From positions 1 through 38,486 of IMG/VR virus record IMGVR_UViG_3300030380_000805: DNA of 38,486 nucleotides. One strand, 5' to 3'. This stretch comes from a virus. A program made the translations under genes and the position numbers. The first letter of the stretch is position 1. Each line of letters starts with the position of its first letter. Of this stretch, positions 1-38,486 are shown piece after piece. Below the pieces are notes generated by a model, which was not told the DNA's origin, did not search any database, and was given only the letters and a program-made list of their open reading frames with translations.

Positions 1-87
1 CGACGCAAACATGCGTGGGGCGGGCACTTAGGGAGCCTGCGGCAATCTCTAGCGGACGCGCTGGTCGCGCGGCGATGCCTAGTGATC

Positions 88-102
88 GTCTCGCTTCGCG
101 AG
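88..102. repeat. 15-bp hairpin repeat shared by both ends (left copy)
   Basis: GTCTCGCTTCGCGAG is identical to 38458-38472 and in the same orientation. It folds as a 5-bp stem with a 3-base loop. On the minus strand it contains GCGAAGC, which is known to form an unusually stable DNA mini-hairpin. It is far too short to be a T7-type terminal repeat. Confidence 0.6.
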
Positions 103-111
103 GCGTTCTTT

Positions 112-129
112 GGAGCCACAAGTGGCTCC
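112..129. repeat. 8-bp perfect inverted repeat
   Basis: GGAGCCAC and GTGGCTCC are separated by only two bases, giving a strong hairpin or cruciform on either strand. The right arm GTGGCTCC recurs at 38475-38482, where a shorter 5-bp version of the hairpin is seen. Confidence 0.6.
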
Positions 130-134
130 TGCGG

Positions 135-148
135 CCCCCCATGGGGGG
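135..148. repeat. 14-bp perfect palindrome
   Basis: CCCCCCATGGGGGG is its own reverse complement. It sits in the non-coding left end between two other hairpins. Function unknown; it could be a protein-binding site, a packaging signal or part of a structured terminus. Confidence 0.55.
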
Positions 149-161
149 TCCGCGGTTCGAC

Positions 162-179
162 AGCCTGTTATTATAGGCT
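162..179 (-). terminator. Possible hairpin after the last gene
   Basis: AGCCT/AGGCT forms a 5-bp stem with an 8-base loop, two bases beyond the stop codon of the last gene (181-453). The position fits a transcription end, but the stem is short and no T-run follows, so it is not a standard intrinsic terminator. Confidence 0.25.
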
Positions 180-180
180 T

Positions 181-453
181 TCAGATTTTTTCACCGAAAC
201 ATTCTTGACCAAAACAGACTGGAGAGATATAATCAACACAGCCCTTAGGGATTGAAGTGACGCTACCTCCAAAGGTTTTGTCAGCAGAGAGAGAAGACAG
301 CACAGTAATATACTCTTTACTCTCTACAACAATCCACCCTACAGTCTCCACAGAGACGGGCTCAAATTGAGACATGTCTCCCATGTCTACCCAGGTTTCA
401 TCGAGACCTTGGATGTCTTTCCAGACAACCTTAACAAGTCGATATTCGTCCAT
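181..453 (-). CDS. Conserved-looking small phage protein, last gene of the genome
   Basis: This 90-residue protein has no family I can name with certainty. It begins with a VVKVVW-type strand (RLVKVVWKDI), has an acidic and aromatic middle (DETWVDMGD), and ends in a beta-rich half with a SIPKGCVDYI segment. It resembles small phage proteins of the same general pattern found at the terminase-distal end of T7-like genomes (from memory). The ATG overlaps the stop of the upstream gene as TAATG, so the two are probably translated together. There is no signal peptide or membrane segment. Two Cys residues near the C-terminus (CFGQECFGEKI) are notable but not a recognised metal site. Confidence 0.75.
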   Translation of the reverse strand: MDEYRLVKVVWKDIQGLDETWVDMGDMSQFEPVSVETVGWIVVESKEYITVLSSLSADKTFGGSVTSIPKGCVDYISPVCFGQECFGEKI

Positions 454-650
454 TAGTAGCCTGAAGACCCCTTCTTAATACGAAGATCCTCACGCTTCTT
501 AGCAGCCTTTGCTGGCTTCCTACGACGATTCTTTCGGCGCTTGTTTCGAGCTTCTCGGCCAGTCTTCCTAACCGGGGTAGCGTCTCCACCACCCTCACCG
601 CCGCCTTCGCCGCCACCTCCGCCACCTTCGCCACCGCGTCCTCTAGGCAT
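453..650 (-). CDS. Gly/Glu-rich, basic-tailed small protein
   Basis: This 65-residue protein is of unknown function. The first third is almost only glycine with interspersed glutamate (residues 4-22); the rest is strongly basic, with runs such as RNKRRKNRRRK. I place the start at the ATG at 650, which has AAAGGA seven bases upstream and overlaps the stop of the HNH gene; a start at 689 would add 13 residues that overlap that gene without a better ribosome site. The Gly run is encoded by a near-triplet repeat (about 585-645), which could slip. A nucleic-acid-binding or virion role is only a guess from the charge. Confidence 0.6.
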   Translation of the reverse strand: MPRGRGGEGGGGGGEGGGEGGGDATPVRKTGREARNKRRKNRRRKPAKAAKKREDLRIKKGSSGY

Positions 651-885
651 TTTTAGTTCCTTTTTTTCTGTTAGTTTTACGAGAGACAATACGAAGGTTG
701 CTTTTAGCGTTAGACCCTCCGTTATTCATAGATTTCTTGTGGTCTACTTCTCTTTTATCTCCTACCTTTAGACCCATCTTTCGTCTTGCCCTATTTGCTG
801 CTGCCCTGTTTTTACGAGCCTTAGGCTTCCCGTGGAAGTCCCTATACTCTTTCTTGTAGTTTCGAGTGTGAGCTGGTTGGGGCAT
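643..885 (-). CDS. Small HNH-type endonuclease
   Basis: The 80-residue protein has a Lys/Arg-rich N-terminal half followed by an HNH-like core: VDHKKSMNNGGSNAKSNLRIVSRKTNRKKG (residues about 47-76, pattern D-H, then G-G-x-N, N-L-R and N-x-x-K). This is the pattern of the short free-standing HNH nucleases common in phages. HNH proteins use the His and a metal ion to nick or cut DNA; near terminase genes they often help packaging, but I cannot tell that from a homing nuclease here. No clear Shine-Dalgarno precedes the ATG. It is separated from the terminase gene by about 60 bases and overlaps the next gene's start. Confidence 0.7.
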   Translation of the reverse strand: MPQPAHTRNYKKEYRDFHGKPKARKNRAAANRARRKMGLKVGDKREVDHKKSMNNGGSNAKSNLRIVSRKTNRKKGTKNA

Positions 886-948
886 CTTAGAGGGTAGGGG
901 GATGTAGTAGTAGGAAGGGCCTCCATGGTGGGGCCTTTAGTAAGCCTA
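886..948 (-). other. 63-bp gap after the large terminase gene
   Basis: This is one of the few non-coding gaps. On the minus strand it holds an imperfect inverted repeat around 920-943 (AAGGCCCC with AGGCCCTT, roughly six pairs with a mismatch or bulge). It could be a weak terminator or processing site downstream of the terminase gene. No T-run follows. A promoter for the HNH gene could lie here, but I recognise none. Confidence 0.3.
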
Positions 949-2613
949 TTAGAACCAACTTAACGGCTTGGGTTTACGTCCCAAGACTCCAGAAGCAAAC
1001 TTCTCAAGTTCATCTCTGAGAGCCTCGTCTTTTCTTCGAGAGATCTGATCGTCAGCATCCTGTGCCATTTGCTCTGCCCAGTAAGCTACCGCCATAGCCA
1101 GGACATCTAGACGGTCGTCGTGAGCCAGGGCTCCCCTGTGACGAGTCACACGGCTCATCTGGTAAATCAGTTGATACCGTAGTGCCTTTTCAGGGGGCAA
1201 GTGACGAGTAGAATCGTGGTCATTTTCAATGACTTTGCGGTCAATTACGAGCCTGTGGCTGTTCATCACAGGTTCTAGAGTGTCGCAAATCCGACGCTCC
1301 TTTTGCTGGCTGTGGCGTACTTCTTCGCAAGTGACCCGATGGATCTTTGCCAGGACAGGTTTCAGGAGTTGGGTGAACATCCCGTCTCCGAAGTTAGACT
1401 CAATCCTGATCAGGTTGACTTCTTGGTTCTTAGCGACCATCGCTAGACGCTTGAGCGTATCCTCAGAGTAACCTCCAGGGAAACCTCCCGCATCTGTGAC
1501 AAACAAGAACCCGTTGAGCATCTTGACGACCGCATAGGAGGTCTCGTCGGCACCCCGTCCAGACGGGTCAATCGCCATCACTGAGCCCGTGTAGGGAGCC
1601 CAGGATCCATCACCCAGCGTCACAGGGCCGTAGAAGCGATCTCCGGGCATTCCGACGTTGGGCAGGTCCTGGATCATGTTCTCAGCCGAAGAGGCCCACA
1701 CGGGCTTCTGGGGGCCTTCACGGGGATTCAGGGACATGATGACCAAGTCAGCCAGCTTGAGCGGGTATCGGTCGATATCATTCAGGCTCGGGTCCAGCAT
1801 AAACTGGAGGGAAAACCCTGTTCGACCGTAAGACGCCTCACGCTCCAGCAGATCCTCTGCGTCAAACCTTTTGGGGTCTGTAGGCTGGGCTACTAGCTCT
1901 TCGTCATCCAGGACTTCCCTAGCGATCTTCGGAGCTAGTTGATCTCCATATCGAGGCAACTGAGTCTTCTTAGGATACCGGGCAGGCCAGATCCGTGTCT
2001 TGAACCCACGCTCTGGGAGAGCCGCGTAGATGGACCCTTCTGTCTGGGGCGTCCCCAAGAACAGGATGGCCCCGTCCGGCTTGAGCACCGCGTCGAACTC
2101 CTTGATCGCCTCAGACAGCTTGTCGCGCATCGTCTGGGTCTGGGAGTTGTTCATGGACTCCACGTCGTCTGCGATGATCAGGTCTGCACGGGCACCCGTG
2201 ATCTGCGACGTAATGCCCTTGGACACCACAGAGGGAGCGTGGGAGGCCGGAGCAGGACCAACATCAAAGGCAACCTTACTGTTGCGCTGGTTCTCCGTAG
2301 GAATCAAGTGCCTCAATAGAGGCATATCTGTGACTAGACGGAGGGTAAAAGTGCTGAAGTCGTCTGCCCGCTGCTTCGACGCAGACACCACTAGGATGTT
2401 CTTTGTCGGGTCTAGCAGCAGTTGGTGAACTACGAACGCTGAGGTAATCCAAGACTTCCCGACACCACGAAATGCCTGCACCACCCTACGCTTTGGGCCG
2501 TGCTGGATGTATTCAGCGATGTCGTATTGGATGGGAGTAGGGTCTGGGAGGTTGAGGTGGCTCCAGACCAAATACAGGAAGTTCCTGAAGTCCCTCAGTT
2601 GTTCGTCTACCAT
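949..2613 (-). CDS. terL: Terminase large subunit (T7 gp19-like)
   Basis: This 554-residue protein (T7 gp19 is 586) is the packaging motor and concatemer nuclease. The ATPase half shows a Walker A motif in FRGVGKSW (residues about 48-55) and a Walker B motif LIIADDVE (about 145-152). The nuclease half has the acidic residues expected of an RNase H-like fold: MAIDPSGRG (about 348), IRIESNFGDG (about 404) and AHDDRLDVLAMAV (about 498-502). It would dock on the portal and cleave replicated concatemers into genome units. The ATG lies inside the final codons of the upstream gene (AAATGG before TAG), so translation is probably coupled. Order small basic proteins, terL, then small HNH matches other T7-like phages. 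Confidence 0.97.
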   Translation of the reverse strand: MVDEQLRDFRNFLYLVWSHLNLPDPTPIQYDIAEYIQHGPKRRVVQAFRGVGKSWITSAFVVHQLLLDPTKNILVVSASKQRADDFSTFTLRLVTDMPLLRHLIPTENQRNSKVAFDVGPAPASHAPSVVSKGITSQITGARADLIIADDVESMNNSQTQTMRDKLSEAIKEFDAVLKPDGAILFLGTPQTEGSIYAALPERGFKTRIWPARYPKKTQLPRYGDQLAPKIAREVLDDEELVAQPTDPKRFDAEDLLEREASYGRTGFSLQFMLDPSLNDIDRYPLKLADLVIMSLNPREGPQKPVWASSAENMIQDLPNVGMPGDRFYGPVTLGDGSWAPYTGSVMAIDPSGRGADETSYAVVKMLNGFLFVTDAGGFPGGYSEDTLKRLAMVAKNQEVNLIRIESNFGDGMFTQLLKPVLAKIHRVTCEEVRHSQQKERRICDTLEPVMNSHRLVIDRKVIENDHDSTRHLPPEKALRYQLIYQMSRVTRHRGALAHDDRLDVLAMAVAYWAEQMAQDADDQISRRKDEALRDELEKFASGVLGRKPKPLSWF

Positions 2614-2921
2614 TTCGTGCGATTAGCCCAGTATGCCGCAGACATCTTACCCTTAGCGATGTTGCGACGGTGCCGTGCCTTGAAGCTAGCCCGCTTCTTT
2701 CGCATTCGCTCGCCTTCACCCTTTTTCGGCTTGCCCGCAGTCTTGGCCCCTTGCTCGCCGAAGCGGATCGTCTTGACCTTGCTGCCTTCCTTGGCAACGA
2801 CGATGTGGGACTTCTTGGGGTGGTTAGGGGTTCGCTTGGGCTTGTTGTAACCAGACACGCCAGCCCTAGCGAGTCGGGGATCCTTTTTGCGGATCGAAAG
2901 CTTCTTGCGGGACTTAGCCAT
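2607..2921 (-). CDS. Small basic phage protein, DUF6321-like
   Basis: This 104-residue, very basic protein carries the recognisable run GVSGYNKPKRTPNHPKKSHI and ends in KMSAAYWANRTKW. I associate this pattern with a widespread phage family of unknown function (DUF6321, from memory, unverified). The central strand (VKTIRFGEQG) and the Lys/Arg content suggest a small nucleic-acid-binding or virion protein. It lies just before terL, overlapping it, in the region where T7 has 18.5/18.7, but it has no spanin features such as a membrane anchor or lipobox. Its first eight residues, MAKSRKKL, are identical to those of the upstream gene. Confidence 0.8.
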   Translation of the reverse strand: MAKSRKKLSIRKKDPRLARAGVSGYNKPKRTPNHPKKSHIVVAKEGSKVKTIRFGEQGAKTAGKPKKGEGERMRKKRASFKARHRRNIAKGKMSAAYWANRTKW

Positions 2922-3204
2922 TTTTTAAAGTAGCTCGGTTAGTAGAAGAGTTGTATTTATAGTCGCTAGGCTTTCGCCCAGATTCCTTTGCGGCTCGACT
3001 TTTAGCTCGGCCAGCAGCGCCCATCTTTGACCGCTTTTTGCCTTTTGCAGTAGCCTCATCCTTGCCCTTTTTAAGGTTTCCGCTCTGCTGAAGACGCTTT
3101 CGAGCGACTGCATTCGCCATTCCTACAGACATTCCTTTAGCTTTAAGCTGTTCAACGAGACGTTTAAGAATTGGAATAGCAAGTTTTTTGCGGGACTTAG
3201 CCAT
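2914..3204 (-). CDS. Small basic protein, unknown function
   Basis: This 96-residue protein is rich in Lys and Arg, with a predicted helical N-terminal half (KRLVEQLKAKGMSVGMANAV) and a tail GRAKSRAAKESGRKPSDYKY that ends in NRATLKNG. I take the ATG at 3204, inside the stop region of the small terminase gene (AATGGCTAAG), with AAGG upstream; a TTG two codons earlier is unlikely. Function is unknown; nucleic-acid binding is suggested only by charge. The start MAKSRKKL and the junction DNA are repeated at the start of the next gene, hinting at a local duplication. Confidence 0.75.
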   Translation of the reverse strand: MAKSRKKLAIPILKRLVEQLKAKGMSVGMANAVARKRLQQSGNLKKGKDEATAKGKKRSKMGAAGRAKSRAAKESGRKPSDYKYNSSTNRATLKNG

Positions 3205-3415
3205 TAGCAACCTTTTTCATGTCTACGTTAAAGGGGAGAGTCTTAGCAAGATCCGCCAAAGGCTCGCTTTGGTCAAGACCAGCGTCGATACCATTGTCCT
3301 TGAGGAACCCTCGGGCGACGTTCAAATCTGCCGAAGTCGCATCTCCCGCCATCACGCGGCGGAGAAGTTCTTCGGCTACAGCCGAGTGAAGATCGCTTAG
3401 TGTTTTGTCGTCCAT
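3197..3415 (-). CDS. terS: Small terminase / DNA maturase A (T7 gp18-like)
   Basis: This 72-residue protein occupies the gene 18 position, after the holin candidate and shortly before terL. The pattern L-x-x-L-H-x-A-V-A-E-E-L followed by SADLNVARGFLKDNGID is one I know from short T7-like and cyanophage proteins annotated as terminase small subunits. T7 gp18 is 89 residues, so the size fits. The small subunit would recognise concatemeric DNA and regulate the large subunit. Sequence similarity to T7 gp18 itself is not evident by eye, so the call rests on the motif and on synteny. Confidence 0.65.
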   Translation of the reverse strand: MDDKTLSDLHSAVAEELLRRVMAGDATSADLNVARGFLKDNGIDAGLDQSEPLADLAKTLPFNVDMKKVANG

Positions 3416-3421
3416 AGAACA

Positions 3422-3625
3422 TTAGTTAAAAAGAAACTTACATACGATAGAAGCCCCACTACCAGCAGCAGCGGCGATACCAAGAAACCAAGACTTAGAC
3501 TGCTCTAGTTGCCTAATTCGTTTGTCGTGAGCGTTTAGTTTTTCTCCTTGAGCAGCTTGTCCCTGTATCAAAGCATCCACTTTACCTTCTAGCCTTCCTA
3601 AGGCGAGCATGAGATCAGCGTCCAT
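3422..3625 (-). CDS. Holin-like protein (coiled coil plus C-terminal membrane segment)
   Basis: The 67-residue protein has an N-terminal coiled coil (residues about 5-43, leucine and isoleucine at heptad spacing in LALGRLEGKVDALIQGQ and KRIRQLEQ) and a single hydrophobic segment at 46-66 (SWFLGIAAAAGSGASIVCKF). This layout resembles XhlA-type haemolysin/holin proteins. Its position between the tail fibre genes and the small terminase is that of T7 gene 17.5, the holin. It would form membrane lesions at lysis. No partner endolysin is recognised in the window, which weakens the case. The ATG overlaps the upstream stop as TAATG. Confidence 0.6.
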   Translation of the reverse strand: MDADLMLALGRLEGKVDALIQGQAAQGEKLNAHDKRIRQLEQSKSWFLGIAAAAGSGASIVCKFLFN

Positions 3626-4218
3626 TACGTGTCACCAATGCGTGTAAAAGTAAAGTGAGTCTGGTTAGCACTAGAACTACCCATAAGAGCATTTCCGTCG
3701 TTGCTCTGGGCTACGGAAAAACGAACCTTTACAGACGAGGTAGAGGTCACGTCTACTAATGCAGAAAGAAAAATGTTTCCGAAGTCTACCGTAGGCAGTC
3801 CGCTTTCCAGTCCTTGAGCAGCCGCTGCAAACGTAGGCGTCTCAATATCGGCGTTTGTGGAAACGTCGATTGAAACGGTGCAGTTGCCAGTTCCTGCTGT
3901 TGCAGCAGCCTGAAACACCGCCTCTACCTTGTAAATGCCAGTCTTAGGAAACGTGAAGACGCCGCTAGACTGAGACATCGTGTCGCCGCCTAGCTTAGCA
4001 GAGCGATTCAAGTTAGAAGAAATAGGAGCCGCATCGCCCGTCAAGTTTGACGTAAGGCGCCACTGATCAATGATTGGATTAAAGTATACTGAAGGAATAG
4101 CTCCCTGAGCGTTTAGCTGAACTACCTTTCCAGAGTCAGCAGAATTTAGTGAAGTCCCATCATTAGTAGATGAGGTAGCAACTTCTTTTAGAAGTTCTGT
4201 AGTTACTCTAGTAGTCAT
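3625..4218 (-). CDS. Accessory tail or adhesin protein, beta-rich
   Basis: This 197-residue protein directly follows the tail fibre gene with a TAATG overlap. After a polar N-terminal third (GKVVQLNAQGAIPSVYFNP), the C-terminal part reads like a C1q/TNF-type jelly roll: SGVFTFPKTGIYKVEAVF near residue 85-102, then alternating hydrophobic strands, ending HFTFTRIGDT. Such domains are common at the receptor-binding tips of phage fibres. The tail fibre protein itself also ends in a comparable strand pattern (ILRLTRVE). A role as a second fibre subunit or receptor-binding cap is inferred from the fold pattern and position, not from a recognised homologue. Confidence 0.6.
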   Translation of the reverse strand: MTTRVTTELLKEVATSSTNDGTSLNSADSGKVVQLNAQGAIPSVYFNPIIDQWRLTSNLTGDAAPISSNLNRSAKLGGDTMSQSSGVFTFPKTGIYKVEAVFQAAATAGTGNCTVSIDVSTNADIETPTFAAAAQGLESGLPTVDFGNIFLSALVDVTSTSSVKVRFSVAQSNDGNALMGSSSANQTHFTFTRIGDT

Positions 4219-6557
4219 TATTCAACCCGTGTAAGTCTAAGAATTTGATTAGAAACTGCGAAGCTTCTGTCGTCCGCGCCAAATGTTTCTGATAAAACGA
4301 TTCTAAATTTATAATCAGAGTTGTTAATACCACCTACGGTAGTTCCGCTGCTGTTAGCAGTATCTGTGGCTAACCTTCCTCCTACTGTAAAGACAATTCG
4401 GAGCATTCCAGTAGAAACCGAAGCGTCATTAACTGCCGATATCGTACTAATAGAATCTGTTGCATCTGGAATCGTATTCCAAGTATCTGTTCCATTACCG
4501 CTGCCATCAGTGGCTCCACTAGGAGGGCTTGAATTAATAATGTGCTGAGCCTGCACAGCAGCTCCGGCCCGATCTTCATCGTCAGTATTCGTGACTCGAC
4601 AAGAGTAATCTACTAGCCAAATACCTTTTGTAATGCCAATATAATCTTCAGTTCCGTTAACAGTAAAACCTGAGTTTGGCCTAAAAAGATGGTCAGTACC
4701 TGAGATTTGGACTAAAACTCTGCTGTTATTTGAAACAGATGTGTCGGCTGCGTGTTGCAAAAGATGACCGACAAAAGCATTAGTATTAACGTAGTCAAAA
4801 ACTTGCTTTTTGCAGACTGCGTAGGCGTCCCCAACATCTGAGCTGTCTAAAGCAACACTGCTAGCTCCTGTGGCAAACTCTGAAAGAAGAAGAGGAGCCG
4901 GGTCGATGTTGTTTCCAGCAGTTCCGCCCTGTCCAGACGGAATTTTAAAGCCTCTTAGAACAACACCGTTGTTCTGCCATCTTAGGCCAGGACCGAGTTG
5001 AGGTGAATTTCCATCGCCATTAAACCGAATCGATCCAGGCCCACCATTACCGTTCAGACCATTGCCGCCATGACCAATAGTTACGCGACCGTTGCTGTCA
5101 ATCGCAATAGCTCCAGGCGTAGTCGTAGTCCTGATGCCAACAGTGCCGTCATCCGAAACAAGCTCAGCAGTACCCGGTTTGAATTGAATGTTGCCAGCTT
5201 GGGTAATCTTATCAGAGCTAATCTCTAGGTGATTGCTTCCTGTAAATCCGATCGTCTTGCCGTCAGTAACGGTTACGTTATCTTGCAAGGCTGTCGTGCC
5301 TTGAATCGTAGCATTTCCGCTAGCAGTAAAGCCAACAACTGTAGCGTCTCCTGAAATCTCAAGGGCTCCGCCGTAAGTAACCTTGAAGGGAGTCAAAAGA
5401 GACCCGTTAGAGGCCCAGTCGTAGACGCGAACAGCTACATCGCTAGATGCAGGTGCTTGGCCCTGGACCTCAATGATCCCGTTATTGCTTGAAGTATAGA
5501 GCTTTACTCCATGCTTGTCAGGGGTTCCGCTTCCAACTGTATCAATGGCTCCTACTTGAATCTTAGTAGTAGACATCGAACTGCGTCCCACAGCTTCTGT
5601 GTCACCAGGGCCGACAATAACTTGACCTGTAGGATCAACACGGAACAACTCAGTTGCAGAGGGATCCTGTGCATTGATTACATCGCCTTGCTGGCTGTTC
5701 AGAATATCAATGCTCAACGAGTGACTAGTTGCGCTTGATGCATTGCCAGCCTTGTATGGAGCAGTGATAATGTTGCGGCTTGTGCCGAAGTTCCTGACAG
5801 TTATCGTTGTGGATGGATCCAGGGAGGCTGCTCCAATCAACCTAAGTTCAAACTCTCCTGCGGACTCAGTAACCGTGTAGTCAGTGGTCGGGATTTGCAG
5901 CACGCCTTGAATCTCAATCAAGAACATGTTGTCAACCGCAGTAGCAGGCGTTGGGTTGACTAGCGTATACAGCAAGTCACTGCTTGAGGTTGTAAAAATG
6001 CCGGCTGTCAGCGACCACCCCTGCGGCTCTTCTGCTCCGTTGTAAAGAGCAAGATTAGTGACGTAGGACAGCGTGACTGCATCAGCGTCGTTGATTGGCG
6101 ATCCAAGGTTCTTGATCCGACGATTGCCTGCGTTGTAGGTGTTGTCGGTCTCAATCGGCAGCGCACCCCCACCAGTATCAATAGACTCCTGGACGCTATA
6201 CAGCAGTTGGTTGGTCTGCGTATTGAGGTCGCTAGCCTTGAGAACGGAGCCGTCTGAGAATACGCGGGCTGCTTCGTCAATGCTAGTTGATCGACCAATG
6301 CGAACTTCGTCGGTTGCTGTGAGATCTACCCCTCCTGCTGCTGCTGTCTTAATGACAACCTCAAGAGATGGAGATGTAGTGACCGTAAACTGAGAAGAGG
6401 TAAGCGTGGTGATTGCCCCACTCAATCCGGTCACAGTCACGTAGATGTCGTTGACATTTACAAACTGTAATCCAGTAGGGGCAAACGTGCCTGAAATCTG
6501 AGTAGCGTTAAGATCTCCGGCAGTCCCGAAGTCAACGTATGAGTAAGGTGAGGGCAT
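4218..6557 (-). CDS. 17: Tail fibre protein (T7 gp17-like N-terminus)
   Basis: This 779-residue protein (T7 gp17 is 553) starts with the T7 tail fibre N-terminal domain, which anchors the fibre to the tail. Clear segments are the YSYVDF and LNATQISGTF region at the start and DGSVLKASDLNTQTNQLLYS near residues 104-123. The middle is a series of short beta-rich repeats (ASGNATIQGTTALQDNVTV, HLEISSDKITQAGNIQFKPG) typical of trimeric fibre shafts. The C-terminal about 200 residues form a different, beta-rich region and are the likely receptor-binding part; they need not resemble other phages. It lies in the expected place, downstream of gene 16. Confidence 0.92.
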   Translation of the reverse strand: MPSPYSYVDFGTAGDLNATQISGTFAPTGLQFVNVNDIYVTVTGLSGAITTLTSSQFTVTTSPSLEVVIKTAAAGGVDLTATDEVRIGRSTSIDEAARVFSDGSVLKASDLNTQTNQLLYSVQESIDTGGGALPIETDNTYNAGNRRIKNLGSPINDADAVTLSYVTNLALYNGAEEPQGWSLTAGIFTTSSSDLLYTLVNPTPATAVDNMFLIEIQGVLQIPTTDYTVTESAGEFELRLIGAASLDPSTTITVRNFGTSRNIITAPYKAGNASSATSHSLSIDILNSQQGDVINAQDPSATELFRVDPTGQVIVGPGDTEAVGRSSMSTTKIQVGAIDTVGSGTPDKHGVKLYTSSNNGIIEVQGQAPASSDVAVRVYDWASNGSLLTPFKVTYGGALEISGDATVVGFTASGNATIQGTTALQDNVTVTDGKTIGFTGSNHLEISSDKITQAGNIQFKPGTAELVSDDGTVGIRTTTTPGAIAIDSNGRVTIGHGGNGLNGNGGPGSIRFNGDGNSPQLGPGLRWQNNGVVLRGFKIPSGQGGTAGNNIDPAPLLLSEFATGASSVALDSSDVGDAYAVCKKQVFDYVNTNAFVGHLLQHAADTSVSNNSRVLVQISGTDHLFRPNSGFTVNGTEDYIGITKGIWLVDYSCRVTNTDDEDRAGAAVQAQHIINSSPPSGATDGSGNGTDTWNTIPDATDSISTISAVNDASVSTGMLRIVFTVGGRLATDTANSSGTTVGGINNSDYKFRIVLSETFGADDRSFAVSNQILRLTRVE

Positions 6558-6559
6558 AG

Positions 6560-9500
6560 TTATCGGTTAGATTCGGGAGCGTTAGAAATAAGTTGTTTGT
6601 TAATTAGCTGATCAAGAGCCGGAATTTTTGCTAACCAGACTAGACCTTGAAGGTGCTGCCAGTCTCTTTGGGTAAGTTCTTTATCTCTAAAGACGGCTCC
6701 CATAGTTGCGTTAAGAACATCTTTAATTTTGTTGTAGTTGCTAGCAATAGTAGCCCCTTCAAAGAAATCTACTGCTTGACCTGTTGTTCTTCCTGATGAG
6801 TCAAAGACACCTTCTCCGGTTGTTTGTTTAGCGGCTAAGTCAATTAAAGCAGGGAAAATAGTAGAATACCCGCTTCGCATAATAGCAGAGCGAATAAGTT
6901 TATCGGTGTCGCCTGTCTTTTCGTTCCAGTATTCTTCTGGATCTTCTTGTCCCAAAGATCTGTAGTAGGTCTGCATTAAATACCCTAGTGTAGCTAGACC
7001 GGCTCCCCCAACAACGTTACCTAGTTCGTAGGCATCGCCGCGTGCTAGACCAGCCGCTAACTGTTTTGATTTGGCGACAATAGCAAAGACACGGAATTGA
7101 CTGAACAGCTTGCCTACTTCGGTGTTCATCCAGGCAGGCATCTCAGAAAATGTTTGTCGTTGGACCATGCTGTCTGTGCTGCGACGCAGAGCCATGACAA
7201 ACTTGTCTACTATTCCTTGATCATCTACCTTGGAAAAGTCAAAGCTTTTAACGATGTAGCTGCCGAACATTCCACGTTCGTATTTTACATAATCAGTGTT
7301 CTTTAGGATTTTAGCAATCCGATTGACGTCATCTTCGTTCATCCCTAGTTGAGCGAAACGCTCTTTGGAGTTTCTCCACCAGCTTTTCTTTAGAGCAATC
7401 CGACCATCCTTTCCGACACTGTAGGCCGTATTCATGAAATGCTGGAAAGAAGCTCGGGAAGCCCACCGACGCATCATGGTATCCATCGGCATGACGCCGA
7501 GAGGGTTGAGCACGGAAACTAATCGACCTGCATCTAAAACCTTTCCAATTTTAGTGTTTACAAATTCCGTGTCATCAAAACCGATGTCATCCATTCGGCG
7601 CATGAAGTGGTCCCCTCGACTGAAGTCACCACCAATGCCAGTAAATGCCTCAAGACATGCTGAAAGCTCGTCAACTTCACTTCTTAGTCGGTTTCTTTTG
7701 AAACCCATTCCGAAAGTTGAAACAACATCTCTGAGGTTAAGCTGCTGCCACGCAGCCCGGAAACCTGATCGGAAAACAATGTTTGCAATTTCAGGAATCT
7801 GAGCAAAGCCCATTGTCATTCCTAGAGTAGCTTGAGCAAACATGTTGTTTGCCTGGGCAATCTTCATTACTGTTTTGTTGTAGACTTGCTGTCCGGTGAT
7901 CGTTTTGTATCCCACCTCCAGCATTCTCTCAAACATTGCAATTTCTGAATCCGAGTCTCCGGCATCTTGGGCTGACTCGCGGATAAGGGCTTTTACGTCA
8001 ACAATTGTTTTACTGGCATCCCCGTCAAACAATTGAGCAATGCCCTTTCTAGCAGCAACAGCGCCGATTGACTGGTGTGCATATCGACGAGTTAGCAGAC
8101 TAATGTCCATATCCAGCAAGTCGTCAAGGTTGACCTGCACCCCATCAATAGTCTGCTCAAACAGTTCGTCTAGTTTGATTCGTCTGCGACCGAAAGACAG
8201 GTTGGGTGAGTCGGTATGGTTTCGCCCGATAATGTTGATTAGATCGTCAGCCAGACCAACAATACCGCCTGCTTCAGAAAGCGCGTCATCTTGAATATCT
8301 CCTAGCTCTTCGACTAACTGAGTCTTTAGTTTGTCTAGAGTAGTTACAGAGTTATTTAAATGCCTTTTTGCTTCTGGGTTGTTGAGGTATTCAACAATTC
8401 TTTTAGATACAGCAATGGCCTGTTTTTCGGTAAGCTTTTCGTTTTTTCTTTTAATAGCCTCGGCTAAGAAATTAGTAATCTTATCCCGGCCTTTTTTACC
8501 GCCTCCTAACTGCTCTACTTTAGCCCGGAACTTTGCCGGGTTCCAAGATCGAGCAAAGTAAGAAGGATCGTCAGGAATCTCATCTACAGGGAGTCCCTCA
8601 TCTGCGGCGAACTTTTTAAGTTTCTTAAAGAAATCTCTTAGAGCCGCAACCGCAATACCTTCAGGACCGTCAAAGTCTTTTCCGCTGCGGACCATTCTAA
8701 TTAGGTCGCGGTCTAAAAGTTTTCTGCCTTGCTTTCTTGCTGCTTCTCCTGCTACTGCCAGCTTTTGACTAAGTTCTTGCGTGACACGTTCAAAGTTAAG
8801 TCTAGCAATTGCCATGACGCTTGACTGACCGTGTCCTCTAGGGTCGTCAAAGAAAATAGCTGCTGCTAACCTGACTTTGTCAGATGCGCTGTTTAAGAAT
8901 CTGTAGACAACAGGAGTAAAGGCATTAAAGAAGAAATTGCCAACATAAGGAATAAGGCTTAGACCTGGAACCTTTCCCATTCGGTCTACCTTCCTTGCAA
9001 TCCAATCTCGGAAACCGCTACCCCGGTCACCGTTTGCAGCAAGCGTCCCTCCCCTAGCAGGAGTGTCATACTTTTGAGGGGTTCTCATAAAGATGTCTAC
9101 GGCTTCTGCATCGTCGCTGTCGCCTACTGCAACTGGATTGTTCTTGTCGTCAGTTACAATAGACTCTTCTACATCCTCAGGGTTTTTCTGCGTAAGATCG
9201 TCAACATCGTCGGGGTCAATATCAGGATCGTCTTTCTTTAAATTCGATCCCTTGTATTCAGTTTCTTCTGGGCTCCCAGACTTAAGGCTAGGTTTTTCTC
9301 CTAGAAGATCGGCATCAACTTTGAAATCAATATTACGCCGTTCGCCAAACAGTGAGTCTCCCCTGTTAGGAACAAAAACGCTTCCGTCTTTACGAACACG
9401 CCGAGCAGACTCTAGTTCCATTTCGGAAAGATCTGCAACGTAAGTACTTCTCTTAGACTCAGGAAGTTTATTGATATCGTCCTTGACCTTTTTAGCAAAG

Positions 9501-11872
9501 TCCTTGGACAACTTTTCTGGATTTTCGACCCCGCGTTCTTTCAAGTAAGAAATAATTTTAGTTCTAACTTCTTTTGCGTTTTTACCCTTTGTAGTTGCGA
9601 GCTTCCATAGCATTTGCTCGGCATTGCCTGCCAGCCCATACCGAACACCCTTAAGAACAAGTCCCGTAGAGAATTTTATACCCTTGGGCTTGCCCACTTC
9701 TCCGATAACAGCGTAGCCCCTTTTGGCAGCTTTTATTGCTGCGGAAATAGTAGCTCTTTTGAGAATGTCGGCAGGTCCAGCAATAATCTTAGGGCTGACC
9801 CCAAGAACCCTGGCGTAACGTCGCCGTGCTGCGTCGCCATTGTTTTGACGACCGAGTTGAGCCCACTTTCTTTCTACCTGGGCTTTTACTGCTTTGTTGG
9901 CTTTGGTTTGACGCCCAATTCTTTCGAGCATCTTTCTTGCGATTACAAGATCTCGAAGTTTTTGTTCATCAACAAATCTAGTCTTTGAAACCTTAGTATA
10001 CTTAATGGGCCTTGTTTGCCTTGGAACAAGATTCGGTCCAGCAGTGGTCGCTCCAGAAGATCCCTTTGGGCCTGGAAGCGGGACGCCGCTTGCTGGAGAC
10101 GACAAGTTAACTCCCTTTCCAAAAGCCCGATCTAAATCAGCTTGGATCTTTTCTGCTGCCTTAATCCTGCGATTATAATCTCTCCGAAGCATTTCTTTAT
10201 CAGCTTTGCTTCGAGCTTTAGCCAGCTTTTCTGTATATTCTTTTTCTAGCTGCTTTTTAGCTTCGTCCCCAACCAGAGCTTTTCTTCGAGCCCTGTAGTC
10301 TCTACGCTTTCCAACAAGCTTTTTTGCCTCTTCGTAATACTCAGAAAGAAGCTCTAGTCGTATTTCGCGGTCGTTGCTGATTCTTTCTTGTTTAAGAGGT
10401 AGGAAGGGGTCATTTCCGGTTCTTTTAAGCTCGTCAATGACTTCAACAACGACTTCTGGGTCTTTTTCAACTCGCCGCATGACGTTGAGAATTTTGACCT
10501 GATCAAAGTCAGCTTCAGAATCTCCTTCAAGCAACTTCTTGACACCGTCGGTTCGGAGGCCCGCGGTATCTACTTCTAGAGGCGGCTCATCGTCGTCTAG
10601 CTGCTTAGCCAGCTTAGTCAGTTCTTCATCTGCTTCCTTCTTAGCCTTGCCTCTGACCCTTCTTTCGTAGAGGCCGGGAACTTGCATGTCTTGGGGAACA
10701 GGCTTTGTCTCTCTAGCTCGGGGGGTAGCTTCAGGATTCGACATCCTTTTCAGAGAGTATTTAATAGGCTCGTCCTGCTGAGTCAGAGCTTCCTCAATAT
10801 CCTTAACCCGATTAGGGACCCTTCTGACTACGGCTTCTACAGATTTTCCTGTAACAGGATCAACAACAGTAGTTGTCTCGAAGAATCGTTCACTGATGTC
10901 AATCCCATACTTCTTTGCTTCTTTTCGGAGCGTAGCTAGATCCATCTCCATAACCTCTTCAGTGGGGTCGTCTCCCACAAAGCGTCGAACACGAATTCTA
11001 GACTTAACGAGATTATTTAGAGCATCAGCCGTAGCTGTGTCGCCAGCTTTTGCAGCAGCGTCGGCAGCTTGCTGAATTTTAGCTGTATCTACAAGTTCTC
11101 TTAACGGGCCGACAAACGACTCTGGAAAGAGAGCCCCGAAGCCTGCTCCCATTGTCACGGACGCTCCTAAACCAATCAAAAGATCAGTAGTAGTCATCGT
11201 CTTGTCGGTCGCATAACGAATACCTTCTAGAGGAACGTCAAGAGCTAGCGAAGACCCAGCAGCCTTGAGAATAGCCCTGGCTCTAGTAGCCCGTGCTGCC
11301 GTGTTTGCGAGATTCGTTGTTGTTGAAGCGACGGCAGAGGGTGCTCCGGCTCCTGCCGTAGCCGCACTAATCAGCGCTGCAAGCACAGCAGCTTCTCCTC
11401 CAGAAGCAACCATAGTTAGTGCTAACCCAGTAGCAAACCCACTGGCTCCTCCTGAGTAAAGCTCTTCACGGCGTTTCTGAGTCAATCGAGCGTTGTCTAA
11501 TTCATACAGAAACTCTTCAAGAGAGTTCGTTTCATTCGCAATTCGATTGACAACTTCAGGATCAAGTCCCTTGCCAAACTTTCCTTTATCCTCATCACTG
11601 GGGTAGTAGTTAGTGTCGGGGAACGACGGATCTCCCAGATCACTGATAAGCTGGCCGGTAACTGTTTCTTCAGCTAAGGCATTATAGAATTTTCCGAAAA
11701 ACCCTATATTCTCATCTACCGCATATCTAATTTCGTTTTCTGCCTCTCGGACATTGACTTGCTCAAAAGGTTTGGGAGCAAAATCTACGTTTCTAAGAGA
11801 CAGCCGCAAAGCGTCTTGCCATTTTTCTTGTTCAGAAATAGGCTCAGAACCGGGAAGGCTAAATGAACTCAT
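6560..11872 (-). CDS. 16: Internal virion protein D (T7 gp16-like), very long
   Basis: With 1770 residues this is the largest gene and clearly longer than T7 gp16 (1318). In T7, gp16 is ejected with gp14 and gp15 and helps pull DNA into the cell. Position after gene 15 and before the fibre gene, and the C-terminal half (for example MGFAQIPEIANIVFRSGF, MDTMMRRWASRASFQHFMNT), support the call. A hydrophobic Ala/Gly-rich stretch at about 145-190 and another near 230-255 could insert in membranes. A charged coiled region spans about 500-600 and a strongly acidic linker about 890-960. I do not see the lytic transglycosylase motif that T7 gp16 carries at its N-terminus, but a divergent one cannot be excluded. 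GC is visibly lower than in the replication genes. Confidence 0.85.
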   Translation of the reverse strand: MSSFSLPGSEPISEQEKWQDALRLSLRNVDFAPKPFEQVNVREAENEIRYAVDENIGFFGKFYNALAEETVTGQLISDLGDPSFPDTNYYPSDEDKGKFGKGLDPEVVNRIANETNSLEEFLYELDNARLTQKRREELYSGGASGFATGLALTMVASGGEAAVLAALISAATAGAGAPSAVASTTTNLANTAARATRARAILKAAGSSLALDVPLEGIRYATDKTMTTTDLLIGLGASVTMGAGFGALFPESFVGPLRELVDTAKIQQAADAAAKAGDTATADALNNLVKSRIRVRRFVGDDPTEEVMEMDLATLRKEAKKYGIDISERFFETTTVVDPVTGKSVEAVVRRVPNRVKDIEEALTQQDEPIKYSLKRMSNPEATPRARETKPVPQDMQVPGLYERRVRGKAKKEADEELTKLAKQLDDDEPPLEVDTAGLRTDGVKKLLEGDSEADFDQVKILNVMRRVEKDPEVVVEVIDELKRTGNDPFLPLKQERISNDREIRLELLSEYYEEAKKLVGKRRDYRARRKALVGDEAKKQLEKEYTEKLAKARSKADKEMLRRDYNRRIKAAEKIQADLDRAFGKGVNLSSPASGVPLPGPKGSSGATTAGPNLVPRQTRPIKYTKVSKTRFVDEQKLRDLVIARKMLERIGRQTKANKAVKAQVERKWAQLGRQNNGDAARRRYARVLGVSPKIIAGPADILKRATISAAIKAAKRGYAVIGEVGKPKGIKFSTGLVLKGVRYGLAGNAEQMLWKLATTKGKNAKEVRTKIISYLKERGVENPEKLSKDFAKKVKDDINKLPESKRSTYVADLSEMELESARRVRKDGSVFVPNRGDSLFGERRNIDFKVDADLLGEKPSLKSGSPEETEYKGSNLKKDDPDIDPDDVDDLTQKNPEDVEESIVTDDKNNPVAVGDSDDAEAVDIFMRTPQKYDTPARGGTLAANGDRGSGFRDWIARKVDRMGKVPGLSLIPYVGNFFFNAFTPVVYRFLNSASDKVRLAAAIFFDDPRGHGQSSVMAIARLNFERVTQELSQKLAVAGEAARKQGRKLLDRDLIRMVRSGKDFDGPEGIAVAALRDFFKKLKKFAADEGLPVDEIPDDPSYFARSWNPAKFRAKVEQLGGGKKGRDKITNFLAEAIKRKNEKLTEKQAIAVSKRIVEYLNNPEAKRHLNNSVTTLDKLKTQLVEELGDIQDDALSEAGGIVGLADDLINIIGRNHTDSPNLSFGRRRIKLDELFEQTIDGVQVNLDDLLDMDISLLTRRYAHQSIGAVAARKGIAQLFDGDASKTIVDVKALIRESAQDAGDSDSEIAMFERMLEVGYKTITGQQVYNKTVMKIAQANNMFAQATLGMTMGFAQIPEIANIVFRSGFRAAWQQLNLRDVVSTFGMGFKRNRLRSEVDELSACLEAFTGIGGDFSRGDHFMRRMDDIGFDDTEFVNTKIGKVLDAGRLVSVLNPLGVMPMDTMMRRWASRASFQHFMNTAYSVGKDGRIALKKSWWRNSKERFAQLGMNEDDVNRIAKILKNTDYVKYERGMFGSYIVKSFDFSKVDDQGIVDKFVMALRRSTDSMVQRQTFSEMPAWMNTEVGKLFSQFRVFAIVAKSKQLAAGLARGDAYELGNVVGGAGLATLGYLMQTYYRSLGQEDPEEYWNEKTGDTDKLIRSAIMRSGYSTIFPALIDLAAKQTTGEGVFDSSGRTTGQAVDFFEGATIASNYNKIKDVLNATMGAVFRDKELTQRDWQHLQGLVWLAKIPALDQLINKQLISNAPESNR

Positions 11873-11888
11873 TTAAAAACCTCTTTTC

Positions 11889-14800
11889 CTATTGTCCCAT
11901 GCTGGCTTCAAATCTGTCGCCGTAGCCAGATCCTTTAAATGAAAACTCAGACCTTACTCTTTTGTCTTTAGGAGTATTTTCAAACGCACGGGCAAGAGCG
12001 ACTATCTCCTCAGTTGAATAAGTATGGTCGTTGGTGTTGTCACGGTCTACAATACTTAAAACCGATGAGTTAAAACGCTTTACCTTTACAACAAAGCGAT
12101 TCATTGCAGATTTTGTCCCACCCTCGATTAGCCCAGGAACTGGGACAATAACAAAACTGTCTCTTTGATTTGCGTTTGCGTTGTTTAAAATTTCTTGGTA
12201 AATATCAGAAGCAACGCCTTTCTCTCCTACAATAGCAGTTCCCATTCTAACTGCTTTAGTAGCTTTGCGAAGAAGTTCAACACCGCTAAAGTTACCCGGA
12301 TCTTGCCTCAATACATCTACTTCAAAGTCAACAGTAGACTCATACACGGGGAAGGGGTTATCAGGAACTTTTGTAGCCCGACCGGATCCTATTCTTCGAC
12401 TAAGTTCATTCATAGGAAGAGGCTGCAAACCCTCGCTAACACGGAGTTTGTTTTCTGCATTAAAAAGTTTTGAAGAGTAGTCAAGAAACTCTTTAGTAAG
12501 CTTTGCTTCAAACTTTCCTAGCTTAGCAGGGGTGACAGCTTGGTAATCTACTACATAACGCTTTTTAGTAGGATCGCCCAAAAGTCTAGGAAGCTTAAAC
12601 TCATTGACCTTGTTTGTTTCGATGAGTCCCGCCTTTTCTAGGGCTTGCATATGACGCTTGAAACGCATCCCTGACGGGTCTTCAAACCCTAACTCACGCC
12701 AAGCATTGGGAGGGATTGTGTCTACAGGAACTGTCTTAGATCCAGTTCGGAATCCAAATGCGTCTGTTGTCCTGACTGTTTTAGTCTTTGAACCAAGAGA
12801 AAGTTTGTGAAGATACATTAACAGCCTCTTCTGCTCGACGCCGTCTTTGTAGTTTCCTGATTTTGTTAAATTTTCTACTCGATCAAGATATTCGTTCTGT
12901 TTATCGAAAAACTTTGCTTCGCTAGAATCAGGAAGGAGTCCGTCAGTTCTCCTAATATTTGGGCTTACAAAATTTCCCTTTCCGTCAGTCAGGAACGGCT
13001 CCAAATAAGAAGCATCTACTTCACCACGTCGGAGTTTGTCTTGTAGCTCACTTAGACGCTCTCCGTAAGAAGCAGGTTCAGGAGGAGTAAATTGCTGGAA
13101 CGACACCCTGACACCTGCCGATTTGCTCAAAATTTCATAGTAGTTCTTTAGGTTTTCTTCGTGCTCTTTTCTTTTTTTCTGTTGTTCCTTTCTAGCTTGT
13201 TTTTCTTCTGTCGTAGGAGGAATCCAATTAGGATTCTTCTGCATTAAAGGCGAGTCGCCAGTAGAAGTAGTTCGGGTAAGCAGTTCTGCGGGAAAGAACG
13301 AACCTTCAACTTCAACTAAGTCTTCTTGAAGAGCTGCCATCGCCATGTTGACGGCTTCTTTAGGTTCCACGCCACCTACAGCATAAAAGATCCTAGCAAG
13401 TTGGATTACTTGAAAACGAGGCTGGGCTCTTCCCCCAAAAGAGGCTCCTAAAACGGAACTAAGCTTTGCTATATTTTCTGGTTTAGAAATTTGGTTTTCA
13501 ATCTCGTCCTGCACTGTAGACGAAGATCCGCCAAACGAATCGCCAAGCTTAGCGTCAATTATTTCTTTGCTAAAAGAGCCATCTCTAATTTTTCCGAAAA
13601 GAGTATTAATATTCTTAAGACTTGGATCCTGATCTTGCTCGTTAAGATTAAGGACAATCTGCAACAGTCTAAGATTATCGGACCCTAAAACATCTTTAGC
13701 AAGATTTGGGTTAGAGTCTTTATTGCCCCTTAGAGCACGATATACCTCAAGAGCCGCTTTAAGGTTCTCTACTCCTTCTTCTACATTAGAGCCGTAATCT
13801 CCCGTCAGCAGTCTTTCTACTTCTGTCTTTATTGAACTCGCGTTAGCATTTAGATTCCTGATTGACAGGGCTCGGGCAATGAGTTCTTTATTCGCAGGAG
13901 AGAAATTTTCGTACAGTTTATTCTTCTTGACCTGCGCTAAAGTCAGCACCATGTCCTTAGATACTGCGATTCTCATTGACTCTTCAGCAATCTTTTGAAG
14001 GTCAATAATTGCTGTTTTTTCGCCAGATGAGATCTTAAGGCTATTGCCTTCAACCCTAGCATTAAGAGATCTAAGGATCTGATAAATACCTAAATCTTCT
14101 TGGCTAGGGGTGCCTTTAAGATTTAGAATTTCCCTGAGTTTTTGAGATCCTCCGTCAACAAGACGTTCTACGTTAAATCCTTCTTGCTGAATTTGCTGCG
14201 TAAAACTATCTAAAAATTGTCCGTTAAGAAAATTAACGTTTGCGTTAAAAACTTCCGCTACTTGTTGTTTATCTAAGTTGTCCTGAATTTTACGGATCTC
14301 AGGCAGAATCTCGTTGTCGAACTTAACTTTGATTTCCCCAGAAAGAAACGCCGATCTGGGAAGCGTCCCTTCAGGACCTGTCTGTATTAGTTCTATAACC
14401 TCTAATAAATCATCGATCTCGTCCGAAGATTCTCTAGTCTTGATAAAACTAAGGAATGCGTTTGCAACAGTCTGCTTAGCCTGAGACGCGCTAGAGAGAC
14501 TATCTCTTCGCTGAACGTCGAGAAGAGATGTAATCCCATCGGCGATAACAGATGCATTAAGTTTCTCATCTTCTAGCATTGAAGACAAAGCTTCATGCAC
14601 ATCGACTTCAAGGTTGGTTTGTTCTGTAGTAAGCTGCTGCTTTTTAAGAAACCTGCTGTGAAGAACGACCAGCCGATCGCTTTTTGTATTCCTGGCCTGT
14701 AGATACGCATCCGAAAACGCATCTTTATCGGGGATCCAATCAGGAAGAGAGGATATTGTGTCTTCAGTTTTTCCTGAATACCACTTAGTAAACCAATTCG

Positions 14801-15425
14801 GATTCTTAGTTTCGTCATCCGCTTTTTGGTGATGACGGTCTAGCGCATCCTGATCTCTTAAAAAATCTTTTTCTGCAAACCTTTTTGCAAGAGCGATTGA
14901 GAAAAATTCTGCATAACCAGGGTGCTCTGCGATAGAAATCTCATCAGCGTCTAGAAGCTTGTCAAACTGACCCTTTAGCTCTCTAATTGTGTTAACACCA
15001 GTGAGGTCTACAAGGTTGGCAATCTTTGTGCCTAACTTTCGAGCCTCTTCTTCTAGGCGGGATGCTTCACGCTCAGCGTCTAAACGATCGCGCCTGCTCA
15101 AAGCCTCAGCCTCTTTCCTAAGGCGATCCGCCCTGTCTAGCTTAGCCTGACGCTCAGCTTCTAACCTCCTCTGCTCTTGATCCTCCCTTCGTTCAAACTG
15201 TTTTTGGGCCGTACCTAGATCGGCAAGAGACCTAGAAAACTGTCCCAGGGATGAAGCCAGATTTTGAAGATCTAGCGCATCCTGATTGCTTACTGGCGTG
15301 GGCGCAATCGGCGCTACAGGCGCTTGCGGCATTCCAGCAGAGCCAGGAGTGACAGAAGTATCTACAGGTCTTGCTACTACCTGCGTAAACGGAGTAGGCT
15401 CGTTAGGCCGTCGTCTTGTAGCCAT
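11889..15425 (-). CDS. 15: Internal virion protein C (T7 gp15-like), long
   Basis: This 1178-residue protein sits in the gene 15 position and is much longer than T7 gp15 (747). The N-terminus is Pro-rich and disordered-looking (residues 1-47), followed by a strongly charged coiled coil (about 75-135, rich in EAERQAKLDRADRLRKEAEA). The rest is mostly helical and polar, as in the ejection proteins. Together with 14 and 16 it would form the internal core and the periplasmic ejection tunnel. The call rests on position and general character; no short signature motif is available. The start has GGAGG nine bases upstream and overlaps the gene 14 stop. Hand-counted GC is only 21/60 at 13441-13500. 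Confidence 0.8.
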   Translation of the reverse strand: MATRRRPNEPTPFTQVVARPVDTSVTPGSAGMPQAPVAPIAPTPVSNQDALDLQNLASSLGQFSRSLADLGTAQKQFERREDQEQRRLEAERQAKLDRADRLRKEAEALSRRDRLDAEREASRLEEEARKLGTKIANLVDLTGVNTIRELKGQFDKLLDADEISIAEHPGYAEFFSIALAKRFAEKDFLRDQDALDRHHQKADDETKNPNWFTKWYSGKTEDTISSLPDWIPDKDAFSDAYLQARNTKSDRLVVLHSRFLKKQQLTTEQTNLEVDVHEALSSMLEDEKLNASVIADGITSLLDVQRRDSLSSASQAKQTVANAFLSFIKTRESSDEIDDLLEVIELIQTGPEGTLPRSAFLSGEIKVKFDNEILPEIRKIQDNLDKQQVAEVFNANVNFLNGQFLDSFTQQIQQEGFNVERLVDGGSQKLREILNLKGTPSQEDLGIYQILRSLNARVEGNSLKISSGEKTAIIDLQKIAEESMRIAVSKDMVLTLAQVKKNKLYENFSPANKELIARALSIRNLNANASSIKTEVERLLTGDYGSNVEEGVENLKAALEVYRALRGNKDSNPNLAKDVLGSDNLRLLQIVLNLNEQDQDPSLKNINTLFGKIRDGSFSKEIIDAKLGDSFGGSSSTVQDEIENQISKPENIAKLSSVLGASFGGRAQPRFQVIQLARIFYAVGGVEPKEAVNMAMAALQEDLVEVEGSFFPAELLTRTTSTGDSPLMQKNPNWIPPTTEEKQARKEQQKKRKEHEENLKNYYEILSKSAGVRVSFQQFTPPEPASYGERLSELQDKLRRGEVDASYLEPFLTDGKGNFVSPNIRRTDGLLPDSSEAKFFDKQNEYLDRVENLTKSGNYKDGVEQKRLLMYLHKLSLGSKTKTVRTTDAFGFRTGSKTVPVDTIPPNAWRELGFEDPSGMRFKRHMQALEKAGLIETNKVNEFKLPRLLGDPTKKRYVVDYQAVTPAKLGKFEAKLTKEFLDYSSKLFNAENKLRVSEGLQPLPMNELSRRIGSGRATKVPDNPFPVYESTVDFEVDVLRQDPGNFSGVELLRKATKAVRMGTAIVGEKGVASDIYQEILNNANANQRDSFVIVPVPGLIEGGTKSAMNRFVVKVKRFNSSVLSIVDRDNTNDHTYSTEEIVALARAFENTPKDKRVRSEFSFKGSGYGDRFEASMGQ

Positions 15426-16156
15426 TATGCGAAACCTCCGCCAGAGCCAATCGGGTTAAAGCCGGGAGGCGACACGCTTGGTGTTGGGTTGAAAGTAGAA
15501 GGAGTAGGGTCTTTTAGTCTGTAAGAGTTTGCGGCGGCACCTAGAGCACCGCTAAGACCTTGAAACAAGTAAGGCAACATACTGGGCGATTGGACCTGAG
15601 CCACGGGCTGTGCAGGATCAATTGGAGCCATGGGAGCCGGAAGAGCAGCGTTGACTCGGCTCTGAGCTTGTGCCTGCATTGACAGCATATCCCTCGCACT
15701 TTGCCTAAACTGAGCGTCTAGGTTTCTGTATGCGGTTTGTTTCTGCCGAGCAATGGCTAGTTCATATTGCTGTTGAGCTAGACGGAACGAGTTTCCGCCT
15801 CCAGTGCCCGCTCGCTGAGCGCGTAGCTGAGACAAGCCTTGTTGGTTTGAAGTGTCGTAAGCAGCCGTTTGCTCCATGGACTGCCTCCTCTGTTGGTCAA
15901 GCCTTTCAAGCATTGCAGCAAACTGACCCGTCAAGCTTTTTTGAGTAGACGAAGCAAATTGATTATACCTTTCTTCCTGCCACTTGCCTAGCTCTTGCTG
16001 ATATTCAACTGCTTGGTTGTATCTTTCATTATTGTAAATGGCTTGTCTACGAGCATTTTCAGCGGCATTTTCAGCGCCTTGCCTAGCCGCTCGGCCCGAA
16101 CTTACAGCCCCTCCGACTGCCGCGATTCCCGAAGCAATACTTACAGGCTCACACAT
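15425..16156 (-). CDS. 14: Internal virion protein B (T7 gp14-like)
   Basis: The 243-residue protein (T7 gp14 is 196) begins MCEPVSIASGIAAVGGAV, a short hydrophobic, Gly/Ala-rich segment like the membrane-active N-terminus of gp14. A long Gln/Ala-rich helical region follows (about 25-175, for example NERYNQAVEYQQELGKWQEE), then a Pro-rich tail. In T7, gp14 inserts in the outer membrane and forms the first part of the ejection channel. It lies between genes 13 and 15 and overlaps the end of 13 by eight bases, with GAGG upstream of the ATG. Confidence 0.85.
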   Translation of the reverse strand: MCEPVSIASGIAAVGGAVSSGRAARQGAENAAENARRQAIYNNERYNQAVEYQQELGKWQEERYNQFASSTQKSLTGQFAAMLERLDQQRRQSMEQTAAYDTSNQQGLSQLRAQRAGTGGGNSFRLAQQQYELAIARQKQTAYRNLDAQFRQSARDMLSMQAQAQSRVNAALPAPMAPIDPAQPVAQVQSPSMLPYLFQGLSGALGAAANSYRLKDPTPSTFNPTPSVSPPGFNPIGSGGGFA

Positions 16157-16604
16157 TACTTAACCTCGCAAACTCGTAAAAGGGTAGTTGTTTAGGTCCG
16201 TGACTTACTTTTCTAATAAAAGAAAATCCAAGCCAACGAAGCCATTTGATATGAACTGTATTTTCTGCATGAACCAGATTACATACCATATCGTAAGGCT
16301 CTAATAAGAAAGGTAAAAAACGTCGAGACCACCTTAAAAAGGCGATCGGGTTTGTGTCAATAGCATCTGTGCCGAGCAGCCATATTGCGCCGACATTGTC
16401 AAACATCGTAGTTACTCCGAACATTGCCCAGACATCCTCTGGGCTTCCAAATGCAAAACAGGTGTCTGATGACTCGTAACTAAGTCTGAGAGCTTCTTCT
16501 GGCTGGTAGCCCCCAGACGCCTCGACTTCTTTTTTGTCAGCTTCGCGCAACCGGGTAGACATGCTGTCAAGGTCTTGCTCAGTCGCCAGACGCACCCAAC
16601 TCAC
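16149..16604 (-). CDS. 13: Internal virion protein A (T7 gp13-like)
   Basis: This 151-residue protein (T7 gp13 is 138) lies exactly between tail tube B and gene 14. The pattern of a GNAT-like fold shared with gp13 is visible: GSPEDVWAMFGVT and GAIWLLGTDAID in the first half, RWSRRFLPFLLEPYDMVCNLV, then NTVHIKWLRWLGFSFI, which parallels NTSHIRFLKTIGAVF of T7 gp13. In T7, gp13 is needed for proper assembly of the internal core. The start is GTG at 16604, overlapping the stop of gene 12 as GTGA, with GGAG upstream. Confidence 0.85.
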   Translation of the reverse strand: MSWVRLATEQDLDSMSTRLREADKKEVEASGGYQPEEALRLSYESSDTCFAFGSPEDVWAMFGVTTMFDNVGAIWLLGTDAIDTNPIAFLRWSRRFLPFLLEPYDMVCNLVHAENTVHIKWLRWLGFSFIRKVSHGPKQLPFYEFARLSNV

Positions 16605-19120
16605 TGACGCTGACTCCTGTCAGTATACTGAGCCTCAAACTGAAGAGATTGAATGTTGCTAGGGAACGGAGAGTCGTTCTCAATCTCAATCTTTACTGCA
16701 TCAGACTCGGCGAACACAGGAAAGCGGAACTTGCCGTCAGCCTTGGGCAGTTGACCTAGGAAGCCACCAGTAGACAGGAAGCGCCCGCTGAACGGATACT
16801 CGACGGATGTCCCATCGGCGTCCGCCACCTCAGGAGTAATCTTTACTTTAAAGAAGGCAGTATCGTCATACACGACTGTCATATAGCGAATCTGATGTCT
16901 TCCGGTAGCAACTAATTCTATGCTGCCTGCCTCTGAACGAGACCGCTTAAGCATGGGCTTAGTAATCTCATACCGCATCGTGTAGGGAAGGCCGATGAAG
17001 AATGACTCGCTGGCTGTAAAGGTTTCTTTCAAAGTAATTGACGAAGAGGTGGTTGAGTCAATCGTCATCACCTCACCGTCAGTTGAAACAACTTGAACAA
17101 TAGCCTGTTCAGCCGTGCTCAAGACGTAGTCTGAATCCAGAGTAATCGTAGTCCCAGGGGACCCTGGGGTCTTCTGAACGCGTCGGTCCAGAGACGTGAC
17201 GTATGTAGACCCTGTGTCTACCTTGCCTGTCTGCAAGTCCATCTTCTCTAGATAGGTCTCCGAGCCTCGCTTGATTACCATGTAGAGAGACTGCTGCAAG
17301 AACCCGATCTCAAGGATGTTTGCTTCAGGAAAGACTAGACTAAACCAAGCTGATTGGACTCGACCCTGAGAAGTCCTAAAGAACTTGTATGCATACAGCG
17401 TTGACCCGGATGCTGCGCGGATAACCATGATGTCGTCATGGTTAGAAACCGTCATCGACTTGATCTGTCCTTCGATATACTTCGGAACCTGGATCGTAGA
17501 CTCGGTGGCGTCAAAGTTGATGTCAGTCTCGTTAGTCTTGTAGAACTCCCGAACGCCGCTGAATGTTCCTCGGCTAAACGGGAAGAACAAAGTGTTGCCT
17601 GCCAGCGCAGGAGAACAGGTCCCTGACGAGTTAAACGTAGTAGCTCTAGTAACTGTGGCCGTTGTAGGGCTAAGAATCGGAACTCCCTGCACGATAAACT
17701 GCGCTCGCTCAGAGAACACGACGAGTCGGTCGCTGAAGGGCACAGCTCTGTTGAGCCTGTTTACGTCTGTTCCACCTACACCTACATCAATCGGAGCAGA
17801 GTCCAGTAGCTGAGTGACCGTAGTGCGGAAGAAGTTAAAGAACTCACCTGCCTCGCTCAGGGCAACGTCCTCGCCGCTGATGAAGCACAGTCGCCCCTTG
17901 AAGTAGGCCATGTCGTTAATCTTTGAATCGACAAACGACGGCAGTGGGTTAGTTAGGTTGGAACCAGTAGTCCGTTCATTAAACTTGAGTGTCGGCCAGA
18001 GGTCAGGAAGACCGTTATCGCCCCCGGAGCTTGGCGACGGTTCGGTTCCATCAGCTTTCTTGAGTAGGAAGTTGCCGTTAGCCAGTCGGACCAGGACCTG
18101 AGGCATAGTGTCTGGATCAATCGTAGTCTTGATCCCAGGCTCGGCTGTCTCTACCCAAATGCCGCTGCCCATGCCGACCGTAGACAGGTCGTTTGCTTCA
18201 AACTTAACAAAGTAATCGTCCACAGCAGACTCAGGCAAACCGGCTACTTTGATAACTTGACCGTTGTAAGCGTTACCAGGAAGATCGGCAAACTCTTGAG
18301 CTTCACCTTTGATAAGATTGTGAGCGTTGTCCCCCAGAGAGTCTTCTACCGTAATCTGGAAATCGCTGCTGCTGTGGATGTAGAGAACACTGCCAGACTG
18401 AATTGCTGTGATACCGCTAATCCCGTTCAAGCCGCCAGCCACTCCAGAGTATGTCGTGTCTTTTACGCTCGTTTCTAGGCTTCCTATTCGCAGCCCCGCA
18501 GCAACGTCTTGCGTCCTAGGACCAGTAGGGTCTGGAAAATCATTAGTGTTATCAGGAGTCGGGTCAAAAGTGTGTTCTACCTCAGCCGTGCTAGACCCGA
18601 TCGTGACTGTAATCCTAAACCCAGGTCCGCTGTTCCTGATCCACAACAAAGCCGAGTGAGCGTGCGGATTTGCGGCAGCAGTATCTGACGTCATCGCAAC
18701 GGTCTTGGACGTATTCAGCAACCACGTAATGTCACCCACAGTCATGGCTCTTAGGTTGTCTTGAGGAGCCGAGTCTGCGAGGTAAGTAGTAGAGCTAGCG
18801 TCGTCTACTGTGACTGTCTTGATAACGCCATCAGCAATGTCGTGAACGCGCAACGATCCGTCAGTCTTCACCGACAGGACATACTTCTCATTCTCATCTC
18901 TTTGAAGAAAGTGGATGAAAGAGCTTTCTAGGTCGAGAGACGCACCACCGGCTTGTTTTAGCTGGCCTACGTTCTGAGTAGGGGGCCTCTTGACCAGACC
19001 CCCGATGACCAGGGGCAGGGCGTTCTCTTGAGCTTCGCACTGGGTTTCGAGCCGTTGAGAAGCAGGCTGCTGAGAAACGCCACCATTAAGGTTGGGAAAG
19101 CTCGTAGAGATCAGGGGCAT
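16601..19120 (-). CDS. 12: Tail tubular protein B (T7 gp12-like, nozzle)
   Basis: The 839-residue protein (T7 gp12 is 794) starts with SFPNLNGGVSQQPASQRLETQCEAQENALP, the well-conserved opening of tail tube B proteins, and continues with LVKRPPTQNVGQL. It forms the nozzle of the short tail below the gp11 ring and holds the fibres. The rest is beta-rich with features such as VFSERAQFIVQG in the middle. It overlaps gene 11 by one base (TAATG) and gene 13 by four bases. Confidence 0.95.
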   Translation of the reverse strand: MPLISTSFPNLNGGVSQQPASQRLETQCEAQENALPLVIGGLVKRPPTQNVGQLKQAGGASLDLESSFIHFLQRDENEKYVLSVKTDGSLRVHDIADGVIKTVTVDDASSTTYLADSAPQDNLRAMTVGDITWLLNTSKTVAMTSDTAAANPHAHSALLWIRNSGPGFRITVTIGSSTAEVEHTFDPTPDNTNDFPDPTGPRTQDVAAGLRIGSLETSVKDTTYSGVAGGLNGISGITAIQSGSVLYIHSSSDFQITVEDSLGDNAHNLIKGEAQEFADLPGNAYNGQVIKVAGLPESAVDDYFVKFEANDLSTVGMGSGIWVETAEPGIKTTIDPDTMPQVLVRLANGNFLLKKADGTEPSPSSGGDNGLPDLWPTLKFNERTTGSNLTNPLPSFVDSKINDMAYFKGRLCFISGEDVALSEAGEFFNFFRTTVTQLLDSAPIDVGVGGTDVNRLNRAVPFSDRLVVFSERAQFIVQGVPILSPTTATVTRATTFNSSGTCSPALAGNTLFFPFSRGTFSGVREFYKTNETDINFDATESTIQVPKYIEGQIKSMTVSNHDDIMVIRAASGSTLYAYKFFRTSQGRVQSAWFSLVFPEANILEIGFLQQSLYMVIKRGSETYLEKMDLQTGKVDTGSTYVTSLDRRVQKTPGSPGTTITLDSDYVLSTAEQAIVQVVSTDGEVMTIDSTTSSSITLKETFTASESFFIGLPYTMRYEITKPMLKRSRSEAGSIELVATGRHQIRYMTVVYDDTAFFKVKITPEVADADGTSVEYPFSGRFLSTGGFLGQLPKADGKFRFPVFAESDAVKIEIENDSPFPSNIQSLQFEAQYTDRSQRQ

Positions 19121-19734
19121 TAGATGATGTCCGAACGGTTAACGAGGGGCCTAGCTACGATGTTGAATGTGTCGTAGTTATCGAAAATAGAATAATCGCC
19201 GGTATCCATCTCGAACTCACGGAGAAGGGCACGGGCGCGGACTTCATCCTCCCTAGAGAAAGAGTGGTGTGCCTGAGAGCCAACCATGCGATCTTGGAAG
19301 ATCCGAGCGGCACGCACCGTGATGTAGCGCCGCGCAGGTTCTGGGATGTCGTCCCAATTCAAGAGGTAGATCACCGTAGCCTTGACAGACTTAGTGAACG
19401 TAGAGGTATTGTTAGTTCGGTCAAATAGCTTGCCCCCTCGCTGAACAATGTCGCGATTATCAATCAGACCGTTTGTAGTGCCTGCCGTGTCCACACGGAC
19501 GACGTTGTCATCCAGGATGATCTCGCTGCTAGAGTTAGGGCTTAACTCAACCTTAAGCTGAGTGTTGAAGTGCCAGCCGTGGGTTTGCACCTCACTGCTT
19601 ACTTCATCTAGAATGTTCTTGGCGATGGCAGCATCAGCATTCTTCTGCCCTTCCAAGTTGTTGATTGGAGGCTCACCAACAGCCGACAGCATGGTGTTGA
19701 CTGCTTGTAGTTCAGTTGTTCTTGCAATAGCCAT
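19120..19734 (-). CDS. 11: Tail tubular protein A (T7 gp11-like, gatekeeper)
   Basis: The 204-residue protein (T7 gp11 is 196) has the typical opening TTELQAVNTMLSAVGEPPINNLEG and the internal SEVQTHGWHFNT and RRYITVRAARIFQDRMVGS segments. It forms the ring between portal and nozzle. It lies directly after the capsid gene, separated by a gap that holds a strong hairpin, as in T7, where the terminator T-phi lies between genes 10 and 11. AAGGA precedes the ATG. Confidence 0.95.
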   Translation of the reverse strand: MAIARTTELQAVNTMLSAVGEPPINNLEGQKNADAAIAKNILDEVSSEVQTHGWHFNTQLKVELSPNSSSEIILDDNVVRVDTAGTTNGLIDNRDIVQRGGKLFDRTNNTSTFTKSVKATVIYLLNWDDIPEPARRYITVRAARIFQDRMVGSQAHHSFSREDEVRARALLREFEMDTGDYSIFDNYDTFNIVARPLVNRSDII

Positions 19735-19756
19735 TGATGTTCCTTGGTATGTGGGT

Positions 19757-19783
19757 GGGTGCCCCAGTTAGACCGGGGCACCC
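19757..19783 (-). terminator. 9-bp hairpin between capsid gene and gene 11
   Basis: A perfect 9-bp stem (GGGTGCCCC/GGGGCACCC) with a 9-base loop lies 10 bases after the capsid stop codon. T7 has its main phage RNA polymerase terminator at this same place. No T-run follows on the minus strand, so it is not a classical intrinsic terminator for host polymerase; it may instead end or thin phage transcripts, or stabilise the capsid mRNA. The position is the main argument. Confidence 0.6.
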
Positions 19784-19792
19784 GTAGCTAGA

Positions 19793-20938
19793 TTAGCCAC
19801 CCTGGGCCGTCTTAAGAGTGTAGCAGCACTCTTCACGGAGGATGCCGTGACCCATCGCGTACTTCGCCATCATCATCGTGCCGAGGCGCTCCATGAAGTA
19901 TTCCGACTCCATGGCGAGATCCATCAACTTGACGGTGCCGACACCTTCAGTCTGGAAGACGACGCCTTCCGTCCCGGTGAAGTCAGCAGAGTAACCCGCC
20001 GTGCCCGCCGAGTTGAACGGGTTGTTGTTGATCGCCGCATTGTCGAACAGCGACCCCGCGAGGTTAGTGTTCGGGACGTGGTTCGACTTCAGGATACTGA
20101 TACCCGCGACCGAGACAATGTTGCCTTGGGCCAGCGAGCCGTTACCGTCGTTGCCAAAGTCACGGTTGATGACATCCTTATCCTCGTTGACGAGCTTGTA
20201 GTAGTTGGTCGGGTTCAGGACGCAGTAACGGCCCGCTTGGGCTACGTTCTTTTCGTCCATCAGTCGAGCAACCGTAAACAGGCCCTTAACGATGTTTGCG
20301 CCAGTAACAGCCACAGCCGTCGAAGTGCCGTCAAGGTCAAGAGTGACATTGTCAGCAACAAGCTCAGATCCGCTAGCAGCAGTCGCGTTCGCGGCTTGAG
20401 CCATCAAGACTTCCGCGCCCAGATACTTGTTGCCCGCAGACCAAGATCCACCCGATGCAGTGAAGCGATCCGCAGTAGCCCGCGCACCAGCAATGAACGT
20501 GTGCATGATGGCACGGTCAGCGTGGTAAGCCAACTGACGACCGATTTCAGTCGAGTAGATGCTCCGAACCTCGTAGTGGTTCTTCGCTTCATCGATGTCA
20601 GCCAGGAACGCCGAAGCCGTGAGCACACCGTCAATGCTGATCGTCCGCTCTGCGTGCTTAATACGCGACAGGTAGGCCGGATCAGTGTTGCCCGAATCGT
20701 ATTCGTCACCGAACAACGACTCACCAGGAGTGTGGTACTTGGCTTCCGCGACGCCAGTGGTCGGAAATTGCGCTGTCTTACCACTGCTGATCGTCCGCAC
20801 CCGGTGGAGCGGCATCATGATGTTGTTCTCTTCAAACGTAGTGAGAACTTCACCACTGAAGACCTTCAGGAACAGCGCGTCAACGTCACCAGTGAGGTTC
20901 GATTGACCAAGCCGTGAGACATTATTGTCAAGAGACAT
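19793..20938 (-). CDS. 10: Major capsid protein (T7 gp10-like)
   Basis: The 381-residue protein (T7 gp10A is 345) has the T7-type capsid opening: LFLKVFSGEVLTTFEENNIM, then HRVRTISSGKTAQFPTTG and FGDEYDSG, with HAERTISIDGVLTASAFLAD and GRQLAYHADRAI following. It forms the HK97-fold shell. It ends with a helical region EYFMERLGTMMMAKYAMGHGIL. A 168-base gap precedes it and a strong hairpin follows, so it is probably a separately controlled, highly expressed unit. The gene is more GC-rich than genes 15-16, which creates long spurious open frames on the opposite strand. No sign of a 10B-type frameshift was looked for beyond the stop. Confidence 0.96.
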   Translation of the reverse strand: MSLDNNVSRLGQSNLTGDVDALFLKVFSGEVLTTFEENNIMMPLHRVRTISSGKTAQFPTTGVAEAKYHTPGESLFGDEYDSGNTDPAYLSRIKHAERTISIDGVLTASAFLADIDEAKNHYEVRSIYSTEIGRQLAYHADRAIMHTFIAGARATADRFTASGGSWSAGNKYLGAEVLMAQAANATAASGSELVADNVTLDLDGTSTAVAVTGANIVKGLFTVARLMDEKNVAQAGRYCVLNPTNYYKLVNEDKDVINRDFGNDGNGSLAQGNIVSVAGISILKSNHVPNTNLAGSLFDNAAINNNPFNSAGTAGYSADFTGTEGVVFQTEGVGTVKLMDLAMESEYFMERLGTMMMAKYAMGHGILREECCYTLKTAQGG

Positions 20939-21106
20939 TCTAAGTAACTCCTATTAAGGATGTTTTGGGATTGGTTAAAAAGAAAAGGTTTTGATGGCCT
21001 AGTCTCGGTAACCAAGAGTTACTCAGTTATCCACCGCAGCGGGCCGAAGTTGTAGTTCCTCGACATCGCCATCGTCCAGTAGGCCCCGTGAGGGGCCAGT
21101 GGTTCA
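20939..21106 (-). other. 168-bp gap upstream of the capsid gene
   Basis: This is the largest internal gap. It has, in transcription order, a GC-rich hairpin (21082-21097), a very short open frame (MAMSRNYNFGPLRWITE, about 21024-21074) of doubtful meaning, a 5-bp inverted repeat GTAAC/GTTAC, an AT-rich stretch with a pyrimidine run, and the capsid ribosome site. In T7 a strong phage promoter (phi 10) lies in this place; I expect one here too but cannot identify its consensus. TTATCCACC at 21027-21035 differs by one base from the DnaA box TTATCCACA. Confidence 0.45.
21082..21097 (-). terminator. GC-rich hairpin after the lipoprotein-like gene
   Basis: GGCCCC and GGGGCC pair perfectly around a 4-base loop, ten bases after the stop codon at 21107. 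It could be a terminator, an mRNA processing site or a stabiliser at the 5' end of capsid transcripts. There is no T-run. Six G-C pairs in a row are unlikely to be accidental in such a short gap. Confidence 0.45.
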
Positions 21107-21421
21107 TTAAGCAGGAGTGACCCGGTTCTTCATAGCAGCGCGAGCAACTCGCTCAGCAGCACCAGCAGCAGGGCCGCGCCAAATACGCACGCCAGCAACT
21201 GCAAGAGCCACTTCGATAGCAACTCGGCCAAGCTGATAATACCAGGGTTCTCCCGTATTAGTCGCCAAAGCCTGTCGTAGAGCTTCAGCTTGTTGAGCCG
21301 TAATAGTATCTTTGATTTCCATCTGCTCAATGACTTGCATAGCAAGCTCAACTTGGCCTGAATCAAAGACACCACAAGAACAAAACAGAAAGGGTAGAGT
21401 AATAAGTAGAAAGTACCGCAT
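21107..21421 (-). CDS. Small lipoprotein-like protein, possible unimolecular spanin
   Basis: This 104-residue protein has a short N-terminal signal-like segment MRYFLLITLPFLFCSC ending in a cysteine (residue 16) that could be lipidated, though the lipobox is loose (F-C-S before C). A helical middle (residues 20-55) follows, then a hydrophobic stretch at about 65-81 (VAIEVALAVAGVRIW) and a basic tail. A lipoprotein signal plus a C-terminal membrane segment is the layout of unimolecular spanins, which fuse inner and outer membranes at lysis. The hydrophobic stretch contains Glu and Arg, so a membrane span is uncertain. It lies among head genes, not next to the holin candidate. Function otherwise unknown. 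Confidence 0.55.
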   Translation of the reverse strand: MRYFLLITLPFLFCSCGVFDSGQVELAMQVIEQMEIKDTITAQQAEALRQALATNTGEPWYYQLGRVAIEVALAVAGVRIWRGPAAGAAERVARAAMKNRVTPA

Positions 21422-21681
21422 TATTTTTTCTTAATTGCTAGCCGCCTACGTCGCCTGCCGCCTGCTGTTACAGAGTAGCCAGAGTATCTCTTAGAGCTAG
21501 TCTTCTTACTTGCGGCACTGCGCTTTTCGGACTTGCTCATGCGATCTGCTACAGCCTTGGGTCGGCATGCGGGATAGGGACGGCTTGAGTCCTTAGCAGA
21601 CTTGCGACCACAGGCTTTGCCCGTTTTAATGTCTCGCCAGTCTTCCTTGAACCACTTACGCAAACCGCCCTTGTAAGCCAT
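21421..21681 (-). CDS. Small basic protein with GLRKWF...CGR...YPACRP pattern
   Basis: This 86-residue protein starts GGLRKWFKEDWRDIKTGKACG and continues with a SSRPYPACRPKAVADRMS segment, then a Lys/Arg/Ser-rich tail ending RRRRRLAIKKK. I recognise the pattern from many marine and aquatic phage genomes (a DUF5872-like type, from memory and unverified) but know no function. The two Cys with neighbouring Arg might hint at nucleic-acid binding; this is a guess. It overlaps both neighbours (TAATG) within a run of four small genes between scaffold and capsid. Confidence 0.75.
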   Translation of the reverse strand: MAYKGGLRKWFKEDWRDIKTGKACGRKSAKDSSRPYPACRPKAVADRMSKSEKRSAASKKTSSKRYSGYSVTAGGRRRRRLAIKKK

Positions 21682-21845
21682 TACTTTCCTGCCTTCTTCA
21701 TAGCTACTTTGTGAGCAGCGGAAAAGCTAGAGCCCTTGATCATAAGCCGCTCCATCATCTTCATGTGCTTAGGACTGTGATGCTTGGAGTGCTTCTTCAT
21801 CGTCTGCTGTTGACGGGGAGTTAGTTTGTTTTGTTTCTTTTTCAT
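21681..21845 (-). CDS. 54-residue basic protein
   Basis: This short protein reads MKKKQNKLTPRQQQTMKKHS and continues with a His/Lys/Met-rich helix, ending in SSFSAAHKVAMKKAGK. Similar short proteins (LTxRQ...HSxHHSxxHMxxM...) occur in many phages, from memory; function unknown. The ATG overlaps the stop of the previous small gene as ATGA and its own stop overlaps the next start, so it lies in a continuous coupled run. It is credible because the reading frame exactly fills the space between two other genes. Confidence 0.7.
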   Translation of the reverse strand: MKKKQNKLTPRQQQTMKKHSKHHSPKHMKMMERLMIKGSSFSAAHKVAMKKAGK

Positions 21846-22018
21846 CGCCAGCCTCCACCCATAGCCTTGTAACGCTTAGCCGCATACCCATTAGCGTAGG
21901 CAGACGGGTATACCTTAAACTTGCGCTTTGCCTCAGCCTTTGCCTTTGCCCATAGAGCAGGTTTAGTTGGAGTAGGCTTCTTTTTGCCTACCTTGAGACT
22001 AGAGCGTTTCTTAGCCAT
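21842..22018 (-). CDS. 58-residue basic protein with VYPSAYANGYAAKRYK motif
   Basis: This small protein begins MAKKRSSLKVGKKKPTPTKP and ends with a conserved-looking part, LWAKAKAEAKRKFKVYPSAY followed by ANGYAAKRYKAMGGGWR. I know this ending from many phage genomes as a family without assigned function. It overlaps the scaffold stop as TAATGG and the next gene as ATGA. A head-assembly or DNA-condensing role would fit place and charge but is not shown. Confidence 0.75.
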   Translation of the reverse strand: MAKKRSSLKVGKKKPTPTKPALWAKAKAEAKRKFKVYPSAYANGYAAKRYKAMGGGWR

Positions 22019-22773
22019 TAGAGAATATTAGATACAGAAAGTCGGGTTTCGATCTGCTTACGGTAAGCAGGATCCTTGTTGTAACGCGGGTCCTTCATCG
22101 CAGCAGTAAGTTCGGCTAGCGAGTTGAACCCTCCAGATGCACCCGAAGGTGAAGTGCTTCCCTGAACAAGCGGCTGAGCACCGCCTCCTTGAGACCCGTA
22201 GCGCATAGCAAGACCACGGATGGCGAACATCATGTCGTCATCAGTGCCTTCCATAATGGCTCGGTTAAATGCGTTTTGCTCGCCTTCGGGCAAGTTATCG
22301 CCCGCCCATTCAATCATGTCGTTGTAGGCGTCTTCGCCTCCTACTTCGCTGTAGATTGAATTAAACTGAGCGTCTAGTAGAGCTTGTTGACCGGCGATGT
22401 AACCGTCGATCATTTCTCGCGGAATGCCCTGAGCTTCGATAGCCTCAATCGAGTCATCGCTGAGGTCTCCGTTCTCGGCAAACTCGTCACTGTATCGCGT
22501 AAAGTCAAAGCCCTGGCTTTCTGAAGGCTGCTCAGAGTCTCCCTCATTCTCGTCCACCTGCCTCTGCCGAGTGTAGCTGGACTGGAGTTCCGAATACGCC
22601 TTCGCCAGTTCTTCTGGGGAACTAAACTTATCGGGGAGCCATTCAGGGCGCTCCTCTTCTTGATACTCCTCAGCTTCTTGTGGCTGCTCTTGCTGTTCAA
22701 TTTTTTGAGTGTCCTCGTCAGAGTAGGGTCCTGACTCGTCCCTAACAATTTCTACTTTTTGATAGTCTGCCAT
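22018..22773 (-). CDS. 9: Scaffolding protein (T7 gp9-like)
   Basis: The 251-residue protein (T7 gp9 is 307) is very acidic and Gln-rich at the start (residues 5-45), with the conserved RPEWLPDKFSSPEELAKAYSELQ segment at about 43-65 typical of T7-like capsid assembly proteins. A helical region and a Gly-rich C-terminal part follow, with PRYNKDPAYRKQIETRLSVS near the end. It would guide capsid assembly and leave before DNA packaging. It lies between portal and capsid, as in T7; AGG lies seven bases before the ATG. Confidence 0.92.
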   Translation of the reverse strand: MADYQKVEIVRDESGPYSDEDTQKIEQQEQPQEAEEYQEEERPEWLPDKFSSPEELAKAYSELQSSYTRQRQVDENEGDSEQPSESQGFDFTRYSDEFAENGDLSDDSIEAIEAQGIPREMIDGYIAGQQALLDAQFNSIYSEVGGEDAYNDMIEWAGDNLPEGEQNAFNRAIMEGTDDDMMFAIRGLAMRYGSQGGGAQPLVQGSTSPSGASGGFNSLAELTAAMKDPRYNKDPAYRKQIETRLSVSNIL

Positions 22774-22781
22774 TACTCAAC

Positions 22782-24317
22782 CTATTCCTCTGGTGGTTGC
22801 TCCTGCATCATCTGTCCTGCCATTTGCATGGCCTGTGGTCCCATTTGTTGCATCGCGGCTTGTTGCTGGGCTTGCTGCTCCATCATCTGAAGCTCTTCTT
22901 CAGACCGCACCAAGTTGTTCGTGTCGATGCCAAGAGCCGAAGCTCTCCTGTTCATGTATTCACGGATATTGACGTATTTGCTAATAGCTTCTGGGCCGAG
23001 GACTTGAGCAATTCCGGTAAGGTAAACGTCGAGTCTATTTAGGTCATTTCCTCGACCCAGTGCTTCGATTCCAGTAACGATTGCCGGGGTGATTTTGTCG
23101 CGTGGGATTTTAGGCATATCGCCCTTTTTCTCCATGCGATCCATGACCCGGTTTACGAGCGGAAGTTGGAACTCCTGACTCAGAACGGAGTAGATTCCTC
23201 CAAGCTGTCGCTCGATTGATTGGGTGACGAGTCGGACTTCCTCGGCGGTGACACGCTCTGCGTTTCGGATTGTGGACTCTGTAAGTAAGAATGCGTATGC
23301 AAGCCGATCTTGGATCTGCTGCATCGTGCTAAGAGCCACCTGGAAGTCAGCCGCTTTCTGAGTCTGAAGAACGCTGACGTCTGCCGCGCTGCCCTCTCTA
23401 ATTGCACCATTCGGAGACTCCGCCAGGGTTCGTGCCCTAGTAGTTCCATTCGGATTGACGAGAAACAAAACCTTGGCCGACGCTGCGGCCCCTTCTACGA
23501 TGGACCTTGTCAATCCTTCAAGGCTCTGCAAGTCCCCGTAGTATTGCTCTACGTATCCGCGTCCGTAATCTTCCCCGTCTACCCTGAGCATTCTCAGAGC
23601 AATGAAAGGAGATCGAGAAGCGGTAAAGGTCTTTCGTGTTTCGCTGATTACGTGGCCGCGCACTTCTTGGACCACTTCAACTCGACCGTTTGGCAAGGCT
23701 TCTTGCTTAGTAAACAAGTCTACTGTCTTCTCGTAATCCGCCATGTCAGACTGGACTACGGAGCGGACGCTGTCAGGGAGCATCTCGGGAGCCACCGTCT
23801 CCTTCATGATGATGCACCGTGCATTGCCCATGGGGTCACGCTTGACGATATACCGATCAAGGTGGATAACCCGCATAGCGCCGTCGTCAGGCATGTAGAG
23901 AAGGGCGTTGCCCGTCACGACGATATGCCGCAGGGCCTCGAAGGTCGCTACACGGATATTGTTGACCTCAATTTCGCGGGCAACAGCATGCTCAATTTTA
24001 GACAGAGACTTCTCAATCTCTGTAACGACTTGAGGCCCAAGCTGCTCCAGCTTATCCTTCTCCTCTTCTTTCAATACGAGGCGAAAGAAAGGGGCGTTAG
24101 GGGGGAGGAGAGACAGGAGGAGGGCAGAACTCAGGTTGTTGACCCCCCTAGCGCCCACTGACTGGTAAGGAGTCGGATACTTGCTCGCTGACTGGCTTCC
24201 CTCATCAGTTAAGATGGTAGGAATAGTGATGCGAGAACTGTCTCGGCCCCTTGTTAGGTAAGGAGATCTCTGCGCTTCGCACTTTTGATACAGTGCGGCT
24301 ACTTCTCCTGTGTTCAT
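22782..24317 (-). CDS. 8: Portal / head-tail connector (T7 gp8-like)
   Basis: The 511-residue protein (T7 gp8 is 536) has clear portal features: RGVNNLSSALLLSLLPPNAPFFRL near residues 57-80, GNALLYMPDDGAMRVIHLDRYIVKRD near 130-155 and GYVEQYYGDLQSLEGL near 255-270, followed by TAEEVRLVTQSIERQLGG. It forms the dodecameric ring for DNA entry and exit and binds the terminase and gp11. The C-terminus is a Gln/Met-rich tail. The ATG overlaps the upstream stop as TAATG. Confidence 0.96.
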   Translation of the reverse strand: MNTGEVAALYQKCEAQRSPYLTRGRDSSRITIPTILTDEGSQSASKYPTPYQSVGARGVNNLSSALLLSLLPPNAPFFRLVLKEEEKDKLEQLGPQVVTEIEKSLSKIEHAVAREIEVNNIRVATFEALRHIVVTGNALLYMPDDGAMRVIHLDRYIVKRDPMGNARCIIMKETVAPEMLPDSVRSVVQSDMADYEKTVDLFTKQEALPNGRVEVVQEVRGHVISETRKTFTASRSPFIALRMLRVDGEDYGRGYVEQYYGDLQSLEGLTRSIVEGAAASAKVLFLVNPNGTTRARTLAESPNGAIREGSAADVSVLQTQKAADFQVALSTMQQIQDRLAYAFLLTESTIRNAERVTAEEVRLVTQSIERQLGGIYSVLSQEFQLPLVNRVMDRMEKKGDMPKIPRDKITPAIVTGIEALGRGNDLNRLDVYLTGIAQVLGPEAISKYVNIREYMNRRASALGIDTNNLVRSEEELQMMEQQAQQQAAMQQMGPQAMQMAGQMMQEQPPEE

Positions 24318-24577
24318 TAGTAGCTAACCCCCGCTCCACTAGAAGCGGACATACCACTTAGCGGAATCGTAAACCGACGCTTGCCCGAGACGCCCCCCAT
24401 CGACTTCCGACGCTGGCGGGCTTTTGTGGTGGCTTTAGCCTGCTTCTTTTCTTGAGGAGCAGAAGGAGGCAGCATGGGGGGAGGAGTTAGGACGACAGGC
24501 GGCGGAGGAGGGGGAGGCGCTACTGGAGTGGGCGCCGCAGGTGGCGCTGAAATCCTAGGTCCACGTCCCATGCACAT
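24317..24577 (-). CDS. Pro-rich small protein, gp7.3-like by position
   Basis: This 86-residue protein directly precedes the portal gene, the place of T7 gene 7.3 (tail assembly / host range). Its first half is a long Pro/Ala/Val run (residues 12-42) and its second half is basic, ending SGMSASSGAGVSY. T7 gp7.3 similarly has a basic region and a Ser/Gly-rich C-terminus, but clear sequence identity is not visible, so the assignment is by synteny and composition. The ATG at 24577 has GGGAG six bases upstream; an in-frame second ATG two codons later is possible. Confidence 0.5.
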   Translation of the reverse strand: MCMGRGPRISAPPAAPTPVAPPPPPPPVVLTPPPMLPPSAPQEKKQAKATTKARQRRKSMGGVSGKRRFTIPLSGMSASSGAGVSY

Positions 24578-24591
24578 AACAGTCTCCCGCC

Positions 24592-24792
24592 CTAACTCAG
24601 GGCATTCTCATTTTGTTCAGTAAAAAGATGATTCAAAAAGCGGACTACCGCCCTCTGTCCCGACACAAACCAGATTTGCTTGTGATCCCATTCTAGATCG
24701 GCACAGGCTTCTGGAAATCGCCGGTTTAGTTCTCTAAGTAAATCCTCAGGAATGCGAGGAAATGGAATTTCTTTGCCGTCGTTTTTGGTCAT
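24592..24792 (-). CDS. Small conserved-type phage protein
   Basis: This 66-residue protein of unknown function has a regular pattern: IPEDLLRELNRRFPEACADL, then IWFVSGQRAVVRFLNHLF and a short acidic end. I recognise similar short proteins near the exonuclease/portal boundary of T7-like phages, without known role. The ATG overlaps the upstream stop as ATGA, so it is probably translated by coupling; no strong ribosome site is visible. No membrane segment. Confidence 0.7.
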   Translation of the reverse strand: MTKNDGKEIPFPRIPEDLLRELNRRFPEACADLEWDHKQIWFVSGQRAVVRFLNHLFTEQNENALS

Positions 24793-25121
24793 TCCGTATA
24801 GTCACCCGTTTTCTCAGTGTTATAAGCGTAAAGCAAAATGCTGTAATTAATTAGGTCAGTAACGGTATCCTTCAAAGCTTCGTCTGCAACTTCAAACCTT
24901 CCGTTCTTTGCAAAAGTAATTAACCTAGACATCTTGTCTGTCATTCTGACTAGAAATCCAGTTGTTGTATCGGTGATTCCCAGGCTTTCTACCCTTGTGA
25001 AGTTTAGGAATGCCTGGTTGTCGTCCTTACCTCCGCTGTAATCGTGGTTTTTTCTCTTCATCAAACTCCACGCGTGTGAGCACAGAGTATCGTGGATCGA
25101 AAGTAGTTGGTCTCTATTCAT
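24789..25121 (-). CDS. Nmad1/DUF1599-like nucleotide-associated protein
   Basis: This 110-residue, mainly helical protein shows the pattern K-x-x-DY near residues 24-29 (RKNHDYSG), R-M-x-D-K at 59-63, and an acidic motif EALKDTVTDLINYSILLYAY at 81-100. That pattern fits the nucleotide-modification-associated domain 1 (formerly DUF1599), which resembles MazG-like helical nucleotide-binding proteins (from memory). It follows the exonuclease gene and overlaps it by eight bases, with GGAG before the ATG. A role in nucleotide pools during replication is plausible; the exact reaction is unknown. Confidence 0.6.
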   Translation of the reverse strand: MNRDQLLSIHDTLCSHAWSLMKRKNHDYSGGKDDNQAFLNFTRVESLGITDTTTGFLVRMTDKMSRLITFAKNGRFEVADEALKDTVTDLINYSILLYAYNTEKTGDYTE

Positions 25122-25857
25122 CAGGACTCCAAAGTTTAACTGTCTCAGTCATAAGATCATACTCACCGTATCGAAGAATTCTAGCTACCCTAGCTTGCAG
25201 AAGGGCGTCGTCACTCGAAAGAGATTTGGATTCGTAAATCTTCACGACCCCCTGCCAGTTGGGACATTCTTTCAGCATGCGCTCTGCACGAACTGGACCG
25301 ATGCCCGGACAACCGCTGTATCCATCCACAGGGTCGCCAGCGACTGACTGCATCAAGTGATTGAAGTCCGCTTGCTCGCGACTGACCTCGACTACGCCGT
25401 CCTCTGGGTGATTAGGATTAAAGTGAAAACCAGGAACTGTTTTAAGGTCTTTGTCAATAGTTACTACAATGTCCTCAGTTTTCTTTTTGGGGTCAGTGGC
25501 GTGAATCCCAAGAACGTCGTCAGCCTCCAGGGTCGGCATACAAGAAACTTTGTAAGTCTGCTCAACATACCGCCTAAGGGCAGGATATGTAAGAGGCTTG
25601 CGCTTTCCTTTACGGTTAGCCTTGTATGTCTCTAAAACGCTTTTACGCCAGTTCTGTTTATCGGACAAAGCAACCAAGACTTGATCAGTCTTTAGCACCT
25701 TGTTCATGTCGGCCACCCAGCAGTCAAACTTTTGACGGGCTTCTCGGAAGTCGCTGTGTAGAGTCCACATGTCGTCTCCCCAGTCATGGGCTTGCTCGCA
25801 TGAAGCCGTGACTTCGTATAGAACTACGTCCCCATCAATCAATGCTCTCTTCTTCAT
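25114..25857 (-). CDS. 6: 5'-3' exonuclease (T7 gp6-like, FEN family)
   Basis: The 247-residue protein (T7 gp6 is 300) is a flap-type 5' nuclease. Metal-binding acidic residues are seen in LIDGD (D8, D10), EADD (E111, D113, D114), TIDKD (D135, D137) and GDPVDG (D175, D178), and the helix-three-turn-helix DNA-binding motif is SGCPGIGPVRAERML (181-195). It would remove primers and degrade host DNA to nucleotides for phage synthesis. It lies downstream of the DNA polymerase, as in T7, with two small genes in between. Confidence 0.93.
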   Translation of the reverse strand: MKKRALIDGDVVLYEVTASCEQAHDWGDDMWTLHSDFREARQKFDCWVADMNKVLKTDQVLVALSDKQNWRKSVLETYKANRKGKRKPLTYPALRRYVEQTYKVSCMPTLEADDVLGIHATDPKKKTEDIVVTIDKDLKTVPGFHFNPNHPEDGVVEVSREQADFNHLMQSVAGDPVDGYSGCPGIGPVRAERMLKECPNWQGVVKIYESKSLSSDDALLQARVARILRYGEYDLMTETVKLWSPDE

Positions 25858-26056
25858 CTGGATACCCTCCTCCTTTCATAGCCGTACGAGCAACCTCTAC
25901 CAGTCCTACGCACGCATGGTATGAGCCGCAGTAAGAAATCGTAATGTCCTCGTTCTTTTGTGTCTTTTGGGCCGCTCCCAGAAAGATCATTTCATCGAAA
26001 CGTTCCTGAAGCTCTTTGATCATGTCTTCAGTTGCCGTAAATCGTAAATCGCTCAT
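25835..26056 (-). CDS. Small protein of unknown function
   Basis: The 73-residue protein is acidic at its end (GGYPDEEESID) and has a helical first half (ATEDMIKELQERFDEMIFLG) and a SYCGSYHACVGLVEVARTAM segment. I do not recognise a family. Its ATG overlaps the homing endonuclease stop as ATGA with GAGG upstream, and its end overlaps the exonuclease start by 23 bases. It is probably the original neighbour of the polymerase gene before the endonuclease arrived (inference). Confidence 0.65.
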   Translation of the reverse strand: MSDLRFTATEDMIKELQERFDEMIFLGAAQKTQKNEDITISYCGSYHACVGLVEVARTAMKGGGYPDEEESID

Positions 26057-26517
26057 ACTACCCTCTTCAGTGTTTTAAGTCTTCGACTTATTGACTCCCT
26101 CATGGCCGAATTACTCGGAAAATTATAGAAGGAAACAGCAAGCTGGGCCTGCCTCTTCTTTTCAACCATATACGGTATGATTTTAATGAGGCAAAGCCTT
26201 GCGTTTTGTCCATATAAATTCCACCTAAATACAGGTCTGCCCATTTTAGTTCTACGGGATTCTACTGAGCAGTTTCCCCCCAGAACTTTAAATAGAGTTT
26301 CGATTGTTATACGGGAGGTAGACTGCACATCGAGTTTTAACGTTCCTCCATGTATACCAATGCAGCCTTCCCCGTCTACTAGACCCCCAGACCAAGCTAG
26401 ATCAGTGAGTTTCTGCCCAATTAGAGCCAGTTCGATACTCTCCATCGAGGGGGCATCTAAACCCAAGAACGGTTCCAGCTTGTATGATGGAGTTGACTGC
26501 AAGTTTACCGACGTCAT
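26053..26517 (-). CDS. Free-standing LAGLIDADG homing endonuclease
   Basis: The 154-residue protein carries one LAGLIDADG-type motif, WSGGLVDGEGCIGI (residues 42-55; acidic D48 and E50), followed by TSRITIETLFKVLGGNCSV, RPVFRWNLYGQNARLCLIKI and a basic end. One motif and this length fit homodimeric enzymes. It would cut a specific site in phage DNA that lacks the gene. The frame starts 116 bases inside the DNA polymerase gene, but the core begins only at about the polymerase stop codon (26402-26404). The ATG at 26517 has GAGG nine bases upstream; an ATG at 26445 is an alternative. GC is 20/60 at 26161-26220 against 38/60 in the polymerase gene, a sign of transfer. No intron is needed, as the polymerase C-terminus is intact. 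Confidence 0.8.
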   Translation of the reverse strand: MTSVNLQSTPSYKLEPFLGLDAPSMESIELALIGQKLTDLAWSGGLVDGEGCIGIHGGTLKLDVQSTSRITIETLFKVLGGNCSVESRRTKMGRPVFRWNLYGQNARLCLIKIIPYMVEKKRQAQLAVSFYNFPSNSAMRESISRRLKTLKRVV

Positions 26518-28216
26518 CCGCTAAGTCCTCTCGAACCTGTAGCTGTATCTCATCGTGGATGTGAGCAACCTGCATCACTTCCTTAAGAGTATAGCCACGT
26601 TTTCTTAGTTGATGGTGAAGTATGCATGTCGCCTCCTTCATAGCGATGGCCCCCGCAGACTGGAGGAGCGTGTTCAACGCTGAGTGCTCTGAACGGATGC
26701 GAAGCTTACGACCATCAATACCAATCAAGTGGTCGCTAGTCTGTAGCTTATACTTAATACCGTCAAGAACTTTCTTTAGTGCGGGCATCCTGCTGAAGAA
26801 GGTCGCCTTCATTTGGCTCCCCTCTTCTTGGCCCCCACCTAGAATCTTACCGATCTTCGCGTCGCCCGCGCCGTAACAGAGAGCATATATAAACGTTTTC
26901 GCCTGATCGCGGGTCGGCAAACCCGCAGCTTCCTGGTTGGTAGTGTGGATATCCCCGTCTAGGATCTCCTTAGTGTATGTCCCTCCGTCAAACTGGTGAG
27001 TGTAGTGCGCTAAGCAGCGTAGCTCCAACTGGCTGGCGTCCACACCAACCAGACGGTATCCTCGGGGAACCGTAAACAGGGCTCGGCACCTGTCGCCCCA
27101 CGGAGCGCCTACACGGGGCACCTGGGCGACGTTCGGACCACTATGGGTGCATCGACTTGTCACTGCCCCGCAGGGGTTGACACGGCCATGCAGGCGTCCG
27201 TCCTTCTCTAGGAGGATCCACGCCGCGCCACCGTCAGCCACCTGACCAAGGCGCTTTACTACCGTGAGATACTCGACCAGTAACTTGGCCTCAGGGTAGT
27301 CGAGTTCTTTGAGGACAGCCTCATCAACCTTTGGTTTGCCTGTATCTGTGAAGACTACCGGATCCCAACCGTGCCGGTCTTTGAGTCCTTTAGCGATCTG
27401 ATCTCTAGAACCTGGGTTGAACGGTATATGCTTTTCTTTAGCAGGACCGGCAATCAGTGCAATCCGAGCAGATGCAGGAGCGTCCTTCTTTCTCTCAAAA
27501 CGCTGACCTGTTAGCGGGTTGGTGTAGTAAGCAGGAGTCTTCATCTTGACTACTTCAGGAGGGAACAACGACTCTAGCTCACGTTTCAGCCTGTCCCGCT
27601 CGATCAACAAGTCAGCGTGCAGTCGATTAGCGGCGTCTACGTTGAAAGCGAACCCGTTTCTCTCTTGTTGAGAGATGATTTCCGCGAAGTCGTGCTCCCG
27701 AACTACAGGGGAGACGGGAGGATCCTCCTTGTCGATCCTCTGCCACAGCGCCTGTGTGACCCTCACGTCCTGCTTACAATACTCCGCCATCTCTGGAGTG
27801 AACTCATCCCAAGAACCCTCCTCGGCAAAGTCACCCTTCAGTATCCCAAGTCGAATACCCCACGCTTTGAGACTGTGCTTGCCTGCTAGCTTAGACGGGA
27901 AGTCTGGAATACGGGCATAGTCTTCGTTGCCGATGTCGGGCCACAGCATTCTAGCCAAAACCAGAGTATCTCTAACCAGTCCCTCAGGGCTCCACGACGG
28001 ATACAGTCGTCGGATCGCACGTAAGTCAAAGCTCTGGATGTTGTGTCCGACGATTACGTCAGCTAGACGAAGTCTCTCTAGCGCCTCCTCTGTAGGAAGA
28101 ATCTCAGGGTCACCGCCGTTCTCCGCAATAGCAATGCAGTGAATAGTCTTAAGCCCAAGCAGGGACCGGAAGTCTGAGATCGTGTTTGTCTCAATGTCAA
28201 AGACGATCGTGTTCAT
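26402..28216 (-). CDS. 5: DNA polymerase, family A (T7 gp5-like)
   Basis: From the ATG at 28216 (GGAGG upstream, overlapping the helicase stop as TGATG) the protein has 604 residues; T7 gp5 has 704. The 3'-5' exonuclease shows FDIETN (D7, E9), GHNIQSFD (D64) and YCKQD (D150). The polymerase part has motif A VGVDASQLELRCLAH (D393), motif B RDQAKTFIYALCYGAG (K440, Y444) and motif C HIHDEIQ (D555). It ends GEYRTGSNWAETH, matching the T7 end, so it is complete. The thumb insertion that binds thioredoxin in T7 is reduced here to about 45 residues (about 221-265). An in-frame extension to 28261 has no support. Confidence 0.97.
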   Translation of the reverse strand: MNTIVFDIETNTISDFRSLLGLKTIHCIAIAENGGDPEILPTEEALERLRLADVIVGHNIQSFDLRAIRRLYPSWSPEGLVRDTLVLARMLWPDIGNEDYARIPDFPSKLAGKHSLKAWGIRLGILKGDFAEEGSWDEFTPEMAEYCKQDVRVTQALWQRIDKEDPPVSPVVREHDFAEIISQQERNGFAFNVDAANRLHADLLIERDRLKRELESLFPPEVVKMKTPAYYTNPLTGQRFERKKDAPASARIALIAGPAKEKHIPFNPGSRDQIAKGLKDRHGWDPVVFTDTGKPKVDEAVLKELDYPEAKLLVEYLTVVKRLGQVADGGAAWILLEKDGRLHGRVNPCGAVTSRCTHSGPNVAQVPRVGAPWGDRCRALFTVPRGYRLVGVDASQLELRCLAHYTHQFDGGTYTKEILDGDIHTTNQEAAGLPTRDQAKTFIYALCYGAGDAKIGKILGGGQEEGSQMKATFFSRMPALKKVLDGIKYKLQTSDHLIGIDGRKLRIRSEHSALNTLLQSAGAIAMKEATCILHHQLRKRGYTLKEVMQVAHIHDEIQLQVREDLADDVGKLAVNSIIQAGTVLGFRCPLDGEYRTGSNWAETH

Positions 28217-29811
28217 CAGTTGGACCTCCCAGGAGCATCTACAGTCTCGGGAGCAATCCACTCAGAAAGACGTCCAGTTTGAGTCTCGTAGTCCAGCGTA
28301 GTTGCTATGCCTGTATGCCCTGAATACCTGTTCTTAAGAACACGCATGGACATGAGGTTGCTAGTGCTGTCGTCTTGTTGGTTTCTTTCGCAGCCAATAA
28401 CAGCGTCAGACAACTGAGCGATAGCATGGCTTCCCCGAAGCTGGGACAGGCTGGTTGTTCCGCCTTCCTCGTGTGATCTTCCCTCCGGCCTGCGGAGGTG
28501 AGAAACCAGGATCAGGTGAATGCCAGTCTCCTCACACAGAGACCTGAGCTTCGTCATGACGTTGTCAATCATACGTCGCTCATCACCGTCCTCCAAGGCG
28601 CTGACCACAATGCTGAGGTGATCCAACACAACGTAGCGACACTCCATAGCCCTAGCCATGTAGCGAACTCTGCTGAGTAGATTGGACGGATCGATTGATC
28701 CCCAGTGATCGTATAAAACAAGATTGCCGCCGCCTACTGTGGCGTCGAACGCCATCCTCTTAGACTCGTCCGTAATCTCTCGCTCTTCCCAGAAGTGTGG
28801 AGGCACGTTAAGCTCCAGACCCATGATGTTCTCAGAGGTCTTACGGATACTCTCTTCTAGGGCAATATAGCCAACCTTCTCACCTTGCTTGATGAGGTAG
28901 TAAGCAAGCTCTCTAGTAATGCTGCTCTTACCGATGCCTGTGCCTGCTGTGAGGGTGACAAGCTCACCGCTACGCATGCCAAACAGCTTCTTGTTGAGGC
29001 CGTCCCACGGATACGGGATTGATCGACGAGCATCCTTCTTGATGATCATCTCCCATACTTCTTCGCCAGGAACTACACCGTCTGGTCTGTAGCTCTTGGC
29101 TCCGTAGATGGCATCTACAAGCTCCCTGACCTCACCATTTAGGATGCACTCATTAGCGTCCTTTCTAGGTAGATTAGCAACAATCTTGACCTTGCCTGGG
29201 CTTAGCTGCTGTGCGGCCTCCAGCGCCGCTGCCCGCCCCTGGGCGTCCTGGTCGAAGCAGAGAATGACGCTCTCGAATGACTCCAGCCACTCAAGGTTTC
29301 TGGCGATAATCTTCGACGCAGACTTGGCTCCATTCGGGATGGAGACTACAGGCCACTTCAGATTGAAGCACTGGGACAGGCTGAGCGCGTCAATCTCACC
29401 CTCAGTAATCGTCACCATCTTGCCGCCGTCACGCCACAGATGCGACCCATACAAGCCCGCCTTATCCGGCTTGCCTACCCATCTAAAAGTCTTGTCCTGA
29501 AACCGCAGCTTTTGAGCTACTACAGTCCCCTGCTCATTGCAGTAGTTAGCAACCTGAACGGGCCTCCCGTTGTACGTACTAACGCCATACTTCCATTTCT
29601 TACATGTCTCTTCGTCCAGACCCCTCTTGGGTAGACCAGAGACATCGTACTCAATCAAGTCAGTCACTTCTTTCTCCTTCTTGATGTAGGGTGTGTCTTC
29701 ACCCCGTTCGTAGTATTCACATCCAAAGCAATAGCCGTGGCCGTCAGAGTAGCGAGCTAAGTTATCTTTGCTCCCACATTTCGGGCAGGGCTCGTGTCTG
29801 AGAAACTCCAT
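28216..29811 (-). CDS. 4: Primase-helicase (T7 gp4-like)
   Basis: The 531-residue protein (T7 gp4 is 566) has all parts of the bifunctional enzyme. A zinc-binding domain has C9, C12, C28 and C31. The TOPRIM primase part has TITEGEIDALS (E137) and LCFDQDAQG (D187, D189). The helicase part has the Walker A motif GTGIGKSS (290-297), a Walker B-like YVVLDHLSIV, LILVSHLRRPEG and a C-terminal KNRYSGHTG segment. It unwinds DNA and makes primers for gp5. It overlaps the end of the resolvase gene by 50 bases, with AGAGG before the ATG. Confidence 0.97.
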   Translation of the reverse strand: MEFLRHEPCPKCGSKDNLARYSDGHGYCFGCEYYERGEDTPYIKKEKEVTDLIEYDVSGLPKRGLDEETCKKWKYGVSTYNGRPVQVANYCNEQGTVVAQKLRFQDKTFRWVGKPDKAGLYGSHLWRDGGKMVTITEGEIDALSLSQCFNLKWPVVSIPNGAKSASKIIARNLEWLESFESVILCFDQDAQGRAAALEAAQQLSPGKVKIVANLPRKDANECILNGEVRELVDAIYGAKSYRPDGVVPGEEVWEMIIKKDARRSIPYPWDGLNKKLFGMRSGELVTLTAGTGIGKSSITRELAYYLIKQGEKVGYIALEESIRKTSENIMGLELNVPPHFWEEREITDESKRMAFDATVGGGNLVLYDHWGSIDPSNLLSRVRYMARAMECRYVVLDHLSIVVSALEDGDERRMIDNVMTKLRSLCEETGIHLILVSHLRRPEGRSHEEGGTTSLSQLRGSHAIAQLSDAVIGCERNQQDDSTSNLMSMRVLKNRYSGHTGIATTLDYETQTGRLSEWIAPETVDAPGRSN

Positions 29812-30256
29812 ATACCTCTAAATAGATACAGGGAGAATCGGCAAACTCTTTCTGCATACGAGCGCCCAATAGCTGATCGTCGTCTTTCCATACAACGCCG
29901 TTGAACACATCGAGTGTCTTAAAGTAGTTGTCGATGTCCCCCCTCGGACTTGTCCTCTTACTTGTCTTAGGCTTTACTACGCCAAACACAACGTAAGCCT
30001 CAAGATCGCCACTCAGAGGGAACTCGACCGGCAGTTCCGTCTGATCCAGTAACACTGCCATTTGATTACGGAACGCAGTGTATCGCTTGCCATAGTAAGG
30101 CCCGCCCCACCTCGAAAACCTGGGTCTTGAGGCGGGGACGGGAACTATATCAATCCACAGCCGCCAGAGGTTGCCCTCTCGACGGATGCGAATCTCAGAA
30201 GTCGAAGGGACCGTCTCCCTCTTCGATTTCCTCTTGGACTTCCTTTTGATCGCCAC
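29762..30256 (-). CDS. rusA: RusA-type Holliday junction resolvase
   Basis: The protein shows the RusA signature: PVPASRPRFSRWGGPYYGKR near residues 39-58, VVKPKTSKRTSPRGDIDNYF, then KTLD and VWKDDDQ. In E. coli RusA the catalytic residues are D70, D72, K76 and D91; the matching ones here are D107, D109, K113 and one of D125-D127. It would resolve branched replication DNA before packaging. It occupies the position of T7 gene 3 (endonuclease I, a different fold). The start is uncertain: I chose GTG at 30256 (164 residues) with AAGGAGG about 15 bases upstream, inside the SSB gene; a shorter form is possible. Confidence 0.8.
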   Translation of the reverse strand: MAIKRKSKRKSKRETVPSTSEIRIRREGNLWRLWIDIVPVPASRPRFSRWGGPYYGKRYTAFRNQMAVLLDQTELPVEFPLSGDLEAYVVFGVVKPKTSKRTSPRGDIDNYFKTLDVFNGVVWKDDDQLLGARMQKEFADSPCIYLEVYGVSQTRALPEMWEQR

Positions 30257-30800
30257 TAGTAGTAAAGCCTTCCTCCTTAGAGAACGACCAAGAGTCGAAA
30301 CTGTCTCCCCCTGATACGCTCGACAACTCAATGACCTGAACAGCCTTCAACCGCAGCGTTACCCCAGTGCCTGCCATTGCAGTGCTGTAAGGAACAACCT
30401 CAGCCCCGACCTTGATCTTGGATCCATTGCCAATCAGATCACTGCACGGCTGTCCCTGACTGTCGAACAGGGCTGGACGCTGCTCCCATCGCTCGCCACG
30501 CGACTGTCCTACAGCACGCAGCTTGAACTTGATCTGGTAGTCTCCCGTAGGCTTGCCGTCCTTGTCGGTATCCTCCTTGATCGGCATGGGAGCCTTCTTG
30601 TTAGACTTGCTCTCCCCGCTGGACACAAACTCCTCCAAGACAGCAGACAGCTTAGTCTTGATGTTCTGCGTGTCTTCCTTGTTGAGGATCAGCTTCACGC
30701 TGTAGCTACCATCCTTGTCAAACTTGGTATCGGGCTCGTTGAGGTGCGGCCACAGGGCCGTGCCAACGGGAGTCGTAAAACGAACATAACGCTTCTTCAT
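30195..30800 (-). CDS. 2.5: Single-stranded DNA-binding protein (T7 gp2.5-like)
   Basis: The 201-residue protein (T7 gp2.5 is 232) begins MKKRYVRFTTPVGTALWPHL, has an OB-fold-like beta pattern (SYSVKLILNKED, YQIKFKLRAVGQS, GSKIKVGAEVVPYST, GVTLRLKAVQVIEL) and ends in a strongly acidic tail EEIEEGDGPFDF with a terminal aromatic residue. That tail is the hallmark of gp2.5; it contacts polymerase and helicase. It lies right after the RNA polymerase gene, where T7 gene 2.5 is found at the start of the replication genes. Confidence 0.93.
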   Translation of the reverse strand: MKKRYVRFTTPVGTALWPHLNEPDTKFDKDGSYSVKLILNKEDTQNIKTKLSAVLEEFVSSGESKSNKKAPMPIKEDTDKDGKPTGDYQIKFKLRAVGQSRGERWEQRPALFDSQGQPCSDLIGNGSKIKVGAEVVPYSTAMAGTGVTLRLKAVQVIELSSVSGGDSFDSWSFSKEEGFTTSGDQKEVQEEIEEGDGPFDF

Positions 30801-30810
30801 AACTGTCTCT

Positions 30811-33207
30811 CTAGTTGAAGTAGTACTTACTACTTAGGACTTCTGAAATATTGAGCCGCCCACGGTTGGGCAGGCTCGGCAACGATACACCGGAGGGTAA
30901 TTGAATTTCAAGCTGCTGAGCCAGATTCTGTAGCTGGTCCTTCTCACCGAAGATATCAACAGTTGCTTCTCTTACACTACGGTGCATCAACTCGGCCTGA
31001 GTCGAAAGAACACTGATCGAATCATGAACCGTCATGACTGACTGTATGCCTTCACTCTGAGCGAGATTCATTGTATGCCCTAACAGACCCCCAATACCGT
31101 CGAGGCTGTGGATCCAGTTAGGGCAGATGGCGTTGATTGTTTTGCGGCTGTTCGTTTGCCCGTTAGGTATACGCAAACGATGCTGCCTGAGAACACCCCC
31201 AACCATAGTCTTAATCGTGTATGGATTAGTGTTCTCGTAATGCATCTTTACTAAGAAACCTAGAGGAGTTACCCATCTTGGTATGATGTCGTTCTTAACG
31301 AACAGCGATGCGGCAGATCGCAGCCAGTCCATCCCCACTTGAGCAGACTGGACTACTTCACCAATGCTAGACCAGATTGCCTCTGCCAAGTAGTTGCATG
31401 GTCTATATGTCTCTTCTCCAAACGGGTTGTCCTTACCTGACTTGACCTGATCGTAAAACCATTCAGCAGTATAAGTCCTACAAGAGAAGAACGTAGACCC
31501 ATAGCAAAGAGTCATTGTCTGTCTCTTCGTAGTTTTCCTGTCAATACCAAACTCTAGCCATTTAGACCCGTATGGGTTGTCGTCCTCGAACAGTTTCTGT
31601 CGTACACGGTCGGCAACCTGTTGATAAACATCTTCAGGAACTGCACTGGGAGTCACGTTAGTAGCCAGTGCGGCTATGGGGTCTCGCAAGATCATCGAGT
31701 AGATCTGAAGTCCCTGATTGGTTGCATCCATACTGACCGGAAGCGTTGTTCGGAAACTACGCCCCTGATCATGCATTCGGGCAACCTCCATGCACCCCCG
31801 CGCAAAAGACCAAGGCTCATCAGCGTCTGTCCAAGTCATATCCGACAAAGGATCAGTCCCGACACGCCTGATGAGGTCAATATTGTCTTCTGACCACTTG
31901 ATGCGCTCGTTGTAGGATTTCTTGTCTAGTCCCCAACGAGCAGCGACATGTGCATACAGCCATTTCTGCCCGCTTTCTGTAATCTGCTGGCTTTCGTTAA
32001 AGCTAAGCAAACTCTTTGCCCATTCCGGGCCTTGAGGCTGGAGAAAGTAGGGGATCGGGTATACCCGACCACGGAAATCCAGAGAGACGGGGAAGTAGAT
32101 TGTTTCTGACTTGAACTTTTCAGCCAAGTTCAGTGTCTTCATTACTTGAAGCCGCTTTGACTTGAGTCTTTCGTTGTCAAAGTGCGTCCGCGCTGCTGAC
32201 TTACGCCACTGACGCCTAACCTCCTCATCTTCCTTGATGTTTGGAGGCTTTGGAGGCATGGGTTCGTCCTCAAGAGGAGGCAAACCACCAACAGGCAGGC
32301 TTCGGTCCCAACAATGCTGCAAAAGACCGGCTAACTGTGAGTCTACACGGTAACCAGTGCCCTGAATAATGTTCAGCGCATTGTAGACAAACGGCATATC
32401 CAAATCTGCCATTTCTTCTAAATACTTCTTGTCAAACGTCTTAACAAGAGGGCGCCTGCGGAAAGACTCAGAAGGGTAACCGCCGATGTATGGATTGTCC
32501 CAAGCCATGGGCGTCACAACTGTAGGAAGCCATACAGGGCTTAATTCTTCATTGTATTCGTGGGCACTGGCGATCCACTTGTTTAGCTCCTCTGTAGGAC
32601 GCAGGCTTGTGTAGCTCTTACCCTTTACATCTCTTCTGGTGTATAACTCAACGACACCAGTAGACTGACGCATTAGCTCGATACAAGTAAGACCTACAGA
32701 TGCTGCCGCTTTGCGATCCCAGGAGGGCAGCACGACATCATGGAACTTTACTGTCTTGTTGATGAATTTGGACTTAGTCTTCTGGGATTTGAATCTGTCC
32801 AAGGTTCTGTGGATCTGCTGCCACAGCGCAGGGTGTTCTTCTTTTAGTTTCCTGAAGCGTATCTCGTCTTCAAGAAGACGGCCCACAGTGACGCTCAGAG
32901 ATGCTACTTTTCTCTCAATACTAATACCATCTAAGACGGCCTTAGCCACTAAAGCTGCCGTTACTTTAGTAGGAAGTAGTACTAAGTACTGGTAGGCTTT
33001 GTGCCTTTTACCCGGACTGTTCTCAGCTTTCTTTAGCCAGTCCTGTATCGCTAAGTCTAGCTCGGTTATTGACTCCGATAAGAGATACTGACCTACGGTA
33101 GTAGTAGACTCTAGCGTGTTCTCTCTGGATCTCTTTATCTTATGGTTATACCTTTGCTTTCCAAGGCTAACCATTTCGGAATCTAGTTTGCGTTGCTTGT
33201 CGTTCAC
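30811..33207 (-). CDS. 1: Phage RNA polymerase, single subunit (T7 gp1-like)
   Basis: The protein has about 798 residues (T7: 883). Catalytic elements, counted from the GTG start, are SMDATNQGLQ with D494, RKTTKRQTMTLCYGS with K561 and Y569 (eight apart, as K631 and Y639 of T7) and TVHDSIS with D729. DFRGRVYPIPYFLQPQGPEW and NWIHSLDGIGGLLGHTM are also typical. It ends YYFN where T7 ends FAFA. It transcribes the later phage genes from its own promoters, which I could not identify. The start is GTG at 33207 (GGAG six bases upstream) or TTG at 33219 (GGGAG upstream). Two hairpins lie in the leader. Confidence 0.96.
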   Translation of the reverse strand: MNDKQRKLDSEMVSLGKQRYNHKIKRSRENTLESTTTVGQYLLSESITELDLAIQDWLKKAENSPGKRHKAYQYLVLLPTKVTAALVAKAVLDGISIERKVASLSVTVGRLLEDEIRFRKLKEEHPALWQQIHRTLDRFKSQKTKSKFINKTVKFHDVVLPSWDRKAAASVGLTCIELMRQSTGVVELYTRRDVKGKSYTSLRPTEELNKWIASAHEYNEELSPVWLPTVVTPMAWDNPYIGGYPSESFRRRPLVKTFDKKYLEEMADLDMPFVYNALNIIQGTGYRVDSQLAGLLQHCWDRSLPVGGLPPLEDEPMPPKPPNIKEDEEVRRQWRKSAARTHFDNERLKSKRLQVMKTLNLAEKFKSETIYFPVSLDFRGRVYPIPYFLQPQGPEWAKSLLSFNESQQITESGQKWLYAHVAARWGLDKKSYNERIKWSEDNIDLIRRVGTDPLSDMTWTDADEPWSFARGCMEVARMHDQGRSFRTTLPVSMDATNQGLQIYSMILRDPIAALATNVTPSAVPEDVYQQVADRVRQKLFEDDNPYGSKWLEFGIDRKTTKRQTMTLCYGSTFFSCRTYTAEWFYDQVKSGKDNPFGEETYRPCNYLAEAIWSSIGEVVQSAQVGMDWLRSAASLFVKNDIIPRWVTPLGFLVKMHYENTNPYTIKTMVGGVLRQHRLRIPNGQTNSRKTINAICPNWIHSLDGIGGLLGHTMNLAQSEGIQSVMTVHDSISVLSTQAELMHRSVREATVDIFGEKDQLQNLAQQLEIQLPSGVSLPSLPNRGRLNISEVLSSKYYFN

Positions 33208-33209
33208 CT

Positions 33210-33228
33210 GAGTCTCCAAAAAAGACTC
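33210..33228 (-). promoter_or_regulatory. Hairpin overlapping the RNA polymerase ribosome site
   Basis: On the minus strand GAGTCT and AGACTC pair perfectly around a 7-base loop TTTTTGG. The ribosome site GGAG for the GTG start lies across the loop and the 3' arm. If it forms in the mRNA it would hide the ribosome site, so translation of the RNA polymerase could depend on unfolding or on coupling. The T-run in the loop makes it unlike a terminator. Confidence 0.45.
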
Positions 33229-33234
33229 CCACGA

Positions 33235-33273
33235 CTGTACAGGTAGAAGAAGAAGTAAGAAGAACCTGTACAG
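33235..33273 (-). repeat. 10-bp perfect inverted repeat upstream of RNA polymerase
   Basis: CTGTACAGGT (33235-33244) and ACCTGTACAG (33264-33273) are perfect inverted copies around a 19-base spacer, which on the minus strand is almost pure pyrimidine. Each arm holds the 8-bp palindrome CTGTACAG, so this could also be two operator half-sites for a dimeric protein. It lies in the gap between the DUF932-like gene and the RNA polymerase gene. Candidate roles are an operator, an RNase III site as between T7 early genes, or a weak terminator; the sequence does not decide. Confidence 0.6.
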
Positions 33274-33293
33274 CCGCAGGAATCAAGTGATGA

Positions 33294-34166
33294 CTAGAAG
33301 TCCGCAGCGGATCCTACCGAAGACTGATCCTCGGAATTGCTGCCATGTCCGCTCAACCCGTCAAACCTACGGTCCATGATATCACTGAGAGCCGTAAACC
33401 GCGAGCCTTGAGTCATGATATTACGGCCCCGATCGTTACTTGTGAAAGCATTTAGTAGGGACCAAGCGTTACGGTCCTTGAACTCGGGGTGTTCAGGGTG
33501 CTCCCAGTGCTTCAAGACCTTCATGGTCTGAGCAGCACCGATTACACCGGACTTGGCTGACTCCAGGATGACCCAGCGTGCGTCTGTATCTTCGCATCCG
33601 GTCTGCTTGAACCTGGAGATTCGCTGAGACTCCTTCTCTGCCTGGGTGAAGAGCCCACGGACCGCTGAGTCAACCAGACTGTAGATCATCTCAAAGTGAT
33701 CATCGAAGTCTCTGTTGATACCAACTGTGTGTTTGCGCTTGAATGCGTGCGAGGCACCCATCATCTGCCCATTTGAACACACTGCAACGCGATTGCCTAA
33801 GCCTAGTTGAACAGACTTAGACATGTCGTAGCTGTTTACTGCGCCCACTTCCCATGACATTCCTTCAATGGAAGGCAGTTCAGGGTGCGCGATGCCGTAC
33901 AAGCTGAGGAACCTACCATGCTCAGGCAAGTCCTTGATCTTACCGTTATCCCTGGAGGGGGCTCGGTAGTGGATCGGATCACTGTTCGTAAATCCGTGTC
34001 GTGTAAGAGCCTGCTCGATCATCTCCACATACTGATGCTGTGGGAATGGTCGCCAAGTCTGTGGTCCCTGCACGGGGACGGGCGTGCGCTTGATCGTCTG
34101 AATATCAACGATCTCACCCCAGTTGCCGGGGTCAAACGGAGTCGGTGCTACTGGCTGTAGTGACAT
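33294..34166 (-). CDS. DUF932-like phage protein
   Basis: The 290-residue protein matches the pattern I know for DUF932 (phage/plasmid-like TIGR03299 relatives): NSYDMSKSVQLGLGNRVAVC near 111-130, KRKHT at 143-147, ESAKSGVIG at 202-210, and KHWEHPEHPEFKDRNAWSLL followed by NAFTS at about 219-244. The family's biochemical function is unknown to me; members occur in phages and plasmids near replication or recombination genes. The ATG at 34166 has GGAG upstream. It is the last gene before the RNA polymerase and is bounded by gaps on both sides, so it may be expressed by itself. The C-terminus is Ser/Asp-rich. Confidence 0.7.
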   Translation of the reverse strand: MSLQPVAPTPFDPGNWGEIVDIQTIKRTPVPVQGPQTWRPFPQHQYVEMIEQALTRHGFTNSDPIHYRAPSRDNGKIKDLPEHGRFLSLYGIAHPELPSIEGMSWEVGAVNSYDMSKSVQLGLGNRVAVCSNGQMMGASHAFKRKHTVGINRDFDDHFEMIYSLVDSAVRGLFTQAEKESQRISRFKQTGCEDTDARWVILESAKSGVIGAAQTMKVLKHWEHPEHPEFKDRNAWSLLNAFTSNDRGRNIMTQGSRFTALSDIMDRRFDGLSGHGSNSEDQSSVGSAADF

Positions 34167-34232
34167 TTGGATTCTCCAAGTTAGAGGTAAATGCGCGTGA
34201 TCTAGGAGGGTATACGCGCCCCACCCTCAAGA
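34167..34232 (-). other. 66-bp gap before the DUF932-like gene
   Basis: The gap contains a 6-bp inverted repeat GCGCGT/ACGCGC (about 34193-34219) around a 15-base loop, and the ribosome site of the next gene. A promoter for the DUF932-like and RNA polymerase genes could lie here, but no sigma70 pattern of good quality is seen on the minus strand. Confidence 0.3.
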
Positions 34233-34496
34233 CTAACCCTGGTTGATCACGTAGACGACGGCACTGCGGTCGGGAAGAGTTCGACGAACGATCTTGAGCG
34301 TCGAGTGCTTCTTTCCGACGTAACGGCACCCACCGACGAACGACCTAGCGTTCTCGTTGAGGTCGTCGCCTTGGAAGTGGACCTCGGTGTGGTGGCCGGG
34401 GCCAGCCTCCAGGATGTCAGTAGCGGCCTGACGTCCCTTGGCGAACTGTTCGTTGGTGAACGTGATCTGAGGAATTCCCTTCTTGATATCAGTCAT
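34233..34496 (-). CDS. Early protein of unknown function
   Basis: From the ATG at 34496 (GGAGAAAGTT before it, an excellent ribosome site) the protein has 87 residues. A start at 34550 is unlikely because the extension overlaps the small zinc-ribbon frame. The sequence PQITFTNEQFAKGRQAATDI, VHFQGDDLNENARSFVGGCR and LKIVRRTLPDRSAVVYVINQ suggests a compact alpha/beta protein with a beta-rich end. No family recognised. A short GC hairpin with a 3-base loop lies just upstream of the ribosome site. Confidence 0.7.
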   Translation of the reverse strand: MTDIKKGIPQITFTNEQFAKGRQAATDILEAGPGHHTEVHFQGDDLNENARSFVGGCRYVGKKHSTLKIVRRTLPDRSAVVYVINQG

Positions 34497-34620
34497 AACT
34501 TTCTCCTGCCCCTTCGGGGCTCTCTTCGTAAAACAAGTGACAGTCGTCACACAAGAATCCTACTCCTTCTACAAGCGTAAGCACTCTGGTAGGACAGCAG
34601 CAGTGCTCACAATGTGACAT
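34489..34620 (-). CDS. 43-residue zinc-ribbon candidate
   Basis: This short frame fills the otherwise empty gap between the DnaA-like gene and the next one. It reads MSHCEHCCCPTRVLTLVEGV then GFLCDDCHLFYEE and a short acidic end. C4-x2-C7 and C24-x2-C27 form a zinc-ribbon or rubredoxin-like knuckle pair. The ATG at 34620 overlaps the upstream stop by 14 bases; the TGA overlaps the next ATG. No strong ribosome site is seen, so translation would rely on coupling. The paired CxxC motifs and the exact fit to the gap support a real gene; its length leaves doubt. Confidence 0.55.
   Translation of the reverse strand: MSHCEHCCCPTRVLTLVEGVGFLCDDCHLFYEESPEGAGESYD
34508..34520 (-). repeat. Short GC hairpin before a ribosome site
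   Basis: GCCCC-GAA-GGGGC on the minus strand, five G-C pairs around a 3-base loop, ends three bases before the GGAG ribosome site of the gene at 34233-34496. It lies inside the zinc-ribbon frame. It is of the same short-stem, GAA-loop type as the hairpins at the window ends. It may shape or protect the mRNA 5' of the start. Confidence 0.45.
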
Positions 34621-34924
34621 TGTTCAAGATCTGACGGTGCAACTGTTCAGCCTTGGACTCATACAACTTTACCAGAGGATGAGGTAGATTCAAGGCTTGT
34701 CTGTTCAGATACATGACGGAGGTATGGTCCCTGCCATCCATCAGATGAGCGATGCCTGTATAGGCCATGTTGGACCGCTCATACAGGAGATGGGCCAGAA
34801 CTTTACGCGCCATCATCAAGTGAAGTGAACGGCCCCTGCCCATGACGGAGTCCCTGGGTATGCCGGATACTTGAACGACGGCTTCGATAACCGCCTCTGG
34901 ATTCAACCAATTCTGTTCGGTCAT
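34607..34924 (-). CDS. Stand-alone DnaA domain IV-like DNA-binding protein
   Basis: The 105-residue protein reads like the C-terminal DNA-binding domain of DnaA alone. VIEAVVQVSGIPRDSVMGRG followed by RSLHLMMARKVLAHLLYER matches the R-x-x-x-A-R...A-x-x-L part, and IAHLMDGRDHTSVMYLNRQA (58-77) carries the helix-turn-helix signature GRDHTxV. D66, H67 and T68 correspond to E. coli DnaA D433, H434 and T435, which read the DnaA box. There is no AAA+ ATPase part. It could bind DnaA boxes in host or phage DNA and block or recruit initiation; that is inference. It lies in the early region, overlapping the gp88-like gene as ATGA. Confidence 0.85.
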   Translation of the reverse strand: MTEQNWLNPEAVIEAVVQVSGIPRDSVMGRGRSLHLMMARKVLAHLLYERSNMAYTGIAHLMDGRDHTSVMYLNRQALNLPHPLVKLYESKAEQLHRQILNNVTL

Positions 34925-35574
34925 TTTCTTCTCATTGCTTTGGTGGAGGCACTGCCCCCGTGGATGGGATACAGGATCGTATCCACAGACTTGGACCAGC
35001 AGGATCTACAAGACCCGCACTTGCCCCCTCGACTGTAGGCTTCGCACAATACAGAGCCTTTCCTCAGCTTCTTAGGGGTGTTTGACACAATCACAGACGA
35101 GTGCTCCGCTTCGCGTCCAAACGCCTTGTGGTCATCGATATTGTCTGCACTCCATCTGACGACAACATTGTCCAGGCAGGCCAACGCACCCAATACCTTC
35201 TCCATCTTAGGTATCTTGTATGACCTTGTTGGAATCCAATGCTGCGTCTCTGGGGTGCTGATGCAGACGGCGAGGATCTTCTGAGCCAGCTTGACGCTGT
35301 AAATGTCGCCACTGTCGAACCATCGGAAGAACTTCTCGCCCTTGATGATCTCGACCATGTCCGACACCCAGCCAGATCGCTGCCAATCAGATCGATTGTG
35401 CTCCCGTGCTTCACGCACATTACGGAACAGGTATCTGCCCTGGAGGGCGTAGCACTTGCTACACGCCTCCGTGGGGCTTCCGTCTGGCTGGCGGGCACCT
35501 GGACAAGTGAACCAAGCAGGCAGCGACCACGATGGGCACGGCATCTTGCTTGCCTTAGATATCTTGACACTCAC
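34921..35574 (-). CDS. Cys-rich protein of the mycobacteriophage gp88 type
   Basis: The 217-residue protein has the pattern of the 'gene product 88' family: MPCPSWSLPAWFTCPGARQP near 11-30, CSKCYALQGRY (38-48), FFRWFDSGDIYS (82-92), then HWIPTRSYKIPKM. Cysteines fall in two groups, C13/C24/C38/C41 and C177/C186/C189/C192 (CGSCRSC), suggesting one or two metal or iron-sulfur sites. No function is established to my knowledge. The start is GTG at 35574 with GGAG seven bases upstream, overlapping the upstream TAG by one base. It is the first larger gene after nine small early genes. Confidence 0.75.
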   Translation of the reverse strand: MSVKISKASKMPCPSWSLPAWFTCPGARQPDGSPTEACSKCYALQGRYLFRNVREAREHNRSDWQRSGWVSDMVEIIKGEKFFRWFDSGDIYSVKLAQKILAVCISTPETQHWIPTRSYKIPKMEKVLGALACLDNVVVRWSADNIDDHKAFGREAEHSSVIVSNTPKKLRKGSVLCEAYSRGGKCGSCRSCWSKSVDTILYPIHGGSASTKAMRRK

Positions 35575-35903
35575 TACTTCTCCTTACCGGGGGATCCCCC
35601 GGATTTCTTTTCCATACGCCTGCGTTTAGCGAGCGCATTCTTCAGCAATCTCTTTAGATTGTTTATGGTTGGTCTGTATGAGGGGACTCCCCCCATCTGG
35701 ACTGTAAGGTCACCGTTTGTCACATACAGGACATACTGCAACCCGTCGTGATCTGCGTCCCACACACGGATGCAGGGTTCTCCGTAAATGCTGTATACCT
35801 CCAGTAGGTTTGTTACAGCATCTTCTACGGATGTATAGAACCTGCGCCTGCTGTGGCTACGCTCATACAGATCGTCGAAGTCAAACACCTCCCAAAGGAT
35901 CAT
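35574..35903 (-). CDS. Early protein of unknown function
   Basis: The 109-residue protein has an aromatic, acidic N-terminus (MILWEVFDFDDLYERSHSRR), a beta-like middle (GLQYVLYVTNGDLTVQMGGV) and a basic tail. No family recognised. GGAGGG precedes the ATG, which overlaps the upstream stop (ATATGA). The last codons contain the perfect 16-bp palindrome CCGGGGGATCCCCCGG, so the C-terminal GGSPG peptide may simply be the by-product of a DNA or RNA element. Confidence 0.7.
   Translation of the reverse strand: MILWEVFDFDDLYERSHSRRRFYTSVEDAVTNLLEVYSIYGEPCIRVWDADHDGLQYVLYVTNGDLTVQMGGVPSYRPTINNLKRLLKNALAKRRRMEKKSGGSPGKEK
35587..35602. repeat. 16-bp palindrome, copy A
   Basis: CCGGGGGATCCCCCGG is a perfect palindrome. 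It lies in the last codons of the 35574-35903 gene, just upstream of the ribosome site of the gp88-like gene. It matches the near-palindromes at 37623, 38201 and 38364 apart from the centre bases. Confidence 0.6.
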
Positions 35904-36130
35904 ATGTTGCCCTCCACGAAGTTGTAGTAGAACCGTGGGTAGGCAGGCACCCAGGTCATCGTGCCGGTGACGCCGTCAGACTTGCGCTTGACCGCCACGA
36001 AGGGCGCCAAGAAACCTACCACTTCGTAGTCACGCTGTAGCTCTACGGTATCCCATACAGGACCGTTGTCAGCGCGGGCGATGGCACGCAGCTTCGCAGC
36101 CTCGTACTCCTTGTTCTCTTCTTCAGTCAT
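35900..36130 (-). CDS. Early protein of unknown function
   Basis: From the ATG at 36130 (GGAGAAG upstream) the protein has 76 residues. The first part is acidic and helical (TEEENKEYEAAKLRAIARAD); the second is beta-like with DYEVVGFLAPFVAVKRKSDG and ends in PAYPRFYYNFVEGN. No family recognised. A start at 36163 would add residues overlapping the previous gene without a better ribosome site. Confidence 0.65.
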   Translation of the reverse strand: MTEEENKEYEAAKLRAIARADNGPVWDTVELQRDYEVVGFLAPFVAVKRKSDGVTGTMTWVPAYPRFYYNFVEGNI

Positions 36131-36308
36131 TCTTCTTCTCCTGTTGTAAAAGAGCCAGCGCACGGTCGCACCAGTATATCATCACATCCAGCTCCCAGTC
36201 CTTGTGTGTCATTGCGCCCTCTAACCTGGGCACACGCAAGGCGTCGCACACGTTGGCGCGTATCTCTTGAAGCTGTGTAGGCTTCTCGGGAAACTTAGGC
36301 TTGTTCAT
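36123..36308 (-). CDS. Early protein of unknown function
   Basis: The 61-residue protein starts at an ATG with the strong site GGAGGAAG. It has a Pro-rich start (MNKPKFPEKP) and a helical rest (MTHKDWELDVMIYWCDRALALLQQEKK). No family recognised. It overlaps both neighbours by 8-14 bases in the compact early run. Confidence 0.65.
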   Translation of the reverse strand: MNKPKFPEKPTQLQEIRANVCDALRVPRLEGAMTHKDWELDVMIYWCDRALALLQQEKKND

Positions 36309-36669
36309 TCTTCTTCCTCCAGAACTTCCAGTTGATGGACTTGAGCCACCGCCAACAGCGACGGTGTAGGGGCTCGAACCTGTATCTGTTGTCGATCAGC
36401 CACGCCAGCATCTGCGCTTCCGCCATGCTCCTGACTATGTGCTCGGCTGTATTCCGATACTCGGAGACAATCACATGGAAGTTCTTGTCCAGCCAGTTGG
36501 CGATTGCCTCATCGAACTTGTCGTCCAAGTCGAGATGCGAGACCACATCGTCGAGGTCGATCTCGCCAGCGATATCACTAGCGCATATCTGGTCCTGCAC
36601 AGCGGAGCGTAGCTCGACCTCGATGTAGTCGGTGAGCGCCCGAGATATGCGTGTTTCTAGATCAGCCAT
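36295..36669 (-). CDS. Early protein of unknown function
   Basis: The 124-residue protein is acidic in its first 70 residues (QDQICASDIAGEIDLDDVVS, LDLDDKFDEAIANWLDKNF) and basic and Trp-rich at the end (RRCWRWLKSINWKFWRKKNE). The opposite charges and aromatic tail suggest a protein- or nucleic-acid-binding tail, but I recognise no family. GGAGATGAT precedes the ATG. The gene overlaps its upstream neighbour by eight bases. Confidence 0.7.
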   Translation of the reverse strand: MADLETRISRALTDYIEVELRSAVQDQICASDIAGEIDLDDVVSHLDLDDKFDEAIANWLDKNFHVIVSEYRNTAEHIVRSMAEAQMLAWLIDNRYRFEPLHRRCWRWLKSINWKFWRKKNEQA

Positions 36670-36895
36670 TGATCATCTCCTTGAGTTCAGCCTTGACGCG
36701 ACGCGCATCTGCACCCCGCCAAGTAGTGGCATTGCACAGGAATCGGAGAACGATCTCCTCCCCTGAGTCCATGCCGTAATCGTCCTTGATGGACCGCATG
36801 CGGCTCATAGCCTTGAGATACGGCAGGGCTGCGAAGTTGACCTTCTCACCCCACGACTGCGCGATCTCATGAGCGATTGTGCTTAGATTTCTCAT
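36662..36895 (-). CDS. Early protein of unknown function
   Basis: I chose the ATG at 36895, with GGAGAAG about eight bases upstream, giving 77 residues. The sequence is helical (NLSTIAHEIAQSWGEKVNFA, SGEEIVLRFLCNATTWRGAD) and ends in KAELKEMING. No family recognised. The longer frame to 36922 only adds residues overlapping the previous gene. Confidence 0.65.
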   Translation of the reverse strand: MRNLSTIAHEIAQSWGEKVNFAALPYLKAMSRMRSIKDDYGMDSGEEIVLRFLCNATTWRGADARRVKAELKEMING

Positions 36896-37220
36896 ACTCT
36901 TTCTTCTCCTTGATGTAGGCACTGATTGCCTCTTCGGTCTTCTTGTTGAACAACTTGGCTAGCTCGTTCTGACGAATCCTAGCCATCGTGACTCGAATCA
37001 ACTCCTGCAAAGCGGAGTCCTCCTTTGTCCACAGGCCCACGTCTGCGATGACATCGGCCATGACTTGCGTGATCCCGACCGCCACCTCAGTCGGACAGTA
37101 GGGTCCGATGCACTGGGTGAAGGCGAGAACAGATCGCATGCGTATAGTCGGATCAGGGTCGCTGACTGTCTTCAAGTGGACAGCCGCCTGATCCAACGCC
37201 TTCTCGTAGGGCTCAAGCAT
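36867..37220 (-). CDS. Early protein of unknown function
   Basis: From the ATG at 37220 (GGGGG upstream) the protein has 117 residues and looks fully helical: EPYEKALDQAAVHLKTVSDP, TEVAVGITQVMADVIADVGL, SALQELIRVTMARIRQNELA, and a Lys/Glu-rich end. No family recognised. The start overlaps the previous gene's end by eight bases. The frame extends upstream to 37316, but that part is out-of-frame sequence of the previous gene and Ser/Arg-rich, as shadows usually are. Confidence 0.65.
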   Translation of the reverse strand: MLEPYEKALDQAAVHLKTVSDPDPTIRMRSVLAFTQCIGPYCPTEVAVGITQVMADVIADVGLWTKEDSALQELIRVTMARIRQNELAKLFNKKTEEAISAYIKEKKEYEKSKHNRS

Positions 37221-37449
37221 CACTGTCCCCCTTGACGATCTTCCGCATGGACTTGATCGCCTTCTCCAGCTTTTCCTGCAAAGCCATGATGTCGCGATAC
37301 TGCTGCTGGATCTCAAACTTGTTGTAAAGCTCGAAGTCCACAGCCATGAGTAGCTCGCAGATCGGGTAAATCGACCGGCTCATGCCCCAAGCGGAAGCCT
37401 CCGCCACACGCAGGAAACGGTCCTTGTCATGCTTACTCAACTCTTCCAT
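37213..37449 (-). CDS. Early protein of unknown function, coiled-coil end
   Basis: The ATG at 37449 with GGAG upstream gives 78 residues. The first half reads MEELSKHDKDRFLRVAEASA and continues with YPICELLMAVDFELYNK; the end (IMALQEKLEKAIKSMRKIVK) looks like a short coiled coil. No family recognised. It lies in the early operon, overlapping its neighbours. Confidence 0.65.
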   Translation of the reverse strand: MEELSKHDKDRFLRVAEASAWGMSRSIYPICELLMAVDFELYNKFEIQQQYRDIMALQEKLEKAIKSMRKIVKGDSDA

Positions 37450-37864
37450 CTTCTTGCTCCTTCTCGATCTTTGCTTGGTGATCTTCAACGATAAGACGCA
37501 ACTGCCTGCAACGAGCACGCAGCCACGAGCCAACCAACAACTCGGGCTCAGGCCACAACTTGATGGCCGAGATCAGCATCGGCAGGGCGCTGGCAGGCAC
37601 GTAGCCGATGACCTGCTCACCTTCGGGGGATTCCCCGGAAAGGTCCACGAACTCACCGTTCGGGTAGAACACGGCCAACTCGAAGTCCGGGGACTCAAGC
37701 CGCTGGCCCAGCTTGTCCACATCTCCGAGCTTCCATCTCGTGTTCCGATTGCTGCAATAGTTGCCCCAGCCGAAAGCTAGCGACAGAGTGTAGCCATTCA
37801 TCACCGTGTATTGGAAACCACGGGAATGAACGGACACAGCAGCGTTGCTGTGCTTGGTAGTCAT
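37433..37864 (-). CDS. Early protein of unknown function
   Basis: The ATG at 37864 overlaps the stop of the first gene as ATGA, with GGAGG upstream; the protein has 143 residues. It has an N-terminal beta-like part (SVHSRGFQYTVMNGYTLSLA, FGWGNYCSNRN), a middle with DFELAVFYPNGEFVDLSG and a helical end (EDHQAKIEKEQEDGRVE). No family recognised. One copy of the 16-bp near-palindrome (37623-37638) lies inside the coding sequence and encodes GESPEG. Confidence 0.7.
   Translation of the reverse strand: MTTKHSNAAVSVHSRGFQYTVMNGYTLSLAFGWGNYCSNRNTRWKLGDVDKLGQRLESPDFELAVFYPNGEFVDLSGESPEGEQVIGYVPASALPMLISAIKLWPEPELLVGSWLRARCRQLRLIVEDHQAKIEKEQEDGRVE
37623..37638. repeat. 16-bp near-palindrome, copy B (inverted)
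   Basis: TCGGGGGATTCCCCGG on the plus strand equals the reverse complement of copies C and D except for one end base. It lies inside a coding sequence, so it is compatible with a protein-binding site or an RNA hairpin within the message. Confidence 0.55.
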
Positions 37865-38187
37865 ACCCCTTCCTCCTCGCACCACGCACGCAACACGAAC
37901 AGGAACGGCCTGATCGTCGCACCGCGAATCCTGCGCTCCTCGGAGGTCGGCTCGACCATGTTCCCGTCCTCGCCCTCAGCGCCGTAGCAACAGGCATCTC
38001 GCCAGTCGTCCGCCACCCGAGCGGTGATGCCCGAGCGGTTCTCGTCCATGAGGCACGATGCGATATACATCAGGTAGTCACCGATGCAATCGCAGTCAGC
38101 CTCCTGTTCAACTCTCGCTAGGTGGTAGTCGATCTGCTCGACTTGATCCACCAGCGGAAGCTCCAGGTTTGCTTCTACTACTTTCAT
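37861..38187 (-). CDS. First early gene, unknown function
   Basis: From the ATG at 38187 (GGAGAAG directly upstream) the protein has 108 residues. It reads MKVVEANLELPLVDQVEQID, then an acidic helical part and DWRDACCYGAEGEDGNMVEP and a C-terminal ATIRPFLFVLRAWCEEEGV. Several Cys are present but no clear metal motif. No family recognised. It is the first gene after the host-type promoter, about 100 bases downstream; proteins at this position in T7-like phages often act against host defence or host enzymes, but nothing in the sequence shows which. The frame reaches 38358, but that part includes the promoter and is not credible as protein. Confidence 0.65.
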   Translation of the reverse strand: MKVVEANLELPLVDQVEQIDYHLARVEQEADCDCIGDYLMYIASCLMDENRSGITARVADDWRDACCYGAEGEDGNMVEPTSEERRIRGATIRPFLFVLRAWCEEEGV

Positions 38188-38200
38188 CTTCTTCTCCATT

Positions 38201-38216
38201 CCGGGGAATCCCCCGG
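38201..38216. repeat. 16-bp near-palindrome, copy C
   Basis: CCGGGGAATCCCCCGG, in the leader of the first early gene, a few bases upstream of its ribosome site. It is identical to copy D over 18 bases (including the flanking T and A). It can fold into a stem with a small loop in RNA or serve as a two-fold protein-binding site. Confidence 0.6.
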
Positions 38217-38290
38217 ATTCTGTATGGAATGAACGAGACGCTGACCAACGGCCAGCGCCAACCAAAGGAGAATCTCCAACGGCTTCGCCT

Positions 38291-38319
38291 ATTGTCCCAC
38301 AAAGTATCCCCACTGTCAA
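38291..38319 (-). promoter_or_regulatory. Sigma70-type early promoter
   Basis: On the minus strand TTGACA (38314-38319, perfect -35) and GACAAT (38291-38296, four of six -10 bases) are spaced by exactly 17 bases. An A/T-rich stretch with GAAAAAG lies upstream. Transcription would begin near 38284 and run into the early genes. Position matches the T7 A1-A3 promoters. This is the best host-type promoter seen in the window. Confidence 0.7.
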
Positions 38320-38363
38320 CCGTAATTCCACAACTTTTTCATGGACACCTGCGGCCAACTGAT

Positions 38364-38379
38364 CCGGGGAATCCCCCGG
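38364..38379. repeat. 16-bp near-palindrome, copy D
   Basis: CCGGGGAATCCCCCGG about 45 bases upstream of the -35 element of the early promoter. With copy C downstream of the start point, the promoter is bracketed by two identical 18-bp sites 163 bases apart. Confidence 0.6.
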
Positions 38380-38415
38380 ACTGCACTGACCCCACGGACT
38401 CTACGCTATCACGAA

Positions 38416-38436
38416 AGAGGGGCTGCGCCCCCCTCT
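38416..38436 (-). terminator. Terminator-like hairpin upstream of the early promoter
   Basis: AGAGGGG/CCCCTCT forms a perfect 7-bp stem with a 7-base loop; on the minus strand CTCTTTCG follows, giving a short T-rich tail. It could shield the early promoter from read-through or be one of the terminal hairpins. Confidence 0.4.
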
Positions 38437-38457
38437 CGACGCCCCCCGCATCCTGCG

Positions 38458-38472
38458 GTCTCGCTTCGCGAG
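38458..38472. repeat. 15-bp hairpin repeat shared by both ends (right copy)
   Basis: GTCTCGCTTCGCGAG, identical to 88-102 and in the same orientation. It is preceded here by CCTGCG and followed by CCGTGGCTCC; in the left copy the elements GTGGCTCC and CCTGCGG follow within 35 bases, so the modules are shared but rearranged. Confidence 0.6.
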
Positions 38473-38486
38473 CCGTGGCTCCCTTC

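Follow-up and report, generated by a model that had tools for sequence, protein, structure and literature searches.

The window analysed here comprises an entire IMG/VR record (38,486 bases) from a T7-like podovirus in which all recognised genes, those for terminase, capsid and tail included, lie on the minus strand. Upstream of its RNA polymerase gene it carries an intact gene for a 105-residue protein that is almost exactly one DnaA domain IV. The reading we lean towards, by analogy and tentatively, is that this protein would act as a sequence-specific transcription regulator together with the host RNA polymerase. This is favoured over a role as a decoy at the host origin, which is possible but less likely. 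The features on which the argument depends are these:

34921 to 35574, minus strand: upstream gene with a Pfam GP88 domain (PF17338), its stop codon sharing the sequence ATGA with the DnaA_C start codon
34607 to 34924, minus strand: gene for the stand-alone DnaA domain IV (DnaA_C), ATG start, 105 residues, intact reading frame
34233 to 34550, minus strand: small downstream gene without a known family, which also adjoins the DnaA_C gene of the related phage G010 (34% identity)
33294 to 34166, minus strand: DUF932-like gene (sub-threshold match), syntenic in relatives at 53-56% identity
33224 to 33284, minus strand: hairpin of 21 bp followed by U6, directly 5' of the RNA polymerase gene
30811 to 33219, minus strand: phage single-subunit RNA polymerase gene, downstream of the DnaA_C gene
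25114 to 30800, minus strand: T7-type replication block, made up of the next five entries
30195 to 30800, minus strand: SSB (gp2.5-type)
29762 to 30331, minus strand: RusA-like resolvase
28216 to 29811, minus strand: T7-type primase-helicase
26402 to 28261, minus strand: family A DNA polymerase
25114 to 25857, minus strand: exonuclease

A preliminary description of the sequence had placed a 105-residue protein at 34607-34924 without giving its strand. The open reading frame is indeed there and is on the minus strand, the plus strand of the same interval being interrupted by stops. GAGAAG lies a few bases 5' of the start codon. Judging from the ATGA overlap, translation of the DnaA_C gene is probably coupled to that of the GP88 gene. 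The product is basic (pI 9.2), similar to E. coli domain IV.

It is clear what kind of domain this is. The sole domain found by Pfam is Bac_DnaA_C (PF08299), which spans residues 9-72 (E=2.7e-11; 43.8 bits against a curated cut-off of 31.5) with no AAA+ match, and the model matches once in the whole record. The NCBIfam DnaA models match over their last ~75 positions and far under their full-length cut-offs; TIGR00362, the equivalog for full-length DnaA, scores 34.6 bits against 343.9, again with the last ~75 model positions as the matched part. PHROGs holds no family for the protein. An AlphaFold2 model built from an alignment of 35 phage sequences has a mean pLDDT of 93.4 and a pTM of 0.85. 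It predicts a helix-turn-helix at residues 55-77, with helices at 55-61 and 67-77. The signature GRDHTSV occupies residues 64-70 (G64 to V70), and D66-H67-T68-S69 begin the recognition helix. In a Foldseek search of the PDB the best match is 3pvp, the M. tuberculosis DnaA DNA-binding domain with box2 (E=3.2e-4; TM 0.75 by query). The next match, 1j1v, is E. coli domain IV together with its box (E=5e-3; TM 0.70). Further matches are the DnaA entries 8btg, 1l8q, 2hcb and 3r8f, and all high-probability matches are DnaA. The central claim of the preliminary description, an early phage gene for DnaA domain IV without the ATPase, is therefore fully supported by Pfam (above the cut-off), AlphaFold2 and Foldseek. 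A fold lacking the helix-turn-helix, or lacking D-H-T on its recognition helix, would have spoken against that claim; since both are present in the model, this objection falls away.

The residues with which DnaA touches its box are kept. In a list of E. coli contacts taken from PMC9638019 (R399, S400, T435, R442 and K443), to which D433 and H434 were added, the aligned residues here are R32 for R399, S33 for S400, D66 for D433, H67 for H434, T68 for T435 and R75 for R442. K443 is replaced by Q76, and T436 by serine (S69). With these contacts the protein may bind a DnaA box, with TTATCCACA and variants of TTATNCACA as candidate binding sequences. Domain IV on its own has no means of hydrolysing ATP, loading a helicase or opening DNA, and therefore the protein is no initiator.

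Might it nevertheless help phage replication by marking a phage origin, a role that the preliminary description had offered beside competition at the host origin and regulation at phage sites, or by recruiting phage or host replication proteins there? One point in favour is that DnaA_C genes adjoin replication genes in some other phages: the neighbour is a replisome organizer in MW202613, and in L049 it is a processivity factor. These same cases count against the regulator reading. The box counts do not bear the idea out. Exact TTWTNCACA is absent from the window, compared with 2.2 occurrences expected from dinucleotide shuffles. Boxes with at most one mismatch number 21 against an expected 21.7 and are neither enriched nor clustered, which vindicates the caution in the preliminary description that such near-boxes are at chance level. 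DnaA boxes are likewise neither enriched nor clustered in G010, and a cluster of seven in another relative, G006, is an artefact of a 10-N run. A set of 43 phage records that contain DnaA_C has 17 exact occurrences of TTATNCACA in total, the same number as of a reversed-pattern control. A box-based phage origin is therefore unlikely. Moreover, the T7-type replisome of the window phage is complete without DnaA_C, and close relatives replicate lacking the gene. A part in phage replication is accordingly improbable. As DnaA_C proteins show no link with canonical boxes in their own genomes, either host boxes are targeted, or another site is read, or very few sites are needed.

Relatives of the window phage were collected with an RNA polymerase alignment. 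In G010 (L103), with an RNA polymerase that is 73% identical, the same slot is filled by a DnaA_C gene (L103:8122-8502; Pfam E=4.7e-14). It is followed by homologues of 34233-34550 and 33294-34166 and then by the RNA polymerase gene. The two DnaA_C proteins are 28% identical. Their signatures are GRDHTSV in the window and RNDHTTA in G010, with D-H-T in both. The upstream neighbour is a DUF7178 protein in G010 (L103 7446-8129) and the GP88 protein in the window, from which it follows that the neighbouring slot was exchanged while DnaA_C was retained. The DnaA_C slot itself is variable: most relatives have no such gene, one has an unrelated small open reading frame there, and a homologue of 34233-34550 is also found in relatives lacking DnaA_C. 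A record 100% identical to window positions 1-30619 stops short of the DnaA_C gene and is uninformative on its presence.

Such variability might be expected if the gene were a functionless fragment of a captured bacterial dnaA, decayed or hitch-hiking. However, the reading frame and start codon are intact, the gene is probably coupled to its neighbour and the predicted fold is confident. The same-slot homologue in G010 has kept both the fold motif and D-H-T in spite of its low identity. Hence a remnant is very improbable.

The relatives differ in another way. G006, G008 and G011 have no DnaA_C gene, and between their DUF932-like and RNA polymerase genes lies a tyrosine integrase, whereas in the window phage and G010 DnaA_C is present and the integrase is absent, either lost or never there. 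Because the genomes are few, this alternation is a lead only. Integrase genes directly upstream of the RNA polymerase gene lie at L009 5198-6193, G008 834-1883 and G011 15260-16312. In L104 and L102 an apparent tRNA-gene fragment just 5' of the RNA polymerase gene is a possible attachment site. A separate observation concerns a 154-residue open reading frame at 26053-26517, beside the DNA polymerase gene, which is present in all relatives at 44-71% identity and has no Pfam or NCBIfam match; the N-terminal part of its product resembles a LAGLIDADG-type motif (GGLVDGEG).

In T7-like phages the region upstream of the RNA polymerase gene is transcribed first, by the host RNA polymerase, and host-takeover genes are kept there. 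The DnaA_C gene precedes that of the phage RNA polymerase by ~1.4 kb and is therefore early. The hairpin at 33224-33284 (-35.3 kcal/mol; z -8.2) looks like a terminator-like or RNase III-type processing signal that would set the RNA polymerase gene apart from the early ones. G010 has a different hairpin in the same place, at about L103 9925-9995. The early region also contains four copies of the GC-rich palindrome CCGGGGRATYCCCCGG (35587-35602, 37623-37638, 38201-38216 and 38364-38379), when 0.26 would be expected by chance, and the copy at 35587 directly precedes the ribosome-binding site of the next gene. In a 15-bp version, CCGGGGASTCCCCGG, the palindrome has four copies in G010 and about 10 in G006, and it is not found in G008 or G011. 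These palindromes were considered as DnaA_C binding sites and rejected because G006 is rich in them and has no DnaA_C gene.

Full-length DnaA binds oriC cooperatively. Perhaps the phage protein interferes with this. Sitting on DnaA boxes in the host oriC and in promoters under DnaA control, and lacking the ATPase and helicase-loading domains, it might impose a dominant-negative block on initiation of host replication and shut down the genes that DnaA controls. Nucleotides and machinery might then be freed for the phage, and the protein would be an initiator-mimic for host takeover. Several observations are in keeping with such a decoy: the box-reading positions (R32-S33, D66-H67-T68-S69 and R75) are intact, the gene sits where host-takeover genes are housed, the phage genome has no exact box, which is what host-borne targets would predict, and a phage with its own replisome can dispense with host initiation. 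However, the altered signature of G010 means that exact imitation of the host's box reading is not a conserved feature, and a single monomeric domain would have to be abundant to beat cooperative full-length DnaA. Binding to host DNA is predicted here from sequence. The replication effects of overexpressing HdaB (now GafY) in Caulobacter have been re-explained as induction of the gene transfer agent (GTA) (PMC9632790). It is true that the canonical contacts kept here would suit binding to the true DnaA boxes of the host, which counts against the regulator. Yet intact contacts in a box-free phage genome point to host targets generally, and this fits a decoy and a regulator of host genes alike. 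On balance, both the block on host initiation and the resulting benefit to the phage are possible but doubtful.

Which host this might be is hinted at by the RNA polymerase. The nearest cultured relatives by that protein are Pelagibacter podophages, at ~35% identity, and therefore a marine alphaproteobacterial host is possible. No tRNA gene pointing to a host was found in the window. Among the matches listed from genome_contigs, the best were mostly actinobacterial and clostridial DnaA proteins, but they were rejected as a host signal because identity is ~30% over 70 residues.

Although the preliminary description implied that the gene was new, a free-standing phage DnaA_C is common and is routinely annotated as 'DnaA' or 'replication initiator'. 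Two alignment-based scans of viral_contigs yielded 86 viral loci with DnaA_C and no full DnaA. Their open reading frames, some truncated by contig ends, encode 74-391 residues (median 172) and no ATPase. In the alignment scan of genome_contigs, 78 of the 80 loci among the matches listed are full DnaA, and the other two are apparently also DnaA, either misread or truncated where the contig ends. Searches with the 105-residue protein alone returned nothing from either collection, and the only initial INPHARED match, MT836067, is bacterial, with a full DnaA of 453 residues. In the viral structure library BFVD dozens of phage proteins, among them entries from uncultured Caudovirales phage, bear the name 'Chromosomal replication initiator, DnaA C-terminal', gene 62 of Sulfitobacter phage phiGT1 (QLB38274.1) is annotated 'DnaA C-terminal domain IV', and Tenacibaculum phage Gundel_1 is another phage with a stand-alone DnaA_C protein. 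A 'replication initiation protein DnaA' has been reported for Polaribacter phages P12002L/S (PMC4615864). The window gene is thus a short phage DnaA_C reading frame without AAA+, a kind already known from annotation, and with this many annotated cases the implied novelty is unsupported. A literature search found no paper testing a phage member.

The company these genes keep is informative. Among the genes that flank 42 non-redundant copies of DnaA_C are those for helicases, nucleases, primosomal proteins, DNA methylases, GcrA, GapR and NusG-type antiterminators. A NusG-type gene occurs in six of 44 DnaA_C records, each time 0.4-7.6 kb downstream of DnaA_C and on its strand. The chance calculation for this (P 5e-6) is overstated, because the 8-kb limit was set post hoc and early operons are co-directional anyway. 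phiGT1 has the same order, gene 62 (DnaA_C) and then gene 67 (NusG-type). There is no NusG-type gene in the window phage.

This family context (GcrA, GapR and NusG neighbours), together with GafY and GafA as the only tested proteins of this design, is why regulation is favoured. Caulobacter crescentus GafY (CCNA_01111, formerly HdaB), a homologue of DnaA domain IV, was at first believed to influence replication; it binds and activates GTA promoters, and the authors propose that oriC is not under its control (PMC9632790). It activates ~18 promoters, with IHF and sigma70 as partners (PMC9632790; PMC11150451), and works with the antiterminator GafZ, which has a sigma-like HTH (PMC11150451). The core of its site is ACTATG (PMC11150451), too short for scanning. 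GafA of Rhodobacter capsulatus has a DnaA-like N-terminus, and mutating its predicted DNA contacts impairs activation (PMC9638019). Roseophage RDJLphi1 encodes a GafA homologue (PMC6363796).

By analogy, the proposed course of events would be as follows. The operon that precedes the phage RNA polymerase gene would supply the protein at an early stage. As a free-standing helix-turn-helix domain it would bind DNA sequence-specifically, with no ATP binding, oligomerisation or origin opening. Like GafY, it would bind upstream of selected promoters, either phage early promoters or those of the host, and, acting with the host RNA polymerase, would alter their activity before transcription passes to the phage enzyme. 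Regulation and the choice of partner polymerase are what we infer here from the precedent. A point against them is that neither a binding site nor a target promoter was found. Roles other than those weighed here are, taken together, improbable.

What are the consequences for annotation? The only characterised proteins of this design, GafY and GafA, are transcription activators, and given equal counts of boxes and controls over 43 phage records, the 'replication' label on phage DnaA_C genes is unsafe. With all box contacts intact in a 105-residue protein, and with a genome that lacks an exact box, the window phage offers a clean case for telling a regulator from a host-origin decoy.

How does the protein compare with known systems? 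Other stand-alone phage DnaA_C proteins have the same single domain IV without AAA+ and are usually encoded among the early or DNA-metabolism genes. Most are 115-250 residues long with extra N-terminal parts, whereas the window protein is a nearly bare domain, and it belongs to a T7-like phage with its own RNA polymerase; its identity to them is about 20-36%. Bacterial DnaA domain IV (1j1v, 3pvp) shares the fold, the helix-turn-helix and the equivalents of R399/S400, D433, H434, T435 and R442, but bacterial DnaA has domains I-III, which the phage protein lacks. GafY and GafA resemble it in having a DNA-binding part of the DnaA domain IV type, no ATPase and a setting in a phage-like element, a likeness that lies in domain type and published descriptions. 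GafY pairs with GafZ and IHF, whereas the window phage has no recognised GafZ-like partner: Pfam scans of the neighbours gave GP88, a weak DUF932 and no match for 34233-34550, and no GafZ/DUF6456-type partner. Since a NusG-type gene is also missing and the phage has its own RNA polymerase, the parallel with GafY holds for domain type only. GafA has changed some of the canonical contacts, for example to E8 in place of R399 (PMC9638019), whereas the window protein keeps the canonical DnaA-box contacts.
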